In this document: positions 1 through 64,000 of the stretch, one piece after another
Position numbering within the stretch: position 1 is the stretch's first letter
How the letters are laid out: each line of letters begins with the position of its first letter
DNA from: an uncultured Alphaproteobacteria bacterium
Lineage (GTDB): Bacteria > Pseudomonadota > Alphaproteobacteria > Caulobacterales > Caulobacteraceae
Assembly: GCA_903822175.1 (NCBI GenBank)
Contig: CAIJOB010000038.1
Location: 1-64,000 of the forward strand
Length of the DNA stretch: 64,000 bases
Direction of reading: 5' to 3'
The notes under the pieces: model-generated
The model's database searches: none
Told to the model about the DNA's origin: nothing
What the model saw: the letters and a program-made list of their open reading frames with translations, nothing else
Translations under genes and position numbers: made by a program

Positions 1-1
1 C

Positions 2-892
2 GGCAGCGGCGGCGGCGGCGAGCCCCCGCCGACGGCCACGTCCTCGAGCCCCGCAGCGCGCGCAATGTTTACCTACCTGATGCTGCTGCGCACGCTGGCG
101 CTCCCGTCGCCGGAGGGCCGCGGCTACGACGTCGTGGCCGACCCGGGCGCGCTGCTGCAGCTCATCATTGCACACCACTCCTTCCTGCAGGTCTACTGGC
201 GCGACCTGCTGCGCGACATCCGCGTCGGCCGCCTCGAGGGCGGCCCGCCCGGCGTGCTCAGCGACGTGCAGCGCAAGGCGCTCGGCCAGATCCTCGCGCC
301 GAACCCGGGCCGCGCCTCGTACCTCGACAACGTGCTGCGCGGCCAGGGCATGCACCGCTACGTGCCGAGCACCGCGAAGACGGGCAACGCCGTCTCGGAC
401 CTCTACTTCGCGCGCTCGCTGACGGCGCGCGAGCTCGCGGACCTGCGCGAGCCGGGCAAGCCCATGCCGGACCGCATCGCTAAGAAGAGGCGCGAGATCG
501 CCGCGGCCTCGGCGGCGGCCGCACTCGCCGCCTCGCCCATCAGGCGCAACGCGGGCGGTGCGGAGGGTAGGGGGCGTGAGGAGGGCGAAGAGGGCGACGA
601 CGACGGCGACCTCGCCGGCGCCGGCGCGCGCGCCGCGGCGTCCCTGTCGTTCCTGCCGTCACTCAGCCACGGCACGAGCGGCGGCGCCTTCTGGGGCGCG
701 GCGACCGGCGGCGGCGCGCTCGAGCACGCGGCCAGCAGCACGGCCGTGGAAACGGCGGCGCTCGTCAGCGCAATCGCGAACGGCCGGCGAGGATTGGGTG
801 TCGTGGAGGTCATCGGGAAGCCTTCCCCAAGGACGCGGATTGGCGTCTCAACTCTAGATTCGTCCCCCGACGAGAGTGGACTCGCACAGTAA
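2..892 (+). CDS. Unrecognised open frame running in from the left edge, probably not native
   Basis: The frame is open from base 2 to a TAA at 890-892; the first ATG is at 65, but the codons before it are also open (Gly/Pro/Ser/Ala-rich), so the start probably lies outside the window. It shows a hydrophobic Leu-rich stretch (about 65-250), then a more globular stretch, a Lys/Arg patch, an Ala run, an acidic Glu/Gly/Asp run near 570-620 and Gly/Ala/Ser-rich sequence. I do not recognise a family. Codon use differs from the neighbours: CTC is common for Leu and AGG occurs for Arg, whereas native genes here prefer CTG and CGC. The last 100 bases have a different texture, as if a join lies near 790-880. 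It could be horizontally acquired, GC-rich eukaryotic or viral DNA, or an assembly chimera; it may not be a bacterial gene. Confidence 0.3.
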   Translation, partial: GSGGGGEPPPTATSSSPAARAMFTYLMLLRTLALPSPEGRGYDVVADPGALLQLIIAHHSFLQVYWRDLLRDIRVGRLEGGPPGVLSDVQRKALGQILAPNPGRASYLDNVLRGQGMHRYVPSTAKTGNAVSDLYFARSLTARELADLREPGKPMPDRIAKKRREIAAASAAAALAASPIRRNAGGAEGRGREEGEEGDDDGDLAGAGARAAASLSFLPSLSHGTSGGAFWGAATGGGALEHAASSTAVETAALVSAIANGRRGLGVVEVIGKPSPRTRIGVSTLDSSPDESGLAQ

Positions 893-928
893 ACGCTTGC
901 TGAGCAAGCGTCGCCGTGACGAACGGCG
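893..928 (-). terminator. Two adjacent hairpins downstream of prs
   Basis: Directly after the prs stop (read on the minus strand) come CGCCGT/ACGGCG around a 5-base loop (912-928) and a near-perfect palindrome ACGCTTGCT-AGCAAGCGT (893-911), followed by GTTTACT. The second could act as a weak intrinsic terminator; the T tract is short. It also marks the limit of clearly native sequence at the left edge. Confidence 0.45.
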
Positions 929-929
929 C

Positions 930-1865
930 TCAGTCGAAGAGTTTCGACACGCTCTCTTCGTTGGCGATGCGGCGGATCGCCTCGCCGATCAGCTTGTCGC
1001 AGCTGACATAGCGGATCTTGCCGCCTTCGGTCGCCCGGTCCGGCGGCGAGATGCTGTCGGTCATCACCAGTTCCTTGAGGATCGAGGCGTTGACCCGCTC
1101 GACCGCCGCGCCCGACAGGACGCCGTGGGTGACGTAGGCCGAGACCTCGGCCGCGCCATTGTCGATCAGGGCCTGGGCGGCGTTGGTGAGTGTGCCGCCG
1201 CCGTCGATCATGTCATCGAAGAGGATGCAGCGGCGGTCCTTCACGTCGCCGATGATGTTGGCGACCTCGCTCTTGCCGGGACCGGAGCGGCGCTTGTCGA
1301 CGATGGAAAGCTCGGCGTTGAGTCGAGTCGCCACGGCGAGCGCCCGGACCACGCCGCCGACGTCGGGCGAGACGATCATCAGCTCGCTGGTCTTCTTGTG
1401 GTTGCTCTTGATGTCGGCGGCCAGGATCGGGGCGGACAGCAGGTTGTCGGTGGGGATGTCGAAGAAGCCCTGAATCTGGCCGGAGTGCAGGTCCATGGTC
1501 AGGACCCGGTCGGCGCCGGCGCGGGTGATCAGGTTGGCGACCAGCTTGGCGGAGATCGGCGTGCGGCCGCCGGTTTTCCGGTCCTGCCGGGCGTAGCCGA
1601 AATAGGGCATCACCGCGGTGATCCGCCGGGCCGAGGCGCGTTTCAGCGCGTCGATGCAGACCAGGAGCTCCATGAGATTGTCGTTGGCCGGGTAGCTGGT
1701 GGACTGGATCACGAAGACGTCCTCGCCGCGGACGTTCTCGTCGATGGTCACCCAGACCTCGTCGTCGGCGAAGCGCTTCACCTGGGCCTTGGTCAGCGGC
1801 AGGTCGAGGTGCGAGGCGACGGCTTCCGCCAGCGTGCGATTGGAGTTGCCGGCCAGCAGCTTCAT
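930..1865 (-). CDS. prs: Ribose-phosphate pyrophosphokinase (PRPP synthetase)
   Basis: Makes 5-phosphoribosyl 1-diphosphate from ribose 5-phosphate and ATP for nucleotide, His and Trp synthesis in the cytoplasm. At 311 aa it is normal class I length. Visible signatures are the Mg/PRPP region [11 protein letters not shown] (about 125-135) and the PRPP-binding loop [13 protein letters not shown] (about 214-226), plus the flexible catalytic region around residues 190-200 ([12 protein letters not shown]). I chose the ATG at 1865 (MKLLAGNSN, the usual family start); a GTG four codons upstream (1877) is possible. It is the last gene of a minus-strand run after pgeF, separated from it by about 75 bases, and is followed by hairpins. 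Confidence 0.96.
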
Positions 1866-1939
1866 CGAATGCCCCACGGAGAATGCGCTAATGCGGCGGG
1901 CTTGTAGCAGGACGCGCGGCTGAGTCGAACCCCCCGCTC

Positions 1940-2707
1940 TCAGGTCAGCACGATCGCCGACAGCAGCCGCCCGTAGTCCGGCTCACCGGTCTTGAAGGCG
2001 CGGCGGTTGGAGAAGTAGTCGGCCGCCTCCGCGCAGGTGTCGTGGCCGACCCATTCGGCGCCCTCGACGCCGGCGGCGGCCAGGCGGGCCAACACGAAGG
2101 CGGGGAGGTCGAACATGCGCTTTTCCGGCGCGGCGGCGGGCGCGAAGAACGCGCCATAGGCCGGGTCGAAGTGCAGGAAGCGCTCCAGGAATTCGACGCC
2201 AACTTCATAGGATTTCGGGCCGATGCAGGGGCCGACGGCGGCGCGCAGGCGATTGCGGTCGGCGCCCAGGCTTTCCATCCGGGCGACGGTCGCCTCGACG
2301 ACGCCGGTCAGCGCGCCCTTCCAGCCGGCGTGGCAGGCGGCGACGACGCGGGCCTGCGGGTCGGCCAGCAGCACCGGCGCGCAGTCGGCGGCGAGCGCCC
2401 CGCAGACCACGCCAGGCGCCGCGGCCACCACGCCGTCGGCCTGTGGCGGCCCGGCCGGCCAGGGGCCGTCGGCGACCAGCGCGGTGGCGGAGTGGATCTG
2501 ATGGGCGGTGATAATCTCGTCCGCGCCAAAGTGGGCGGCGCAGCGGCGGCGGTTCTCGATCACCGCGTCCTGGTCGTCGTTGGAGCCCAGGCCGACGTTG
2601 AGGCTGGCGTAGATTCCCTGCGAGACGCCGCCGTTGCGGGTGAAGAAGGCGTGGCGGACGCCGGGGACGTCGAGGCGTCTGGAGGTGAGAACGGGCAGGT
2701 CGGTCAT
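1940..2707 (-). CDS. pgeF: Polyphenol oxidase family / peptidoglycan editing factor PgeF
   Basis: YfiH/DUF152 (cytotoxic-copper-oxidase-like) protein of 255 aa. Family members act as purine nucleoside phosphorylase/adenosine deaminase-like enzymes, and E. coli PgeF removes wrongly incorporated residues from peptidoglycan precursors. The three metal ligands are visible: His72 in HQIHSA, Cys109 in ADCAPV and His126 in ACHAGWKGA. The ATG at 2707 starts 6 bases after the stop of the MidA-type methyltransferase gene, so it is probably cotranscribed with lgt and the methyltransferase, an arrangement common in Caulobacterales. Which of the reported activities matters here cannot be read from sequence. 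Confidence 0.92.
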
Positions 2708-2713
2708 GCGGCC

Positions 2714-3778
2714 TCACTCATCGGCTAGGTCTTCAAAGGCGGGCGGCGTCCAGTCGTCGGAATGAATGGCGCAGACCTTGAAGAGTTCACCCATCTCGTC
2801 GGCGGCGATCAGGCGGGTGAGCTGGCGGCCGATCCCGCCCGTTCGGCCCGGCGCGGCGCTGACCAGGGCCTCGGCGCGCTGGCCGATCCCCATGCGGGCG
2901 AGGAACTGGCCTTGCGTGAGGATCGCGGTTTGCGCGCCCTCCGCGCGCGCGGCGTCCATCACGGCTGGGAAGTCGGCATGGATGGTGAGGTCGGCGTAGC
3001 CGGGGTCGGCCAGGGGATCGACCTTCTCGTGGCGGCGGAGCGCCTGCAGGGTGTCGCCGAAGCCGGGCTCGGCGCGCCCATAGTCGATCAGCAGCGCCGC
3101 GCCGCCGTCGGTGGCGATGCGGGCGCCGAGTTCGGAGCCCAGGGCGGCCTGGGCGGCGGACTGCTCGAAGACCTGGCCGGGCTGGGCGTCGGGCAGCAGG
3201 CCGCCGGCCGGCATGGAGGCCAGGCCGAACGCCAGCTCGCCGTCGGCGTCGAGGCCCACCACCTGCTCGGCCCAGCCGATGGCGGTGCGCACGAACTGGC
3301 GGGCGGGCAGGCAGTCGAGGAGCTCGTTGGCGATCAGGATCATCGGCGCGCCCGCGGGAACCTCGGCCAGGCTGGCGGCCCAGCGCACGCGGTCTCCCAA
3401 CGCTTTGGCCTGCAGAGCGCGGAGCGGCGGCGAGGTCTCGACCAGCCAGACGTCGGCGGCGTCGAGGAAGCCCTGCGCGTGGCGGACGGTCTTGAGGATG
3501 TCGCCCATCAGGGTGCCGTCGCCCGGACCCATTTCGATCAGGCGGAGTTCGTCCGGCTGGCCCATCAGCTCCCAGCTGGCCGCCGCCCAGACGCCGATCA
3601 GCTCCCCGAACATCTGGCTGATCATGGGGGCGGTGATGAAGTCGCCGTTCTCGCCGATGGCCGGACGGGTGGCGTAGTAGCCGAAGTCCGGGTCGTGCAG
3701 GCAGGCGGTCATGTACTGGGCGACGCTGATCGGGCCGCTGGCGGCGATCAGGGCGCTCAGCCGATCACGCAGGCTCAT
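2714..3778 (-). CDS. Class I SAM-dependent methyltransferase, MidA/NDUFAF7 family
   Basis: 354 aa protein of the COG1565 family; the mitochondrial homologue NDUFAF7/MidA methylates an arginine of a complex I subunit, and the bacterial proteins are thought to act similarly. The SAM-binding motif I is LIEMGPGDGTLMGD, and the family N-terminus (Ser-Val-Ala-Gln-Tyr-Met, then DPDFGYYATR and GDFITAP) is intact. The ATG at 3778 is preferred over a TTG at 3796 because the protein then begins MSLRDRL, as relatives do. This start lies 14 bases inside the 3' end of lgt, implying translational coupling. The stop is 6 bases before the pgeF start. Confidence 0.9.
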   Translation of the reverse strand: MSLRDRLSALIAASGPISVAQYMTACLHDPDFGYYATRPAIGENGDFITAPMISQMFGELIGVWAAASWELMGQPDELRLIEMGPGDGTLMGDILKTVRHAQGFLDAADVWLVETSPPLRALQAKALGDRVRWAASLAEVPAGAPMILIANELLDCLPARQFVRTAIGWAEQVVGLDADGELAFGLASMPAGGLLPDAQPGQVFEQSAAQAALGSELGARIATDGGAALLIDYGRAEPGFGDTLQALRRHEKVDPLADPGYADLTIHADFPAVMDAARAEGAQTAILTQGQFLARMGIGQRAEALVSAAPGRTGGIGRQLTRLIAADEMGELFKVCAIHSDDWTPPAFEDLADE

Positions 3779-4610
3779 TCGAGGCCTGGGCTTCAATCGC
3801 CGGCGGCAGAGGTTCCTTCAGGCCGCGCCAGATCAGCCAGGCGCCGATCAGCACCATGGGCGTCGACAGCATCATCCCCATGGTCAGGCCCAGCGGGAAG
3901 ACCGGCATCCAGCTGTCAGGCGCGCGGACGTTCTCCAGCGCGATGCGGATCAGGCCGTAGCCGACGAGGAAGGTCCCCATGACCACGCCGCGGCGGTTCA
4001 GCCACTTCTTGCCGTGGGTCGCCCAGCGCAGGACGCAGAACATCAGGACGCCTTCGAGGGCGGCTTCATAGAGCTGGCTTGGATGGCGCGGCAGGGGGCC
4101 GGCGTCGGGGAAGACCATGCCCCAGGGAACCGTGGTCGGACGGCCCCAGAGTTCGCCGTTGATGAAATTGGCCAGACGCACCAGGAAGCCGCCGATCGGC
4201 TCGGCCGCGACGATCAGGTCGCCCAGGCGAAGGGCGTCGAGCTTCTTGTAGCGGGCGAAGGCGAGGCCCGCGACGAACACCCCGATCGCGCCGCCGTGGA
4301 AGCTCATGCCGCCGTGCCAGGTCTTCAGGATCTCGCCGGGATCGGTCCAGATCAGGCTGGTGCGGTAGAAGAGGATGTCGCCGAGCCGGCCGCCGACGAT
4401 GACGCCCGCGGTCAGCCACAGGATCAGGTCGTCGATCTGGTCGGGCGTCGCGGTCGGCGGGCGATGGGTCCAGAGCTTGCCGTTGCGGACCATGCCGACC
4501 ACGTAGCGCCAGCCGATCAGGATGGTCGCCACATAGGCGAGCGCATACCAGCGGATCGCGAAGGGCCCGATCTGGACCAGCACCGGATTGATGTCGGGGA
4601 AATGCAGCAG
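3765..4610 (-). CDS. lgt: Prolipoprotein diacylglyceryl transferase (probable CTG start)
   Basis: Inner-membrane enzyme that moves diacylglycerol from phosphatidylglycerol to the lipobox Cys of prolipoproteins. The Lgt signature (GGFLVRLANFINGELWGRPT) and a second conserved block (GMVFPDAG...RHPSQLYEA) are present, as are several membrane helices. The usual annotation would start at GTG 4583, but that drops the conserved FPDINPV segment at the Lgt N-terminus. That segment is encoded in frame upstream, with no ATG, GTG or TTG before a TAA at 4626-4628. Two CTG codons (4610, 4607) lie there, and GGAG sits 7 bases before the first, so I extended the gene to a CTG start. The first gene of the lgt-methyltransferase-pgeF-prs run. 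Confidence 0.93.
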   Translation of the reverse strand: MLHFPDINPVLVQIGPFAIRWYALAYVATILIGWRYVVGMVRNGKLWTHRPPTATPDQIDDLILWLTAGVIVGGRLGDILFYRTSLIWTDPGEILKTWHGGMSFHGGAIGVFVAGLAFARYKKLDALRLGDLIVAAEPIGGFLVRLANFINGELWGRPTTVPWGMVFPDAGPLPRHPSQLYEAALEGVLMFCVLRWATHGKKWLNRRGVVMGTFLVGYGLIRIALENVRAPDSWMPVFPLGLTMGMMLSTPMVLIGAWLIWRGLKEPLPPAIEAQASNEPA

Positions 4611-4729
4611 CTGACCGCTCCGGCGTTAGGGTTGCTTCACGCTTTAGAGGAGAAGCCCTTCGCTTTCACCCCTCCACGCCCATATAAGGAGCCTTCGACA
4701 GGCCCCTTGCCCGCCGTTCAGAGTAAGAG

Positions 4730-4996
4730 ATGCAGACACAGAATCCTTTCCTCGACGAGATGGCCAAGCTGTCGACCGCGGCCATGGGCCTGGCCCAGGC
4801 AGCGAGTGAAGAGGCCAGAGCGGCGTTCCGCGCCCAGGCCGACCGGATGGCCGCCGAGATGGACCTGATCCGCAGCGACGACTTCGAGGCTCTGAAGGCC
4901 GAGGTGGCGGCGTTGCGGGCGGAGGTCGAGGCTTTGCGTGGGGTCAAGGCCGCGCCCAAGGCAGCGGCCAAACCAAAGTCAGGCGCCAAGGCCTGA
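4730..4996 (+). CDS. BMFP-domain accessory factor, UbiK-like
   Basis: 88 aa protein of the YqiC/UbiK (DUF526, BMFP) family. In E. coli UbiK is a small trimeric coiled-coil protein that helps the ubiquinone-biosynthesis complex and binds membranes. The N-terminus MQTQNPFLDEMAKLSTAAMG is the classic family start, followed by an amphipathic helix, then a heptad-like coiled coil (about 55-70) and an Ala/Lys/Pro tail. It is divergent from lgt; the intergenic 4611-4729 holds a TATAAG that could be its -10. Whether it works in ubiquinone synthesis here is inference by family; coq7 lies far away at 60.9 kb. Confidence 0.85.
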   Translation: MQTQNPFLDEMAKLSTAAMGLAQAASEEARAAFRAQADRMAAEMDLIRSDDFEALKAEVAALRAEVEALRGVKAAPKAAAKPKSGAKA

Positions 4997-5134
4997 AAAC
5001 CCACCAACACACGCGAATGTGGGCGCCTGGGCGGAAGAACCGCATGACGCCCGGCCCGCGAAGCAGATTAGTTTCAGTATCGCAGGCGATTCGGGGGCGG
5101 CCGTCTGCTCCCCGCCCGCTGCGAAAGGATCGTT

Positions 5135-5638
5135 ATGGACACCCTTACGTCTGACGACAGCGTCCAACTCGGCGCCGATCCGCTCGATGTCGTTGAGCAT
5201 GTGCTCGCGGCGGAGAACCTGCCCTTCGACCGCACCGAGGATGGCGACCTGGCCTTCTCGCTGGCCGGCGACTGGAAGGACTACGAACTGTGGTTCGCCT
5301 GGCGGCCGGAAGGCGACTGCCTGCAGCTGTGCCTGTCGATGGACCTGACCATCCCGGCGGAACTGCGCGCCGGCGCTCAGGACCTGATCGCCCAGGTCAA
5401 TCCGCGCGTCTGGCTGGGGCATTTCGAGCTCTGGGAAGACGGCGAGGTGATCTTCCGGCACGGCATGGCGCTGATGACCGGCGAACAGCCGAGCCTGGCC
5501 CAGGCCGCCGCCATGATCGACGTGGCCGTGGAAGGCGCCGACCGCTTCTACCCGGCGTTCGACTTCCTGGCGAAGGGCTCCAAGTCTCCGGCCGAGGCGA
5601 TCGCCGCCTGCATGTTCGAGACGGTCGGCGAGGCTTAA
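5135..5638 (+). CDS. YbjN domain-containing protein
   Basis: 167 aa, YbjN family (a fold resembling type III secretion chaperones; function poorly known, linked to stress in enterics). Seen: an N-terminal segment NPLD-like (GADPLDVVEHVL), an acidic central sheet region (FSLAGDWKDYELWFAWRP) and a C-terminal helical part (MIDVAVEGADRFYPAFDFLAKG). The ATG at 5135 follows AAAGGA by 6 bases. In many alphaproteobacteria this gene directly precedes proC, as here, though a repeat element separates the two. No catalytic residues can be pointed to. Confidence 0.85.
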   Translation: MDTLTSDDSVQLGADPLDVVEHVLAAENLPFDRTEDGDLAFSLAGDWKDYELWFAWRPEGDCLQLCLSMDLTIPAELRAGAQDLIAQVNPRVWLGHFELWEDGEVIFRHGMALMTGEQPSLAQAAAMIDVAVEGADRFYPAFDFLAKGSKSPAEAIAACMFETVGEA

Positions 5639-5644
5639 TCGCAT

Positions 5645-5787
5645 CTCCCTCCCCTTCATGGGGAGGGTGGCGAGCGAACGCGAGACGGGTGGGGAAGTCG
5701 CGTTCAGGCGCTGACTCAGCACGCTGGCCCACACTTCCCTACCCTGATCGCTTCGCGATCTGTCCCTCCCCATGAAGGGGAGGGCAG
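5645..5787. repeat. Intergenic repeat, copy 1
   Basis: About 140 bases between ybjN-like and proC. The ends are inverted copies of CCCTCCCCTTCATGGGGAGGG. The body contains GTGGCGAGCG, GAGACGGGTGGGGAAGT, GCTGACTCAGC and CCTGATCGCTTCGCGATCTGTC. A second copy with the same layout lies in the opposite direction at 15558-15699. It is a palindromic interspersed element, not a gene. Confidence 0.8.
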
Positions 5788-5801
5788 GCTAGGGTCGCCG
5801 C

Positions 5802-6599
5802 ATGATTACGCCCATCCTCTTTCTCGGCGCCGGCAATATGGGCGGGGCGATTGTCGAGGGCTGGCTGAAGGCGGGGGCCTTCGCGGCCAGCGATCTGATG
5901 ATCGTCGACCCCAGGCCCGGCAAGGCGGCGCTGGGCGCGGAGGCCGCCGGCGCGACGCTCAATCCCGACAAGGCGGAGTTCGCCAAGGCGCGGACGGTGA
6001 TGGTCTGCGTCAAGCCGCAGATCTGGCGCGAGGCGGCGGGGATGTACGCCTCGTGGCTCTCGGAAGACGCCGTGGTGGTCTCGGTGGTGGCGGGCGTCGG
6101 CTCGCGCGATCTGGCGCAGGAGTTCGGCGGGCGGGTGGTGGCGCGCGTGATCCCGACCACGGCGTCGGCGATCAACCGCGGGACCGCCAGCCTCTATGCC
6201 GACGACCCGGAGGCGATGAGCCGCGCCCACGCCCTGTTCGAGCCCTTGGGGACCGTCGTCGATATCCTCGACGAGAACCAGATGCATGCGGCGACCGCCG
6301 TTTCCGGCTCGGGTCCGGCCTACCTCTACGCCTTCATCGAGAGCCTGGAGGCGGCGGGCGCGGCGGCGGGCCTTTCGCCCGCTGACGCCAGCCGGCTGGC
6401 GCGGGCGACGATCACCGGGGCAGCGGCCCTGCTGGCGGAAAGCGGTGATGAGCCGGCGGAGCTGCGCCGCCAGGTGACCTCGCCCAACGGCACCACCGAG
6501 GCGGCGCTGAACGTGCTCTTGGGCGAGCACGGACTGCCGCCGCTGATGCGTGAGGCGGTGGCCCGGGCCATGCGGCGTTCGAAGGAACTGGGCGGCTAG
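5802..6599 (+). CDS. proC: Pyrroline-5-carboxylate reductase
   Basis: Last step of proline synthesis: NAD(P)H-dependent reduction of 1-pyrroline-5-carboxylate. The 265 aa protein has the N-terminal Rossmann motif FLGAGNMGGAIVEGW, and the C-terminal signature region (SGSGPAYLYAFIESL, then QVTSPNGTTEAAL). Its TAG stop abuts the GTG start of the endonuclease III-like gene with no spacer, so the two are probably cotranscribed. putA, the opposing proline-degradation enzyme, is also in this window at 48-51 kb. Confidence 0.96.
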   Translation: MITPILFLGAGNMGGAIVEGWLKAGAFAASDLMIVDPRPGKAALGAEAAGATLNPDKAEFAKARTVMVCVKPQIWREAAGMYASWLSEDAVVVSVVAGVGSRDLAQEFGGRVVARVIPTTASAINRGTASLYADDPEAMSRAHALFEPLGTVVDILDENQMHAATAVSGSGPAYLYAFIESLEAAGAAAGLSPADASRLARATITGAAALLAESGDEPAELRRQVTSPNGTTEAALNVLLGEHGLPPLMREAVARAMRRSKELGG

Positions 6600-7280
6600 G
6601 TGACCCGGCCCAGCCTCATCGAGGTGGTGGCGATCCTGAAGCGCCATCTGACCGTGGCGCCCGTTCCGACCGAGCCGTTCCAGATGATCCTCTGGGAAAA
6701 CATCGGCTACCTGATCGACGACCCCAGGCGGCGCGAGCTGTTCAACGCTTTCGAGACGGCCATCGGGCTCGATCCGGCGGCCATCGCGGCGGCGGGCGAT
6801 GGCGAGCTGGCGCCGCTCGCCAAACGCGGCGGCATGCGGCCCGAGACCCGCGTGGAGCGGTGGCGGACGATCGCGCGGATCGTGCTGAGTCAGCCCGGCG
6901 GTGACCTGGACTCGGCGCTGCGCGGCCTGCCGCTCGTCAAGGCCCGCGCCTTGCTGAAGACCTTCCCGGTCATCGCCGATCCGGGCGCCGACAAGATCCT
7001 GCTGTTCGCGGGGATCGCGCCTCGGCCCGCGCTGGAGTCCAATGGCCTGCGGGCGTTGGCTCGGCTGGGGTTCTTCCCGGAACAGGCGTCCTACGACCGG
7101 TCCTACAAGGCCGCCATCGCGGCGCTGGTCGAGGACGGGCAGGCCGACGGCGCCTGGCTCACCGACGCCCACCAGCTGCTGCGCGAACTCGGCAAGACCA
7201 CCTGCAAGCGCGGCGAGCCGATCTGCGCGGCCTGCCCGATGGAGCCGGTCTGCCCGAAGGCGGCGGTGAAGGCCCTCTAG
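6600..7280 (+). CDS. Endonuclease III-like DNA glycosylase with Fe-S cluster loop
   Basis: 226 aa HhH-GPD superfamily protein. The C-terminal four-cysteine loop is exact: Cys202, Cys209, Cys212, Cys218 (C-X6-C-X2-C-X5-C). A helix-hairpin-helix region with a Lys-rich LPLVKARALLKTF followed by an Asp (VIADPGADKIL) stands where EndoIII/MutY have their catalytic Lys/Asp, but the canonical LPGVGxKTA and VDTHV motifs are degenerate, so its lesion specificity is uncertain. GTG start directly after the proC stop. Its stop codon is in a CTAG shared with the converging methyltransferase gene. Confidence 0.85.
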   Translation: MTRPSLIEVVAILKRHLTVAPVPTEPFQMILWENIGYLIDDPRRRELFNAFETAIGLDPAAIAAAGDGELAPLAKRGGMRPETRVERWRTIARIVLSQPGGDLDSALRGLPLVKARALLKTFPVIADPGADKILLFAGIAPRPALESNGLRALARLGFFPEQASYDRSYKAAIAALVEDGQADGAWLTDAHQLLRELGKTTCKRGEPICAACPMEPVCPKAAVKAL

Positions 7281-7915
7281 TCTTCCGCGCGCCCGACCTT
7301 GCGGCCGCGCACCAGCAGGGTGGCGCGGGCCGGGGAGTGGGCGATCTCGCGCAGGCGGACCTGCAGGCCGAGCTCCTTGAGCATATCGGCGGCGACCGTG
7401 GCCATGGCCGCGCCCTTGCCGGGCGGCTCGAAGCGGCCGCCGACCCGGAAGTCGCGGATCGATAGCAGGAGGTCGCCGCCGGGCTTCAGCACGCCGGCCA
7501 TCTCGGCGAGCGCGCCCTCTTTGTCCGGCCACTGGTGGAAGGAATTGACCGCGAAGACCACGTCGAACCGCTCGTCGGGGAAGGGGAGGTCGCCGGCGTC
7601 ACCCAGGCGCAGGTCGAGGGCCGCGTCGCCGCGGCGGCCGTTTAGCCGGCGCCGCGCGCGGGCGACCATCAGCGGGGAGTGATCGATCCCGGCCACCAGG
7701 CCGATCGGGCGGCTCATGGCCAGCATTTCCAGCGCGTGCCCCGGCCCAAAGCCGATCTCGAGGATCGAGGCGCCATGCGGCGGCGCCAGCGCGTCGACCG
7801 TGGCGCGGTTCTGCGCGGCGTTGCCGCTCTCCAGCAGCCAGCCCATGACGACGCCAAAGGCGCCGCGCGGCTTCTCCGCCTGATGCATGGCAAACGTCTC
7901 ATTCGTCTGGGTCAT
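7277..7915 (-). CDS. Class I SAM-dependent methyltransferase
   Basis: 212 aa, Methyltransf_11 type. Motif I is ILEIGFGPGHALEML, followed by an acidic residue at the end of beta-2 (VAGIDHSP) and the post-I/II segment DLPFPDERFDVVFAVNSFHQW. Substrate unknown; the sequence resembles small-molecule or quinone-type methyltransferases only generally. The ATG at 7915 (MTQTNETF) is chosen, with a G-rich stretch immediately before it; ATG 7888 is an alternative. It is 42 bases downstream of the sensor kinase and might be in its transcript. Confidence 0.82.
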   Translation of the reverse strand: MTQTNETFAMHQAEKPRGAFGVVMGWLLESGNAAQNRATVDALAPPHGASILEIGFGPGHALEMLAMSRPIGLVAGIDHSPLMVARARRRLNGRRGDAALDLRLGDAGDLPFPDERFDVVFAVNSFHQWPDKEGALAEMAGVLKPGGDLLLSIRDFRVGGRFEPPGKGAAMATVAADMLKELGLQVRLREIAHSPARATLLVRGRKVGRAED

Positions 7916-7957
7916 GCCCCCTAGTCGCCGCGGGGCCGCCAAACGGATGCGGCGCGG

Positions 7958-9298
7958 TTAGCCGGGGAGGCGCACGACCGCGCGCAGGCCGCCCAGCGGC
8001 GAGCGGGATAGGGTGATGTCGCCGCCGTGGCCGCGGGCGACGTCGCGGGCGATGGCGAGGCCCAGGCCCACGCCCTTGGAGTTCTGGTTGCGGGCTTCGT
8101 CGAGGCGGCCGAACGCCTTGAAGGCTTCCTCATAGCGGTCCTCGGGGATGCCGGGGCCATCGTCGTCGACGAAGATCTCGACGCCGCCTTGGGGGCGGAC
8201 CTGGGCGGCCACCTCCACGTGCTCGCCATGGACGGCGGCGTTCATGATCAGGTTGGAGAGCGCGCGTTTCAGGGCGTTGGGCCGCACCAAGGCGGTGAGC
8301 TCCGGATCGGCCTGGACGGCCACCTGGGCGCCGGCCCGAAGGGCGCCTTCGCTGACCTGTTCGAGCAGCGCGCGCAGGTGGATGGTCTCGGCGGCTTCCC
8401 CGCCCTCGCCACGGGCGAAGGCCAGGTACTCGTCGATCATGTGCTCCATCTCAGCGAGGTCGGCCTTCATGGCCTCGTTGCGCTTGGAGGGCTCGTTGAG
8501 CGCCAGCGCCAGCTTGAGGCGGGTGAGCGGCGTTCTGAGGTCGTGGCTGACCGAGGCCAGCAGAGTCGTGCGCTGATCGATGTGGCGCTGGATGCGGCCG
8601 CGCATGTCGAGGAAGGCGGATGCCGCGCGGCGCACCTCGCGCGCGCCCTGCGGCTTGAAGGAGGGCACGTCGCCGCCGCGCCCGAAGGCCTCCGCGGCAT
8701 TAGCCAGACGCTCGATGGCCTTCACCTGATTGCGGATGAACAGGATGGCGATGGCGGTCAGCAGCACTGTCGCCACGGTCATCCAGAGGACGAAGATGTG
8801 GCCTTGGGTGGCGAAGGCGCGGTCGCGGGGCGCCAGGATCCGCATCACCCCGCCATGTACCGCCACGCGGATGTCGACGTAGGCGGGGTAGCGGACGGTA
8901 TCGAACCAGAAGGGCTGATCCAGGCGCCCCGACAGCGCCTGCTGCATCGACTGGTCGATGGGGGCGAAGAGCGCGTGGTGGGTGCGGTCGGGAAGCGTGC
9001 GGCCGGGCTGCAGCGCCACCGACAGGCCCATGGAATCCTCGGCTCGCTTGGAGATCTTGGCAAAGGAGGCGGCGCTCGGATCGTCCTGATAGCTCTCGAC
9101 CGCCCAGGCGACGTCGCCGGCCAGGCCCTCGGAGAGGCGGCTGGTCACCGTCTCCCAGTGGGCGTCGAAGAAGACGTAGGTGACCGCGATCTGCATGATC
9201 GCCACCGGCAGGACGATGATCAGCAGGGAGCGGCCGAACAGGGTCTTCGGCATCTGCCGCTTGATCCAGCGGCCGATCACGCGGGGGCGTCTCGCCAT
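7958..9298 (-). CDS. EnvZ-type sensor histidine kinase
   Basis: 446 aa. Transmembrane helices at about 22-44 and 168-188 flank a periplasmic sensor domain of about 120 residues; then a HAMP-like linker, the H box SVSHDLRTPLTRLKL (phosphoacceptor about His252), N box (LSNLIMNAAVHG), G1 (VDDDGPGIPEDR) and G2 (GVGLGLAIAR). It lies 3 bases after the OmpR-type regulator gene, so the two form a cotranscribed pair. Ligand unknown. The organisation is as in PetP/PetR-, EnvZ/OmpR-type alphaproteobacterial pairs next to ilvE. Confidence 0.92.
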   Translation of the reverse strand: MARRPRVIGRWIKRQMPKTLFGRSLLIIVLPVAIMQIAVTYVFFDAHWETVTSRLSEGLAGDVAWAVESYQDDPSAASFAKISKRAEDSMGLSVALQPGRTLPDRTHHALFAPIDQSMQQALSGRLDQPFWFDTVRYPAYVDIRVAVHGGVMRILAPRDRAFATQGHIFVLWMTVATVLLTAIAILFIRNQVKAIERLANAAEAFGRGGDVPSFKPQGAREVRRAASAFLDMRGRIQRHIDQRTTLLASVSHDLRTPLTRLKLALALNEPSKRNEAMKADLAEMEHMIDEYLAFARGEGGEAAETIHLRALLEQVSEGALRAGAQVAVQADPELTALVRPNALKRALSNLIMNAAVHGEHVEVAAQVRPQGGVEIFVDDDGPGIPEDRYEEAFKAFGRLDEARNQNSKGVGLGLAIARDVARGHGGDITLSRSPLGGLRAVVRLPG

Positions 9299-9301
9299 TC
9301 G

Positions 9302-10012
9302 CTAGTCCGGAGCCAATCGATAGCCGACGCCGCGCACGGTCTGCAGGTAGCGCGGCGTCTTGGGGTCGGCCTCGATCTTACGCCGAAGCCTCGTCACCTG
9401 CACGTCCACCGCGCGGCCGGAGGGGTCGATGGTGTCGCGGGCCAGTTCCAGGCGCTCGACCGGCTCGTGCGGCGTGCGGGCGAGCTGGCGCAGCAGGGCG
9501 ACCTCGGCCTCGGTCAGCTTGACCGGCTCGCCGTCGCAGGTGAGCTCGCCACGGTCGGGATCGAAGCTGCAGCGGCCCATGATCAGCGGCCCGCCTTGGG
9601 CCGGGCGGTCCGACGCGCGGCGCAGGATCGCCTCGATGCGCAGCAGCAGTTCCTCCGGCTCGAAGGGCTTGGCCAGATAGTCGTCGGCGCCGAGCTTCAG
9701 GCCCTCGATGCGGCTGGCGGATTCGCTCATGGCGGTGAGCATCAGGACCGGCGTCCGGCCGGCCGGCCCCTTCTGCTCGCGCAGCCAGCGGGTCAGCGAG
9801 AAGCCGTCCTCGCCGGGCATCATCACGTCGAACACCGCCAGGTCGAAGTCCAGCGTCCCGATCAGCTTGCGCGCCGGCGCCCCGCCGGACGCCGCGGTGA
9901 CCCGGAAACCGGCGCGGGCCAGGTATTCCTTGAGCAGCTCGCGGATGCGGTCGTCGTCGTCGACGATCAGCAGATGGCGGGCGCGGACGGGCGCGGTCGC
10001 AGGTGCGTTCAT
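9302..10012 (-). CDS. OmpR-family response regulator
   Basis: 236 aa. Receiver domain with acidic pocket VDDDDR (17-22), phosphoacceptor Asp62 in FDVMMPGEDG, switch Thr in MLTAMSES and Lys in AKPFEP; C-terminal winged helix (about 135-236) ending with the typical VRGVGYRL. Partner of the kinase encoded immediately downstream. It is divergent from ilvE with 92 bases between them, so it might regulate that interval, but no operator repeat is obvious there. Confidence 0.93.
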   Translation of the reverse strand: MNAPATAPVRARHLLIVDDDDRIRELLKEYLARAGFRVTAASGGAPARKLIGTLDFDLAVFDVMMPGEDGFSLTRWLREQKGPAGRTPVLMLTAMSESASRIEGLKLGADDYLAKPFEPEELLLRIEAILRRASDRPAQGGPLIMGRCSFDPDRGELTCDGEPVKLTEAEVALLRQLARTPHEPVERLELARDTIDPSGRAVDVQVTRLRRKIEADPKTPRYLQTVRGVGYRLAPD

Positions 10013-10104
10013 AGCGAAGCTCCTAGAGGGGCCAGTCCATTTTGTTTGACGCGGCCGCCTCGCAAGGCTTCTAGAGGAACCTCACGAAAGGAGGTCACCC
10101 TCTC

Positions 10105-10992
10105 ATGTCTATCGTTCCCTTCGACGACCGCGATGGTTGGATCTGGCTGGACGGCCAGTTCGTGCCCTGGCGCGAGGCGACGGTGCACGTACTGACGCAC
10201 GGCCTGCACTACGCCTCGGCCGTGTTCGAGGGTGAGCGGATGTACGGGGGCGAGATCTTCGAACTGACGGCGCACACGGAACGTCTCTTCAAGTCTGCTG
10301 AGATCATGGACATGGAGATCCCGTTCACGGTCGCCCAGATCGATCAGGCCTGCAAGGACACCTGCGCCAAGAACGGCCTGACCGACGCCTATGTGCGGCC
10401 GATCGCCTGGCGCGGCTCGGAGATGATCGGGGTCTCGGCCCAGAACACCAAGATCCATGTGTCGATCGCCACCTGGGACTGGCCGAGCTATTTCTCGCCG
10501 GAAGAGAAGGCCAAGGGCATCCGCATGTGCTGGGCCAAGTACAAGCGCCCGTCGCCCGAGACCGAGCCGGTCCACGCCAAGGCCGCCGGGCTCTACATGA
10601 TCTGCACCATCTCCAAGCACGCCGCGGAGAAGGACGGGTTCACCGACGCCATGATGCTCGACTACCGCGGCTACGTGGCGGAGAGCACCGGGTCGAACGT
10701 GTTCTTCATCAGGGACGGGGTGATCCATACGCCGACGCCGGACTGCTTCCTGAACGGCATCACCCGCCAGTCGGTGATCAAGCTGGCGCGGTCAAAGGGC
10801 TTCGAGGTGATCGAGCGGCACATCCGGCCCGAGGAGCTCGCCGATTTCACCGAGTGCTTCGTGACCGGCAGCGCCGCCGAGGTGACGCCGGTAGGCCAGA
10901 TCGGCGAGTACCGGTTCACCCCGGGCAACATCTCGCTGAGCTTGGCGGACGACTATTCCAAGATGGTCCGGCGCGAGCTGGTGAGCGCCTAG
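10105..10992 (+). CDS. ilvE: Branched-chain amino acid aminotransferase
   Basis: 295 aa PLP enzyme of fold type IV; interconverts Val/Leu/Ile and their 2-oxo acids. The PLP Lys is about Lys159 in HAKAAGLYM; the phosphate/cofactor region GSNVFFIRDG and the conserved GITRQSVI follow. The ATG at 10105 has an unusually strong Shine-Dalgarno, AAAGGAGGTCA at 10088-10098, almost a full complement of the 16S tail, suggesting high expression. The stop codon lies inside a perfect 20-base palindrome. Confidence 0.95.
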   Translation: MSIVPFDDRDGWIWLDGQFVPWREATVHVLTHGLHYASAVFEGERMYGGEIFELTAHTERLFKSAEIMDMEIPFTVAQIDQACKDTCAKNGLTDAYVRPIAWRGSEMIGVSAQNTKIHVSIATWDWPSYFSPEEKAKGIRMCWAKYKRPSPETEPVHAKAAGLYMICTISKHAAEKDGFTDAMMLDYRGYVAESTGSNVFFIRDGVIHTPTPDCFLNGITRQSVIKLARSKGFEVIERHIRPEELADFTECFVTGSAAEVTPVGQIGEYRFTPGNISLSLADDYSKMVRRELVSA

Positions 10993-11000
10993 GCGCTCAC
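10981..11000. terminator. Perfect 20-base palindrome over the ilvE stop codon
   Basis: GTGAGCGCCTAGGCGCTCAC is fully self-complementary and contains the last three codons of ilvE and its TAG. It could fold as a hairpin in RNA from either strand and sits between ilvE and the converging membrane-protein gene (stop at 11021), so a bidirectional terminator or mRNA 3'-end stabiliser is plausible. No T tract follows. Confidence 0.4.
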
Positions 11001-11020
11001 CAGACCTCGAACCTCGCCTG

Positions 11021-11425
11021 TTAGACCGTCCAGCCGTAGGGCTGGGCGATCGGCCGGCCTTCGGCGAGGCGCACCACGCCCACGATGCAGCGGATCATCG
11101 CCCACAGCCAGGCGAGGAAGCAGACCGCCGCGCCGGCCCACAGGATCGGGATGCCGACCAGGATGAAGCTCAGCGGGAAGCCCACGCCCACCAAGGCGCA
11201 ACCCACCAGGCCGGCGACCAGCGCCGTCCAGAAGGTGCGGATCTGGTAGGTGTAGTGACTGGCGTTCGCCGGCCCCGAACTTCCGCGCAGCACATAGGCC
11301 ATGATCAGGCCGATGATCAGGGTCAGGCCGTGGAACAGGCCCAGGATGTAGAGCGCATAGACCACCGCCGGCATGGCGCGGTCTTCGTAGATGACGCCGG
11401 GATCGCGGTCGTATTGGTAGGTCAT
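11021..11425 (-). CDS. DUF4870-like small integral membrane protein
   Basis: 134 aa with three or four hydrophobic helices (about 18-45, 68-92, 95-118) and a short polar N-terminus (MTYQYDRDPG). This matches the COG3671/DUF4870 family of predicted inner-membrane proteins, function unknown. It converges on ilvE with 28 bases between the stops. The ATG at 11425 has no strong Shine-Dalgarno. Confidence 0.75.
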   Translation of the reverse strand: MTYQYDRDPGVIYEDRAMPAVVYALYILGLFHGLTLIIGLIMAYVLRGSSGPANASHYTYQIRTFWTALVAGLVGCALVGVGFPLSFILVGIPILWAGAAVCFLAWLWAMIRCIVGVVRLAEGRPIAQPYGWTV

Positions 11426-11476
11426 CAGAGGTGCTTGGCCCCTAGAATGTGACCCCGATTCCGGATCCAGGTCCCC

Positions 11477-11501
11477 GACCTGAACTCACCAGGGTCAGGT
11501 C
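11477..11501. other. Inverted repeat between folB and the DUF4870-like gene
   Basis: GACCTGA (11477-11483) and TCAGGTC (11495-11501) are exact inverted copies around an 11-base loop. It lies downstream of folB and upstream of the next minus-strand gene. It may be a weak terminator for the folB operon or an operator; nothing decides between them. Confidence 0.3.
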
Positions 11502-11548
11502 ATATGTTGGCGCCGAACCGCGTTCCTACAACAATAAGCTTTTGTAAT

Positions 11549-11914
11549 TCAGTCACGGACGACTGTGATCTCGACCCCGGCGGCCACCGCGTCAGGGGCG
11601 AGCGCCAGGGGTTTCTCTACGCGGACACGGGCGCGGGTGACGCGGGCGTCGGCGAGGCAGGCCTGGGCCAGGCGCTCGGCGAAGGTCTCGACGAGTTCGA
11701 TGTGGCCCGCGCCGGCGATGTCGCGGGCGGCGGTCAGGATGGTCTCGTAGTTGAGGGTCTCGGAGAGCCGGTCGGCGCCGGCGGTCGGTACGTCCAGCTC
11801 GACGTCGACGACCAGGGGCTGCTTGCGGCCGATCTCGTGCTTGTAGACGCCGATCTCCGCCTGGACCTTCAGGCCGGTGACGAAGACCCGGGTCATGACG
11901 CTGTGGCTGCTCAT
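11549..11914 (-). CDS. folB: Dihydroneopterin aldolase
   Basis: 121 aa, folate pathway: splits 7,8-dihydroneopterin to 6-hydroxymethyl-dihydropterin and glycolaldehyde (and epimerises it). The family signature is clear: LKVQAEIGVYKHE with the catalytic Glu, LNYETI, HIELVETFAERLA, and VRVEKPLAL with the conserved Lys. Its ATG (11914) overlaps the TGA of the upstream SDR gene by one base (TGATG), so translation is coupled. Confidence 0.93.
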   Translation of the reverse strand: MSSHSVMTRVFVTGLKVQAEIGVYKHEIGRKQPLVVDVELDVPTAGADRLSETLNYETILTAARDIAGAGHIELVETFAERLAQACLADARVTRARVRVEKPLALAPDAVAAGVEITVVRD

Positions 11915-12651
11915 CAGCCTCTCCCCGCCAGATGCTGGCCGGCGTCGACGGCGATCATCTGGCCGGTCACGGCGGTGGCGTCGATCAGGTAGCGCAGGGC
12001 GTGGCCGATCTCCGCCGGGCTGGAGGGGCGCTTGAGCAGGGTGGCGGCGACCTCGGCGTCGAATTGGGCCTGGTTCTGATGCACCGATGGCAGGCTGGGG
12101 CCCGGGCCTATGCCGTTGACCCGGATGCGCGGGCTAAGCGCCTGGGCCAGCATCCGGGTGGCGTCCCAGAGCGCGGACTTGGAGAGCGAGTAGGAGAAGA
12201 ACTCCGGCGAGGGGTTCAGCACCCGCTGGTCGAGGATGTTGACGATCAGGCCCTCGCGGTCGGCGGGCAGGCGGCGGGCGAACACCTGGGCCAGCACGAG
12301 CGGCGCGCGCAGGTTGGTCTCCATGTGGGCGTCCCAGGAGGCCCGGTTCATGTCGGCGAAGGCGTCCTCGTCGAAGACGCTGGCGCAGTTGACCAGCAGG
12401 GTGACGGGGCCAAGCTCGGCCTCGGCCTCGCCGACCAGGGCGACGGTGGCCGATTCCTTGCGCAGATCGCAGGCGAGGATGGTCGACTTGCGGCCTCGCG
12501 CGCGCACCTCGGCGGCGGCGGCTTCAGCCTCGTCGTCGATGGCGCGGACGTGGATCGCGACGTCGTAGCCGGCGTCGGCGGCGGCGGAGACCAGGGCGCG
12601 GCCGATGCGGCGGGCGCCTCCGGTGATCAGGGCCGCGCCGCGTTCGCCCAT
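11914..12651 (-). CDS. Pteridine reductase/FolM-like short-chain dehydrogenase
   Basis: 245 aa SDR. The NADPH-binding motif is TGGARRIGRAL (10-20), with Arg residues where PTR1 and FolM bind the 2'-phosphate. In place of the usual SDR Ser there is Asp141 (NILDQRV), with Tyr154 and Lys158 (YSLSK): the Asp-Tyr-Lys triad is that of PTR1/FolM dihydropterin reductases, not of ordinary SDRs. Gene coupling to folB (TGATG) supports a pterin substrate such as dihydromonapterin or dihydrofolate. ATG at 12651 chosen; it overlaps the TAA of a 25-codon peptide gene just upstream. The specific substrate is inference. Confidence 0.85.
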   Translation of the reverse strand: MGERGAALITGGARRIGRALVSAAADAGYDVAIHVRAIDDEAEAAAAEVRARGRKSTILACDLRKESATVALVGEAEAELGPVTLLVNCASVFDEDAFADMNRASWDAHMETNLRAPLVLAQVFARRLPADREGLIVNILDQRVLNPSPEFFSYSLSKSALWDATRMLAQALSPRIRVNGIGPGPSLPSVHQNQAQFDAEVAATLLKRPSSPAEIGHALRYLIDATAVTGQMIAVDAGQHLAGRG

Positions 12652-12728
12652 TAATCGAACCGCTTGAAGTCCAGGAAGTTCAGGGCCGCGAAGAGGGCGA
12701 CGACGACGGCGATGGCGACGAGGGCCAT
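12651..12728 (-). CDS. 25-aa single-pass membrane peptide ahead of the folM-like gene
   Basis: A short frame whose ATG (12728) lies 9 bases after GGAG and whose TAA overlaps the ATG of the SDR gene (TAATG). The product starts MALVAIAVVVALFAALNFLD: one hydrophobic helix followed by a charged tail ending FKRFD. An in-frame ATG ten codons upstream lacks a Shine-Dalgarno. Either a small membrane protein or a leader that couples translation into the folM-folB pair. I do not recognise a named family. Confidence 0.55.
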   Translation of the reverse strand: MALVAIAVVVALFAALNFLDFKRFD

Positions 12729-12852
12729 GGGCTTTGGCTCCAGATGAGAGGTCGCCATGGGCTTTATCGGCGGCTTGGCCGAGCCGCAAGCGCTTGTCCG
12801 ACCGAGCGCGCAGCGTTCAAGGTGACGCCAACAAGAAAAGGGGAGGTCTTCC

Positions 12853-13782
12853 ATGCCGCTCGCGCCCATTCCGAATGAGGCCTTCACGAAGATCGCGGTC
12901 GGCATCGACCGGCCCGAGGACGTGGTGGTGGGGCCAGACGGGCGGGTGTTCGCCTCCGACCACCAGTGCGCGGTGGCCGAGATCTTCGCCGACGGGTCGT
13001 TCAAGCGGCTGGGTCCCAAGGGCGGGGCGCCCAATGGGCTCAACATGGACCGCCAGGGCCGCGTGCTGATCGCCAACTTCGGCATCTACGACAAGGAAGA
13101 GGGGCCGCTGCAGCGGTTCGATCCGGCGACGGGCCGGCACGAGACCCTGCTGGCGGAGGTCGAGGGGCGGCGGCTGACCTCGGCGAACTATCCGGTGATG
13201 ACCGCCGACGGCTGCATCTGGTGCGCCAACTCCACCCACGCCGAGACCTGGCCGCAGGCGCTGGACGGCCGCGCCGACGGCTTCATCTTCGTGCTGCGGC
13301 CGGATGGGACCTCGGCGATCGTGGCGGACGGGCTGCAGTTTCCCAACGGCCTGGCGCTGCCGGCGGACGAGGCTTTCCTCTACTGCGCACAGACGACCGG
13401 GGCCGACGTCATGCGCTTTGCGATCCTGCCGGGCGGCAAGCTCGGCCCCGGCGAGCGCTACGGGCCGGTGCTGGGCAAGATCAATGGGCCAGGCACACAG
13501 CATCCGATGGACGAGCTTGGCTACACCGACGGGTGCGGGATCGACGCCGAGGGCAATTGCTGGGTCTGCCTGCCGGCCACCAACCGGGTGGTGGCGATCA
13601 CGCCCAAGCTGAAGGTCGTGACGGTGATCGACGACCCGTCCGGCGAGACGGTGAACCACCCGACCAACGTCACCTGGGGCGGCGCCGACATGCGCGACCT
13701 CTACATCGGCTCGATCCGCGCGGGCTATGTGCTGAAGGCCCGCTCGCCGGTGGCGGGAGAGAAGCTGATCCACCAGCGGTAG
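12853..13782 (+). CDS. SMP-30/gluconolactonase/LRE-family beta-propeller hydrolase
   Basis: 309 aa, six-bladed propeller family that hydrolyses sugar or other lactones using a divalent metal. Ligand candidates are Glu22 (RPEDVVV), the Asn in FPNGLAL and the Asp in TDGCGIDAEGN. The ATG at 12853 is preceded by GGGGAGGT. It diverges from the 25-aa peptide/folM/folB set. No signal peptide. Substrate not predictable. Confidence 0.85.
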   Translation: MPLAPIPNEAFTKIAVGIDRPEDVVVGPDGRVFASDHQCAVAEIFADGSFKRLGPKGGAPNGLNMDRQGRVLIANFGIYDKEEGPLQRFDPATGRHETLLAEVEGRRLTSANYPVMTADGCIWCANSTHAETWPQALDGRADGFIFVLRPDGTSAIVADGLQFPNGLALPADEAFLYCAQTTGADVMRFAILPGGKLGPGERYGPVLGKINGPGTQHPMDELGYTDGCGIDAEGNCWVCLPATNRVVAITPKLKVVTVIDDPSGETVNHPTNVTWGGADMRDLYIGSIRAGYVLKARSPVAGEKLIHQR

Positions 13783-13812
13783 TCTGTTCCCAGCCCGCAT
13801 TCCCCTCTCGCT

Positions 13813-13935
13813 CGTCATTCCCTGGCTCGTCCAGGGAACCCATGAACTCCGCGCTGAAGGGTGCGCGCGGCGGCGCCGAGCGGGCTTCTGCGGCGCTTGC
13901 GATCATGGATCCCCGGGACAGGCCCGAGGATGACG
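13813..13935. repeat. Intergenic palindromic repeat of a second type
   Basis: In the 323-base gap 13783-14105. The left end CGTCATTCCCTGGCTCGTCC and the right end, read in reverse complement (CGTCATCCTCGGGCCTGTCC), are homologous, enclosing a GC-rich core with GGATCCCCGGGACAGG. This resembles the short interspersed palindromes common between alphaproteobacterial genes. The rest of the gap, up to the dehydrogenase, shows no coding sequence. Confidence 0.6.
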
Positions 13936-14105
13936 ATCAAAGAGGGGTGGGTTGCTGAATTAGGGTCATTCCGCGGCTTTTAGGGAATCTGACTTCCCCA
14001 CTTACCGCTGATCACTAAAATAGGCGGCGAAGCCAGCCGTGTGACCTCGATAGGGGACCTCCCGGCCGGCCATCCGCCAAAACCAAACGATCCCGGGAGG
14101 ACGTC

Positions 14106-15545
14106 ATGCGCGAGTACCTCAAATTCTACATCGACGGTAAGTGGGTCGAGCCCACCGAACTTAAGACGCTGGACGTCGAAAACCCCGCCACCGAGCAGGT
14201 CGCGGGCAAGATCGCGCTGGGCTCGGCCGCCGACGTGGACAAGGCCGTGAAGGCCGCCCGCAAGGCCTTCGCCTCGTGGTCGCAGACCAGCCGCGAAGAG
14301 CGCCTGGAAGTGCTGGGCCGCATCCTGGCCGAATATCAGAAGCGCTTCGGCGACCTGGCGACCGCGGTCACCGAGGAAATGGGCGCGCCCTCGTCGCTGG
14401 CGCAGCGGGCCCAGGTGCCGATCGGCATGGGCCACCTGTCGACCGCCATCGAGATCCTCAAGACCTTCAAGTTCGAGGACGACCGCGGCCCGACGATGAT
14501 CGTCAAGGAGCCGATCGGCGTCTGCTCGTTCATCACACCCTGGAACTGGCCGCTGAACCAGATCGTCTGCAAGGTGGCCCCGGCCATCGCGACGGGCTGC
14601 ACCATGGTGCTGAAGCCCTCGGAAGTGGCGCCGTTCTCCGGCCAGATCTTCGCCGAGATCATGCATGCGGCGGGCGTGCCGGCCGGCGTGTTCAACCTGG
14701 TGCATGGCGACGGGCCGACGGTCGGGGCGGCGATGTCCAGCCATCCGGACGTGGACATGGTCTCCTTCACCGGCTCGACCCGGGCGGGCATCGAGGTCGC
14801 CAAGGCCGCGGCCCCCACCGTCAAGCGCGTGGCGCAGGAACTGGGCGGCAAGAGCCCGAACATCGTGCTCGACGACGACGCGTTCGCGAAGGGCGTCGGC
14901 CGTGGCGTCGCCTCGATGATGCCGAACTCCGGTCAGTCCTGTAATGCGCCCTCGCGCATGCTGGTGCCCAAGGGTCGCATGGACGAGGCGATCACCGTCG
15001 CCCGCGAGGCGGCGTCCGGCGTGACGGTCGGCGACCCGAACGGCAACAGCCAGCTGGGCCCGGTGGTCAACAAGACCCAGTTCGACAAGATCCAGAAGCT
15101 GATCCAGTCCGGTATCGACGAGGGTGCGACGCTCGTCACCGGCGGCACGGGCCGGCCCGAGGGTCTGGACAAGGGCTACTATGTGAAGCCCACGGTGTTC
15201 GCCAACGTCACCAACGAGATGACCATCGCCAAGGAAGAGATCTTCGGCCCGGTGCTGTCGATCCTGGGCTACGACAACCTCGATCAGGCCGTCGATATCG
15301 GCAACGACACCGAGTACGGTCTGGCCGCCTACGTCCAGTCCGGCGACCTGGAAAAGGCCCGCAAGGTGGCGTCCCGCCTGCGCGCCGGCCAGGTGTCGAT
15401 CAACGGCGGCGGCGGCGACCTGATGGCCCCGTTCGGTGGCTACAAGATGAGCGGCAACGGGCGCGAGTGGGGCGACTTCGGCTTCCACGAGTTCCTGGAA
15501 ACCAAGGCGATCCTCGGCTACGCGCCGAAGGTCGCGGCGGAGTAA
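14106..15545 (+). CDS. NAD(P)-dependent aldehyde dehydrogenase
   Basis: 479 aa ALDH superfamily oxidoreductase. Conserved residues are all present: Asn147 in TPWNWPLNQ, Lys170 in VLKPSE, general base Glu245 in AQELGGKSPN and nucleophile Cys279 in GQSCNAPSR. ATG at 14106 follows GGGAGG (14094-14099). It stands alone between two repeat elements. Substrate unknown; the sequence type is that of broad aliphatic or betaine-like aldehyde dehydrogenases. Confidence 0.92.
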   Translation: MREYLKFYIDGKWVEPTELKTLDVENPATEQVAGKIALGSAADVDKAVKAARKAFASWSQTSREERLEVLGRILAEYQKRFGDLATAVTEEMGAPSSLAQRAQVPIGMGHLSTAIEILKTFKFEDDRGPTMIVKEPIGVCSFITPWNWPLNQIVCKVAPAIATGCTMVLKPSEVAPFSGQIFAEIMHAAGVPAGVFNLVHGDGPTVGAAMSSHPDVDMVSFTGSTRAGIEVAKAAAPTVKRVAQELGGKSPNIVLDDDAFAKGVGRGVASMMPNSGQSCNAPSRMLVPKGRMDEAITVAREAASGVTVGDPNGNSQLGPVVNKTQFDKIQKLIQSGIDEGATLVTGGTGRPEGLDKGYYVKPTVFANVTNEMTIAKEEIFGPVLSILGYDNLDQAVDIGNDTEYGLAAYVQSGDLEKARKVASRLRAGQVSINGGGGDLMAPFGGYKMSGNGREWGDFGFHEFLETKAILGYAPKVAAE

Positions 15546-15557
15546 TAGCGACGTCTG

Positions 15558-15699
15558 CCCTCCCCGTTCCGGGGAGGGATAGATCGCGTAGCGATCAGGG
15601 TGGGGCTGTCGCGTTCAAGCGCTGAGTCAGCGTTCCGGCCCGCACTTCCCCACCCGTCTCGCTGACGCTCGCCACCCTCCCCGGAACGGGGAGGGATAG
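15558..15699. repeat. Intergenic repeat, copy 2 (inverted relative to copy 1)
   Basis: Same element as at 5645-5787, in reverse orientation, between the aldehyde dehydrogenase and the esterase genes. Ends are CCCTCCCCGTTCCGGGGAGGG and its inverse; the body shows GATCGCGTAGCGATCAGGGTGG, GCTGAGTCAGC and CTTCCCCACCCGTCTC. The hairpin ends differ from copy 1 in their loop bases but pair with each other in each copy, so they have changed together. Confidence 0.8.
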
Positions 15700-15708
15700 G
15701 AGACCCCC

Positions 15709-16650
15709 ATGTCCGTTCTCGACGCCGATTTCGCAGCCATGATCGAGCAACAGGCGGAGGCCGCGAAGGCCCAGCCGGCCCCGCCGCTGGATGTCATCCC
15801 GCCGGAGATGGTGCGGGCCGGCTACCGCATGCAGCGGCAGTCGCAGAACCTGAATGCGCCGAAGGAAGTGGAGGCGCGGGACCTCAAGGTGGCGGGCGGC
15901 ACGGGCGAGGTTGCGGCGCGGCTCTACACCCCGGCGGGCGCGGCCAATCCTTCGGGCCTGCTGGTCTATTTCCACGGCGGCGGCTTCGTGATCGGCGACC
16001 TGGAGACCCACGATGGCCATTGCCGCAGGCTGGCGGCTGGGTCCGGCTGCCGGGTGATGGCGGTGGACTATGGCCTGGCCCCTGAGCACCCGTTCCCGGA
16101 AGGCCACGACGATGCCTTGGCGGCGACCAAGTGGGCCTTCGACCATGCGGCCGAGCTGGGCGCGGACCCCAAGCGGATCGCGGTCGGCGGCGACAGCGCG
16201 GGCGGTAATCTGGCGGCCTCGATCGCGCTCGATCTGGTGGGCGATCCGGGGCGGAAGCTGGCGTTCCAACTGCTGCTCTATCCCGGCATCTGGCCGGACG
16301 AGGAGACCCAGTCGCGCAAGGATTTGGACGGCCCGGTGCTGAGCCGTGAGGCGCTGGCCTGGTTCGAGAAGCTGCTGGCCGCGGTCGGCCATCCGCATGC
16401 GCACCGCGCCATGCTGGGGAGCCGCGATCTGGCCGGGGCGCCGCCCGCTCTGGTGGTCACCGCAGGGTTCGACCCGTTGCAGGACGAGGGCCGCGACTAT
16501 GCTCAGCGGTTGAAGGCGGCGGGCGTGGCGGCGACGCTGGTCCACTACCCGACCCTGGTCCACGACTTCTACATCATGGGCGACGTCTCGCCGGCCGTGC
16601 CCAAGGCCGCGGCGGAGACGGCGGCGGCGTTGAAGGCGGCGCTCGCCTAG
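15709..16650 (+). CDS. HSL-type alpha/beta-hydrolase (esterase)
   Basis: 313 aa. Oxyanion-hole motif HGGGF (89-93), nucleophile Ser163 in GGDSAGGN, an acid candidate Asp in FDPLQDEG and the His in VHDFY: the hormone-sensitive-lipase (family IV) esterase layout. Cytoplasmic, no signal peptide. The start overlaps the end of the repeat by position only (GGATAGGAGACCCCC precedes the ATG, giving an AGGAG Shine-Dalgarno). Its stop shares a CTAG with the converging nhaA. Confidence 0.88.
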   Translation: MSVLDADFAAMIEQQAEAAKAQPAPPLDVIPPEMVRAGYRMQRQSQNLNAPKEVEARDLKVAGGTGEVAARLYTPAGAANPSGLLVYFHGGGFVIGDLETHDGHCRRLAAGSGCRVMAVDYGLAPEHPFPEGHDDALAATKWAFDHAAELGADPKRIAVGGDSAGGNLAASIALDLVGDPGRKLAFQLLLYPGIWPDEETQSRKDLDGPVLSREALAWFEKLLAAVGHPHAHRAMLGSRDLAGAPPALVVTAGFDPLQDEGRDYAQRLKAAGVAATLVHYPTLVHDFYIMGDVSPAVPKAAAETAAALKAALA

Positions 16651-17855
16651 TCCTCGTCGGCGGCGCGTTTGCGCTGGGCCCAGGCCAGCACGGCCATGCC
16701 GGCGAGCGTCGAGGCCAGCGAGCCCACGACCACGCCGATCCGCACCTCGGCCTGGGCGGCGGCGTCGCCGAGCGGGAAGGCGAGCTGGCCGATGAACAAG
16801 CTCATGGTGAAGCCGACGCCGCACAGCATGGAAAGGCCATAGAGCTCGATCCATTTGGCGCCGGCCGGGCGCCTGGCGAGCTTCAGGCCGATGACCAGGG
16901 CCGAGGCCCCGAAGACCCCGATCTGCTTGCCGAAGAACAGGCCGGCGGCGACGCCCAGCGCGACGGGTCCGAAGATCTCCGGCAGGCCGATGCCGCGGAT
17001 CGAGAAGCCGGCGGCGACGAAGGCGAAGAGCGGCAGGATCAGGAAGGCGACATAGGGGTGCAGGCCCTCCATGAAGTCCTCCAAGACGCCCGGCCGGCCA
17101 GGCTTGCGCGGCTCCAGCGGGATGGTGGCGGCCGCGGCGACCCCAGCCAAGGAGGTGGAAATTCCCGACTTCAGCATGAAGCCCCACACGATCACGAAGC
17201 CGATGGCGTAGAGCAGATAGGGTGCGCGCCGCCAGCTGCCGAGCAGGCCCATGCCGGCCAGGGCCACCAGCGCGCCGGCGAGCTCAAAGATGCGGAAGTG
17301 ATGGGTGAAGAGCGCGCCGATCAGACCCACCGCGCCCAGGTCGTCGACGATGGCCAGCGTCAGCAGGAAGACCCGCAGGTTCGGCGGCAGCTTGGGTCCC
17401 GCGACCGCAAGGGCTGCGATGGCAAACGCGATGTCGGTAGCGACCGGCACGGGCCAGCCCTCCGGCCGCACACCCGAAAAGCCGGTCATGTTGACGGCCA
17501 GATAGATCAACGCCGGCCCGGCCATGCCGCCCAGCGCGGCGATCACCGGCAGGGCCAGGCGGCGTGGGTTGGCCAGTTCGCCGCGGATGATCTCGTATTT
17601 GATCTCCAGCCCGACCACGAAGAAGAACACGGCCATCAGCCCGTCCTTCACCCAGTCGACCACCGGCAGGGTCTCGGTGAAGGCGCCCAGCTGGATGGTG
17701 AAGGGCGCGCCGATAAAGCCGAAATAGAGATGCGCCAGGGGCGAGTTGGCGAGCGCGATGGCGGCGAGCGCCGCGGCCGCCAGCACGACGCCCGACGCGC
17801 TCTCGGTCTTCAGGAAATCCAGCGTCATACGCTTGGCCATGGCTTCGGTTAGCAT
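16647..17855 (-). CDS. nhaA: Na+/H+ antiporter NhaA
   Basis: 402 aa, about twelve membrane helices; exports Na+ in exchange for protons. The aspartates of the ion site are visible in PVATDIAFAIAALA and in LAIVDDLGAVGLIGAL (the Asp pair of helix V), and the N-terminal segment LKTESASGVVLAAAA is typical. ATG 17855 is chosen (17840 is an alternative); the frame stays open upstream to 18068 but that would run into the divergent AhpD-like gene. The gap to that gene is 64 bases. Confidence 0.93.
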   Translation of the reverse strand: MLTEAMAKRMTLDFLKTESASGVVLAAAALAAIALANSPLAHLYFGFIGAPFTIQLGAFTETLPVVDWVKDGLMAVFFFVVGLEIKYEIIRGELANPRRLALPVIAALGGMAGPALIYLAVNMTGFSGVRPEGWPVPVATDIAFAIAALAVAGPKLPPNLRVFLLTLAIVDDLGAVGLIGALFTHHFRIFELAGALVALAGMGLLGSWRRAPYLLYAIGFVIVWGFMLKSGISTSLAGVAAAATIPLEPRKPGRPGVLEDFMEGLHPYVAFLILPLFAFVAAGFSIRGIGLPEIFGPVALGVAAGLFFGKQIGVFGASALVIGLKLARRPAGAKWIELYGLSMLCGVGFTMSLFIGQLAFPLGDAAAQAEVRIGVVVGSLASTLAGMAVLAWAQRKRAADED

Positions 17856-17919
17856 GGCCTCGCGCCCACCGCTAAGGTATCCGGACGCAAGCGCGCGCAA
17901 GCCGCGACGGAGGGACGAG

Positions 17920-18483
17920 ATGCGACTGACCAAGCCCCGGTTTTCGCCGCTGAGCGACGCCGAGATGACGCCCGAGCAGACCGAGGCGCTGAAGGACTTC
18001 CGGCCCGGCCCGGTGCTGAACATCTTTCGCACTCTGGCGCATGCGCCCAAGGCCCTGACGCGGTTCAACGCCTGGGGCGGCTATGTGCTGTCGCGGCGCA
18101 ACGACCTGCCGGCCCGCGAGCGCGAGATCGTGATCCTGCGCACCGGCTTCCTCTGCAAGTCCGGCTATGAGTGGACGCAGCACCACCGGATCGGCCTGCG
18201 CGAGGGCCTGACGGCGGACGAGATCGAGCGGATCAAGGGCGGGGCGAGCGCCGGCTGGAGCGCGGCGGATGCGGCGCTGATCAAGGCGACTGACGAACTG
18301 CACGCCGACCAGTTCATCGGCGAGGCGACTTGGGCCGAGCTGGGCAAGCACTTCAGCGACAAGCAGCGGATGGATGTGGTCTTCACCACCGGCCAGTACA
18401 CCCAGGTCTCGATGATCCTGAACACCTTCGGGGTGCAGCTGGACGAGGGCCAGACCCTCGATCCCGACCTGAAGGGATTCTGA
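17920..18483 (+). CDS. Carboxymuconolactone decarboxylase/AhpD-like protein
   Basis: 187 aa, CMD family. The core segment REREIVILRTGFLCKSGYEWTQHHRIG carries the conserved Glu, Trp and paired His of the non-thiol subfamily; the redox CxxC of AhpD proper is absent (only one Cys). Such proteins often sit in catabolic clusters. ATG at 17920 follows GGAGGGA by a few bases. The next gene (SDR) starts 2 bases after its TGA, so they form an operon. Reaction unknown. Confidence 0.8.
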   Translation: MRLTKPRFSPLSDAEMTPEQTEALKDFRPGPVLNIFRTLAHAPKALTRFNAWGGYVLSRRNDLPAREREIVILRTGFLCKSGYEWTQHHRIGLREGLTADEIERIKGGASAGWSAADAALIKATDELHADQFIGEATWAELGKHFSDKQRMDVVFTTGQYTQVSMILNTFGVQLDEGQTLDPDLKGF

Positions 18484-18485
18484 CC

Positions 18486-19286
18486 ATGGCCGGGCGTCTG
18501 GAGGGCAAGATCGCGGTGGTCGTCGGCGCCGGCCAGACGCCGGGCGAGACCATCGGCAATGGGCGGGCCATGGCGGTGCTGTTCGCCCGCGAGGGGGCCA
18601 CGGTGCTCTGCGTCGACCGGGTGCTGGAGCGCGCCGAGGAGACCGCCGCCCAGGTGACGGCGGAGGGCGGCGCCGCCTCGTCCATGGCCGCCGACGTGGT
18701 CAAGGCCGCCGACTGCGGCCGAATCGTCGAGGAGGCCAAGGCCCGCTATGGCCGGCTCGACGTGCTGATCAACAATGTGGGGATCGGTGGCGGCGATGGA
18801 CCGGCGCACCGGCTGGAAGAAGCCGCCTTCGACCGGATCCTGAGCGTCAACCTCAAGGGCATGTGGCTGACCATCAAGGCCGCGCTCCCGGTCATGCGCG
18901 AGCAGGAGGGCGGGGCGATCGTCAACATCTCGTCGCTGGCCGCGCGGGCCGGCGGCATCCAGCTGGCCTATGAGGTCTCCAAGGCCGGCGTGAACCGGCT
19001 GACGACCTCGGTCGCCCAGTCCAACGCCCGCTACGGCGTGCGCTGCAACGCCATCGAGATGGGCTACATGGACACGCCGATGGCGGTCGGCGGCATCGCG
19101 TCCGCCACCGGGCGCTCCACCGCCGAGGTCCGCGCCGAGCGGGACGCGCGGGTGCCGCTGAAGGGCAAGATGGGCGATGGCTGGGACACCGCGCACACCG
19201 CCCTGTTCCTGGCCTCGGACGACGCGCGGTTCATTTCCGGCGCGATCCTGCCGGTGGACGGGGCGATGGGGTTGCGGATCGGCTAG
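18486..19286 (+). CDS. Short-chain dehydrogenase/reductase
   Basis: 266 aa classical SDR. Cofactor motif GAGQTPGETIGNG is a longer variant of the usual TGxxxGIG loop; NNVGIGG, catalytic Ser in NISSLAAR, and Tyr/Lys in YEVSKAG are present. C-terminal GAILPVDGAMGLRIG is typical. Second gene of a two-gene operon with the AhpD-like protein. Substrate unknown. Confidence 0.88.
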   Translation: MAGRLEGKIAVVVGAGQTPGETIGNGRAMAVLFAREGATVLCVDRVLERAEETAAQVTAEGGAASSMAADVVKAADCGRIVEEAKARYGRLDVLINNVGIGGGDGPAHRLEEAAFDRILSVNLKGMWLTIKAALPVMREQEGGAIVNISSLAARAGGIQLAYEVSKAGVNRLTTSVAQSNARYGVRCNAIEMGYMDTPMAVGGIASATGRSTAEVRAERDARVPLKGKMGDGWDTAHTALFLASDDARFISGAILPVDGAMGLRIG

Positions 19287-19351
19287 GCGCTCCCCCTGGT
19301 GCTTGGCGTCTGGGTGCAGGATAAGGACTCAGACGCCGTCGGAGTCCGACC

Positions 19352-19822
19352 ATGCATCCACGCTTCCAATACGACCTCGACGACTGCGCGATCCTGGGCG
19401 CCATCGAGACGGTGGGCGACGGCTGGACGCTGAAGATCCTGCGGGAGGCGGTCTATGGCCTGAGGCGGTTCGATGATTTCGCGCGCGCGCTCGGCTGTGG
19501 CCGCGGCGTGCTCAGCGATCGGCTGAAGAAGCTGACCGCGGCGGGCCTCATGGAGCGCCAGGCCTATGCGGAGCCCGGCCAGCGGCCGCGGGCGGAATAC
19601 CATCTGACCGACATGGGCTGGGACGCGGTCCCGGCGCTTCTGGCGCTGGGCCAATGGCGGGAGCGTTGGGCGCCGCAGGCCGGCGGGCCGGCGATCCGGG
19701 TGACCGAGCCGAACAGCGGACGGCCGGCGCGGGTGGTGCTGACGGCCGATCCGAAGGCCGCCGCGCTCAGCATGGAGGACGTGCGGATCTCGCTCGGTCC
19801 CGGCGCGCGGCGGATCGGCTGA
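19352..19822 (+). CDS. HxlR-family transcriptional regulator
   Basis: 156 aa. The N-terminal Cys typical of the family is in DDCAILGAIETVGDGWTLKIL; the winged helix follows (LRRFDDFARALGCGRGVLSDRLKKL, then AGLMERQ and the wing RPRAEYHLTDMG). HxlR proteins often sense electrophiles or redox stress through that Cys. Its stop is 3 bases before the selO GTG, so it may be cotranscribed with selO. Confidence 0.88.
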   Translation: MHPRFQYDLDDCAILGAIETVGDGWTLKILREAVYGLRRFDDFARALGCGRGVLSDRLKKLTAAGLMERQAYAEPGQRPRAEYHLTDMGWDAVPALLALGQWRERWAPQAGGPAIRVTEPNSGRPARVVLTADPKAAALSMEDVRISLGPGARRIG

Positions 19823-19825
19823 GGC

Positions 19826-21268
19826 GTGCCCGTCTCGCCCACCTATCGGCCCGATCCGCGCTACCCGGCGCTAGGCCCCGAGTTCGCCGACGCCGTGCAG
19901 GCGGAGGTGTTCCCCAAGACCTTGCTGCGGTTCCGCAACGATCGCGCGGCGGCGAGTGTCGGCCTCGACACGCTCACCGACGAGGAATGGATCGCCCACT
20001 TCGGGCGGTTCGAGCCGCTGCCCGGGAACATCGATCCGCCGCTGGCGCAGCGCTATCACGGCCACCAGTTCCGCACCTACAACCCCGAGCTGGGCGACGG
20101 CCGCGGGTTCACCTTCGCCCAGATGCGCGAGGCCCCCCTACCTGGAAAGGCGACCGATCGGTTGCTGGAGTTGGGGACCAAGGGCTCCGGCAAGACGCCG
20201 TGGTCGCGCACCGCCGACGGGCGGCTGACGCTGAAGGGCGGGGTGCGCGAGGTGCTGGCGACGGCAATGCTGGAGGCGCTGGGCGTGCCGACTTCGCGGT
20301 CGTTTTCGCTGATCGAGACCGGCGAGGACCTGGAGCGCGGCGACGAGCCCAGCCCGACGCGCTCGGCGGTGCTGGTGCGGCTGTCGTGGAGCCACATCCG
20401 GTTCGGCAGCTTCCAGCGCCACGCCTTCTTCGAGCGCCCTGATCGGCTGACCCAGCTCACCGACCATGTGGTTGAGACCTACTATCCGGAACTGGCCGGT
20501 GAGGCCGACCGGCCGGTGGCGCTGTTGCGGGCGGTGGTGGCCCGCGACGCCCGGCTGACCGCGCGCTGGATGGCGGCAGGGTTCGTGCATGGGGTGCTGA
20601 ACACCGACAACATGAACCTGACCGGCGAGAGCTTCGACTACGGCCCCTACCGGTTCCTGCCGCACAACGACCCGAACTTCACCGCCGCCTATTTCGACCA
20701 TGCCGGCCTCTATAGCTTCGGCCGCCAGCCGGAGGCGGTTTTCTGGAACCTACAGCAGCTGGCCGGCGCGCTGAGCCTGGTGGCGGAGAGCGACGCCCTG
20801 GTCGAGGCGTTGAACGGCTTCGGCGGCGCTTATCGGACGGAGCTCACGGCGGCGATGCTGGACCGGCTGGGCGTCCAGGCGCAGGGCTCGGAGGCCGACG
20901 CGGCGCTGGTCCAGGCCATGTTCCGCGCCTTCGCCGAGGGCGGCGAGCGGCTGCGCTGGGAGCCGTTCTTCTTCGACTGGTTCTGCGGCGATGCGGACCG
21001 CGCCTTGTCCGGCCCGCGCGGCGATCTCTATGCGCTAGACGGGTTCGCGGACTTCCGTGGGCTGCTGGCGGCCTTCACACCCGAGCGGCCGGAGCGCCTG
21101 GCCGATCCTTACTTCGCGCAGCCCGAGCCGGAGGAGCTGCTCTACGACCAGATCGAGGCGCTGTGGGCGCCCATCGCGGCGGACGACGACTGGTCGGCCT
21201 TCCACGCCAAGCTGGCGGGCATCGAGACGGCGCGGGTCGCCTGGGGTCTGCCCGCCCAGGGGACCTAG
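19826..21268 (+). CDS. selO: Protein adenylyltransferase SelO (YdiU family)
   Basis: 480 aa pseudokinase that AMPylates Ser/Thr/Tyr of target proteins; linked to oxidative stress. Signatures: HGHQFRTYNPELGDGRG, the nucleotide-binding GTKGSGKTPWSRTADG, LKGGVREVLATAMLEALGVP, and HGVLNTDNMNLTGESFDYGP with the metal-binding Asn/Asp. GTG start at 19826. It lies between HxlR and a converging EamA transporter with which it shares a CTAG for both stops. Confidence 0.93.
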   Translation: MPVSPTYRPDPRYPALGPEFADAVQAEVFPKTLLRFRNDRAAASVGLDTLTDEEWIAHFGRFEPLPGNIDPPLAQRYHGHQFRTYNPELGDGRGFTFAQMREAPLPGKATDRLLELGTKGSGKTPWSRTADGRLTLKGGVREVLATAMLEALGVPTSRSFSLIETGEDLERGDEPSPTRSAVLVRLSWSHIRFGSFQRHAFFERPDRLTQLTDHVVETYYPELAGEADRPVALLRAVVARDARLTARWMAAGFVHGVLNTDNMNLTGESFDYGPYRFLPHNDPNFTAAYFDHAGLYSFGRQPEAVFWNLQQLAGALSLVAESDALVEALNGFGGAYRTELTAAMLDRLGVQAQGSEADAALVQAMFRAFAEGGERLRWEPFFFDWFCGDADRALSGPRGDLYALDGFADFRGLLAAFTPERPERLADPYFAQPEPEELLYDQIEALWAPIAADDDWSAFHAKLAGIETARVAWGLPAQGT

Positions 21269-22173
21269 GCGCTGAGCTTGGCGGCGGGCTTCGGGCGCGA
21301 GGCCCATTGGGCCAGGACGACGCCGCCGAGCGCGATGACGGCGCCGGCGGTCTGCAGGGGCCCCAAGGCCTCGCCGAACAGCAGGAAGCCGGCGTAGGTC
21401 GCCACTACTGGCTGGACCAGCACCACGACCGAGGCGAGCGAGGTCGGCAGCCGGCCCATAGCCCAGGCGATGGAGCCCTGGCCGGCGGTGTGCACCAGGC
21501 CGAGGCCCACGCAGGCGGCGAGACCGGCCAATGTGGTCGGCAAGACCTGCTCGCGCAGCAACAGGGCGGCGGCCAGCAGCAGCGGCGCGCCGACCACGCC
21601 GGACCAGAACATCAAGCGGCTGGCGGCCTGGGTCTTGCGGCCCTCGGCTATGGCCAGGAAGTAGAGGGCGTACCAGAAGGCGGTCGCCAGCGAGAGCAGG
21701 TTGCCGAGCGGCGCGTTGAGGACGGGAACGCCCGCGCCCCGGCCGATCCCCATCATCCAGGCGCCGGCCACCGCGACCGTCATGGCCAGCACGAACAGCG
21801 CACGCGGCCGCTGCTTCAGGAATATCCAGGCAAACGCGGTGACCACGACGGGCGCCAGGTTCGACAGCACCGTGGACGCGCCGACCGAGGTGTATTTCAG
21901 CCCATAGTGCCAGAACCCCAGGTCGAGTGCGAAGAACAGGCCGCAGAGGACTGCGATGGGCGTCGGCTTGCCCAGCGGCCCGCTGGCCCGGCGGGTCATC
22001 ACCGCCAGCAGCGGCAGCGCGAAGACCAGGCGCCAGAGGCCGGCGGCGGCGGGACCGGTGCCGGTCAGCCGGACCAGGATGCCGGAAAAGCCGATGACGC
22101 AGGCGCCGAAGACCAGCGCGCCCACGGCCTGCCAGCGGTAGGCGCTGTCGGTGTGGATGGCCGTGTCCGTCAA
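21265..22173 (-). CDS. EamA/DMT-family transporter
   Basis: 302 aa with about ten membrane helices in two EamA repeats; exporters of amino acids or other metabolites. The first repeat ends near LGFWHYGLKYTSVGASTVLSNLAPV, the second has the matching GLVHTAGQGSIAWAMGRLPTSLASVVVL. The start is a TTG at 22173 that overlaps the gluQ TGA (TTGA), so it is coupled to gluQ. Cargo unknown. Confidence 0.85.
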   Translation of the reverse strand: MTDTAIHTDSAYRWQAVGALVFGACVIGFSGILVRLTGTGPAAAGLWRLVFALPLLAVMTRRASGPLGKPTPIAVLCGLFFALDLGFWHYGLKYTSVGASTVLSNLAPVVVTAFAWIFLKQRPRALFVLAMTVAVAGAWMMGIGRGAGVPVLNAPLGNLLSLATAFWYALYFLAIAEGRKTQAASRLMFWSGVVGAPLLLAAALLLREQVLPTTLAGLAACVGLGLVHTAGQGSIAWAMGRLPTSLASVVVLVQPVVATYAGFLLFGEALGPLQTAGAVIALGGVVLAQWASRPKPAAKLSA

Positions 22174-23024
22174 AAGCCCAGATCCCCGCGAAGCCCGTTC
22201 GCCGTCATACCGGAAGCGCGCAAGGTCCGCAGCGTCTGGGCCTGATCGCGCTTGGCGTAGCGCTTACCGTCGGGTCCGGCGAGCAGCCGATGGTGGCGGT
22301 AGCAGGGCGTCGGGAGCGCCAGCAGGGCCTGCAGCAGGCGCTGCACGTGGGTCGCCTCGAAGAGGTCGCGGCCGCGGATCACCTGCGTGACCCCCTGCAG
22401 GGCGTCGTCCACGACCACGGCCAGGTGGTAGGCGACGCCGACATCCTTGCGCGCCAGCACCACGTCGCCGCCGAGCTCTGGGCGGGCCTGGACCACGCCG
22501 TTCTCGCCGGCCGGGCCTTCGCCGTGCTCCTCGAAGGTCAGGTGGGCGAATCCGCTGAGGGCGCGGTGGGCGGCGTCCAGGGACAGGCGCCAAGCATAGG
22601 CCTCGCCGGCCTCGACGCGGGCGGCCTCTTCGTGCGCAGGCAACGGCGCGCCGCGGAAGGCCTCCATCGTTCCGTGCGGCGCGCTCTCGATGGCCTCGGC
22701 GACCTCGCGGCGCGTGCGGAAGCAGCGGTAGGTCAGGCCGCGTTCGGAAAGGTCGCGCAGAGCGGCGGCGTAGTCGGCCATGTGCTGCGACTGGCGGCGG
22801 ACCGGCTGTTCCCACGCCAGGCCCAGCCAGGCCAGGTCGTCGTAGATCGCCGCCTCATATTCGGCGCGGCAGCGGGTGGCGTCGATGTCTTCGATGCGGA
22901 GGATGAAGCGGCCGCGATTGGCGCGGGCGGCTTCGAAGGCGGTGAGCGCCGAAAAGGCGTGGCCCCGGTGCAGATGGCCGGTGGGCGAGGGCGCGAAGCG
23001 GGTGACGAAATTGGGTGGGGACAC
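22170..23024 (-). CDS. gluQ: Glutamyl-Q tRNA(Asp) synthetase
   Basis: 284 aa truncated GluRS paralogue that glutamylates queuosine in the tRNA-Asp wobble position. The class I HIGH-type motif is PSPTGHLHRGHA and the KMSKS equivalent GKRYAKRDQ; IEDIDATRC and the catalytic core are intact and the anticodon-binding domain is missing, as expected. I do not see the four-Cys/Tyr zinc site of the E. coli enzyme. It is 13 bases after the tetR stop and overlaps the EamA gene. Confidence 0.92.
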   Translation of the reverse strand: MSPPNFVTRFAPSPTGHLHRGHAFSALTAFEAARANRGRFILRIEDIDATRCRAEYEAAIYDDLAWLGLAWEQPVRRQSQHMADYAAALRDLSERGLTYRCFRTRREVAEAIESAPHGTMEAFRGAPLPAHEEAARVEAGEAYAWRLSLDAAHRALSGFAHLTFEEHGEGPAGENGVVQARPELGGDVVLARKDVGVAYHLAVVVDDALQGVTQVIRGRDLFEATHVQRLLQALLALPTPCYRHHRLLAGPDGKRYAKRDQAQTLRTLRASGMTANGLRGDLGF

Positions 23025-23037
23025 GGCCCCTTAGCGT

Positions 23038-23667
23038 TTAGTCCGCGCCGCCCTGGTGAAACAGGCCCATGTGGGCGAAGACGGCGCGCAGGAACGGGAC
23101 TTCCCCGCCGCAGGCCGCCTTGATGTGCTCGAACTGCTTGAAGCCGGCCATCTCGGCCAGGCCGTGGGCGGAGCACCAGGCGGCGGTGGTGGCCAGCTCG
23201 ATCTCGTGGGTGTCGTTGGGGTCGGCGCCGCCCTCGATCATGGTGTCGCGGACCTTGCAGTAGGCGTTGTCCTCGCTCTCCTGCATCTGGTCGGGCAGGT
23301 CGGCCTTGTCGCGGGCGGTATCGTACATCACCCGGTAGAGGGCCGGGTTCTCGCGGGCGAAACAGACATAGGCGACGCCCAGGTTGCTCATGGCTTCGCG
23401 GGGCGAGGGGGCGGCGGCCTTGGCCTTGGCGAGCGCGGCGTCCAGCAGGTCCCAGCCCTCGTGGGCGACCGCTTCCAGCAGTTCGCCCTTGTCCTTGAAG
23501 TGGTGGTAGGGGGCCGCCGGGCTGACGCCGGCCTCGCGGGCCACGGCGCGGAGCGACAGCGCGCTCGGCCCTTCGGCTTCCAGGAGGCGCCGGGCGGCGT
23601 CGACCAGGGCGCGGCTCAGATCGCCGTGATGATAGGGGCGGGCTTCGGCGGCTTGAGAGTCTCTCAT
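23038..23667 (-). CDS. TetR-family regulator facing two small peptide genes
   Basis: 209 aa. The N-terminal helix-turn-helix is SLRAVAREAGVSPAAPYHHF (about 38-57), followed by KDKGELLEAVA; the C-terminal part resembles the WHG-type ligand-binding domain (AAWCSAHGLAEMAGF). ATG 23667 chosen; the frame is open up to a GTG at 23715. Upstream lie two tandem copies of a 26-base unit with GCTCAGATAGC, and the same site recurs before the second peptide gene at 24.1 kb. It probably represses itself and both peptides, releasing them on binding a small ligand (inference). Confidence 0.88.
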   Translation of the reverse strand: MRDSQAAEARPYHHGDLSRALVDAARRLLEAEGPSALSLRAVAREAGVSPAAPYHHFKDKGELLEAVAHEGWDLLDAALAKAKAAAPSPREAMSNLGVAYVCFARENPALYRVMYDTARDKADLPDQMQESEDNAYCKVRDTMIEGGADPNDTHEIELATTAAWCSAHGLAEMAGFKQFEHIKAACGGEVPFLRAVFAHMGLFHQGGAD

Positions 23668-23705
23668 TACCTGACTGTAATACGCGATCTGGGCGCCGTA
23701 AAGAT

Positions 23706-23757
23706 ATCTTGACACCGCTCAGATAGCTGTTATCTTGACGATGCTCAGATAGCAAAT
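23706..23757. promoter_or_regulatory. Tandem TetR-type operators overlapping a promoter
   Basis: Two 26-base units (23706-23731 and 23732-23757), each ATCTTGAC then three variable bases, then GCTCAGATAGC. A good forward promoter lies across them: TTGACA (23709-23714), 16 bases, TATCTT (23731-23736), pointing to the peptide gene at 23819. GCTCAGATAGC occurs at 23717-23727, between -35 and -10, and at 23743-23753. On the minus strand the second site reads TGCTATCTGAGCATCGTC and could provide an extended -10 for tetR. The layout is that of steric repression. Confidence 0.65.
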
Positions 23758-23818
23758 TCGCAGCACGCCCATCAGTTCAAATAGTGGGCGGCGGCTCCAA
23801 CTCAAAGGTGTGTGTCAC

Positions 23819-23920
23819 ATGTCTATTGCCCGCTTCTTCGACAAGATCGCCCCGGCCTTGATCCTTCCCGCCCTCGTGCTGGTTTTGGGATCGTCGGTGG
23901 CGACTGTCGCCGGCATCTGA
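23819..23920 (+). CDS. 33-aa hydrophobic peptide 1, TetR-controlled
   Basis: ATG at 23819, 8 bases after AAAGGTG, to TGA 23918-23920. The product begins MSIARFFDKIAPAL, continues as one hydrophobic helix rich in Leu/Val/Ala and ends ATVAGI. It has the same length (33 aa), same MSI start, a basic N-terminal helix and the same style of ending as the peptide at 24169, so the two look like paralogues. A strong terminator follows. Membrane peptide of unknown role; toxin-like, transporter-associated or signalling functions are all possible. Confidence 0.6.
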   Translation: MSIARFFDKIAPALILPALVLVLGSSVATVAGI

Positions 23921-23967
23921 TCCTCCCCCAGCCACGTCCCCAGTGGCCGTCAATGCCGACCGGATGA

Positions 23968-23993
23968 GGCCCCCGAGCGCGGGGGCCTTTTTC
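23968..23993 (+). terminator. Intrinsic terminator after peptide 1
   Basis: GGCCCCCG, loop AGCG, CGGGGGCC, then TTTTT: a textbook Rho-independent terminator 48 bases after the stop of the first small peptide gene. Its presence supports a real short transcript from the promoter at 23.7 kb. Confidence 0.85.
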
Positions 23994-24064
23994 GTCGCCG
24001 CGGCATCATCCATCGGATGCATGCATTTTTGCATAGCTGCACTGCACAATTAGACATCTAGGCA

Positions 24065-24095
24065 ATGCTTAGATTAGTGCTATCTAAGCATCGTC
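24065..24095. promoter_or_regulatory. Third TetR-type operator, before peptide 2
   Basis: ATGCTTAGAT and ATCTAAGCAT (24065-24074, 24082-24091) are exact inverted arms around 7 bases. TGCTATCTAAGCATCGTC at 24078-24095 matches the minus-strand site at 23737-23754 in 17 of 18 bases. TG-C-TATCTA could be an extended -10 for the peptide gene at 24169, so repressor binding would cover the promoter. Confidence 0.6.
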
Positions 24096-24168
24096 CACAT
24101 CGGACATCGCTCACTTGGAGCGGGGGGCAAACGGGAAACCGGGAGCCGCTACTAAAAGGAACTAAGTC

Positions 24169-24270
24169 ATGTCGATCAAAATGAACCGCATCCTCGACGT
24201 CGTCGCCTCCTTCGCGATCGTCGTTCTCGGCCTCAGCCTCGCCGGCGCCACCGCCGTCGTCGGCGCCTAA
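24169..24270 (+). CDS. 33-aa hydrophobic peptide 2, TetR-controlled
   Basis: ATG at 24169, 8 bases after AAAAGGA, to TAA 24268-24270. Begins MSIKMNRILDVVASFAIVVL: a short basic N-terminus and one hydrophobic helix, ending AVVGA. Same length and layout as peptide 1. The 277 bases after it, up to the HNH gene, hold an inverted repeat GCCTCGCC/GGCGAGGC (24294-24325) and GGTCCC/GGGACC (about 24404-24421), possibly a terminator without a T run, and no further gene that I can support. Confidence 0.6.
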   Translation: MSIKMNRILDVVASFAIVVLGLSLAGATAVVGA

Positions 24271-24547
24271 GCCAAGAGATGCCCTGCCGATAAGCCTCGC
24301 CCGCGTTCAGACGTGTGGCGAGGCCCGGCGCATCCCCTTCCCCGATCTCATTGGGGGATCCCATTCTCCGTCATGGAGAAGTCTTCGAATCTTTCCTATA
24401 AGGGTCCCACTAGCGGGACCGCCCGACTTAGCTGAAGGGCCGCTCGCCGCATCCACGCGTCGCGAACAGGGGCTTAAGTCTTCAGTTCATCAGCGTTTGA
24501 AATAGGCGCCCAGCGCCCCGAAGCCTCCCGCAGCTGGGAGGCCGCCC

Positions 24548-25108
24548 ATGCAGGTGCTTAGCCGCCCGCCGTCCGGGGCGCCCGCCCTCGTGCTCAACGC
24601 CGATTTCCGGCCGCTCTCTTATTATCCGCTCTCGCTATGGCCCTGGCAGGACGTGATCAAGGCGGTGTTCCTCGACCGCGTCGATGTGGTCTCCACCTAC
24701 GACCAGGTGGTCCATTCGCCGTCCTTCGAGATGAAGCTGCCAAGCGTCGTCTCGCTGAAGCAGTACGTTACCCAGGACCGGCCGCCGGCCTTCACGCGGT
24801 TCAACCTGTTCCTCCGCGACGCCTTCACCTGCCAGTACTGCCGCTGCGGCGAGGATCTGACCTTCGACCATGTGATCCCGCGCTCGCGGGGCGGGCGGAC
24901 CACCTGGGAGAACATCGTCACGGCGTGCGCGCGCTGCAACCTGACCAAGGGCGGGCGCACGCCGCGCGAGGCGCACATGTATCCGCTGCACAATCCGCAC
25001 CGCCCCTCGGCCTTCGAACTGCAGCAGCACGGCCGCCGCTTCCCGCCACACCACCTGCACGAAAGCTGGCTCGACTACCTCTACTGGGACATCGAGCTGG
25101 AGGCTTAG
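24548..25108 (+). CDS. HNH endonuclease family protein
   Basis: 186 aa. The HNH/McrA-type core is complete: Cys95 and Cys98 (CQYC), Asp107-His108 (FDHVIPRSRGG), Asn122 (TWENIV) and Cys127/Cys130 (CARC). The N-terminus (LVLNADFRPLSYYPLSLWPW) belongs to a widely conserved housekeeping-type bacterial HNH protein rather than to a mobile-element nuclease. ATG at 24548 after GGGAGG. A short hairpin ATGTG-TGC/GCACAT lies at 25117-25136. The gap 25109-25327 otherwise shows nothing. Confidence 0.85.
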   Translation: MQVLSRPPSGAPALVLNADFRPLSYYPLSLWPWQDVIKAVFLDRVDVVSTYDQVVHSPSFEMKLPSVVSLKQYVTQDRPPAFTRFNLFLRDAFTCQYCRCGEDLTFDHVIPRSRGGRTTWENIVTACARCNLTKGGRTPREAHMYPLHNPHRPSAFELQQHGRRFPPHHLHESWLDYLYWDIELEA

Positions 25109-25327
25109 CGATATTCATGTGTGCCTAACTGCACATAATCGCTGGCGTTTTGACACCCCTCCGATTTCGTGATTTCCAGCGTTGCTCATCTGTTCTCACC
25201 GCGGTGATGGCCGGCGGACCAGAAATGCGGCTAAGGGTTCGCGATGGCGCTTCTGCCGCAAGCCCAGGCAGCTGACGCCCGATCTACCTTGGTCGGCGCG
25301 CGTTCCTCGTGTTGGCTCATCGACCGC

Positions 25328-26728
25328 CTAGGTTGGATCGGCTGGGTTTGGCGCGCCGGGGCCATCCGCTGCGACGCTGCGGTTCAGGACCAGGTTCAAA
25401 AGAACTGCGGTGACGATCCCCAGCATAACCCCGTTGTGGAGGAAGGTGGCCGCGGTGGCCGGGAAGCTGTCGAAGAAGCGGCCGTCTGCCACCGGGATCA
25501 GGCCGACACCAAGGCTGACGGCCACCACATAGAGGTTCTTTTTATTGTGAAGGTCGCTCTGGCCGAGCGCCTGGACGCCGTTGGCGGCGACCATGCCGAA
25601 CATCACCAGGGCTGCGCCGCCCAGCACCGGTTGAGGAATGGCGGTGACCAGGAAGGACAGCTTGGGAAGGGTCCCCAGCAGGATCAGGATCACGCCGGCG
25701 GCGGCGCAGACAAAGCGGCTGCGGACGCCGGTCATGGCGACGATCGCCACGTTCTGGGAATAGGATGTGTAGGGCAGGCTGTTGAAAAACCCGCCGACCG
25801 CGGCGCCCAGGGCGTCGGCGCGCAGGCCCCGCGCCAGATCGTCCGAGGTCAGCGGCTTGTCGACAATGCGGCCGAGCGCGAACAGCATGCCGCTGGATTC
25901 CACCATGGTGATCAGCATGACGATGGTCATCGAGGCGGCCGCCAGGAGATCGAACCTGGGCAGGCCGAAGTGCAGCGGCGAGATCAGACTGAACCAGCCC
26001 GCCTGGGAGACCGCGCCCAGATCGATGCGGCCCATGGCGCCCGCCGCGGCGCACCCAGCGACAATGCCCAGCAGGACCGCGGTATTGGCCAGGAACCCTT
26101 TGGCGAAGCGAGTCACGCCCAGGATCACGAGGATGACGAACACCGCGATGGCGACGCCCCACAGCTCGCTGGGCGCATTCCCCGCGCCGCTGCCCGACAC
26201 CCAGTTGACCGCCACGCCCATCAGCGACACCCCGATCAGCAGCATGGCGGTGCCGGTGACCACCGGGGCGAACAGTCTCGACAGGCGGCTGAACCAGGGC
26301 GCGATCGCTAAGCCGATGAGGCCGGACACGATCGTGGCGCCGAAGACGCCGGGCAGGCCGAGGCCGGGGTTGGAGGCGATGGCGATGCTGGGCCCCACGG
26401 ATACGAAGGTCACGCCCATCATCACCGGCAGCCGGATGCCGATGACACCGATGCCGATGCATTGGATCAGGGTGACGATCCCGCAGGCGACCAAGTCGGA
26501 GCTGATGAGATAGGCCGTCTGGTCCGCCGCCAGGTGCAGGCCGCTGGATACCACCAGGGGCACGGTGACCGCGCCTGCGTACATGGTCAGAACGTGCTGT
26601 ACCGCGAGCGTCAGCAGGCGCAACGGCGGTAGGCGTTCGTTGACCGAATGAGGTGTGGCGACGGGCGCAAGAGTGGTCTGTCGATCTTCGAGCCCGCCCA
26701 CCGCCGTCACCCAAGGTCCGCATGCCAT
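25328..26728 (-). CDS. NCS2 nucleobase:cation symporter (uracil/xanthine permease family)
   Basis: 466 aa, about 14 membrane helices; imports purines or pyrimidines. The NCS2 helix-10 signature is visible (MVESSGMLFALGRIVDKPL) and the TM1/TM3 segments QHVLTMYAGAVTVPLVVSSGL match the UraA/PbuX/UacT family. The purine group (xanthine or urate) fits best by feel. The start ATG at 26728 lies across the truncated 5' end of the divergent peptidase gene, so the first 20 or so residues may have been altered by the same rearrangement. Confidence 0.9.
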   Translation of the reverse strand: MACGPWVTAVGGLEDRQTTLAPVATPHSVNERLPPLRLLTLAVQHVLTMYAGAVTVPLVVSSGLHLAADQTAYLISSDLVACGIVTLIQCIGIGVIGIRLPVMMGVTFVSVGPSIAIASNPGLGLPGVFGATIVSGLIGLAIAPWFSRLSRLFAPVVTGTAMLLIGVSLMGVAVNWVSGSGAGNAPSELWGVAIAVFVILVILGVTRFAKGFLANTAVLLGIVAGCAAAGAMGRIDLGAVSQAGWFSLISPLHFGLPRFDLLAAASMTIVMLITMVESSGMLFALGRIVDKPLTSDDLARGLRADALGAAVGGFFNSLPYTSYSQNVAIVAMTGVRSRFVCAAAGVILILLGTLPKLSFLVTAIPQPVLGGAALVMFGMVAANGVQALGQSDLHNKKNLYVVAVSLGVGLIPVADGRFFDSFPATAATFLHNGVMLGIVTAVLLNLVLNRSVAADGPGAPNPADPT

Positions 26729-27804
26729 CGGCGAGGCGCCAGGAGCCAGCGCAGGTGAAGGCCACTGGTTTCTCCGCCGCCTGGCTGGGCGAGCCGCCGT
26801 TCGATCCGCGCCCGCTCATGGTCTGGGCCGGCAAGCTGCACGGCTGGATGAGCGGCTTTTTCAAGGACCCGGCCGAACCGCCCTATCGGATCATCCTGCG
26901 CTACAATCCGATCAACGCCGGCGGCGGCGCGGCGATGACCAACTCCTTCCTGCTGACCTGGGGCGAGAGCGCCAAGGACGGGGAGAAGCTGAAGGGCACG
27001 CTGGCGCATGAGATGATCCACACCTGGACCACGTCTGCGCTGGGGGGCCAGTGGTACGGCGAGGGGATCGCGGTGCACTACCAGGCGCTGCTGCCCTGGC
27101 GCGCCGGGATGATCTCGAGCGCCGATTTCCTCGACGACACTAACGCCACCGCCCGGCGCTACTACACCAACGCCCTGAACGGCACGCCGGACGCCGAGGT
27201 CGCGCCGCGGTTCTGGGAAGACACCCGCATCCGGACACTGCCGTATGACCGGGGCGCGCTCTATTTCGCGGTGCTTAACGGGAAGATCCGCCGCGCGTCG
27301 GGCGGCAAGCGCAGCCTGGACGACTTGATCAACGAGATGGTCGCGCGTCACCGCGCGGGCCGGGCGGCGGACGACACGGTCTGGCTGGAGCTGATCGGCC
27401 AGGAGCTGGGCGACGAGGGGCGGCGGCTGCACGCCGACATGTTGGCCGGCAAGCTGATGCTCCCCGAGAGCGGCGACTTCGGGCCCTGCTTCGCGCGCAC
27501 AACAGCCAAGTTCCGCCGCTTCGACCTGGGCTTCGAGCCCAAGTCGCTGGTCGGCGATGTGAAAACCATCCGCGATCTCAACCCGGCGTCAGAGGCGGCC
27601 AAGGCGGGCCTGAAGAACGGTGACGTGGTGACCTATGCGGTGGCGGTCGACAGCGTGCAGGGCGATCCGGCGCGGCTGTTCACGCTGAAGGTCACCCGCG
27701 ACGGCAAGACCTTCGGGGTCACCTACCTGCCGCGCGGCGAGACGGTGGACGCCTATCAGTGGGCGCGGGTCGCGGGCGTGGCCGACGCAAAGTGCGTTTA
27801 CTAG
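26722..27804 (+). pseudogene. N-terminally truncated M61-like peptidase
   Basis: 360 codons from the ATG at 26722. Zinc site HEMIH (96-100) with a third ligand Glu in WYGEG, then a PDZ-like C-terminal part (NPASEAAKAGLKNGDVV). It aligns throughout with the C-terminal 350 residues of the 572-aa peptidase at 29837-31555, but has lost the signal peptide and about 220 N-terminal residues; similarity begins just where the divergent permease gene starts. The catalytic part is intact without frameshift, so it is either a recent remnant or a cytoplasmic form. Eleven bases upstream of the amidohydrolase, so it may still carry that gene's transcript. Confidence 0.65.
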
Positions 27805-27815
27805 GGGAGTTGGCG

Positions 27816-29840
27816 ATGGGGTTTAGCCGCAGTTCGATCCTGGGCGCGGGCCTGGCCCTGGCCCTGGCTCTGGCCGGCGCGGCCCGCGCCGAGACCCAGA
27901 GCTTCATCGCCATGGCCGGCGGCGAGAAGGTGGGCCACCTGACCGCCGAGGTGACGGGCCGCCACGTGGCCATCGACTACGCCGTCGTGAACAATGGCCG
28001 CGGCCCCAAGGCGCGCGAGCAGATCGACCTGGACGCGGCGGGGTTTCCCACCACCTGGACCATCGAGGGTGAGAGCCTGTTCGGCGCACCGGTGCATGAG
28101 CATTTCACCTGGAAAGCCGGCGCGGCGGAGTGGCTGAGCCAGGCGGACAAGGGCGCCGTCCCCGCCGCTAAGCCGGTGCTCTACATCGGCAATGATGTCA
28201 GCCCCTGGATGCTGGGCGTCTATGTGAAGGCGCTGCTCAAGGCGCCTGGCCACACCCTGCCGGTGCTGCCGTCCGGCGCGCTTCGCGTGCAGGAGATGCG
28301 CAAGGTCACCCTGGGCGCGGGCAAGGCCGCTCAGACCCTGACGATCTACGAACTCTCCGGCATCGACCTGTCCCCCGAGTACGTCCTGCTGGACGCCAAG
28401 GGCGAGCTGTTCGCGGCGGGCGGGGTGATCCGCGCGGGCTATGAGGGCGAGCTGCCCAAGCTCGGCGAGGTGAACCGCCAGATCGCCCAGGCCCGCGCCG
28501 AGGACGCGCAGAAGCAACTGGCCCACCGCTTCGCCGGGCCGGTGCGGATCCGCAATGTGCGCATCTTCGACCCCGTAGCGCTGAAGCTCACCGGCCCATT
28601 GCAGGTGGTGATCTATGGCGACCGCATCGCCACGGTCACGCCGGAGGACGGCCAGCCGGCGCTGAAGGGCGAGACGGTGATCGACGGTGAGGGCGGGACG
28701 CTGGTCCCCGGCCTGCACGACATGCATTCGCACACCAGTCTGGCGTCGAACCTGTTCAACCTGGCCGCCGGGGTCACCGCCACGCGCGACATGGGGAACG
28801 ACAACCAGAGCCTGCTGGCGATGATGGACGGGCTAAACGCCGGCAAGCTGGCCGGGCCGCGCATCGTGCGCAACGGCTTCCTGGAGGGCCGCAGCCCGTA
28901 CTCTGCGCGCAACGGCTTCATCGCCGACACCCTGCCGCAGGCCATCGACGACGTGCATTGGTACGCCGACCACGGCTACTGGCAGATCAAGATCTACAAC
29001 AGCTTCCCGCCGGACTGGGTGGCCCCGGTGGCGGCGGAGGCGCACCGGCTGGGGATGGGCGTCACCGGCCACGTGCCGGCCTTCTCCTCGCCCGACCGGG
29101 TGATCCGCGACGGCTACAACGACATCGCCCACATCAACCAGCTGATGCTGGGCTGGATCCTCGATCCCACCGAGGACACCCGCACGCCTCTGCGGCTCAC
29201 CGGCATGGCGCGGGCCAAGGACCTGGACCTCACTTCGGCGCGGGTGCGGACCACGATCGAGCTGATGAAGAGCCACCACATCGCGCTCGACACCACGACC
29301 ATGACGCTGGAGCGGCTGATGCTGTCGCGATCGGGCGAGGTGCAGGCGGGGGACGCGCCCTACCTCGACCACGTGCCGATCGGCTACCAGCGCTATCGGC
29401 GCCGCAGCTTCGTGACGATCAAGACGCCGGCCGATGACGCCGCCTATCAGGCGAGTTTCAAGACCATCCTGCAGGTGATGAAGCTGCTCGACGACGAGCA
29501 CATCCAGATGCTGCCCGGCACCGACGACACCACCGGGTTTGCCCTGCTGCGGGAGCTGGAGCTCTACAACATGGCTGGGATCTCGCCGGCCCGGGTGCTG
29601 CAGATGGATACGCTGAACGCCGAGCGGTACTTCGGCCGCGACAGCCAGGCCGGCAGCATCGAGCGCGGCAAGCTCGCCGACTTCATCCTGGTCGACGGCG
29701 ACCCGACCGCCGACATCCGCAAGATCCGCAACACCCGGATGACCATGGTCGGCGGCGTCGCCTACTACCCCTCGGAAATCTACCAGTTCCTGTCGATCAA
29801 GCCGTTCACGACGCCTCCGCCGGTGAAGGTCGCGCCATGA
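27816..29840 (+). CDS. Exported amidohydrolase-family enzyme
   Basis: 674 aa with an N-terminal signal peptide (hydrophobic core LGAGLALALALAGAARA). The C-terminal two thirds is an amidohydrolase barrel: metal motif HDMHSHTS, later His (VTGHVPAF, DIAHINQ), catalytic Asp in PGTDDTTGF, and the closing GSIERGKLADFILVDGDP, as in imidazolonepropionase/prolidase-like members. The first 250 residues are an extra domain I cannot name. Start 27816 is used, with GGGGAG 7 bases before. Its TGA overlaps the ATG of the following peptidase (ATGA). Probably periplasmic, acting on peptides or related amides (inference). Confidence 0.85.
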   Translation: MGFSRSSILGAGLALALALAGAARAETQSFIAMAGGEKVGHLTAEVTGRHVAIDYAVVNNGRGPKAREQIDLDAAGFPTTWTIEGESLFGAPVHEHFTWKAGAAEWLSQADKGAVPAAKPVLYIGNDVSPWMLGVYVKALLKAPGHTLPVLPSGALRVQEMRKVTLGAGKAAQTLTIYELSGIDLSPEYVLLDAKGELFAAGGVIRAGYEGELPKLGEVNRQIAQARAEDAQKQLAHRFAGPVRIRNVRIFDPVALKLTGPLQVVIYGDRIATVTPEDGQPALKGETVIDGEGGTLVPGLHDMHSHTSLASNLFNLAAGVTATRDMGNDNQSLLAMMDGLNAGKLAGPRIVRNGFLEGRSPYSARNGFIADTLPQAIDDVHWYADHGYWQIKIYNSFPPDWVAPVAAEAHRLGMGVTGHVPAFSSPDRVIRDGYNDIAHINQLMLGWILDPTEDTRTPLRLTGMARAKDLDLTSARVRTTIELMKSHHIALDTTTMTLERLMLSRSGEVQAGDAPYLDHVPIGYQRYRRRSFVTIKTPADDAAYQASFKTILQVMKLLDDEHIQMLPGTDDTTGFALLRELELYNMAGISPARVLQMDTLNAERYFGRDSQAGSIERGKLADFILVDGDPTADIRKIRNTRMTMVGGVAYYPSEIYQFLSIKPFTTPPPVKVAP

Positions 29841-31555
29841 ACGCCCACCGCCTGGCCATCGTCGCGGCGGCCTTCGCGGCGAGCCTCGCCGTTGGGGTCG
29901 ACGCTGGAAATACCCAGACCCCGCTGCCGAAGCTCGACCTGACCCTGACACCGCACGCCACCGGCGGCGCCGACAGCTATCTGGGCGTGCGCATGGTGCT
30001 GCAGCATCCTGATCTGAAAGCCGGCGCCGGCCTGATGCGCCTGCCGCTGACGCTCGTGGGCATCCCCACCGCCCGCTATGACGGCGACGCGCTCACCGCC
30101 CGCGACGACGACGGGCCGGTCCCGCTGACCCAAAGCGAGGAGCCGCCGACGCCGCAGGGCGTCTATCGCCGCTGGAGCGTGACGCGCGCCACCCATGGCG
30201 ATGTGACGGTGAACTTCCACGCCCCGCCGCGCCACATCACCGCGGCCACCAACAACGGACCCCTGTTCGACCTGCGGGAGGAGGCCGGCGCCTTCCTGGG
30301 CGCGGGCGTCGGCTTTATGGCGACGCCGGTCCCGCCGGGGCCGTGGCGGGTCCACCTGGCCTGGGACCTGTCGGGCGCGCCGGCTGGCTCGCGCGGCGTC
30401 TGGTCGATGGGCGATGGGGCCGTGGACACTGTGCTGCCGTCCGAGGCCTTGGCCTTCAGCTACTATGGCGTGGGCCCGCTGAAGCGCTTCCCGGCGACCG
30501 AGAGCGGGCGGTTCGGTTTCTATTGGGCGAGCGATCCGCCCTTCGATCCCGCCGACCTCGCTCAGCGCATTGAGAAGCTCTACGGCAGCATGTCGGCCTT
30601 CTTCGGCGACACCAGTTCCAGCTACCGGGTGTTCGCGCGCAGCAACCCTTACCTGGGAACCGGCGGCACCTCGCTCGCCCACTCCTTCATGTTCGGCTAC
30701 CACGCCCCGGCCAAGCCCACGGCCGACAGCCTGCAGCTGCTCATCGCGCACGAGATGGCGCACACCTGGCCGGCCATGCAGGGCGAGCATGGCGACACCG
30801 CCTGGTACAGCGAAGGGACGGCGGAATACTATTCGCTGGCGCTGTCCTGGCGCGCCCAGGCGATCACGCTCGACAAGGTGCTCCGTACACTGAACGAGCG
30901 GGCCGACGCCTACTACACCAACCCCTATCGCGGCCTCTCGAACCCGCAGGCGGCGGAGAAGTTCTGGACCGATCCGGTGGCCCAGACCGTGCCCTACGGC
31001 CGGGGCTGGCTCTACCTGGTCCAGACCGACGCGGAGATCCGCGCCGCGTCGCAGGGCAAGCGCAGCCTCGACGACGTGGTCAGGGAACTTTACCGCCGCG
31101 AGACCGCCAAACAGCCTTATGGCATCCCGCAATGGCTGGAGCTGGTGAGCCGCGAGATCGGCCCCGCCAAGGCCAAGGCCGGCTACGACCACATGGCCTC
31201 GGGCGGCCTGATGACGCCGCCGGCCGAAGCCTTCGCGCCGTGCCTGACGGCGGTCAGCCATCCGGCCCAACCCTTCGAGCTGGGGTTCGCGCGCAGCTCT
31301 CTGAACGACGAGCGGGTGGTCAAGGACCTGGTCGCCGGCTCGGCGGCCGATAAGGCCGGCGTGCGCAACGGCGACGTGATCGTCGAGGTCAACGACGTCA
31401 ACAAGGTGCGGTCCGACGAAACCATGACCATCAGCTTGACCTTGCGCCGGGGCGAGACGCGGCAGACGGTGAGCTACCTGCCCCGCGGCGCGCCCGTCGA
31501 AGGCTATCGCTGGGAACGCAATCCGAAGGCGCCGGCCAGCGCCTGCCGCTTCTGA
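29837..31555 (+). CDS. Secreted M61-like metallopeptidase with PDZ-like domain
   Basis: 572 aa. Signal peptide (residues 1-22), a beta-rich N-terminal domain, zinc catalytic core HEMAH (305-309) with Glu326 in WYSEG as third ligand, and a C-terminal PDZ-like segment (AADKAGVRNGDVIVEVNDV). This is the glycyl-aminopeptidase-like (M61) architecture. ATG overlaps the amidohydrolase stop (ATGA); the APC permease follows 8 bases on. Likely releases amino acids from peptides in the periplasm for uptake by that permease (inference). Confidence 0.85.
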   Translation: MNAHRLAIVAAAFAASLAVGVDAGNTQTPLPKLDLTLTPHATGGADSYLGVRMVLQHPDLKAGAGLMRLPLTLVGIPTARYDGDALTARDDDGPVPLTQSEEPPTPQGVYRRWSVTRATHGDVTVNFHAPPRHITAATNNGPLFDLREEAGAFLGAGVGFMATPVPPGPWRVHLAWDLSGAPAGSRGVWSMGDGAVDTVLPSEALAFSYYGVGPLKRFPATESGRFGFYWASDPPFDPADLAQRIEKLYGSMSAFFGDTSSSYRVFARSNPYLGTGGTSLAHSFMFGYHAPAKPTADSLQLLIAHEMAHTWPAMQGEHGDTAWYSEGTAEYYSLALSWRAQAITLDKVLRTLNERADAYYTNPYRGLSNPQAAEKFWTDPVAQTVPYGRGWLYLVQTDAEIRAASQGKRSLDDVVRELYRRETAKQPYGIPQWLELVSREIGPAKAKAGYDHMASGGLMTPPAEAFAPCLTAVSHPAQPFELGFARSSLNDERVVKDLVAGSAADKAGVRNGDVIVEVNDVNKVRSDETMTISLTLRRGETRQTVSYLPRGAPVEGYRWERNPKAPASACRF

Positions 31556-31563
31556 GCAGGCCC

Positions 31564-32862
31564 ATGACGCAACCCGCCGCCCAGCTGCGCAAGACCGTCA
31601 AGCTGATCGACCTGATCATGCTGGGCGCCGGCACGGCCATCGGGGCGGCGATCTTCACGGTGCTGGGACCGGCGGCCAAGGTTGGCGGTTCGGGCATCCT
31701 GATCGCCACCGGCATCGCGGCGCTGCCGATGGTGCTGTTCGCGCTGGTCTATGCCTGGCTCGCCTCCACCGCGCCGGTCACCGCGGCCTCCTACGAGTGG
31801 CAACGCCGCTTCACCCATCCGGCCTTCGCCTTTGGCATCGTCTGGATGCGGGTGCTGGCCAATGCGGTGGTGATGATCGTCTACGGCCAGACGCTGACCA
31901 ACTACCTCGGCAAGGTCTGGGACTTCCCGGCCAAGCCGGTGATGCTGGCGTTTTTCACCGCCCTGTTCGCGGTGAACTACTTCGGCGTGGCGATCGCGGC
32001 GCGGGTGCAGACGGTGCTGATGCTGGGCCTGCTCGCGGTCCTGGCGCTGTTCGTCGGCGCGGCGGGGCCGCACCTGCGGCCGGAGCTGTTCGCGGAAGCC
32101 CTGGCCGGCGGCTGGCTGCCGATCGCCGCGACCCTGCCGCTGATGATCCAGCTGTTCCTCGGCATCGAGACCGCCACCGAGGTCGGCGAGGAAGTGGAGG
32201 ACGCGGAGCGGGTGGTGCCGCTGGGCGTGGCCGGTGCGCTGGTGCTGACCGTCGTGGTCTATCTCTCGGTCGCGTTCGCGGCGCTCAGCCTGATCGGGCC
32301 CGCAGCGCTGGCCGCCAGCAAGGCGCCGCTGCTCGACGCCGCCCAGGCGGCCATGGGGCGCTGGGCCACGCCGTTGATCGTGGCGGCGGCGACCTTAGCG
32401 CTCTCGAAGTCGATGAACGCCACCTTCCTGGTCTATTCGCGCTTTCTGTTCGCGATGGGCCGGGCCGGCACGCTGCCCGCGGCGCTGGGGCGCATCCATC
32501 CCAGGTTCGGCACGCCCTATGTCGCCACCATCGTCGCCTTCGCGGCCTCCTGCGTCGGCCTTCTGCTGCCGACCAGCCTGCTGTTCCTGCTGCTGGCGGT
32601 CAGCGTGCCGACGCTGTTGAAGTACATGGGCACCTGCATCGCCGCCTGGAACGCGGCGTCCAGCCATCCCGACGTGGTCGCCGCCGCGCGGCTGAAGTTC
32701 AGCCCGGGTCTGGTGAAGCTGCTGGCCGGTCTTGGCGTCGTGGCCGCCGTGGTGATCGCCGCGCTCGGTCTCACCACCGACGTCCGCCCCTACGGCCTGA
32801 TCGGCGGCTGGCTGGCCGCCGGGATGATCTACTACGCTTGGCGCCGTCGCCGCGCCGCCTAG
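31564..32862 (+). CDS. APC-superfamily amino acid permease
   Basis: 432 aa, about 12 membrane helices. N-terminal [19 protein letters not shown] is the APC substrate-binding helix 1 motif, and helix 6 has the matching [22 protein letters not shown]. Member of the peptidase-amidohydrolase-permease-RidA operon (8 bases from the peptidase, 13 bases before ridA). Imported amino acid unknown. Confidence 0.9.
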
Positions 32863-32875
32863 AGGAGACGAAGCG

Positions 32876-33304
32876 ATGCGCGCAGCCCTGATCGGCGGAC
32901 TTGGCCTGATGCTGCTAGCCGGCCAGGCCTTGGCAGCGCCGGCCGAATATTATCCGCCGGCCAATCCCAAGAGCCCGTTTTCGGAGGCCGTGAAGGTCGG
33001 CGATTTCCTGATCGTCTCCGGCCAGATCGGCGTGCGCCCGGGGCCGCCCGCGCCCTTCGAGGCGGAAGCGAAGCAGGCGATGGATGGCGTCTCCGCGATC
33101 CTGGCGCGGCACGGCGCCTCGATGAACGACGTAGTGAAGTGCACGGTCCTGCTCACCGACATGGGTAAGTTCGCGGCCTTCAACGAGGTCTATGTGAACT
33201 ACTTCAAGCCGGGCCATCTGCCGACCAGGACCGCCATGGGCGTGAGCGCGCTGGCGGCCGGCGCGGCGGTCGAGGTGGAGTGCTGGGCGTCGACCGCCCA
33301 CTGA
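32876..33304 (+). CDS. RidA-family protein with a signal peptide
   Basis: 142 aa: an N-terminal signal sequence ([14 protein letters not shown], cleavage about residue 20) then a RidA/YjgF domain with the conserved Arg in [21 protein letters not shown], which in RidA binds the imine carboxylate. Family members deaminate reactive enamines/imines made by PLP enzymes and are normally cytoplasmic; export to the periplasm is notable. GAGGAG Shine-Dalgarno 9 bases before ATG. Last gene of the peptide-use operon. Confidence 0.85.
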
Positions 33305-33394
33305 GCGTCGATCGCTCAGCCTACTGAGGCCATTCGGCTACACTCGGCGCCCGATTTTCGCGGCTTTCAAGCCTCGCCCTGAGGGTCGTTTACG

Positions 33395-33425
33395 CCGTCA
33401 TCGAACCTTCATGGAACTGACGGCG
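33395..33425. promoter_or_regulatory. Possible Pho box and dyad upstream of the porin gene
   Basis: CCGTCAT, four bases, CCTTCAT (33395-33412) has the 7+4+7 direct-repeat layout of a PhoB box (CTGTCAT twice) with 6/7 and 5/7 matches. CGCCGTCA (33393-33400) and TGACGGCG (33418-33425) form an overlapping inverted repeat, a rival explanation. About 85 bases before the porin ATG in the 192-base gap 33305-33496. Confidence 0.35.
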
Positions 33426-33496
33426 ATCGTTCACGCGCGCTTGGTAGAGCAGCGGGCGACGGCCGCAGCTAGCGGCGCGGGGACAAGGTACTAGTC

Positions 33497-35254
33497 ATGA
33501 CCATCAAAACGTCGCTGCTCAGCAGCGCGGCGCTGGGTGTCATCTGTGCGTTGAGCATGGTGGGCGCGGCGGACGCCGCGGCCAAGCATAAGGCGGCGGC
33601 CGGCGAGCCCAGCCTCGCCGAACAGGTCAAGCAGCTGCAGGCGACGGTGGAGTCGCTGGAGCAGACGGTGCAGGCCCAGGCGGCCGCCCAGCAGCAGTCG
33701 CAGGCCGCGACCGCGGCTCAGCTGCAGGACGCCCAGTCTCGCGCCGACGCGGCCACCGCGGCGGCCAAGTCGGCTCAGGCCAAGCTCGACATGCAGATCC
33801 AGCAGATCCCCGGTTCGGTGCAGACCGCTGTCGCGGCCCTGCCCAAGTCGGCCCCGACCACCATCGACAAGATGAAGTACAAGGGCATCACCATCACGCC
33901 CGGCGGCTATCTGGAGGCGGCAGGCATCTATCGCTCGAAGAACATCGAGAGCGACATGGCGTCCAGCTACGCCAAGATCCCCTTCGAGAACGCGCCGCTG
34001 TCGAAGACGCAGGAGTTCCGCGAATCGGAACGTCAGAGCCGGCTGACCTTGCTGGCGGCCGGCGACGTCACGCCGACCATGCATGCTGTCATGTACGGCG
34101 AGTTCGACTTCCTGGGCGCCGCCCAGACCGCCAACTCCAACGAGAGCAACTCCTTCACCCCGCGGACCCGGGTGCTGTACGGCACCGTCGACTGGGACGA
34201 TCTGGGCCTGCACTTCCTGGCCGGCGACAACTGGTCCCTGGCGACGCTGAACTCCAAGGGCATCACGCCGCGCAACGAAGTGCCGCCGCCGGCCATCGAC
34301 GCCCAGTACGTCCCGGGCTTCGCCTGGGCGCGTCAGCCGCAGATCCGCATCACCAAGGACTTCGCCGACAAGCAGGGCTGGCTGGCAGTCTCGCTGGAGA
34401 ACCCGCAGACCAACTTCACCGGTACGGCGGGCAACCAGCTGCCGGCCGGCGTCAGCGTCCTCGACCTGGTCGGCGGCAACGGCACCATCAACCCGGCCCC
34501 GGTGGGCTCGGCCGCCTTCTCCGGCTTCAACACCGTCAACACCACCTCGCTGAACAAGCTGCCTGACCTGATCGGCAAGGTGGCCTTCGAGCCTGACATC
34601 GGCGGTGCGCGGCCGCTGCATGTCGAGCTCTTCGGCATTTATCGCCAGTTCTACAACCAGATCACCGTCACCGCGGCCAACACGCTGGGCCTGGCGCCGG
34701 GCGTCAGCGAGCGGACCGAAACCGGCGGCGGCTGGGGCGGCAGCGTCACGGCCACGGTGGTGCCGAAGATCCTCGACCTGCAGGCCTCGTTCCTGACCGG
34801 CAAGGGCATCGGCCGCTATGGTTCCTCGCAGCTCTCAGACGCGACGCTGAACTTCGACGGCTCGGTGGCCCCGATCCACGAGACCATGTTCCTGGTGGGC
34901 GGCACCTGGCACACGACGCCGAAGCTCGACGTCTATCTGTTCGGCGGCCAGGAGCGGGAGAACTCGCAGATCAGCTCGGTCGGCACGACCAACTACGGCT
35001 ACGGCAACCTCGCCAACACGGTCTTCACCTCGGCCGGCTGTACGACGGTCGGCGGCGCTTGCTCGGCCACGGTCCGCAGCGTCGCGCAGATCACCGGCGG
35101 CATCTGGGACAAGGCCTTCACCGGTTCCTACGGCCAGATCCGCCTGGGCCTGCAGTACTCGCACACCTGGCTCGACGCCTTCTCGGGTGGCGGCTACACG
35201 CCCAAGACCTCGGCGGACATGATCTTCACCAGCTTCCGCTACTACCCCTTCTAG
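33497..35254 (+). CDS. Outer-membrane porin-like beta-barrel (DcaP-like)
   Basis: 585 aa. Signal peptide (1-27), a periplasmic Gln/Ala-rich coiled coil (about 35-100, with SLAEQVKQLQATVESLEQTV), then a beta-barrel from about residue 130 (ITITPGGYLEAAGIYRS) to a terminal aromatic strand ending RYYPF, the usual Bam signal. Layout matches DcaP-type trimeric porins, which have an N-terminal coiled coil. Preceded by a possible Pho box and followed by a strong terminator, so it is monocistronic. Solute unknown. Confidence 0.82.
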   Translation: MTIKTSLLSSAALGVICALSMVGAADAAAKHKAAAGEPSLAEQVKQLQATVESLEQTVQAQAAAQQQSQAATAAQLQDAQSRADAATAAAKSAQAKLDMQIQQIPGSVQTAVAALPKSAPTTIDKMKYKGITITPGGYLEAAGIYRSKNIESDMASSYAKIPFENAPLSKTQEFRESERQSRLTLLAAGDVTPTMHAVMYGEFDFLGAAQTANSNESNSFTPRTRVLYGTVDWDDLGLHFLAGDNWSLATLNSKGITPRNEVPPPAIDAQYVPGFAWARQPQIRITKDFADKQGWLAVSLENPQTNFTGTAGNQLPAGVSVLDLVGGNGTINPAPVGSAAFSGFNTVNTTSLNKLPDLIGKVAFEPDIGGARPLHVELFGIYRQFYNQITVTAANTLGLAPGVSERTETGGGWGGSVTATVVPKILDLQASFLTGKGIGRYGSSQLSDATLNFDGSVAPIHETMFLVGGTWHTTPKLDVYLFGGQERENSQISSVGTTNYGYGNLANTVFTSAGCTTVGGACSATVRSVAQITGGIWDKAFTGSYGQIRLGLQYSHTWLDAFSGGGYTPKTSADMIFTSFRYYPF

Positions 35255-35277
35255 ATCGAAGCGGTCGGACGAGATCA

Positions 35278-35309
35278 GGGGGAGCGCCGGCGACGGCGCT
35301 CCCCTTTTT
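35278..35309 (+). terminator. Intrinsic terminator after the porin gene
   Basis: GGGGAGCGCCG, loop GCGA, CGGCGCTCCCC, then TTTTT: a long GC stem with a T tract 24 bases after the porin stop. One of the two clearest Rho-independent terminators in the window. Confidence 0.9.
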
Positions 35310-35355
35310 CGTGCCTCCCAGCTAGGCTACCCACGGATCAAACCGGGGGTGAGCG

Positions 35356-35898
35356 ATGCGTCGTCTGGCGGCCGCGATGTTGGCGGCAATGATGCTCGCG
35401 GGATGCGCGACCGCGCCGAAGCCCGCGGCGCCTGCGGGTGACGCCCAGGCGACCTGGGAGGCCGGGCAGGAGGTCTATCTCGCCTGGAACAGCACGCGCG
35501 CCGGTTGGCGGACCACGGGCGATGGGCTGCAGGCCAGACGGCTGTCGCCCGCCAAGCCCAAGGCGGCCCAGCCGTCGAAGGGCTGTACGGTGACCGTCAA
35601 CTACGAGGGCCGACTGATCAACGGCGGGATCTTCGACTCATCCTTACTACGCCACGAGCCCGCGACTTTCCCGCTCGGCAAGGTGATCAAGGGTTGGGGC
35701 GAGGGCGTGCCGATGATGCGGGTCGGCGAGACCTGGGAGTTCGCGATCCCTGCTGCTCTGGCCTACCGCGACCGGGCGATCCGCATCGACGAGCCGGGCA
35801 AGACTTCGATCTTCAAGAACTCGACCCTGATCTTCAAGATCGAGCTCCTGAGTCTCGGCGCCGACTGCGGCGTGGCCGACACCGTGAAGGTTGGCTAG
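35356..35898 (+). CDS. FKBP-type peptidyl-prolyl isomerase lipoprotein
   Basis: 180 aa. Lipobox MMLAGC with acylated Cys17, then a short linker and an FKBP domain: VTVNYEGRLINGGIFDSS, PLGKVIKGWGEGVPMMRVGE, EFAIPAALAYRD. The start of the domain carries an extra WEAGQEVYLAWNSTRAGWRT segment typical of the periplasmic group. Helps fold envelope proteins. It is expected to depend on lgt for lipidation. Stop shared in a CTAG with the OsmC gene. Confidence 0.88.
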   Translation: MRRLAAAMLAAMMLAGCATAPKPAAPAGDAQATWEAGQEVYLAWNSTRAGWRTTGDGLQARRLSPAKPKAAQPSKGCTVTVNYEGRLINGGIFDSSLLRHEPATFPLGKVIKGWGEGVPMMRVGETWEFAIPAALAYRDRAIRIDEPGKTSIFKNSTLIFKIELLSLGADCGVADTVKVG

Positions 35899-36428
35899 GT
35901 CCGGCAGGCCTCTTCCATGGTCTTTACGTGCTCGCCGGTCGGGGTCCCGTCGCCCAGGCTGACGTCGGGCGGGACCAGGCTGGAGGAGATATCCGAGCCG
36001 CGCTCCAGGGTCAGGTGCACCGGGCAGCGTTCGGCGATCTCCATCAGCCGCGTGCGCTGAGCCTCATCCAGCGGGCCTTCCAGGGTGATCTCGCGGTGGA
36101 AGCTGTCGCGCGCCTGCAGGGTCCCGCGGTGGTGGGTCACCCGCACCCGCGCCCGGGTGAGCGGCCAGGTCTTGCGCTGCGCGTAGAGCCGCACGGTCAT
36201 GGCTGTGCACGACCCCAGGGCGGCGCAGAGCAGGTCGAAGGGGTTGGGGCCCGTGCCCAGGCCGCCGGCCGAGATCGGTTCATCGATCAAGATGGCTGAG
36301 GTTCCGGTGCGCGCCTCCACCTGGAAACGGCCAAGCCCGGTTTCCTCGACGAAGGTCGGCTCGCCGTCAGGGTTCGGATTGGTGGGGGTTTCACTCAAGG
36401 CGCGCCTCCTCTTGGTCTTTAGCTTCAC
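35895..36428 (-). CDS. OsmC/Ohr-family peroxide-reducing protein
   Basis: 177 aa. The two catalytic cysteines are in LLCAALGSCTAMTVRLYA (the second Cys) and AERCPVHLTLER; GPNPFDLL precedes the first, as in OsmC-like peroxiredoxins. Reduces organic hydroperoxides. The N-terminal 20 residues are basic and variable; the Met at about residue 1 (36428) is the only early ATG. Not closely tied to a neighbour. Confidence 0.87.
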   Translation of the reverse strand: MKLKTKRRRALSETPTNPNPDGEPTFVEETGLGRFQVEARTGTSAILIDEPISAGGLGTGPNPFDLLCAALGSCTAMTVRLYAQRKTWPLTRARVRVTHHRGTLQARDSFHREITLEGPLDEAQRTRLMEIAERCPVHLTLERGSDISSSLVPPDVSLGDGTPTGEHVKTMEEACRT

Positions 36429-36830
36429 CTGAAGCGTCTCTGCGGGGACATCTGCGGCGGCCAGATGTCAACTTCGTTCGACTTCGCCACGTTTTCGAGA
36501 CGCTGGCGATACGAACCGGCCCTACTCACGCCTTGCGGGGTCATCAGTTTGTGGCTGTGCGGCGAGGCGGTGCTTCCTCCCCCCTAGTCCGGCTCGGCGC
36601 ACAGGAAGACCGGTTCCGCTCGGCCATCAGCCCCCAGGCTTCGCGGCGCCGCTAACGGCTCCTCCGTTCCGCACGGAGGGGCCGTCTTCGTTTGGGGCGC
36701 AGCACAGACCTGGCCCAGATGACAGAAATGGGCGGAGCGGTGGTCTCGTTGGCGCGTTTCGGTGTAAGAGGCCTGCTCGCCGGCCCGGTTCCCCGCGCCT
36801 CGCCGCTCCTCTTCGACGAAAGACCCGACC
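36429..36830. other. 402-base gap with a strong hairpin
   Basis: Between the OsmC gene and the 52-aa protein. The region holds a long hairpin at 36657-36683 (GGCTCCTCCGT, loop TCCGC, ACGGAGGGGCC) followed by GTCTTCGTTT, which could be a terminator, and GC-rich sequence before it with the character of a structured RNA. A minus-strand open frame across it (36584-36847) has no family features and no Shine-Dalgarno, so I do not call it. A small RNA ending at the hairpin is possible. Confidence 0.3.
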
Positions 36831-36989
36831 ATGGCGCGCAAGCCCAACTATCCTTTCGAGCGCATGGAGCGCGAACGGCAGAAGGCCGCCAAGGTCGCCG
36901 AGAAGGCCCGCGTCAAGGCCGAGGCCAAGGAGCGCGCGCGCCTGGATGCGGGCGGCGCGCCGGCCCCGTCCGACGACGACCAGGCCTGA
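36831..36989 (+). CDS. 52-aa highly charged small protein
   Basis: ATG at 36831 to TGA 36987-36989. Begins MARKPNYPFERMERERQKAA, continues as a Lys/Ala/Glu-rich helix and ends in an acidic tail (SDDDQA). Small basic-helix proteins of this kind are widely conserved in Caulobacterales, with no known function. The next gene starts 4 bases after its stop, so the pair is an operon. Confidence 0.7.
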   Translation: MARKPNYPFERMERERQKAAKVAEKARVKAEAKERARLDAGGAPAPSDDDQA

Positions 36990-36993
36990 GATC

Positions 36994-37257
36994 ATGGCCG
37001 ACAACGCGATCTACAACCACGAGACGGTGGCGCTCGACGGCGAGCATTTCTCGTCCTGCGAATTCCGCGACTGCCGCCTGGTCTATACGGGCGGCCCGCC
37101 GCCGGTGTTCGAAGACTGCCGCATCGACGACTGCGAGTGGAAGTTCGAGGACGGCGCGGCCAACACGCTGGCCTTCATGAAGGTGGTCTGGGGCGCCGGC
37201 GGCAAGGCCCCGATCCAGGGCCTGATCAAGGAAATCACCGGCGGCGGTGGCAAGTAG
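36994..37257 (+). CDS. 87-aa conserved hypothetical protein
   Basis: Begins MADNAIYNHETVALDGEHFS; the middle repeats a Phe/Cys pattern (FSSCEFRDCRLVY, then FEDCRIDDCEWKF), reminiscent of a pentapeptide-repeat or short beta-helix strand, and ends in Gly/Lys-rich sequence. Family unknown to me. ATG at 36994, 4 bases after the 52-aa gene. Converges on the sulfotransferase-like gene with 10 bases between. Confidence 0.7.
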   Translation: MADNAIYNHETVALDGEHFSSCEFRDCRLVYTGGPPPVFEDCRIDDCEWKFEDGAANTLAFMKVVWGAGGKAPIQGLIKEITGGGGK

Positions 37258-37267
37258 GGCGAGGGCC

Positions 37268-37897
37268 CTACTGCATCGCCTTGGCGACCCGGCCGCCGAT
37301 TTCAGCGCCGAACTCCTCGCGTGAATTGACCTTCGGCGTCTCGCCCTCAGGCACGCTCACGCCCAGGAAGTCGCAGAGCGGCCCCCAGCCATCGGACACG
37401 TGATAGATCAGCAGCCGCTCCGGCGGAATGGTCTCGCGGACCTTGGCATTGTGGGCGTTATAGACCGAGATCAGGCGGTCCTTGTCTCGCATCTGGCCGC
37501 CGAACAGCGGCGCGATCACCTTGCTGAGCATCCTCGGGAAGGGCGCATCGAGGTCGAGCGGGCCGCGGTCGGCGAAGATCGTGGCCTGGGTGGAGGCGAA
37601 CCAGTCCTCGGCGTCACGTTCGGTGTGGACGATCTTGGCGTCCGGATAGGCGGCGGCCAATTCCTGATAGTAGGTGGCGTTGGGCCAATCGACGGTCGAG
37701 TTGTAGCCCGCGAAGATCGTGCCCCAGTCGGCGTTGGGGAGATCGTCGGCCGCGGCCGACCACATGTCCGGCGCGGCCGGGTTCTTGAACACCTCGACCA
37801 TGTGGTAGCAGGGCCCCAGGCCGATCTGCTCCAGCGCCAGCTTCAGGGACATGGTCCCCGTGCGGCCATAGCCCGATCCGATCACCTTTAATGTCAT
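37268..37897 (-). CDS. Sulfotransferase-family (P-loop) protein
   Basis: 209 aa. The N-terminal phosphosulfate-binding loop is VIGSGYGRTGTMSLKLALEQ, and a later Arg/Ser-containing 3'-phosphate site is likely at IVHTERDAEDWFAST. Length and pattern fit the small Sulfotransfer_4 group, which is common in marine and soil bacteria but largely unassigned. ATG 37897 follows GGGGGG by 5 bases; the frame is open to 37927. Acceptor unknown. Confidence 0.8.
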   Translation of the reverse strand: MTLKVIGSGYGRTGTMSLKLALEQIGLGPCYHMVEVFKNPAAPDMWSAAADDLPNADWGTIFAGYNSTVDWPNATYYQELAAAYPDAKIVHTERDAEDWFASTQATIFADRGPLDLDAPFPRMLSKVIAPLFGGQMRDKDRLISVYNAHNAKVRETIPPERLLIYHVSDGWGPLCDFLGVSVPEGETPKVNSREEFGAEIGGRVAKAMQ

Positions 37898-37984
37898 TAT
37901 CACCCCCCAAGATTGGCGCGTCCGCACCTTGACCTTAGTCGGGTAGCCGGCTCAAGACCGGCGTTCGATTTTAGGAGACGCCAG

Positions 37985-39040
37985 ATGGCCCGATACGACA
38001 GCATCCTCGGAACGGTTGGAAACACGCCGGTGGTGCGCATCAACCGGCTCGCGCCGGCCGGCGTGAACCTCTTCGTCAAGGTCGAGGCGTTCAACCCACT
38101 GGGCTCGGTCAAGGACCGCCTGGCGCTGGGCGTGATCGAGGCGGCGGAAAAGTCCGGCGAACTGAAGCCCGGCCAGACGGTGATCGAGGCGACCAGCGGC
38201 AACACCGGCATCGGCCTGGCCATGGTCTGCGCGGCCAAGGGCTATCCCCTGGTGGTCACCATGGCCGACAGCTTCTCCGTCGAGCGGCGCCGGCTGATGC
38301 GGTTCCTGGGCGCGAAGGTGATCCTGACGCCCGCGGCGCTCCGCGCCACCAGCATGATCGAAAAGACCAAGGAGCTGGCCGCCAAGCACGGCTGGTTCAT
38401 GACGCGGCAGTTCGAGAACGAGGCCAACGCCGACTTCCACTCCAAGACCACCGCGCCGGAGATCCTCAAGGACTTCGAGGTCGACGGGCTGGACTATTGG
38501 GTGACCGGCTACGGCACCGGCGGGACGCTGAAGGGAGTCGCGCGCGTGCTGCGCGAGAAGAGCCCGAAGACCAAGATCATCGTCTGCGAACCCTCCGACG
38601 CCGCCCTGATCGCCAGCGGCGAAACGCAGGCCTACAACCCCGACGGCACGCCCGCCGCCGGTCACCCGGCCTGGAAGCCGCACCCGATGCAGGGCTGGAC
38701 GCCGGATTTCATCGGCAAGCTGACCGGCGATGCGGCCCACGATCACCTGATCGATCAGCTGGTCGCCATCCCGGGGCCCGAGGCGATCCGGCTGAGCCAG
38801 GAGCTGGCGAAGCAGGAAGGGATCTTCTGCGGCATCACCTCCGGCGCCACCTTCGCCGGCGCCCTGAAGATCGCCGCCGACGCGCCCAAGGGCAGCAACA
38901 TCCTGGCCATGCTGCCGGACACCGGCGAGCGCTACCTGTCGACGCCGCTGTTCGCCGACATCCCCGCCGACATGACCGACGAGGAGCAGGTGATCTTCCG
39001 CTCGACCCCGCTCGGCGTGCCCGATTCGGCGGGGGCCTAG
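37985..39040 (+). CDS. cysK: Cysteine synthase (O-acetylserine sulfhydrylase)
   Basis: 351 aa PLP enzyme of the tryptophan-synthase-beta family. Lys in NPLGSVKDRLA binds PLP; TSGNTGIGLA and the phosphate-binding GTGGTLKGVAR are complete; C-terminal SGATFAGA follows. It has the insert WKPHPMQGWTPDF characteristic of the CysK type. ATG 37985 follows AGGAG. Makes Cys from O-acetylserine and sulfide. The stop shares a CTAG with the next minus-strand gene. Confidence 0.93.
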   Translation: MARYDSILGTVGNTPVVRINRLAPAGVNLFVKVEAFNPLGSVKDRLALGVIEAAEKSGELKPGQTVIEATSGNTGIGLAMVCAAKGYPLVVTMADSFSVERRRLMRFLGAKVILTPAALRATSMIEKTKELAAKHGWFMTRQFENEANADFHSKTTAPEILKDFEVDGLDYWVTGYGTGGTLKGVARVLREKSPKTKIIVCEPSDAALIASGETQAYNPDGTPAAGHPAWKPHPMQGWTPDFIGKLTGDAAHDHLIDQLVAIPGPEAIRLSQELAKQEGIFCGITSGATFAGALKIAADAPKGSNILAMLPDTGERYLSTPLFADIPADMTDEEQVIFRSTPLGVPDSAGA

Positions 39041-39324
39041 CGGAAGACGTAGATCCCGCCGGCGCCCGACGCCGGCGCCTCGGAGAGCCCGCGGATTTCC
39101 AGCCGCGCCCGCCGTGCGCCGCAGAGGCAGCGCAGGCGGGTCTCCAGGCTGGCGGTAGCCTGACGCACCAGGCCCTGGCCGACCCACGGCTTGGGATCGA
39201 TCGGCGCCTCGCGCCCGCAGCTGCAGACGGCCCAAAGGCTGGATCGCGCCGTCAGCGCCTGACTGAGGCGCGGCCAGGCGGGCCAGGTCTCGAAACTGCT
39301 GCGATGGAAAGCGCCGTCTGCCAT
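39037..39324 (-). CDS. 95-aa zinc-ribbon-like hypothetical protein
   Basis: Two Cys-X-Cys-Gly knuckles (AVCSCGREAP and LRCLCGARRA), about 35 residues apart, suggest a small zinc ribbon. A similar motif pair (CG...IDPKPWVGQG...CGARRARLEI) recurs in caulobacterial hypothetical proteins. ATG at 39324. It converges on cysK with a shared CTAG stop. The 216 bases up to the HAD gene hold no gene I can support. Confidence 0.65.
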   Translation of the reverse strand: MADGAFHRSSFETWPAWPRLSQALTARSSLWAVCSCGREAPIDPKPWVGQGLVRQATASLETRLRCLCGARRARLEIRGLSEAPASGAGGIYVFR

Positions 39325-39540
39325 GTCCGTTCTCCGCGAGACGGAACAAAAGCAGAACTTTCGGAGTCGCGCGAGTCCCTAGAAGCTGTGTTCGTCGCCA
39401 GTTGCAACCGCTGATGCGCCGCCAGACCGGGTGGGCTTCCGCTTGGCGGTTCGAAACCCTAGATAGGCCGCTGAGGTGGGGCCGGCCTTATGGCGTCCTT
39501 ATGTGATGGGGCGGCCCAGCGGGCGAATTCGCGGACAAGC

Positions 39541-40230
39541 ATGCGCATCATCTGCGATTTCGACGGCACGATAACCCGTCAGGACGGCACCGACCTGGTG
39601 CTGGAGGCGCTCGCCGCGCCCGAATGGCGCGTGCTGCAGGACGAATGGACGGCCGGGCGGCTGCTGGGCGCGGACTGCATGGTCGGCCAGGTAGCGCTGA
39701 TCGGCGGCTCCGACGCGGATCTCGACGCGACCCTCGACACCGTTGAGCTGGACCCGGATTTCGCGGCGTTCGTCGCCTGGTGTGAAAGCGAGGGCTTTCC
39801 CATCAGCATCGTCAGCGACGGCGTCGACCGCTTCATCACCCGCATCCTCAACCGTCATGGCCTGGACCATCTGCCGGTCACCGCAAACCGCCTGGCCGGC
39901 GAGCCCGGGGCGCGGCGGCTGGAACTGCCCTGGCGGCGCAGCGACTGCGCGGCGGGATCGGGCGTCTGCAAGTGCGCCGCGGCCGCCATCGGCCAGGCGG
40001 CCAATGTGCCCACCGTCTACATCGGCGATGGTCGCTCCGACTTCTGCGCCTCGTCCGGCGCCGACATCCTGTTCGCCAAGGGCGCGCTTGCCGAGCATGC
40101 CGCGACCCGTGGTCGCCCCTACTATCCGTTTGTCACATTTGCCGACGTCCGGCGTAGGCTGGCGTCTCTAGTGGTGGCTAGCTCGGCCGAGCCGGGACGC
40201 CAGACAAACCATCCTTCCGGAGCTTCTTGA
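39541..40230 (+). CDS. HAD-superfamily phosphatase, MtnX-like
   Basis: 229 aa. HAD motif I CDFDGTITRQD, motif II SIVSDGVD, and motif IV GDGRSDFC; the Cys-rich insert CAAGSGVCKC recalls MtnX-type phosphatases. ATG at 39541 (MRIICDFDG) preferred. First gene of a seven-gene run to 46246, coupled to the aminotransferase by TGATG. In this cluster it could remove a phosphate from an intermediate (inference). Confidence 0.82.
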   Translation: MRIICDFDGTITRQDGTDLVLEALAAPEWRVLQDEWTAGRLLGADCMVGQVALIGGSDADLDATLDTVELDPDFAAFVAWCESEGFPISIVSDGVDRFITRILNRHGLDHLPVTANRLAGEPGARRLELPWRRSDCAAGSGVCKCAAAAIGQAANVPTVYIGDGRSDFCASSGADILFAKGALAEHAATRGRPYYPFVTFADVRRRLASLVVASSAEPGRQTNHPSGAS

Positions 40231-41621
40231 TGTACGACGCCGCCGCCCCCTTGACCGAAGCGGAGCTTCGCGAACTCGACGCGCAATACTGCTCGTGGGG
40301 GGACACCGTCCATTACATGGACGAGCCGAAGTTCTTCGAGAGCTGCGAAGGCAGCTACATGTTCGACGCCGAGGGCCGGCCCTACCTCGACCTGCAGATG
40401 TGGTACTCGACGGTCAACTTCGGCTACGCCAACCCGCGCCTGAACGCCGCCGCCCATGCCCAGCTGAACCGTCTGCCGCAGGTCGCCTCCTCGCACCTGC
40501 ACCGTGAGAAGATCGAGCTCGCCGCCCTCATCGCCCGCGACGTCGAGGCCAAGTTCGGGCGCAAGGGCCGGGTGCACTTCAACGTCGGCGGCGCCCAGGC
40601 GATCGATGACAGCCTGAAGATCGTGCGCAATTCGGCCGGCGGCCGGACCCGGATGTTCTCGTTCCAGGGCGGCTATCACGGCCGGACGCTCGGCGCGTCG
40701 ACGATCACCTCGTCCTACCGCTACCGCCGCCGTTTCGGCCACTTCGGCGACACCGCCCACTTCCTCGAATTCCCCTACGCCTTCCGCGGCCCCAAGGGCA
40801 TGAGCAAGGAGGAGTACGGCGAGAAGATCGTCGCCGACTTCGCCCGCCTGTTCGAAAGTGATTTCCACGCCGTCTACGACGTGAAGGCCGAGCAGTCGGA
40901 GTTCGCCGCCCTCTACGCCGAGCCGATCCAGGGCACCGGCGGCTATGTGATCCCGCCGCTCAACTTCTTCAAAGGGATGAAGAAGGTGCTCGACCAGTAC
41001 GGCGTCATGCTGGTGGTCGACGAGGTGCAGATGGGCATGTACCGGACCGGCAAGCTGTGGGCGATCGAGTACTTCGGGGTGCAGCCCGACGTGATGGTGT
41101 TCGGCAAGTCGGTGACCAATGGCCTCAATCCCCTGGCCGGGGTCTGGGCGCGCGATGAGCTGATCAATCCGACGGTCTTCCCGCCCGGTTCGACCCACTC
41201 GACCTTCAACGCCAACCCGATGGGGACGGCCGTGGCGCTGGAGACCCTGCGCATGGCCACGCAAGGGGACTACGAGCGGACGGTGCCGGAGAAGGGCGCC
41301 TATTTCCTCGATGGCCTGAAGGAGCTGCAGCGCCGCTGGCCGCAGATCGGCGACGTGGACGGCCTGGGCCTCGCACTCCGTTGTGAGCTCTGCCAGGCCG
41401 ACGGCTTCACGCCGGACAAGGCGTTGATGGACCGCATGGTGGCCGAGGGGCTGAAGGGCGATCTGCTGGTCGACGGCAAGCCCATGGGCCTGATCCTCAA
41501 CGTCGGCGGCTACTACAAGAACGTCATCACGCTCGCGCCCTCGCTGGACATCACCAAGGACGAGATCGACCTGGCGCTGAAGCTCCTCGACATGCTGCTC
41601 CGCCGCTGCGTGGAGGCCTGA
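40230..41621 (+). CDS. Class III PLP aminotransferase
   Basis: 463 aa, fold type I, ornithine/GABA/diaminobutyrate aminotransferase group. FNVGGAQAIDDSLKIVRN is the cofactor-pocket motif; VVDEVQMGMYRTGKLW and the PLP Lys in FGKSVTNGLNPLAG follow. The pocket motif has Gly-Gln in place of the usual Ser-Gly/Ser-Glu, which may bear on substrate choice. GGAG is 7 bases before the ATG, which overlaps the HAD TGA. Amine donor or acceptor unknown. Confidence 0.88.
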   Translation: MYDAAAPLTEAELRELDAQYCSWGDTVHYMDEPKFFESCEGSYMFDAEGRPYLDLQMWYSTVNFGYANPRLNAAAHAQLNRLPQVASSHLHREKIELAALIARDVEAKFGRKGRVHFNVGGAQAIDDSLKIVRNSAGGRTRMFSFQGGYHGRTLGASTITSSYRYRRRFGHFGDTAHFLEFPYAFRGPKGMSKEEYGEKIVADFARLFESDFHAVYDVKAEQSEFAALYAEPIQGTGGYVIPPLNFFKGMKKVLDQYGVMLVVDEVQMGMYRTGKLWAIEYFGVQPDVMVFGKSVTNGLNPLAGVWARDELINPTVFPPGSTHSTFNANPMGTAVALETLRMATQGDYERTVPEKGAYFLDGLKELQRRWPQIGDVDGLGLALRCELCQADGFTPDKALMDRMVAEGLKGDLLVDGKPMGLILNVGGYYKNVITLAPSLDITKDEIDLALKLLDMLLRRCVEA

Positions 41622-41632
41622 TCGGTTCAGCC

Positions 41633-42553
41633 ATGCGCGCCGCGCTCCTGCATCTCGACGCGGCCTTGACCGCTCAGGACGCCCTCGCTGCCCAGGTGGT
41701 GAGCGGCGGCGGGCGCGATGTGGACGCCCGCGACCTGGGCCCGGCGCTTAGACTCTGGAGCCGTCCGCAGGCGCTGGACGCGCTGGCCGAGCGTCTGCGC
41801 CGCGACCTGCCGGCCAGCGCCGGCCCGGCGCTGGTGTTCACCGGCTCCGGCGACTTCCATCACGTGAGCCCGATCCTGTTGCGCCGCGCCATCGAGGCGG
41901 CGGGCTGCGAGGCGGTGACCGTCCTGCATTTCGACAACCATCCCGACTGGGTGCGCTTCGCCAATGGCGTCCATTGCGGGTCGTGGGTCGGCCAGGCCGC
42001 GCGCCTGCCAGGCGTCGCCAAGGTGATCACCGCTGGCGTCTGTAGCCCCGACATCCGCAAGCCCAGCCCACGCCGCGCCGACCTCGACCTGCTGACCGAG
42101 GAGCGGTTGGAGCTCTACGCCTATCGCGGGCCGGACGGGGCGGCCTCGGTCGAACTCTGCGGCCAGAGCTGGCCGACCATCGCGGCCATGGGCGAGGCGA
42201 CCTTCGCCGCCTTCCTGGCCGACCGGATCGCCACCGACGCCATCTACATCACCATCGACAAGGACGTGCTGCGCGCGGACGCGGCCGCCACCAACTGGGA
42301 CCAGGGCCAGACCAGCCTGGAATTCCTCAAAGCGCTGATCGCCCCGCTGCTGGACAGCCACACCCTGATCGGCGCCGACGTGGTCGGGGACTGGTCGCCG
42401 GCGGTCTATGGCGGCGGACCGATCGCGCGGCTGTTGAAACGCGGCGAGGCGATGCTCGACCAGCCCTGGTCGAAGCCGGCGCCGGCCGCTTGCGCCGCCA
42501 ACGAGGACGTCAATCTGCAGCTCTTCAACCTGATCGCCGGGGGCGCCCAATGA
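41633..42553 (+). CDS. Ureohydrolase (arginase/agmatinase) superfamily protein
   Basis: 306 aa. Metal-binding motifs GDFHHVS (His), LHFDNHPDW (DxHxD form) and ITIDKDVL (DxD) are all intact, so an active binuclear centre is likely. It lacks the normal arginase substrate loops, and the sequence around GVHCGSWVG is unusual. Substrate probably a guanidino or amide compound rather than arginine itself (inference). Stop overlaps the next ATG (ATGA). Confidence 0.8.
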   Translation: MRAALLHLDAALTAQDALAAQVVSGGGRDVDARDLGPALRLWSRPQALDALAERLRRDLPASAGPALVFTGSGDFHHVSPILLRRAIEAAGCEAVTVLHFDNHPDWVRFANGVHCGSWVGQAARLPGVAKVITAGVCSPDIRKPSPRRADLDLLTEERLELYAYRGPDGAASVELCGQSWPTIAAMGEATFAAFLADRIATDAIYITIDKDVLRADAAATNWDQGQTSLEFLKALIAPLLDSHTLIGADVVGDWSPAVYGGGPIARLLKRGEAMLDQPWSKPAPAACAANEDVNLQLFNLIAGGAQ

Positions 42554-43449
42554 ACGCCATCGGCAACACGCCCGGAAGCTCTCTGGAGCGCCGGCCCTAC
42601 AAGCTTCCGGGCAAGGACCGCAGCTTCAGGATCCGGGGCGATGGCAAGAAGGGCGTCCTCCTAATCCACGGCCTGACCGGCGCGCCCAGCGAGATGAAGT
42701 CGGTGGGCCGTGTGCTGCACCGCCGGGGTTTCAGCCTCCACGCCCCGATGCTGGCCGGGCATGGCGGCACGGAAGCCGATCTTCTGAAGACTGGCTGGCG
42801 CGACTGGGTCGACAGCGCCAAGCAAGCCTATCTGGAACTCGCGCGCGAGGTGGACGAGGTCTATGTGGCCGGCATCTGCGCCGGCGGCGCCATCGGCCTG
42901 GAGCTCTGCGCCGCCTTTCCTGAGATCAAGGGCGCGGCGGCCTATTCCATGCTGTTCGAATACGATGGCTGGAACATGCCCAAGATCACGCTGGGCGCGC
43001 CGGTGATCCAGGCGGTCGCCAACCTGCCGGGCCTGCGCAGCTTGAGCTTCACCCAGCCGCACCCTTACGGCTTCAAGGACGAGCGCCTGCGGGGCCTGGC
43101 CGAAAATGCCCTGGAGTCGCTGATCCCGGGCGCGCTGGCGCGGATGCCGCTGGGCTGCATGCATCAGCTCTACAAGATGGCCAAGCACGTGGAGCAGGTG
43201 GCGCCGACCATCAAGGCGCCGGTGCTGATCGTGCATGCGGCCGAGGACGACATGGCCAATCCGCGCAACGCCTATCGGCTGAGCGCGGCGCTGGGCGGGC
43301 CGAGCGAGGTCGTGCTGCTCGAGGACAGCTACCACATGGTTCATGTGGACAGGGAGCACGTGCGGACCGGCGAACTGACCGCCAGCTTCTTCGGCGCGCC
43401 GTTGGCCGCCGCCCCGGCCGCGCGGAGCGTCGCCGCCGTCAATGCCTAG
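42550..43449 (+). CDS. Alpha/beta-hydrolase with Cys at the nucleophile position
   Basis: 299 aa, Est30-like carboxylesterase family (LLIHGLTGAPSEM is the oxyanion/His-Gly block; AEDDMAN holds the acid, and YHMVHVD the His). The nucleophile elbow, normally GxSxG, reads GICAGG, putting Cys in place of Ser. Cys-type nucleophiles are known in dienelactone hydrolases and in some thioesterases. ATG overlaps the ureohydrolase TGA (ATGA). In this cluster it could release a product from a carrier (inference). Confidence 0.8.
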   Translation: MNAIGNTPGSSLERRPYKLPGKDRSFRIRGDGKKGVLLIHGLTGAPSEMKSVGRVLHRRGFSLHAPMLAGHGGTEADLLKTGWRDWVDSAKQAYLELAREVDEVYVAGICAGGAIGLELCAAFPEIKGAAAYSMLFEYDGWNMPKITLGAPVIQAVANLPGLRSLSFTQPHPYGFKDERLRGLAENALESLIPGALARMPLGCMHQLYKMAKHVEQVAPTIKAPVLIVHAAEDDMANPRNAYRLSAALGGPSEVVLLEDSYHMVHVDREHVRTGELTASFFGAPLAAAPAARSVAAVNA

Positions 43450-44602
43450 GACGGAGCCTGGGACGGGCCCCGAGATCGGTGTCGTCGACAGCCTGGCCGC
43501 CGTCGACAGGGCGCAGTGGGACGCCCTCTTCGCCGAGACCCTGGAGGGCTACGACTATCTCCTCGCTGTCGAGCGCGCGGGCCTGGAAGGGTTCCGCTGG
43601 CGCTATGTGCTGGCGAGCGAGGATGGCGTGCTGATCGCCGCGGTCCCGGCCTTCCTCACCGATTATGTGGTCGAGACCACGCTGACCGGCCCCGGCAAGC
43701 GGGGAATCGAGGCGGTGCGCCGGGTCCTGCCGGGGTTCCTAAAACTGGGCCTGGCTTGCCTGGGCTCGCCCTGCACGACGACCGCCAGCCTGGGCTTCGC
43801 GCCCCAGATCGCCCAGGCCGATCGGCCGGCGCTGCTCTGCGCCCTGCTGGCCGCCTTCGAGGCCGATGCGCGGGCCAATGGCTGCGGCCTCTTCGCGTCG
43901 AAGGACGTGGTGGCGGACGACACGCCCCTGTGGGACGCGGCTGCGCGGCCGCTGGGCTACCGCCCTATGGCCAGCCTGCCGATCGCCGGCCTCGACATCG
44001 ATTTCCCCGACATGGACGCCTATTTCGCCCGCCTCAGCTACACCGCGCGCAAGGACATGCGCCGCAAGCTGCGGGTCCTGGATGGTCTGCGCATCGAGGT
44101 CCGCGCCGACGCGGAGGAATTCGCCGACCGCCTGATGGCGCTCTACGAACAGACCCGCGCGCGGGCCGACATGTCGTTCGAGCACCTGACCACCGGCTAC
44201 TTCCTGGGTGTCCCGCGCCAGATGCCCGGCCGCGCCTTCTGGGTGCTCTATTTCGAGGGCGAGGACCTGCTGGCCGCCAACCTGCTGGTGCAGGACGAGA
44301 CGACCTTGCTCGACAAATACTTCCTGATGGACGCGGCGCGGGGCCGCGCGCTGAACCTCTATTTCGTCAGCTGGTTCACCAATCTGCGCCTGTGCCTGGA
44401 GCGGGGCCTCAAGCACTACCGGTCCGGCCAGGCGGCCTATGAGAACAAGCTTAGGCTCGGAAGCCGTCTTACCCGCACCTCGATCTATTTCCGCCATCGG
44501 AATCCGGTCTTCAACGGCGTGATGCAGCTGTTCGCGCCGCTGTTCGCCGCTGACCCCCAGATGCGCGAGGCGGTAAGTGAGGGGGCAGGTAAAATCGGAT
44601 GA
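43442..44602 (+). CDS. GNAT/FemAB-type N-acyltransferase
   Basis: 386 aa, COG3146-like predicted N-acyltransferase. A first GNAT-like half is followed by the conserved segment YFARLSYTARKDMRRKLRVL and the second-half core (FWVLYFEGEDLLAANLLVQDETTLLDKYFLMD, then RSGQAAYENKLRLGS). Members of this group transfer acyl groups to amines, some from acyl carrier proteins. Starts 8 bases inside the hydrolase gene. With ACP and KAS next to it, N-acylation of an amine is the natural guess. Confidence 0.75.
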   Translation: MPRTEPGTGPEIGVVDSLAAVDRAQWDALFAETLEGYDYLLAVERAGLEGFRWRYVLASEDGVLIAAVPAFLTDYVVETTLTGPGKRGIEAVRRVLPGFLKLGLACLGSPCTTTASLGFAPQIAQADRPALLCALLAAFEADARANGCGLFASKDVVADDTPLWDAAARPLGYRPMASLPIAGLDIDFPDMDAYFARLSYTARKDMRRKLRVLDGLRIEVRADAEEFADRLMALYEQTRARADMSFEHLTTGYFLGVPRQMPGRAFWVLYFEGEDLLAANLLVQDETTLLDKYFLMDAARGRALNLYFVSWFTNLRLCLERGLKHYRSGQAAYENKLRLGSRLTRTSIYFRHRNPVFNGVMQLFAPLFAADPQMREAVSEGAGKIG

Positions 44603-44741
44603 CCTCAGACGATCTGCCGCCCCTGGCATCTTGCCATGAGGCTTGGCGCGGGCCACCTGAGGCTGTAACCCTCGGGCGGCGTCAGAAGGGGTGTGGCGGA
44701 CGGTTTTGCGACCCCGTGAAGGTTATGGAAAAAGCGTTGGC

Positions 44742-44999
44742 ATGGCTCCGGTGACTCCCAGCGACGATGAGCTGTTCGACGTGATCTCCAAGGAGGCGCT
44801 GATCGACCGCGCCACCCTGACGCGCGAGGCCAATCTCGAAGATCTCGGCATCGCCTCGCTCGACGTGATCAGCGTGCTGTTCGAGGTCGAGGAGCGCTTT
44901 GGTATCCTGGTCGAGGCCGAGGAGCTGACCGACTGCAAGACGCTCGGCCAGTTGATGGACAAGGTGAAGGCCAAGGCCCAGGCCGCGGCCTCCGCCTGA
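44742..44999 (+). CDS. Acyl carrier protein
   Basis: 85 aa. The 4'-phosphopantetheine site is Ser in LGIASLDVISVLFEVEERFG (the usual DSL is ASL here). Four-helix ACP pattern with acidic helix II. ATG at 44742 chosen; a longer in-frame start at 44691 has no support. A 139-base gap separates it from the acyltransferase, and the KAS gene follows 14 bases on. Dedicated carrier for the cluster rather than the housekeeping AcpP (inference). Confidence 0.85.
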   Translation: MAPVTPSDDELFDVISKEALIDRATLTREANLEDLGIASLDVISVLFEVEERFGILVEAEELTDCKTLGQLMDKVKAKAQAAASA

Positions 45000-45013
45000 C
45001 TTAGGGACCGAGC

Positions 45014-46246
45014 GTGAACCGCATCGCCGTCACCGGCCTGGGCGCGATCTCGGCTCTCGGAGCCTCCCTCGAAGAGAACTGGCAGGCCGCGGTCGCGGGC
45101 CGCCCGGGCATCGCGCGCACGCGGATGGGCGACGGCGAACATGGCCCCGGCGGGCTGGAGCTGCCCATGGCCCGCGTCGCGGATGGCTATCAGGCCGCCG
45201 TCGACGCGGCGCTTGGGCGTCCCGTCATGGCAGGGCTCGATCCCTTCGCCCGCTTCATCCTGGCGCCGGCGCTGGAGGCCCTGGAGCAGTCAGGGCTGCG
45301 CGGCCACGAGGTGCTGACCGAACGCACGGCGGTGGTCTTCGGCCATGGCTTTGGCGGTCTGGCGACCCTGGAGGCCGGCTACGAGCGCTACTTCGGCATG
45401 AAGTCGCCGCGCATGCATCCCTCGACGGTGCCGCGCGGCATGATGAGCGCTGGCGTCAGCGCCGTGGCCATGACCTTCGAGATTCGCGGCCCGGTGTTCG
45501 CCACCTCCAGCGCCTGCGCTTCGTCGGCGCATGCGATCGCCCAGGGCGCGTCGATGATCGCCATGGGCCAGGTCGACGCGGCCCTGGTGGGCGGCAGCGA
45601 GGCGATCTCCACCGCCGGCTCCGTGCGCGCCTGGGAGGCGATCAAGGCCATGTCGCCGACCGCCTGCCGCCCATTCTCCGCCGACCGCGACGGCATGGTG
45701 CTGGGCGAGGGCGGCGCGGTCCTGGCGCTGGAAGCCTGGGACCACGCCAAGGCGCGGGGCGCGACCATCCTGGGCGAGCTGGTCGGTTGGGGCATGTCAT
45801 CGGACGCTTTCCACATCACCCAGCCCTCGCCGGAGGGCCAGGCGCGGGCCATGCGCCAGGCGGCGACCCAGGCCAAGGCGCTCGACCGTGACGACATCCT
45901 AGTCTCCGCCCACGGCACCGGCACGCCGCTGAATGACGCCGCCGAGACCCAGTCGCTGGTCGAGGTGTTCGGAGCGCAGGCGCGCAAGCTGCCGGTGACC
46001 GCCACCAAGTCGGCGCACGGCCACCTGATCGGCGGCTCCGCGGCGTTGCAGGCCGCCATCGGCCTGCGGGCCCTGGCTGAGGGCGTCGCGCCGCCGATCC
46101 AGAACTTCACCGCCCGCGACCCGGCCTGCGACCTCGACCTGGTGATCGGTGACGCGCGGAAGATCAATTCACGCCTGCTGCTGCAGAACGCCTTCGCGTT
46201 CGGCGGGCTCAACGTGGCGCTGATGTTCGCGAGCGCTAAGGCTTAG
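45014..46246 (+). CDS. Beta-ketoacyl-ACP synthase, KAS II-type
   Basis: 410 aa condensing enzyme. Cys in ATSSACASSAHAI, first His in SAHGTGTPLND and second His in KSAHGHLIGG make the full C-H-H triad, so it should condense acyl-ACP with malonyl-ACP. The end FAFGGLNVALMF is typical. GTG start. Sequence suggests a secondary-metabolism KAS rather than FabF. Last gene of the cluster; the stop overlaps that of the converging secreted protein. Confidence 0.88.
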   Translation: MNRIAVTGLGAISALGASLEENWQAAVAGRPGIARTRMGDGEHGPGGLELPMARVADGYQAAVDAALGRPVMAGLDPFARFILAPALEALEQSGLRGHEVLTERTAVVFGHGFGGLATLEAGYERYFGMKSPRMHPSTVPRGMMSAGVSAVAMTFEIRGPVFATSSACASSAHAIAQGASMIAMGQVDAALVGGSEAISTAGSVRAWEAIKAMSPTACRPFSADRDGMVLGEGGAVLALEAWDHAKARGATILGELVGWGMSSDAFHITQPSPEGQARAMRQAATQAKALDRDDILVSAHGTGTPLNDAAETQSLVEVFGAQARKLPVTATKSAHGHLIGGSAALQAAIGLRALAEGVAPPIQNFTARDPACDLDLVIGDARKINSRLLLQNAFAFGGLNVALMFASAKA

Positions 46247-47226
46247 CGCGCTGCGGTCTCGGCTTCGGTGGCGGCCTTGACGATGTGGTCGGCGATTTCC
46301 ATCCGCTGCTGCGAGCCGCTCTCGCGCGGATTGACCAGGTAGAGCGCCTTCAGGAGGTTCAGGTCGTAGGCGGTCACCGTTTCCGGCGGGTTCTCCTGGC
46401 AATCGTCGGCCATGAAGTTGAGGATGCTGGGGATCACCGCGTTGCAGTGCTCCAGCCCCTGCCAGCGGGCGAGCGCCAGGAAGGCGATGTAGTCCGCCAC
46501 CGGCCCGATCTTGCCGTTCGAGACCTTGTTGCGGTCGCCGATGATCAGAGCGAAAGCGATATCGCTCGAGAGTTCGGCGCCGAGGCGCGAACCGGCATGG
46601 CCGTGCAAACCCCCGCCGCCCAGCTCCGAGCCGCCGCCGAACTGGGCGTCCGCGCCGTTGATGTCGCCGACGACGCTCTGGCGGCTGACATCGAGGAAGT
46701 TGCGGCCATGCGGGTCGCGGGTGCGGGTGACGTACCAGGACTGGATCGGCCGGTCGAAGGTGGTCAGCTTTTTGAATTGCGAGTGGTAGTGGAAGCCCAG
46801 CACCTCCTCGCGCTTGCGCCCGATGTTGGTGAGCAGGCGCTGCGGCTGGTCGGTGAAGATCACCTGGACGTTGGGCGTGCAGCCCCAGAAGGTCGAGACC
46901 GGCGCGCCGACCTCCTTGGCCAGTTTGATCACCCGGTCATGGACGAAGCTGTTGAACTGGTCCGGCATCCCCTGGACGGCGACGCAGATCGGTTCGCGGA
47001 ACCGGGCGTACTGGCCGGTGGACGGGCTCTCCGGCATCCGCTGGCGTACGAACTCCGAGGCGTTGCTGACCACCGGCGGCGGCTTCTTGGCGACGACGGT
47101 CACGCCGTCCAGGTTGGCGGCGGCGGCCTTCGGAACGGTGGCGGGCGCCGAGGCCTGCGCCGTGGCGGCTCCCGTGGCGAGGATCGCCAGAGCCGCCATG
47201 CCCGCCCGTTTCCAGCCTCGCGTCAT
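46243..47226 (-). CDS. Exported conserved hypothetical protein
   Basis: 327 aa. Signal peptide (about 1-26, core AALAILATGAATAQASA). No family I can name; the middle has a Gly/His-rich patch (SELGGGGLHGHAG), conserved Cys pairs (CVAVQG, WGCTPN, CNAV, DDCQENPP) and a predicted helical C-terminus. The pattern suggests a periplasmic protein with disulfides. Its TAA overlaps the KAS stop (TTAG); it may or may not belong to that cluster. Confidence 0.65.
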   Translation of the reverse strand: MTRGWKRAGMAALAILATGAATAQASAPATVPKAAAANLDGVTVVAKKPPPVVSNASEFVRQRMPESPSTGQYARFREPICVAVQGMPDQFNSFVHDRVIKLAKEVGAPVSTFWGCTPNVQVIFTDQPQRLLTNIGRKREEVLGFHYHSQFKKLTTFDRPIQSWYVTRTRDPHGRNFLDVSRQSVVGDINGADAQFGGGSELGGGGLHGHAGSRLGAELSSDIAFALIIGDRNKVSNGKIGPVADYIAFLALARWQGLEHCNAVIPSILNFMADDCQENPPETVTAYDLNLLKALYLVNPRESGSQQRMEIADHIVKAATEAETAAR

Positions 47227-47289
47227 GCCTTCGCCCCCGCTTGCCGATGTAACAGGCTAGCACGCCTGTGACGTCTGGCGAGGCCGCGC

Positions 47290-47904
47290 TCAGGTCACCG
47301 CCTGCCAGAGGAAGATCAGACCACCGGCCATGACCGCGCCGCCGCCCGCGCGGATGACGTAGCCGCCCCAGCGCCAGCGGTGCAGCAGGCCGATGACGAT
47401 GCCGCAGAGGTGCAAGAGGCCGGTCGCGAGCACGAAGCCCGCGCTATAGAGCAGCGGATTGTGTCCCGGCGGCATCTCCGCGCCGTGGGCGTGGCCGTGG
47501 AACAGGCCGAAGATCCCGACGATCGTGGCGACAAGCCATAGCGGCGCGCGGAACTGGCTGAGCACGGCGGCGCCTAACACCACTCCGGAAAGCGCGATGC
47601 CGATCTCCGCGCCCGGCAGCGGCACGCCGATCAGGCCCAAAAATCCGCCGAACGCCATGACCAGCGGAAAGGTCAGCGGCAACACCCAGATCGCCGGCCG
47701 CCCAAGCTGCGCGCCCCACATGCCCACCGCCACCATGGCGATGATGTGATCGAGCCCCGACACCGGGTGCAGGAAGCCGCTGACAAAGCCGATCGCCTCG
47801 CCCTTGACGATGTGCGCCTGCGCGGCCCCGGGCAGCAGCAGGAAGCCAAGCACGAGCGCGGCGATGGCGCACCTCAAGGCGACAGGTAAGGGGGCTCGCG
47901 TCAT
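47290..47904 (-). CDS. HupE/UreJ-family membrane protein
   Basis: 204 aa. Signal peptide or first helix, then GFLHPVSGLDHIIAMVAVG and IFGLFHGHAHGAEMPPG, the His/Asp-rich motifs of HupE/UreJ proteins, thought to move Ni2+ (or Co2+) across the inner membrane. About six helices. No urease or hydrogenase genes lie in the window, so its metal role is family-based. Confidence 0.85.
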   Translation of the reverse strand: MTRAPLPVALRCAIAALVLGFLLLPGAAQAHIVKGEAIGFVSGFLHPVSGLDHIIAMVAVGMWGAQLGRPAIWVLPLTFPLVMAFGGFLGLIGVPLPGAEIGIALSGVVLGAAVLSQFRAPLWLVATIVGIFGLFHGHAHGAEMPPGHNPLLYSAGFVLATGLLHLCGIVIGLLHRWRWGGYVIRAGGGAVMAGGLIFLWQAVT

Positions 47905-47989
47905 CGGACGGCGAGGTTAGTCAAACATCCGCGGCGCCGCCACGGCCCGCGTTCGATCGCTCCGCAGAGAGGAAGCCCAGGCCGAGGCC

Positions 47990-50900
47990 TCAGGGGTTGA
48001 GATTCAGCAGCGCCGGGTCACCGCCCTGGGCTGCGATGTTGACGCTGACGGCGCGCTCGACCGCATAGCGCAGCAGGGCGTTGGGCCCGCCGGCCTTGGG
48101 GCCGGTGCCGGAGAGGCCCTCGCCGCCGAACGGCTGGACGCCCACCACCGCGCCGATCATCGAGCGGTTGACGTAGGCGTTGCCGGCCGGGACGGCGGCG
48201 CGGACCTGGGCGGCGAAGGCCTCGATGCGGCTGTGGACGCCGAGCGTCAGGCCATAGCCGGCGGCGGCCAGCGGCGCGGCGGCGGCGTCCAGATCGTTGG
48301 CGTCATAGCGGACCACATGCAGGATCGGTCCGAACACCTCCCGTTGCAGGAAGGCCGCCGAGGGGATTTCCGCCAGCACCGGGCCGAAGAAGTGGCCGCC
48401 CTTCGGGGAGGCCAGTTCGTGCAGCACCTTGGCTTCCTTGCCGAGCCGTGTCCGGTGTTTGGCCAGGGCCGAGCGGGCGTCCTCGTCGATCACCGGGCCG
48501 ATGTCGGTGCGCGGATCAGCGGGGTCGGCGACCACCAGGGCGTCCATGGCGCCGGCCAGACCCTCGATCAGGGCGTCGGCGGTGTCATGCGGCACGAACA
48601 GCATGCGCAGCGCCGAGCAGCGCTGGCCGGCCGAGCCGAAGGCGGACGCGATGACGTCGTCGATCACCTGTTCGCGCAGCGCCGTGGTGTCGACGAACAT
48701 GGCGTTCAGGCCACCGGTCTCGGCGATGAACGGGACGATGGCGCCATTGCGCGCCGCGAGCGTGCGGTTGATCGCCCAGGCGGTCTCGGTGCCGCCAGTG
48801 AAGGCGACGCCGGCGCAGGTCGGGTGGGCCACCAGGGCCTGGCCGATGGTTGCGCCATCGCCGGGGAGAAGGTGCAGCAGTTTCGGATCGAGCCCTGCGC
48901 CGTGGAACAGGCGCACGGCGGCGGCGGCGATCAGCGGGGTCTGCTCGGCGGGCTTGGCCAGCACCGCGTTGCCGGCGGCGAGCGCGGCGGCGATCTGGCC
49001 GGTGAAGATGGCCAGCGGGAAATTCCAGGGGCTGATGCAGGCGAAGACGCCGCGGCCATACAGCGAGAGCTGGTTGGTCTCGCCCACCGGCCCGCGCAGG
49101 GTCTCCGGCGCGCCGAACTGGCGCTCGGCGAGGCTGGCGTAATAGCGGCAGAAGTCGGCGGCCTCGCGCACCTCGGCGACGCCGTCGGAAAGCGTCTTGC
49201 CGGCCTCGGCCGCGCAGATGGCGATCAGGCGTTCACGGTCGGCTTCCAGGGCGTCGGCCATGGCGCGCAGGATCGGCGCGCGGCCCTCGCCACCGAGGTC
49301 GTTCCAGGCGGGCTGGGCCTTAGCCGCAGCGGCGTAGGCGGCGTCGACATCGGCGGTCGTGGCGTCAGTCGACTGGCCGATGGTCCGCGTGAGGTTGGAG
49401 GGCGAGACGCGCGCGGCGCCCTTGCCCGTCGGGGTCTGGCCGCTGACGATCGGGCCGGCTTCCAGCGCTGGCAGGGCGGCGATGGTGGCGGCCAGGGCGT
49501 CTCGGGTCTGGGCGATGGAGAGGTCCATGCCGCCGGAGTTTCTACGGGTCGCGCCGTAGAGATCGACGGGCAGGGGGATGCGCGGGTGCGGCGCGCCGCC
49601 GGCGGCCTCGACCGTCGAGATCGGGTCGGAGACCACCTTTTCCACCGGGGTCTTTTCGTCGAGCAGGGCGTGGACGAAGGAGGTGTTGGCGCCGTTCTCC
49701 AGCAGGCGGCGCACAAGGTAGGGCAGCAGATCTTCGTGGCTGCCGACCGGGGCGTAGACCCGCAGCGGGAAGTCGCCGTAGCGGTCGCGGGCGCCGGCGT
49801 AGAGCGCCTCGCCCATGCCATGCAGCCGCTGGAATTCCGGCGACAGGCCGGCCTGGCGCGCCATCACCCGGACGGCGGCGAGGGTGTGGGCGTTGTGGGT
49901 CGCGAACTGGCCGTAGAGGGCCGGCGCGGCCGACAGCAGCGCGCGGGCGCAGACCAGGTAGGAGAGGTCGGTCGCGGCCTTGGTCGTGTAGACGGGGTAG
50001 CCCGGCAGGCCGGCCACCTGGGCGCGCTTGATCTCGCTATCCCAATAGGCGCCCTTCACCAGGCGGACCATCAGGCGGCGGCCTGAGGCGCGGGCGATGC
50101 CGGCCACCGCCTCGATCGCCTGGGGTCCGCGCTTTTGATAGGCCTGGACCGCGAGGCCGAGCCCCGTCCAGCTGCCCAGCTCCGGCTCATTGGCCAGGCG
50201 TTCGAGCAGCTCCAGCGAGATCACCAGCCGGTCGGCTTCCTCGGCATCAAGGGTTAGGTTGATGTTGGCGTCGGCGGCCAGCACGGCTAGCCGCTTGATG
50301 CGCGGATAGAGCTCGCCCCAGACCCGCTCCGGCTGGCGCGCCTCGTAGCGGGGCGACAGCGCCGAGAGCTTCACCGAGACGCCGTGGCCGGCTTCCGGGC
50401 CCAAAGAGCCTTGGGGCGACCCGGCGTGCTTGCCCACCACCTTCAGGGCGGCGGCGTAGGCGGCCTCGTAGCGGTCGGCGTCGGCCTCGGTACGGGCGCC
50501 TTCACCCAGCATGTCGAACGAGCAGACGAAGCCGTCCTGGGCCGCCCGCTTAATGGCCTTGGTGATGGTCGCGCCGAGCACGAACTGCTCGCCCATGATC
50601 TTCACCGCGGCGCCCACCGCGCGGCGGATCACCGGCTCGCCGAGCCGGCCGGCCAGGCGGCGGATGAAGCCCGGCAGGTCGGCGCCGGCTTCCTCGTCCG
50701 GGTCGATGAGCTTGCCGGTGAGCATCAGGCTCCAGGTCGAGGCGTTGACCAGCAGGCTGTCGGATGCGCCGGCGTGGCTCGCCCAGTCGGCCGAGGCGAT
50801 CTTCTCGGCGATCAGCTTATCGCGGGTCTCTTCGTCCGGGGTGCGCAGCAGGGCTTCGGCCAGGCACATCAGCGCCAGGCCCTCGCGGGTCGAGAGGCTG

Positions 50901-51088
50901 AACTCCTGCAGGAAGCTCTCCACCACGCCCTGGCGGCGCGCGCCGCGGCGGGCCGAACGCACCAGCGCGGTCGCCTCGTCCAGCACCGCCTGGCGGTCTT
51001 CGAAGCTCAGCGGCTTGGCGGCCAGTGCCGCGGCGACGGCCTGACGCTCGTCGGTGAATTTCGCGGAATCGAGCTGATCGAAAGACAT
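47990..51088 (-). CDS. putA: Bifunctional proline dehydrogenase / glutamate-semialdehyde dehydrogenase
   Basis: 1032 aa. Proline dehydrogenase barrel in the first half (NLTLDAEEADRLVISLELL, MVRLVKGAYWDSEIKRAQ), ALDH in the second (ISPWNFPLAIFTG, AETGGLNAMF, GSAGQRCSALR with the catalytic Cys). Oxidises proline to glutamate at the membrane with FAD and NAD. The N-terminus has no ribbon-helix-helix DNA-binding domain, unlike E. coli PutA, so control must come from the divergent Lrp-type regulator. C-terminal region (about 980-1032) is the usual PutA tail. Confidence 0.96.
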   Translation of the reverse strand: MSFDQLDSAKFTDERQAVAAALAAKPLSFEDRQAVLDEATALVRSARRGARRQGVVESFLQEFSLSTREGLALMCLAEALLRTPDEETRDKLIAEKIASADWASHAGASDSLLVNASTWSLMLTGKLIDPDEEAGADLPGFIRRLAGRLGEPVIRRAVGAAVKIMGEQFVLGATITKAIKRAAQDGFVCSFDMLGEGARTEADADRYEAAYAAALKVVGKHAGSPQGSLGPEAGHGVSVKLSALSPRYEARQPERVWGELYPRIKRLAVLAADANINLTLDAEEADRLVISLELLERLANEPELGSWTGLGLAVQAYQKRGPQAIEAVAGIARASGRRLMVRLVKGAYWDSEIKRAQVAGLPGYPVYTTKAATDLSYLVCARALLSAAPALYGQFATHNAHTLAAVRVMARQAGLSPEFQRLHGMGEALYAGARDRYGDFPLRVYAPVGSHEDLLPYLVRRLLENGANTSFVHALLDEKTPVEKVVSDPISTVEAAGGAPHPRIPLPVDLYGATRRNSGGMDLSIAQTRDALAATIAALPALEAGPIVSGQTPTGKGAARVSPSNLTRTIGQSTDATTADVDAAYAAAAKAQPAWNDLGGEGRAPILRAMADALEADRERLIAICAAEAGKTLSDGVAEVREAADFCRYYASLAERQFGAPETLRGPVGETNQLSLYGRGVFACISPWNFPLAIFTGQIAAALAAGNAVLAKPAEQTPLIAAAAVRLFHGAGLDPKLLHLLPGDGATIGQALVAHPTCAGVAFTGGTETAWAINRTLAARNGAIVPFIAETGGLNAMFVDTTALREQVIDDVIASAFGSAGQRCSALRMLFVPHDTADALIEGLAGAMDALVVADPADPRTDIGPVIDEDARSALAKHRTRLGKEAKVLHELASPKGGHFFGPVLAEIPSAAFLQREVFGPILHVVRYDANDLDAAAAPLAAAGYGLTLGVHSRIEAFAAQVRAAVPAGNAYVNRSMIGAVVGVQPFGGEGLSGTGPKAGGPNALLRYAVERAVSVNIAAQGGDPALLNLNP

Positions 51089-51192
51089 TGCGGAAGTCTC
51101 CGGGAGAATGGCTTCGGTCTACGACCCCATTCAACGAATGTGCTACGGCAATATGCGGCGGGTGGCGGATGATTCACGGTCAGGAGGCCGAT

Positions 51193-51663
51193 ATGTCGTA
51201 TATTGAACGACTGGACGACACCGATCGCCGGCTTCTGCGCCTGCTGCAGGCGGAAGGGCGGATTTCCAACCAGGAGCTGGCTGAGCGCTGCCATCTGTCG
51301 CCCTCGGCCTGTTCGGACCGGGTGCGCCGGCTGCGGGAGAGCGGCTTCATCCGCGGCTTCTCCGCCGTGCTGGACCCCCAGAAGGTGGACCGCGCCCTGC
51401 TGATCTTTGTCGAGGTGGTGCTGGACCGCACGACCGGCGACGTGTTCGACGCCTTCGCCGAGGCCGCGCGGCGCGCGCCGGACGTTCTTGAGTGCCACAT
51501 GGTGGCCGGCGGCTTCGACTATCTGATCAAGGCCCGGGTGAAGGACATGGTGGCCTACCGGACCTTCCTCGGCGATGTGCTGGTGCAGATGCCAGGCGTG
51601 CGCGAGACCCGCACCTACGCCGTCCTCGAAGAGGTCAAGTCGACGGGTCAGCTTCCGGTCTAG
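51193..51663 (+). CDS. Lrp/AsnC-family regulator of putA (PutR-like)
   Basis: 156 aa. HTH in LLQAEGRISNQELAERCHLSPSACSDRVRRL, then an asparagine-binding RAM domain (LECHMVAGGFDYLIKARVKDM). ATG 51193 after AGGAGG (51182-51187). Divergent from putA with 104 bases between them, the classic putR-putA arrangement in which proline-bound regulator activates putA. The proline ligand is inference from context. Confidence 0.9.
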   Translation: MSYIERLDDTDRRLLRLLQAEGRISNQELAERCHLSPSACSDRVRRLRESGFIRGFSAVLDPQKVDRALLIFVEVVLDRTTGDVFDAFAEAARRAPDVLECHMVAGGFDYLIKARVKDMVAYRTFLGDVLVQMPGVRETRTYAVLEEVKSTGQLPV

Positions 51664-51699
51664 ACCCGAGCGCGGCAGTTCATACAAAGTCGGAGAGGA

Positions 51700-51784
51700 T
51701 GGTGCCCGAGGTCGGGCTCGAACCGACACACCTTGCGGTACCGGATTTTGAGTCCGGCGCGTCTACCAATTCCACCACTCGGGC
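51700..51784 (-). tRNA. tRNA-Leu (CAA)
   Basis: On the minus strand: acceptor 5' GCCCGAG pairs with 3' CTCGGGC, discriminator A and an encoded CCA. The anticodon stem is CCGGA/TCCGG around CTCAAAA, so the anticodon is CAA (UUG codons). A long variable arm is present (ACCGCAAGGTG), and the T loop GGTTCGAGCC is standard. 85 bases with CCA. It sits alone between the putR-like gene and feoA. Confidence 0.97.
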
Positions 51785-51867
51785 ACGTGGGAGCCCCTAT
51801 AGCGGCGGCTTGGGCGTTCGCCAACCGAGGCTGCGCGGTCTTGCGCATCGACGGCGGCAGACTTAAC

Positions 51868-51882
51868 TGATAATCAATCGCA
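51868..51882. promoter_or_regulatory. Fur-box-like dyad before feoA
   Basis: TGATAATCAATCGCA has the 7-1-7 inverted layout of Fur sites (TGATAAT, C, AATCGCA), flanked by CTTA and TAAG that extend the dyad. It lies about 50-65 bases before the feoA start, in the AT-richest part of the local sequence. Consistent with iron repression of feoAB. Confidence 0.5.
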
Positions 51883-51923
51883 ACTAAGCGTCACTCCCCC
51901 TCATCGCCGACGGGACCTGCCTC

Positions 51924-52247
51924 GTGCACGACATGATCGCCGACCCCACGAACGCCGAGGCCGCCCAGACGGCGGACGCGGCCGTGCGGCTGAGCGTGGC
52001 CCGGCCCGGCGACAAGGGCGTCATCGTCGACGTGCGCGCCGAAAGCCACGCGGGCGACCACGGCGTCGATGTGAGCGAGCTGCAGCGCCGCCTGCTGGAA
52101 TTCGGCTTCGTCGAAGGCGCGCGGATCGAGGTGCTGCACGAGGGCGCGATCTGGCGCGATCCGATCGCCGTGCGGCTCGACGACATGCGGATCGGGCTTC
52201 GCCGCCGCGACGCCGAGGACGTCTGGGTCCTGCTGGACGCCAAATGA
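51924..52247 (+). CDS. feoA: Ferrous iron transport protein A
   Basis: 107 aa, SH3-like cytoplasmic FeoA. RLLEFGFVEGARIEVLHEG and PIAVRLDDMRIGLRRRDAEDVWV are the family blocks. An N-terminal extension of about 25 residues precedes the domain; GTG 51924 or ATG 51933 could be the start. TGA overlaps the feoB ATG (ATGA). Confidence 0.9.
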   Translation: MHDMIADPTNAEAAQTADAAVRLSVARPGDKGVIVDVRAESHAGDHGVDVSELQRRLLEFGFVEGARIEVLHEGAIWRDPIAVRLDDMRIGLRRRDAEDVWVLLDAK

Positions 52248-54148
52248 GCGACGCCGCGCTGTCTGGCGCTTCCTTGGCGAGCGCGCCCTTGGCCAATGCG
52301 CGCGTCGCGCTGGTCGGCAATCCCAATTCCGGCAAGACGGCGCTGTTCAACGCGCTCACCGGCAGCCGCCAGAAGGTGGCCAACTACGCCGGCGTCACCG
52401 TCGAGCGGAAAGAGGGCCAGGTGGCGACGCCGCACGGACGGTCGCTGTCGGTGATCGATCTGCCGGGCACCTATTCGCTGCGCGCCCGCAGCCCCGACGA
52501 GGTGGTCACCCGCGACGCGGTGCTGGGCCGGCTGGCCGGCGAGACGCCGCCGGACGTGCTGGTCTGCGTCGCCGACGCCACCAACCTGCGCCTGGTGCTG
52601 CGGCTGATCCTGGAGCTGAAGGCGGTGGGCCGGCCGATGGTGCTGGCGCTCAACATGTACGACATCGCCCAGCGCCAGGGCCTGCGGATCGACCTGGATG
52701 GGCTGGCGCGCGAGATCGGCTGCCCGATCGTCACCACCGTGGCCACCCGCAAGCGCGGCATCGAGGATCTGGTGGCCCAGGTAGAAGCCTTGATCGAGGC
52801 CGGTGGGCTCAACGGCGACAACACCTGGCGCGAGCCGGACGCCGGCCAGATCCGCGACGCCCACCGCGAGGCGCAGCGCATCCTCAAGGCCCATGTCCGC
52901 GCGCCGGAGCGGCCCGACACCTTCACCGGCAAGGTGGATGGCGTGCTGCTGCACCCTGTCGCTGGCCTGGCGATCCTGCTGACCCTGCTCTTCGTTATGT
53001 TCCAGGCGGTGTTCACCTGGTCGAAGGCGGCCGGCGACCTGATGACCGAGGGTTTCACCGCGGTCGGCGTCTTCGTGGCCGCGCATCTGCCGCCCGGCAT
53101 GCTGACCAGCTTCCTGACCGATGGGGTGATCTCAGGCGTCGGCAGCGTGATCGTCTTCCTGCCGCAGATCCTGGTGCTGTTCTTCTTCATCATCCTCTTG
53201 GAAGACTTCGGGTACATGGCCCGCGCGGCCTTCCTGATGGACCGGATCATGGGCGGCGCGGGGCTGCACGGGCGCGCCTTCATCCCGCTGCTGTCGAGCT
53301 TCGCCTGCGCGATTCCAGGGATCATGGCGACGCGGGTGATCGACAACAAACGCGACCGGCTGACCACCATCATGGTGGCGCCGCTGATGACCTGCTCGGC
53401 GCGGATTCCGGTCTACACCCTGATCATCTCGGCCTTCATTCCCAACCGCAGCGTGCTGGGCGTGTTGAACCTGCCAGGGCTGGTGATGTTCGGGCTCTAT
53501 GCGGCGGGCATCCTGAGCGCACTCGGGGTCTCGTTCATCACGCGGCGGCTGTTCTGGCGGGGCGCGGTCGAGCCCTTCCTGATGGAGCTACCGGCCTACA
53601 AGCTGCCCGACCCGGTCAATGTGCTGCGCAGCCTCTATATCCGCGGCAAGATCTTCATCACCCGGGCCGGCACGATCATCTTCCCGATGATGATCCTGGT
53701 GTGGTTCCTGTCGTCGTTCCCGGGGGCTCCCGCAGGCGCGACCGACCCGGCGATCAACTACAGCTTCGCCGGGCAGATTGGCCATTTCCTGGCCCCGGCG
53801 CTCGCGCCCATCGGCTTCAACTGGCAGATGACCGTCGCGCTGATCCCGGGCTTCGCGGCGCGGGAAGTCGCGGTCGCGGCGCTCGGCACGGTCTACGCCA
53901 TCGGCAATGCCGACGCCTCGCCCGGCGCGCTCGCCACCACCCTGCAGCACCACTGGTCGATCGCTACCGGCCTGGCGTTCCTGGCCTGGTACGTCTTCGC
54001 CCCGCAGTGCGCCTCAACCATCGGGGTGGTGAAGCGCGAGACAAACTCCTGGCTCTGGCCGGCGGTGATGCTGGTCTACATGACGGGCCTGGCCTACCTG
54101 GCCGCGCTGATCGTCTATCAGGTCGCGAAGGCCAGCGGCCTCGGCTAG
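52244..54148 (+). CDS. feoB: Ferrous iron transporter B (GTPase)
   Basis: 634 aa. G domain: P-loop GNPNSGKTALFN, switch I around NYAGVTVERKEG, IDLPGTYSL, NMYD. Then about eight membrane helices with the paired FeoB motifs. Takes up Fe2+ across the inner membrane. Short compared with the E. coli protein (773 aa), normal for alphaproteobacteria. Coupled to feoA; no feoC seen. Confidence 0.95.
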   Translation: MSDAALSGASLASAPLANARVALVGNPNSGKTALFNALTGSRQKVANYAGVTVERKEGQVATPHGRSLSVIDLPGTYSLRARSPDEVVTRDAVLGRLAGETPPDVLVCVADATNLRLVLRLILELKAVGRPMVLALNMYDIAQRQGLRIDLDGLAREIGCPIVTTVATRKRGIEDLVAQVEALIEAGGLNGDNTWREPDAGQIRDAHREAQRILKAHVRAPERPDTFTGKVDGVLLHPVAGLAILLTLLFVMFQAVFTWSKAAGDLMTEGFTAVGVFVAAHLPPGMLTSFLTDGVISGVGSVIVFLPQILVLFFFIILLEDFGYMARAAFLMDRIMGGAGLHGRAFIPLLSSFACAIPGIMATRVIDNKRDRLTTIMVAPLMTCSARIPVYTLIISAFIPNRSVLGVLNLPGLVMFGLYAAGILSALGVSFITRRLFWRGAVEPFLMELPAYKLPDPVNVLRSLYIRGKIFITRAGTIIFPMMILVWFLSSFPGAPAGATDPAINYSFAGQIGHFLAPALAPIGFNWQMTVALIPGFAAREVAVAALGTVYAIGNADASPGALATTLQHHWSIATGLAFLAWYVFAPQCASTIGVVKRETNSWLWPAVMLVYMTGLAYLAALIVYQVAKASGLG

Positions 54149-54278
54149 CGAAAAATCGCCCGTAAGCGGACTAAACCGCAGGGTGCATCTTTACGATGAA
54201 TTCAACCTGGTCCTTAACTTGCCGCTAAACGAGACGGGCGCAGGTTGGTCTCGTGCAGAACTCGCATGGGGCGCTTCA

Positions 54279-54587
54279 ATGACCATTCAAGCCGTCGAAC
54301 CAGGCAAAAGGCCGGTCCGTGGAAACCAGACTCTCGCCAAGCGCGTGCGAGAGACCTTGCTCTCGCTCGGCGGCGAGGCGCATCGCGCGATCGTCATCGA
54401 ACAGATCGCCAAGCACATGGGCCACGACACCCGTCAGATCCCGGAGGATCTGTCCGAGGCGGTGATCCTCTCCTTCGAACAGAACTGGCGCGATGAGCGC
54501 CGGCGCGCGGCCTACGGCTTTCATCTGCCGTTCGGCGAAGGCTCGCACCGCTGGGGCCTGATCCGCGAAGAGAACTTTGCTCACTAG
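54279..54587 (+). CDS. Conserved hypothetical protein, 102 aa
   Basis: Begins MTIQAVEPGKRPVRGNQTLA; helical, with RVRETLLSLGGEAHRAIVIEQIAKHMGH and an aromatic C-terminus (AYGFHLPFGEGSHRWGLI). It looks like a small DNA-binding or regulatory fold (HARE-type winged helix in first half is possible) but I cannot place it. ATG 54279; the frame is open to 54183 but with no better start. Terminator hairpin follows. Confidence 0.6.
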   Translation: MTIQAVEPGKRPVRGNQTLAKRVRETLLSLGGEAHRAIVIEQIAKHMGHDTRQIPEDLSEAVILSFEQNWRDERRRAAYGFHLPFGEGSHRWGLIREENFAH

Positions 54588-54602
54588 TCGGCCTTCGCCG
54601 AC

Positions 54603-54626
54603 GGGCGCCCACTAAAGCAGGCGCCC
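54603..54626. terminator. Hairpin between converging genes
   Basis: GGGCGCC, ten bases CACTAAAGCA, GGCGCCC (54603-54609 and 54620-54626), between the 102-aa gene (+) and marR (-). Placed to end transcripts from both sides; no T run, so its strength is uncertain. Confidence 0.45.
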
Positions 54627-54631
54627 CCTAA

Positions 54632-55117
54632 CTAGGGCGCGTCGCCCGCCAGGTGCCCGGCCGCCGACTGCAGGCGGGCGAGCAGGCGCTTGAGCAGGGC
54701 GACCTCGTCCGGCGCCAGGCCCGCGATCAGGGCGGCTTCATAGGCCAGCGCCAGCGGCGAGATCTCCGCATAGAGGCTGGCGCCCTCCGCCGTCAGCGCC
54801 AGCACATGGCTGCGGCCGTCGGCGTGGTGGTCGGAACGCCCGATCAGATGGCGCTTCAAGAGCCCCTGGGCGGCGCGGCTGACCGTCACCTTGTCCATCA
54901 CCGTGCGGGCGACCAGCTGGCCCTGGGTCAGGCCGCCGTCCTCGGCCAGCACGCAGATCAGCCGCCACTGCGGCACCGAGAGGCCGAAGCGGTCCTGATA
55001 GGCCCGCGCGATCAGGCCGGAGACGGCGTTGGAGGCGACGGACAGGCGGTAGGGGAGGTAGGCGTCGAGCCGAAGCTCGGCCTCGCTGGAGTCCCGACCG
55101 CCGCCGTCCGGGCTCAT
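54632..55117 (-). CDS. MarR-family regulator, end of tyrosine catabolic operon
   Basis: 161 aa winged-helix protein. Recognition region LTQGQLVARTVMDKVTVSRAAQGLLKRHLI and wing SDHHADGRSHVLALT. ATG 55117 overlaps the FAH TGA (ATGA), so it is coupled to the catabolic genes. It probably represses the operon and responds to homogentisate or a related metabolite, as HmgR/HpaR regulators do (inference). A long open frame upstream in the same phase is antisense-type shadow and is not part of it. Confidence 0.87.
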   Translation of the reverse strand: MSPDGGGRDSSEAELRLDAYLPYRLSVASNAVSGLIARAYQDRFGLSVPQWRLICVLAEDGGLTQGQLVARTVMDKVTVSRAAQGLLKRHLIGRSDHHADGRSHVLALTAEGASLYAEISPLALAYEAALIAGLAPDEVALLKRLLARLQSAAGHLAGDAP

Positions 55118-56118
55118 TTCGCGGCGACCTCTTGCTCGATGGCGCCGAAGATCGTGTGGCGCTTGGCGTCGCGCATCTCGATGCGGACGGTGTCGCCGGC
55201 CTTGAGGAACGGCGTCTTGGGCGCGCCCGACGCGATGGTCTCGATGGTGCGGATCTCGGCGAGGCAGCTGTAGCCGACGCCGCCGTCGGCCACCGGCTTG
55301 CCGGGCCCGCCATCGGGGCTGCGGTTGGAAACCGTGCCGGAGCCGACGATGGTCCCGGCTGAGAGCGCACGGGTCTTGGCGGCGTGGGCGACCAGGGTCC
55401 CGAAGTCGAAGGTCATGTCGACGCCGGCGTCGGCCTCGCCCAGCGGCTTGCCGTTCAGTTCGATGGAGAGCGCCCCGGAAAGCTTGCCGTCCTTCCAGCC
55501 CGGCAAGGCGTCGGGTGTCACCGCCACCGGGGAGAAGGCCGAGGCGGGCTTGGACTGGAAGAAGCCGAAGCCCTTGGCCAGCTCGCCCGGGATCAGGTTG
55601 CGCAGGGATACGTCGTTGCAGAGCATGACCAGACGGATGGCGGCCAACGCCTGCTCGCGGCTCGCGCCCTGCGGCACGTCCCCGGTGATCACCGCGATCT
55701 CGCCTTCGAGATCCAGGCCCCAGGCCGGATCGGCGAGCGGGATCGGGTCGCGCGGCCCGAGGAATCCGTCGGAGCCCCCCTGGTACATCAAGGGGTCGGT
55801 CCAGAAGCTGTCCGGCATGTCGGCGGCCCGCGCCTGACGCACCAAGGCCACGTGGTTCACATAGGCCGAGCCGTCGGCCCACTGGTAGGCGCGCGGCAAG
55901 GGGCTCGCCGCGGCGTGTTCGTGGAAGCGCTCCGTCGGCACCGCGCCCAGCTCCAGGCTCTCCGCCAGGCCGCGCAGCACCGGCTCGACGCCGGCCCAAT
56001 GGTCCAGGGCCGCCTGCAGGGTTGGGGCGATGTGGTGCGCCTCGGTGAACCAGGCGAGGTCGTTGGAGACCACCACCAGCCGTCCGTCACGGCCGCCCTT
56101 GAGGGACGCTAGCTTCAT
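55114..56118 (-). CDS. Fumarylacetoacetate hydrolase family protein
   Basis: 334 aa. Metal ligands Asp in DPLMYQGG, Glu-x-Glu in LDLEGEIAVI and Asp in CNDVSLRN; catalytic loop GFGFFQSKPAS. In this operon it almost certainly splits fumarylacetoacetate to fumarate and acetoacetate, the last step of tyrosine breakdown. It is a short FAH form compared with the animal enzyme. No maleylacetoacetate isomerase gene is seen in the window. Confidence 0.9.
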   Translation of the reverse strand: MKLASLKGGRDGRLVVVSNDLAWFTEAHHIAPTLQAALDHWAGVEPVLRGLAESLELGAVPTERFHEHAAASPLPRAYQWADGSAYVNHVALVRQARAADMPDSFWTDPLMYQGGSDGFLGPRDPIPLADPAWGLDLEGEIAVITGDVPQGASREQALAAIRLVMLCNDVSLRNLIPGELAKGFGFFQSKPASAFSPVAVTPDALPGWKDGKLSGALSIELNGKPLGEADAGVDMTFDFGTLVAHAAKTRALSAGTIVGSGTVSNRSPDGGPGKPVADGGVGYSCLAEIRTIETIASGAPKTPFLKAGDTVRIEMRDAKRHTIFGAIEQEVAAK

Positions 56119-56130
56119 CGGGGCTTCCTT

Positions 56131-56406
56131 TCAGCTCGCCGTCTTCGGGGCGATTGTACGCGCCACCCTAGCGCCGTCTTCGTAGGCTTGGCGCTGGTAA
56201 ACCGTGACCTCGACGCGAATGTCACCGCCTGCCGCATCTTCCCACAGGTAGCTGCGCTCGATGCAGACCTCGCGGCCCATGGGCGTAAAGCCCTCGAAGG
56301 TGTCGCCCCAGGGCGTCAGGCCAGAGAGCTCCTTCCAGCCGAGGGTGCAGGCGCGGCCGAGTTCGTCCGTCGCGGTGGCTTCGAGATCGTCGTGGATGGG
56401 GCTCAA
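56131..56406 (-). CDS. 91-aa protein coupled to hmgA, TTG start
   Basis: Starts at TTG 56406, which overlaps the hmgA TGA (TTGA), and ends with TGA 56133-56131. Begins MSPIHDDLEATATDELGRAC; contains GWKELSGLTPWGDTFEGFTP and a beta-rich end (IRVEVTVYQRQAYEDGARV). Acidic, no signal or helix. Lying between hmgA and FAH it probably belongs to the pathway, but I do not recognise the family. Confidence 0.65.
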   Translation of the reverse strand: MSPIHDDLEATATDELGRACTLGWKELSGLTPWGDTFEGFTPMGREVCIERSYLWEDAAGGDIRVEVTVYQRQAYEDGARVARTIAPKTAS

Positions 56407-57539
56407 GCCTGGGTCTTCCAGCTGTCGACATAGGCCGCGTTCTCGACGCCGGCGGCCGCCTCGCCGACCTCCAGTGGATCGCGGGTGTCGATCATCACGG
56501 CGTATTCGTCGGTGGCGGCCTTGGGCTGGCTCAGCATGTTCTTCAGCGCCTTGGGGTGCGGGCCGTGGGTGAAGCCTGACGGATGGAAGGTCATCATCCC
56601 AGCCTCGATGTGGTCGCGGCTGAAGAAGTCGCCGGCGTGGTAGAACAGCACCTCGTCGTAGTCGTCGTTGTTGTGGAAGAACGGCACCTTCAGCGCGCCG
56701 GGGTCGGTCTCGAAGGGGCGTGGCGCGAAGGTGCAGACCACGAAGCGGTCGCTGAGGAAGGTCGTGTGGACGCTGGGCGGCAGGTGGTAGCGGTGGCTGG
56801 AGACGGGCCGCAGGTCGGCGACGTTCAGGCGCACCGGCGCAAGGTCGCCGTGCCAGCCGACGGCGTCGAGCGGATTGTAGGGGAAGGTCACAGTCGACAC
56901 CTCGCCGCGCTTCTTCACCTCGACACGGTAATCGCCCGCTTCGTTCTGGTGATCCTTGAACGCCTCGTCGATGGCCGGGGTCTCCAGCATGGCCGGATCG
57001 AACAGGGCGTGGCCGCCGAGCAGGCCTTTGTCGGGCAGGGTGAAGTGGGTGTTGGTCGCCTGGATCATCAGGACCGCGGTCGGCTCGCTGGGCGCGAGCC
57101 GCCACATGGTCCCGCGCGGCAGATAGAGGTAGTCGCCGGCCCGGAAGCTCAGGTGGCCGTAGTCGCAGAAGAGGTCGCCGCTGCCTGAGTGGACGAACAA
57201 TAGCTGGTCGCCATCGGCGTTACGGGCCAAGGCCGGCATGGGCTGGCTGAGCTTCCAGAAGCGGATTTCGACGGCGGGATTGTAGAGCACCTGGCCGGCC
57301 GCCCAGGGGCTGGGCTCGGCGGCATTCAGCGCATTGAGGTCGAAGGCGCGGGGACGCAGCGGGCCCTCGAAGTTCACCCAGCCGGTGGGCGGGCGCTTAT
57401 GGTGGATGAAGGCGGCGGGGCCGAAGAAGCCCTCCTTGGAAATCTCCCGCTCATAGGTGCCGGCCGGCATGTCGGCGTGGGCCTGGCGGGAGTGGTCGCC
57501 CTGCGCGCCGCGCACGGGAATCCAGTTGCGGTTGGCCAT
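56403..57539 (-). CDS. hmgA: Homogentisate 1,2-dioxygenase
   Basis: 378 aa cupin iron dioxygenase; opens the ring of homogentisate to maleylacetoacetate. The Fe ligands are His in the FHNNDDYDEVLFYH region with its Glu, and the His in MTFHPSGFTHGPHP. N-terminal WVNFEGPLRPRAFDLNAL is family-like. The length is below that of the 430-440 aa enzymes. The stop overlaps the 91-aa gene start; the ATG shares a base with the asparaginase TGA (TGATG). Confidence 0.93.
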   Translation of the reverse strand: MANRNWIPVRGAQGDHSRQAHADMPAGTYEREISKEGFFGPAAFIHHKRPPTGWVNFEGPLRPRAFDLNALNAAEPSPWAAGQVLYNPAVEIRFWKLSQPMPALARNADGDQLLFVHSGSGDLFCDYGHLSFRAGDYLYLPRGTMWRLAPSEPTAVLMIQATNTHFTLPDKGLLGGHALFDPAMLETPAIDEAFKDHQNEAGDYRVEVKKRGEVSTVTFPYNPLDAVGWHGDLAPVRLNVADLRPVSSHRYHLPPSVHTTFLSDRFVVCTFAPRPFETDPGALKVPFFHNNDDYDEVLFYHAGDFFSRDHIEAGMMTFHPSGFTHGPHPKALKNMLSQPKAATDEYAVMIDTRDPLEVGEAAAGVENAAYVDSWKTQA

Positions 57540-58522
57540 CAGGCTTCGTCCTTGTAGATCGCCACCTCGAGCTCAACGCCGTCGGCGATGCGGGCGCGGT
57601 ACATGCCAGACGTGTTGAAGCTCCAGGCCATCTGGCCGTCCGGCGTCACCGCGATCACCCCGCCCTTGCCGCCTAAGGCTTCGAGGTCGGTCTGGATCAC
57701 TTCGTCGACGGCGGCCTGCAGGCTCAGGCCCTTCAACTCGACCAGCGCGGCGATGGCGCGGGCCACGGAGAGGCGGATGAAATACTCGCCATCGCCAGTG
57801 CCGGAGACCGCGCAGGACTTGTCGGAGGCATAGGTTCCGGCGCCGATCAGCGGCGAGTCGCCGACCCGGCCCCAGGACTTGGCGGTCACCCCGCCGGTGG
57901 AGGTGCCGGCCGCGACGTGGCCGTGGCTGTCGCGGGCCACCACCCCGACGGTGCCGCGCTTGCCCTCGTCATGGGCCAGCGCCGCCTGGCGTTCGTCGGT
58001 ATCGGCGCCGGCGGGTCTGGCCGGGATCGGCTTGCCCTCCCGGGTCAGTTGTTTCTCAAGAGCACGCCAGCGGCGTTCGACGAAGAAGTAGCCGGTGGGA
58101 ACGCTCTCCAGCCCCTGGCCCTGGGCGAAGGCGTCGGCGCCGCGTCCGATCAGCAGCACGTGCGGCGAAGCCTCCATCACCCGGCGCGCCGCGGTGATCG
58201 GGTTCTTCACATGGGTGACACCGGCCACGGCGCCGGCCTCCAGAGTCGCCCCGTCCATGATCGCGGCGTCCAGCTCGACGCAGCCCTCGGCGGTGAAGAC
58301 TGCGCCGCGCCCGGCGTTGAACAGGGGATCGTCTTCCAGGACATGGATCGCCGCCTCGACCGCGTCGAGCGCTACGCCGCCGCCGCGCAGCACCGCCGCG
58401 CCGGCCTGCGCCGCCTGGGCCAGCACGCCGCGGTAGGCCTCGTCCTGCTCAGGCGTCAGGTCGGCTCGGTCGATGACGCCGGAACCGCCGTGCAGGACCA
58501 GGGACCAGGTGGGAGCGCTCAT
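57539..58522 (-). CDS. Isoaspartyl peptidase / L-asparaginase (Ntn hydrolase)
   Basis: 327 aa plant-type asparaginase precursor. The self-cleavage site is KRGTVGVVARDSHG: the Gly-Thr bond is cut and Thr becomes the nucleophile; GTSTGGVTAKSWGRVGDSPLIGAG and GTGDGEYF follow. Cleaves beta-aspartyl peptides or Asn. Sits between hppD and hmgA, coupled to hmgA by TGATG, and 5 bases after hppD. An unexpected member of a tyrosine operon. Confidence 0.9.
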   Translation of the reverse strand: MSAPTWSLVLHGGSGVIDRADLTPEQDEAYRGVLAQAAQAGAAVLRGGGVALDAVEAAIHVLEDDPLFNAGRGAVFTAEGCVELDAAIMDGATLEAGAVAGVTHVKNPITAARRVMEASPHVLLIGRGADAFAQGQGLESVPTGYFFVERRWRALEKQLTREGKPIPARPAGADTDERQAALAHDEGKRGTVGVVARDSHGHVAAGTSTGGVTAKSWGRVGDSPLIGAGTYASDKSCAVSGTGDGEYFIRLSVARAIAALVELKGLSLQAAVDEVIQTDLEALGGKGGVIAVTPDGQMAWSFNTSGMYRARIADGVELEVAIYKDEA

Positions 58523-58527
58523 CTCAC

Positions 58528-59622
58528 CTACTTAGGCGGAAGCACGCCGCGGCGCATCTGGTCCAGTTCGATGCTCTCGAACAGCGCCTTGAAGTTGCCC
58601 TCGCCGAAGCCCTCGTTGCCCTTGCGCTGGATCAGCTCGAAGAAGATCGGGCCGATCATGTTTTCGGTGAAGATCTGCAGCAGCAGGCCCTGGCCCTCGG
58701 TCGGCGCGCCGTCGATCAGGATCTTGTCGGCCTGCAGCCGCTGGACGTCCTCGCCGTGGCCGGGGACGCGCGCGTCGATGCCGTCGAAATAGGTGTCGAT
58801 GGTGTCCTGGAACTTCACGCCACCGTCGCGCATGGTCTCGACCGATTCGTAGATGTCGTTGGTGCCCAGCGCCACGTGCTGGATGCCTTCACCCTTGTAG
58901 TCCTTGAGGAATTCCTCGATCTGCGAGTGCTCGTCCTGGCTCTCGTTGAGCGGGATGCGGATCTTGCCGCAGGGGCTGGTCATCGCCTTGGAGACCAGCG
59001 CGGTCTGCTTCCCCTCGATGTCGAAATAACGGATCTCGCGGAAGTTGAAGATGCGTTCGTAGAAGCCGGCCCAGACCGCCATGTTGCCGCGCTGGACGTT
59101 GTGGGTCAGGTGGTCGAGGTAGGTCAGGCCCTTGGCGTTGCCAGCCGCCGCCTCCGCCGCCCCGGGGATCGGCACGAAGTCGACGTCATAGATCTCCTGC
59201 GCCCCGTAGCGGTCGACCAGATAGAGGTTCGAGCCGCCGATGCCTTCGATCGCGGGAATGTTCAGCTCCATGGGACCGACCGGACCCTGGATCGCTTTGG
59301 CGCCGCGCTCGACGGCCAGCTGCAGCGCCTTGGCGGCGTCCTTGACGCGGAAGGCCATGGCGTTGGCTGAGGGACCGTGGGCGTCGCGGAACGCCGCGGC
59401 CTGGCCCGAGGGCTCCATGTTGAGGATGAAGTTGATGTCGCCCTGGCGGAAGCGCAGCACGTTCTTCGAGCGGTGCTTCGAGACCGCGGTGAAGCCCATC
59501 AGCTCGAACAGGCCCTTCAGCCGCTCCGGCTCCGGCGAGGTGAACTCGACGAACTCGAAGCCGTCGGTGCCCAGCGGGTTCTCGAAGAGGTCGCGGCCTG
59601 GCGCCTGAGCTTGCACGGTCAT
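58528..59622 (-). CDS. hppD: 4-hydroxyphenylpyruvate dioxygenase
   Basis: 364 aa. Two vicinal-oxygen-chelate halves; Fe ligands His in LDHLTHNVQRG, His in IQHVALGTNDI and Glu in GPIFFELIQRKG; C-terminal FKALFESIELDQMRRG closes the site. Converts 4-hydroxyphenylpyruvate to homogentisate. First gene of the catabolic operon; an AACTAGTT-centred dyad lies upstream. Confidence 0.95.
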   Translation of the reverse strand: MTVQAQAPGRDLFENPLGTDGFEFVEFTSPEPERLKGLFELMGFTAVSKHRSKNVLRFRQGDINFILNMEPSGQAAAFRDAHGPSANAMAFRVKDAAKALQLAVERGAKAIQGPVGPMELNIPAIEGIGGSNLYLVDRYGAQEIYDVDFVPIPGAAEAAAGNAKGLTYLDHLTHNVQRGNMAVWAGFYERIFNFREIRYFDIEGKQTALVSKAMTSPCGKIRIPLNESQDEHSQIEEFLKDYKGEGIQHVALGTNDIYESVETMRDGGVKFQDTIDTYFDGIDARVPGHGEDVQRLQADKILIDGAPTEGQGLLLQIFTENMIGPIFFELIQRKGNEGFGEGNFKALFESIELDQMRRGVLPPK

Positions 59623-59651
59623 CGGCGGAATCTCCTGTTCGGGCGAGGTCG

Positions 59652-59672
59652 TATCATATGAAACTAGTTATC
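59652..59672. promoter_or_regulatory. Candidate MarR operator before hppD
   Basis: A dyad centred on AACTAGTT (59662-59669), with imperfect outer arms (TGAAACTAGTTATC), lies 30-50 bases upstream of the hppD ATG. The interval is AT-rich for this genome. Likely target of the MarR regulator at the operon's end; not proven. Confidence 0.45.
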
Positions 59673-59757
59673 GGTAGCGGGAAGACAAGACTCGGGCGGC
59701 CTGATAGCTGAACGCCTTGAGCTGCCTTCAGGATCGCGATGCTCCGCAAGACCCCAA

Positions 59758-60318
59758 ATGCTTCGTAAGACCTATGACTGGGTGATGTCGCTGGCCGCGC
59801 GGCCGCAGGCTCCGGTGGCGCTGGCCGTCCTGGCCTTCTGCGAGGGCGTGTTCTTCCCGATTCCCGTCGACGTGCTGCTGATGCCCGTGGTGTTGGGGCG
59901 ACGCGATCGCGCGATGCTCTACGCGGCGATGACGCTGGTGTGCTCGATCCTGGGTGGCTCGTGCGGCTATGCAATCGGTCACTTCCTGCAGCCTGTGGGC
60001 CGCTGGATCCTGTCGCTGACCGGTGGGAACTTCGATCAGTTCGCCGCTTGGTATGGGCACTGGGGCGCGATCCTGATCGCCGTGCCGATCCCCTACAAGC
60101 TGACCGCCATCGCCTCAGGCATGATGCAGCTGGACTTCAAGCTGTTCATCCTGGTCTCCATCCTGGTCCGCGGCCTGCGGTACGGCGGTGAGGCGCTGCT
60201 GCTCAAGGTCTATGGCGAGCCGATTCGCGCCTTCGTGGAAAAGCGCCTGGCCCTGGTGGCGAGCGGCGCGGCCCTGGCGGTCGTGGGCCTCATCATGGTC
60301 TTGAAGTTCGTTCATTAG
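59758..60318 (+). CDS. YqaA/DedA-like membrane protein
   Basis: 186 aa, COG1238 SNARE-associated group. Four to five helices; the characteristic segment PIPVDVLLMPVVLGRR and GGSCGYAIGHFLQPVG with a central Gly. Family members are tied to envelope maintenance and lipid translocation. Starts a plus-strand run with dsbB and coq7 (50-base gap to dsbB). Confidence 0.82.
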   Translation: MLRKTYDWVMSLAARPQAPVALAVLAFCEGVFFPIPVDVLLMPVVLGRRDRAMLYAAMTLVCSILGGSCGYAIGHFLQPVGRWILSLTGGNFDQFAAWYGHWGAILIAVPIPYKLTAIASGMMQLDFKLFILVSILVRGLRYGGEALLLKVYGEPIRAFVEKRLALVASGAALAVVGLIMVLKFVH

Positions 60319-60368
60319 ACCCCTCGTTCACTAGGCTGAGGCCTGAAAGCCAAGCTATAGAGGCCTCA

Positions 60369-60881
60369 ATGTCCGCGTTGCTGCGCCCCTTCCTCGACCG
60401 CTGGCGGTTCGTCGCCCTGTTGATTTCCGGCGCCATGCTGGGCGCAGCGCACGCCTTCCAGACCTTCGGCGGGCTGGCTCCTTGCGAGCTCTGCCTGAAG
60501 CAGCGGACGGTCTATTGGGTGGCGATGGGCGTGAGCGCCGCCGCGATGATCGTGGTGCGCCTGCCGGGCGGGCCGCGCTGGCGCGAGGCGACCTGCTGGC
60601 TGCTGGCGTGCGTGTTCCTGGCGAGCGTCGGGGTCGCGGGCTACCACGCCGGCGTCGAATGGAAGTTCTGGCCAGGGCCGGCGAGTTGTTCCGGCGGCGG
60701 CCACGTCTCCATGGCCGACCTCAAGGCCTTGCTGGACGGCGGCGGGGTGAAGATGCCGGACTGCGACAAGCCCGCCTGGGTGTTTCTGGGCGTTTCCATG
60801 GCCGGCTGGAACGCGCTGGCGTCGGTGATGTTCACGGCGCTGAGCGTGGCCGCGGCGCTTCGGGAGCGGCGCAAGTCATGA
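60369..60881 (+). CDS. dsbB: Disulfide bond formation protein B
   Basis: 170 aa, four helices. First redox pair CELC (39-42), then a periplasmic loop with the second pair (ASCSGG and MPDCDKPAW). Re-oxidises DsbA with quinone as acceptor. Its TGA overlaps the coq7 ATG (ATGA); the coupling of a quinone-using enzyme to a quinone-synthesis gene is neat. Confidence 0.9.
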   Translation: MSALLRPFLDRWRFVALLISGAMLGAAHAFQTFGGLAPCELCLKQRTVYWVAMGVSAAAMIVVRLPGGPRWREATCWLLACVFLASVGVAGYHAGVEWKFWPGPASCSGGGHVSMADLKALLDGGGVKMPDCDKPAWVFLGVSMAGWNALASVMFTALSVAAALRERRKS

Positions 60882-61441
60882 GCGAAAAGCCCATTCCTGC
60901 GCGGCCTGGACGCGGCGCGAGCGCGGCGCGGATGGCCGAGATCCTGCGCGTCGACCATGCTGGCGAAATGGCCGCCGTCGCGATCTATCGCGGTCAGCGG
61001 GTGGTGCTCGGCGAGGCCAAGGGGCATGAGCGCATCGCCGGCCAGATGGCGGAGCTGGAGGCCCAGGAGGCCGTTCATCTGGCCCGTTTCGACAAACTCC
61101 TGACCGAGCGCCGGGTGCGCCCCACGGCGCTGGCGCCGGTCTGGCGGGCGGCGGCCTTTGCGCTGGGGGCCGGCACGGCGCTGATGGGCGACAAGGCCGC
61201 GCACGCCTGCACCGACGCGGTCGAGACGGTGATCGAAGAGCACTATGCCCAGCAGATCGCCGAGCTTTCAGCGCGCGAACCCGAACTGGCGGCCGAGCTT
61301 TCCGCGTTCCGCGACGAGGAGCTGGCGCACCGCGACCTGGCGGTCGAAGAGGGCGCGCGCGAGGCGCCGGGCTACGCCCTGCTGTCGGCGGTGATCCGCA
61401 CCGGCTGCCGCGCCGCGATCAAGATCAGCGAGAAGCTTTAG
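60878..61441 (+). CDS. coq7: Demethoxyubiquinone hydroxylase, COQ7 family
   Basis: 187 aa di-iron carboxylate protein. Ligands: Glu in VDHAGEMAAVAIYRG, ExxH in QEAVHLARF, Glu in VIEEHYAQQI and ExxH in DEELAHRDLAVE. Late hydroxylation step of ubiquinone synthesis. Alphaproteobacteria often have COQ7 in place of UbiF. The last 17 bases overlap the converging nodT-type gene. Confidence 0.93.
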   Translation: MSEKPIPARPGRGASAARMAEILRVDHAGEMAAVAIYRGQRVVLGEAKGHERIAGQMAELEAQEAVHLARFDKLLTERRVRPTALAPVWRAAAFALGAGTALMGDKAAHACTDAVETVIEEHYAQQIAELSAREPELAAELSAFRDEELAHRDLAVEEGAREAPGYALLSAVIRTGCRAAIKISEKL

Positions 61442-62906
61442 GGTCTGTCCCGGTCTTCCAGCCGCCGCCCAAGGATTGGATCAACGCCACGGCGGTGGTC
61501 TGCCGCGCCGCCGCCGATTGGGCGACCGCGCGCCGCGCCGTGTAGGCGGTGGTCTCGGCGGTGACCACGTCGGTGTAGCTGATCTGGCCCGACTGATACT
61601 GGTTGATGACGATCCGCTCGGCGGCGTCGGCGGCGGTCGAGGCCTGGATACGCAGCGCCGCCTGCTGAGCCAGGACGCGGGTGGCGGCCAGCTCGTTTTC
61701 GACGTTCTCCAGGGCCTCCAGCACCGTCTCGCGGTACTGGGCGACGGTCTGGTCGTGGGTGGCCTTGGCTTGCTTTACGCGGGCGATACGGGCGCCGCCG
61801 TCGAACAGGGTCTCGGCGACGGACGCGCCATAGCTCCACAGCGAACTGGAGCTGGAGATCAGGTGGCCGAGCTCCGAGGCCGCATAGCCGTAGGAGCCGG
61901 TGAGCGACACGGTCGGGAAGAAGGCGGCGGTCTGGATGCCGATCTGGGCGTTGGCGGCCTGCACCTTGCGCTCCGCCGTGGCGATATCGGGCCGGCGTTG
62001 CAGGAGCGTCGAGGGGACCATGGCGGGGATGGCCGGCACGGTGCCGACCCAGGGCGCGGCGGCCAGGGTGAAGTTGCCCGGCGCCTCGCCCACCAGGACG
62101 GCGATGGCGTGTTCGAAGTTCGAGCGCTGCTGGTCGAGCCCGGCGAGGTCGGCCTGGGCGTTCGCGAGCTGGGTCTGGGCCTGATAGACGTCGCTGCGCA
62201 CCGTGACGCCCGCGTTGTAGCGGTTCTGGGCGATGGTCAGGGCGCGCTGGTAAGCGGTGATGGTCGCCTGGTCGATGGCGATCTCGGCGTCGGCCTCGCG
62301 CAGCCCGAAGTAGTCGGTGGCGAGCTCGCCCTGGGCGGAGAGCCGCGCGGCGGCGAGCTGGGCGGCGGTGGCCTGGGCGGTGGCGTTGGCCGATTCGATG
62401 CTGCGGCGCACGGCGCCCCAGATGTCGGGCTCCCAGGTCGCGCCGATGCCGGCCCGGTACTGGGTGGAGGTCGACGAGCCGCCGGCGCCGGTGACGATGG
62501 TCGTGCCGCCGGCCCCGGTGATCACCGTGCCGGAGCCCGAGCCGCTCTTGGCGCCGGTGCCGGACTTGGTGCCGCTGCCGGTCAGGTCGACGGTCGGGAA
62601 GAGGCCGGCGCGCTGCTCGCTGACCACAGCGCGCGCCTCGCGGTAGGCGGCCTCGGCGGCGATGATGTTCTGGTTGTTGACCTGCACCTTGGTCTCAAGG
62701 CCGGTCAGGATCGGGTCGCCGAACAGCGACCACCAATCGCCGCGGTCAAGCGTGTCCGCGGGCGCGGCCGGCGACCAGCCCGACGCTTCCTTGAAGGTCG
62801 GCGAAATGGGGGCTGAGGGCCGCACATAGTTGGGCCCGACGGCGCAGCCGGTAAGGGCGGCGCAGGCGAGCGCAATGGCGGTGGTCGTGTACAGGGCGTG
62901 CTTCAT
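61425..62906 (-). CDS. NodT/TolC-family efflux outer-membrane lipoprotein
   Basis: 493 aa. Lipobox ALTGC (Cys21), then two TolC repeats: Gln/Ala-rich helices and beta strands (first [17 protein letters not shown], second [17 protein letters not shown]). A Gly/Ser/Thr-rich insert ([19 protein letters not shown]) breaks the first strand. Channel partner of the RND pump whose gene overlaps it (ATGA). Extends 17 bases into coq7. Confidence 0.92.
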
Positions 62907-64000
62907 GCGGGCTGGACCTGGCCTGGGCCGCTCCCGGCCGCGCCGGGCGCGCCGTCCTGAGGGCCGCGGTGGCGGCTGAGGTGGCGTTCGTCGCGCTGAC
63001 GCCGCAACCGGTCGAGATAGATGTAGACCACAGGGGTGGTCAGAAGGGTGAGCAGCTGGCTGGCGATCAGCCCGCCGATGATGGCGATGCCCAGCGGCTG
63101 GCGCAGCTCCGAGCCCTCGCCAAAGCCGATGGCGAGCGGGAGCGCGCCGAGGCCCGCGGCGAGTGTGGTCATCAGGATCGGGCGGAAGCGCAGCAGGCAG
63201 GCCTCGCGGATCGCCTCCTGGGCCGAGAGCCCGCGGCTTCGCTGGGCGTCCAGGGCGAAGTCGATGATCAGGATGGCGTTCTTCTTCACCAAGCCGATCA
63301 GCAGGAAGATGCCGATGAGCGCGATGACCGAGAATTCCATCTTGAAGATCATCAACATCAGCAGCGCCCCGAACCCCGCCGAGGGCAGGGTGGAGATCAC
63401 GGTGATTGGATGGATCAGGCTCTCGTAGAGGATGCCCAGCACGATGTAGATCGTCACCAGGGCGGCCAGGATCAGCACCGGCTCCTGCTTCAGGTTGTCG
63501 GCGAAGCTCTTGGCGGTGCCAGCGAAGGCGCCGCGCACATTGGTCGGCATGCCGATGTCGGCCTCAGCCTGGGTGATCGCCACCGTGGCGTCGGACAGCG
63601 ATTTTCCGTCCACCATGTTGAACGAGATCGTGGTCGCCAGCTCGCCGTCCTGGTGATTGATCCCCGACGGCGTGGCGCGGTTGTAGAAGCGCGCGATCGC
63701 CGAGAGCGGGATCATCTTGCGTACGGCGGTGTTGAGCGCGCTGCCGGTGCCAGGGTCGCGGGCGCCCGGGTTGGCGGCCTGGGTGGTGGCCGAGCCGTTG
63801 GCGCCGGACGCGCCGCCCGAGCCTTTCGAGAAGCCGCCGGTCGAGGCGCTGACCTGAGTGGCGGCGGCGTTGGCGGCGGCGACCTGGGCGGCGCTCTGGC
63901 GCCCGCCGGTGGCGCGCGCGGTGGCGGCTTCGGCCACATTGGTGTTGGGCGTCGGCGCGTTCACCGGGCTGGAGGCCGGCACATAGATGTTGTTCAGCGA
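62903..64000 (-). CDS. RND efflux permease, C-terminal part, cut by the window edge
   Basis: The frame is open to the right edge ([12 protein letters not shown] at the visible start), so at least 366 codons of the 3' part are present; the usual protein is about 1030 aa. MdtB/C-type sequence: [77 protein letters not shown]. Between IYVPAS and [10 protein letters not shown], usually a few residues apart, lies an insert of about 80 residues rich in Ala, Gly, Asn, Thr, Ser. Its C-terminus has an added Gly/Gln/Pro-rich tail. Confidence 0.9.

What the first reader, a model, noticed from the sequence alone, without database searches (positions are those of the whole stretch)
23667..24270. TetR regulator with two paralogous 33-aa membrane peptides under a shared operator
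Two short genes (23819-23920 and 24169-24270) each encode exactly 33 residues, start MSI, have a basic N-terminus and one hydrophobic helix, and each has a Shine-Dalgarno 8 bases upstream. The first has a textbook promoter and terminator. An operator of 18 bases (TGCTATCTRAGCATCGTC) occurs on the minus strand before tetR/peptide 1 and on the plus strand before peptide 2 with 17 of 18 matches; a further copy of the core GCTCAGATAGC lies between -35 and -10 of peptide 1. The parts therefore look like one regulon. Nothing in my knowledge names such a pair. Possible roles: membrane stress peptides, pump modulators, or signal peptides.
Basis: partly seen in the sequence, partly recalled or inferred. 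Interest (0 to 1): 0.78.

Follow-up and report, generated by a model that had tools for sequence, protein, structure and literature searches.

The report
TetR switch for tiny membrane peptides
A repressor gene in Phenylobacterium and Caulobacter sits beside one to three genes for 30-42 residue hydrophobic peptides that share its likely DNA-binding sites and are kept by selection, which points to a small unannotated membrane-control switch whose trigger and target are unknown.

Summary
TetR (23038-23667, minus) has orthologues in 70 of 72 genus genomes and 40 of 41 Caulobacter genomes. All 120 loci compared encode at least one 30-42 residue hydrophobic peptide. The reading frame is under selection: dN/dS 0.29 over 39 non-overlapping pairs; pooled pairs 0.35 in frame, 1.43 and 1.92 shifted. 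One Asp is invariant in 112 of 112 distinct first peptides, and the two peptide types are paralogues.

The real operator is a 21-bp palindrome, TATCT-n11-AGATA: five copies in the window, all here, covering the -35 and -10 of peptide 1. All 38 strict operator hits in 40 genus genomes lie within 200 nt of a peptide gene. The repressor's output thus appears to be itself and the peptides. No Pfam, NCBIfam, PHROG or Rfam family matches.

Best reading: a ligand-released TetR switch making micropeptides that modulate an inner-membrane partner. Architecture is shown by sequence; repression, ligand, partner and effect are inferred. Related TetRs elsewhere face carotenoid oxygenases with a similar operator, hinting at a lipophilic ligand.

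The parts
23038..23667 (-). tetR: TetR-family repressor, 209 aa, TetR_N + TetR_C_33
   Evidence: Pfam PF00440 1e-15 and PF13305 7.2e-11; AlphaFold mean pLDDT 81.9, best Foldseek PDB match 3on2
23686..23706 (.). operator 1 (9 of 10 half-site matches), 18 nt from the tetR start codon
23705..23725 (.). operator 2 (10 of 10), overlaps the -35 of peptide 1
23709..23736 (+). promoter of peptide 1, TTGACA-N16-TATCTT; a TTGAC-N16/17-TAnnnn promoter precedes the first peptide in 104 of 120 loci
23731..23751 (.). operator 3 (10 of 10), overlaps the -10 of peptide 1
23804..23808 (+). Shine-Dalgarno AAAGG of peptide 1
   Evidence: read directly
23819..23920 (+). peptide 1, 33 aa, MSIARFFDKIAPALILPALVLVLGSSVATVAGI, one hydrophobic stretch
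   Evidence: a first peptide starts 127-240 nt from tetR in 119 of 120 loci
23968..23992 (+). intrinsic terminator of peptide 1 (stem 7, loop 6, T5)
   Evidence: a terminator follows the first peptide in 90 of 118 loci against 1-5 in five mononucleotide shuffles; not listed by the scan
24055..24075 (.). operator 4 (8 of 10), upstream of peptide 2
24081..24101 (.). operator 5 (8 of 10), 26 bp from operator 4, overlaps the presumed -10 TATCTA of peptide 2
   Evidence: 26 bp is the commonest spacing (47 of 127 neighbouring pairs under 60 bp apart, duplicates of loci included)
24156..24160 (+). Shine-Dalgarno AAGGA of peptide 2
   Evidence: read directly
24169..24270 (+). peptide 2, 33 aa, MSIKMNRILDVVASFAIVVLGLSLAGATAVVGA
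   Evidence: paralogue of peptide 1
22170..23024 (-). flank, not counted as part of the system: GluQ-type tRNA synthetase paralogue (tRNA-synt_1c; the name GluQ is mine), 13 bp downstream of tetR; found on the same strand in 80 of 80 loci
24548..25108 (+). flank, not counted as part of the system: HNH endonuclease, found on the other side in 74 of 80 loci

Best explanation
This is a self-contained chemical switch. A TetR dimer binds 21-bp palindromes, often set in pairs 26 bp apart, over the -35 and -10 of the peptide genes and beside its own start, silencing the peptides and itself. A lipophilic ligand, or a product of membrane damage, releases it. The peptide genes are then transcribed, the first as a short message of its own, and make 30-42 residue peptides. 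A peptide inserts N-in as one helix, with a conserved juxtamembrane motif (E-R-x-x-D-R in the first type, R-x-x-D in the second), and modulates an inner-membrane protein or complex. Duplicated copies with their own operators raise the dose or reach different partners. Shown by sequence: genes, operator-like palindromes, promoter boxes, selection on the frame, synteny, local clustering of sites. Inferred: repression, ligand, membrane insertion, partner and effect.
For: Peptide in 120 of 120 loci compared: 114 by a strict rule (1 on the opposite strand, 0.55 on average in shuffles) and 6 by eye. Non-overlapping pairs: dN/dS 0.29 (pN<pS in 38 of 39) for first and 0.38 (22 of 23) for later peptides; pooled pairs 0.35 and 0.44 in frame against 1.18-1.99 in shifted frames. 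Invariant Asp in 112 of 112 distinct first peptides, followed by Arg in 92% and Lys in 4%. Operators overlap promoter boxes. The strict operator pattern gives 38 sites in 24 of 40 genus genomes, and 38 of 38 lie within 200 nt of a family peptide, also where the peptide is on another contig or 1.4-2 kb from tetR. A looser pattern gives 81 sites in 41 Caulobacter genomes; 56 lie within 200 nt of tetR, in 39 of the 40 genomes that have it. The 22 peptide-linked TetRs put in a tree lie on one side of a branch, 100/99, from 21 others. TetR is missing from six g20 genomes that keep the HNH gene; no operator or convincing peptide lies in the 3.5 kb around it, and in the four of them searched whole the best peptide-profile E was 0.10. 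Net charge 0 or +1 in 97 of 112; no charged residue beyond the one after the first Asp in 107 of 112.
Against: No expression, footprint or localisation data. Nothing identifies a partner. The strict pattern has no hit in the window's own genome or in 15 others of the 40, so it tests specificity, not coverage. 25 of 81 looser hits in Caulobacter lie elsewhere; 12 are one exact 19-mer. Five were fetched: none adjoins a recognised peptide, one lies in an rpsC-like frame, and two (G256, G385, same sequence) lie about 560-590 nt upstream of an acyl-CoA-dehydrogenase-like frame, so a wider regulon is not excluded. A terminator was found after only 27 of 65 later peptides, so these may be read through. 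Operators 4 and 5 of the window are weaker (8 of 10), and the peptide 2 promoter is poor against the consensus.
Confidence: 0.55

Rival explanations
1. The peptides are membrane-active toxins or growth brakes, like the SOS-controlled DinQ or TisB, held off by TetR and released under stress to depolarise the membrane or stop division.
For: Size, one hydrophobic stretch and multi-operator control resemble DinQ (abstract and outline read) and the 29-aa SOS inhibitor SidA of Caulobacter (passages read).
Against: Net charge is about 0 rather than strongly cationic. No minus-strand sigma-70-like hit at the consensus used. The locus is strictly syntenic rather than mobile-looking (no plasmid or phage match with one composite query). 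Up to three copies are kept under purifying selection.
Confidence: 0.2
2. The peptides feed back on the TetR or on handling of its ligand, for example by holding the ligand in the membrane or binding the repressor.
For: Linkage of TetR and peptide in all 120 loci compared, and no other clear regulon member.
Against: Nothing in the sequence shows contact, and one peptide would do; yet copies are multiplied and diverged.
Confidence: 0.1
3. The ORFs are parts of regulatory RNAs and the peptides are incidental, or dual-function.
For: Short transcription unit with a terminator after the first peptide in 90 of 118 loci.
Against: Codon-position signal and dN/dS favour coding; no Rfam match at E up to 1 in 22900-24700.
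Confidence: 0.04
4. The peptides are signal-peptide-like precursors whose last residues are released as extracellular signals.
For: A-x-A within the last 12 residues in 98 of 112 first and 42 of 60 later distinct peptides; basic residue near the N-terminus and hydrophobic core.
Against: The A-x-A pattern is loose and Ala-rich helices give it by chance; the residues behind it are few and variable; in the first peptides the most conserved part is the N-terminal E-R-x-x-D-R, not the tail.
Confidence: 0.06

Closest known systems
DinQ / TisB (E. coli SOS-controlled single-helix peptides; TisB details recalled)
   Same: Tiny inner-membrane peptides under a repressor with stress release
   Different: Sites here are TetR-type palindromes, not LexA boxes; no antisense promoter seen; near-neutral charge; conserved juxtamembrane acidic-basic motif; paralogues with own operators
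SidA (C. crescentus, 29 aa, SOS division inhibitor interacting with FtsW) and DidA
   Same: Small repressor-controlled membrane peptide in the same bacterial family; acts on a membrane protein
   Different: No Caulobacter LexA box (GTTCN7GTTC as printed in the paper) with up to one mismatch between 22746 and 25015; link to division untested
TetR regulators of the same profile beside RPE65-family carotenoid oxygenases
   Same: Related repressor and, in five of six such loci, a palindrome 15-17 of 19 identical to the best-matching window operator (8 of the 19 are fixed by the search pattern)
   Different: Their divergent gene is an RPE65-family enzyme frame of 352 residues or more in the loci (cut at the locus end in several), not a micropeptide
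TetR-pump divergons such as AcrR, MtrR, TtgR (recalled)
   Same: Divergent repressor layout
   Different: No pump under the operators; the output is 30-42 residue peptides

Membership tests
TetR family repressors | N-terminal TetR HTH domain | tested here: met
   PF00440, 57.6 bits against cutoff 24
TetR family repressors | TetR_C_33 ligand-domain match and all-helical fold | tested here: met
   PF13305, 43.1 bits against 26.8; all-helical model; 3on2_C TM 0.71 by query length, 32% identity
TetR family repressors | Palindromic operator at its own promoter | tested here: met
   117 of 120 loci have an exact ATCT-n11-AGAT within 160 nt of tetR; binding itself not testable here
SOS micropeptides (SidA, TisB, DinQ) | LexA operator upstream | tested here: not met
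   GTTCN7GTTC with up to one mismatch: 35 hits in the window, 33.3 expected, none between 22746 and 25015; box as printed in PMC4211646
SOS micropeptides (SidA, TisB, DinQ) | Toxic or division-blocking on induction | not testable with these tools
   needs expression
Type I toxin-antitoxin | Antisense RNA to the toxin message | tested here: inconclusive
   No minus-strand sigma-70-like hit in 23300-24600; weak or other promoters would be missed
Known small-protein families (Pfam, NCBIfam, PHROGs) | Significant profile match of the peptides | tested here: not met
   36 diverse members: best E-values 0.095 (Pfam), 0.014 (NCBIfam), 0.015 (PHROGs); no family matched by more than one member

The most novel reading that the evidence does not exclude
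A TetR regulator related to carotenoid-oxygenase regulators was turned, early in a Caulobacteraceae lineage, into a membrane-quality sensor whose only outputs are a new family of juxtamembrane D-R micropeptides that retune one inner-membrane complex and multiply by tandem duplication together with their operators.
Probability: 0.3. Interest if true: 0.78.

Novelty: new variant of a known kind. Interest (0 to 1): 0.64.

Why it matters
It adds a micropeptide family, unnamed in the libraries searched, that lies in a conserved locus of Phenylobacterium and Caulobacter, the genus of the cell-cycle model C. crescentus. It gives a ready genetic handle: delete the repressor to switch on the peptides. 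A transcription factor whose visible regulon is nothing but itself and micropeptides would let the function of a small membrane protein be read with few other genes moving.

Tried and rejected
Rejected: chance repeat (mean 0.04 in shuffles); mobile toxin cassette (synteny; no plasmid or phage match with one typed composite query); known RNA; conserved operon partners (genes that I recognised as greA-like and DNA-glycosylase-like follow the peptide in some Caulobacter loci; the exact operator cores found there lie only at tetR/peptide, 12 loci read).

Led nowhere: Pfam and NCBIfam scans of the peptides alone and family scans; paper searches for a TetR with a small membrane protein (listings only, apart from the papers named), for the WHG domain (no paper) and for TetR with carotenoid oxygenase (listing only). 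The top fold matches do not name a ligand for the nearest structure, 3on2, titled as of unknown function.

Against my reading, and rows dropped: 3 of 150 loci with under 250 nt upstream were left out, and of the rest one of each set identical over the first 300 nt was kept, giving 120; 7 pairs among these are still over 97% identical over 250 nt. Six of 120 failed the strict ORF rule and were accepted by eye. One locus (L084) keeps only a second-type peptide. Pooled dN/dS pairs share sequences; the non-overlapping pairs are the figure to trust, and even these are not corrected by a tree. The tree used 22 of the 120 peptide-linked TetRs and 21 of 23 others (L181 and L183 fell out as too short), and warns of long branches among the others. 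The unlinked copy in G057 has only a degenerate operator. HNH was not found in 6 of 80 loci, of which L103 and L119 have 3 kb of flank. The A2 profile used for distribution was built from 11 Phenylobacterium rows.

Full report
What is there. The window holds tetR (23038-23667, minus; Pfam TetR_N and TetR_C_33) and, divergent from it, two 33-residue ORFs. Peptide 1 has TTGACA-N16-TATCTT, the only sigma-70-like site in 23300-24600, and a strong terminator (the scan did not list it). Scanning the 64 kb for 21-mers with at least 8 of 10 half-site matches gave five sites, all between tetR and peptide 2. Sites 2 and 3 cover the -35 and -10 of peptide 1; site 1 lies 18 nt before the tetR start; sites 4 and 5 stand before peptide 2.

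Is it conserved? TetR orthologues occur in 70 of 72 genomes of the genus (G008, 73% complete, has no hit and G017 only a distant one; G003, G020 and G044 are split, partial or carry a stop). Contigs of equal length in a named collection identify the genus as Phenylobacterium (e.g. 579896 and 1054358 bases) and genus g22 as Caulobacter (406371 and 271325 bases). In g22, 40 of 41 genomes have it; the exception is 70% complete. In an even draw of the order, 34 of 299 genomes have it at E up to 1e-45, in five genera of one family and in none of the 20 listed g20 genomes. In six g20 genomes the HNH neighbour is present, but tetR, the GluQ-type gene, the operator and a convincing peptide are absent from the 3.5 kb around it. 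I oriented 150 loci on tetR. After leaving out 3 with under 250 nt upstream and copies identical over the first 300 nt, 120 remain; 7 pairs of these are over 97% identical over 250 nt. A strict rule (ATG, Shine-Dalgarno, 27-48 codons, hydrophobic) finds a peptide in 114 of 120, on the opposite strand in 1, in shuffles in 0.55 on average. The other six show the peptide by eye. One of the 120, L084, has only a second-type peptide. Lengths are 31-42 for first and 30-40 for later peptides.

Is it coding? Among 39 non-overlapping pairs of first peptides dN/dS is 0.29, with pN below pS in 38; for later peptides 0.38 and 22 of 23. Over all pairs of 3-30% divergence it is 0.35 (354 pairs) and 0.44 (139 pairs) in frame, and 1.43, 1.92, 1.18 and 1.99 in the shifted frames. 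In the 112 distinct first peptides one Asp never varies and is followed by Arg in 92% and Lys in 4%; Glu and Arg at the preceding conserved places stand at 90% and 86%. Later peptides keep the Asp at 98%. A profile of first peptides scores all 60 distinct later peptides above the 99th percentile of shuffles, so the family grew by duplication.

Is the regulon local? The strict operator pattern found 38 sites in 24 of 40 genus genomes; it has none in the window's own genome, whose sites differ from it. All 38 lie within 200 nt of a family peptide, including contigs of G016 and G035 without tetR and sites 2 kb (G028) and 1.4 kb (G021) from tetR. In the window's own genome the pattern ATCT-n7-GCTnAGAT has three exact hits, all in this locus. 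A looser pattern found 81 sites in 41 Caulobacter genomes; 56 lie within 200 nt of tetR, in 39 of the 40 genomes with tetR. Of the other 25, 12 are one exact 19-mer; I fetched five and recognised no peptide beside them, though no peptide profile was run there. A peptide copy on another contig of G057 has one degenerate operator. Synteny is strict: the GluQ-type gene on the tetR side in 80 of 80 loci, HNH on the other in 74 of 80. The module looks old and vertically inherited.

Where the regulator comes from. The 22 peptide-linked TetRs in a tree of 43 lie on one side of a branch (100/99; root unknown, long branches among the others). In a class-wide draw of 289 genomes, 11 others hold TetRs at E up to 1e-35. 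Eleven such loci, one a genome, were read; in six the divergent frame is RPE65-family (L201-L205, L207; L202 and L203 are from one genus). Five of the six have an ATCTTAAC-type palindrome, 15 to 17 of 19 identical to the best-matching of four window operators on either strand; 8 of the 19 are fixed by the search pattern. L205 has none. Other relatives face frames that I took for hydrolases, SDR enzymes or a PBP-like protein (recognised by me, not scanned). A lipophilic ligand follows as a hint, no more. The peptide profile has no credible hit in the other 288 of those genomes: the one other match at E up to 0.01 is 18 positions inside a 643-residue frame.

How it most likely works. Inferred: the repressor blocks RNA polymerase at the peptide promoters; a ligand releases it; short messages make peptides that insert N-in (charged residues on the N side, none beyond the residue after the first Asp in 107 of 112) and dock by the E-R-x-x-D-R stretch on a membrane partner. 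A toxin of the DinQ/TisB kind is less likely because of neutral charge, syntenic inheritance and multiplication under purifying selection, but is not excluded. SidA, a 29-aa inner-membrane protein of Caulobacter that interacts with FtsW (passages read), shows that such a peptide can act on one partner; membership with SidA is not claimed, as no LexA box was found.

Novelty. Pfam, NCBIfam, PHROGs and Rfam gave no significant match. Five paper searches (open-licence PMC only) listed no description that I recognised as this. Ribosome profiling in C. [quoted passage not shown] whether this one is among them could not be checked.

Noticed in passing
L201, L202, L203, L204, L205, L207: TetR relatives elsewhere in the class are divergent to RPE65-family (carotenoid oxygenase) frames; five of the six have a palindrome much like the window operator.
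   Followed up: partly
G057:C22 (L178:4506-4628): An unlinked peptide copy lies between a RarD/EamA-like transporter gene and a beta-lactamase-family-like gene (names mine), with a degenerate operator.
   Followed up: partly
L084: Locus that lacks peptide 1 but keeps an exact operator core near tetR and a second-type peptide with its own operator.
   Followed up: partly
L189 (G000:C15): A distant paralogue of this TetR in the same genome also sits beside an RPE65-family gene.
   Followed up: no
G256:C50 (L214) and G385:C10 (L215): The same ATCTTCACAGTGTTCAGAT palindrome lies about 560-590 nt upstream of an acyl-CoA-dehydrogenase-like frame; perhaps another TetR's site.
   Followed up: no
Caulobacter genomes, e.g. 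L213:951: A 19-mer ATCTGGCCGGCGTGCAGAT recurs away from tetR in 12 of 41 genomes, with close variants in a few more.
   Followed up: no
window 22170-23667: The GluQ-type synthetase gene follows tetR by 13 bp and may be co-transcribed with it, so derepression could also raise a tRNA-modifying enzyme.
   Followed up: no
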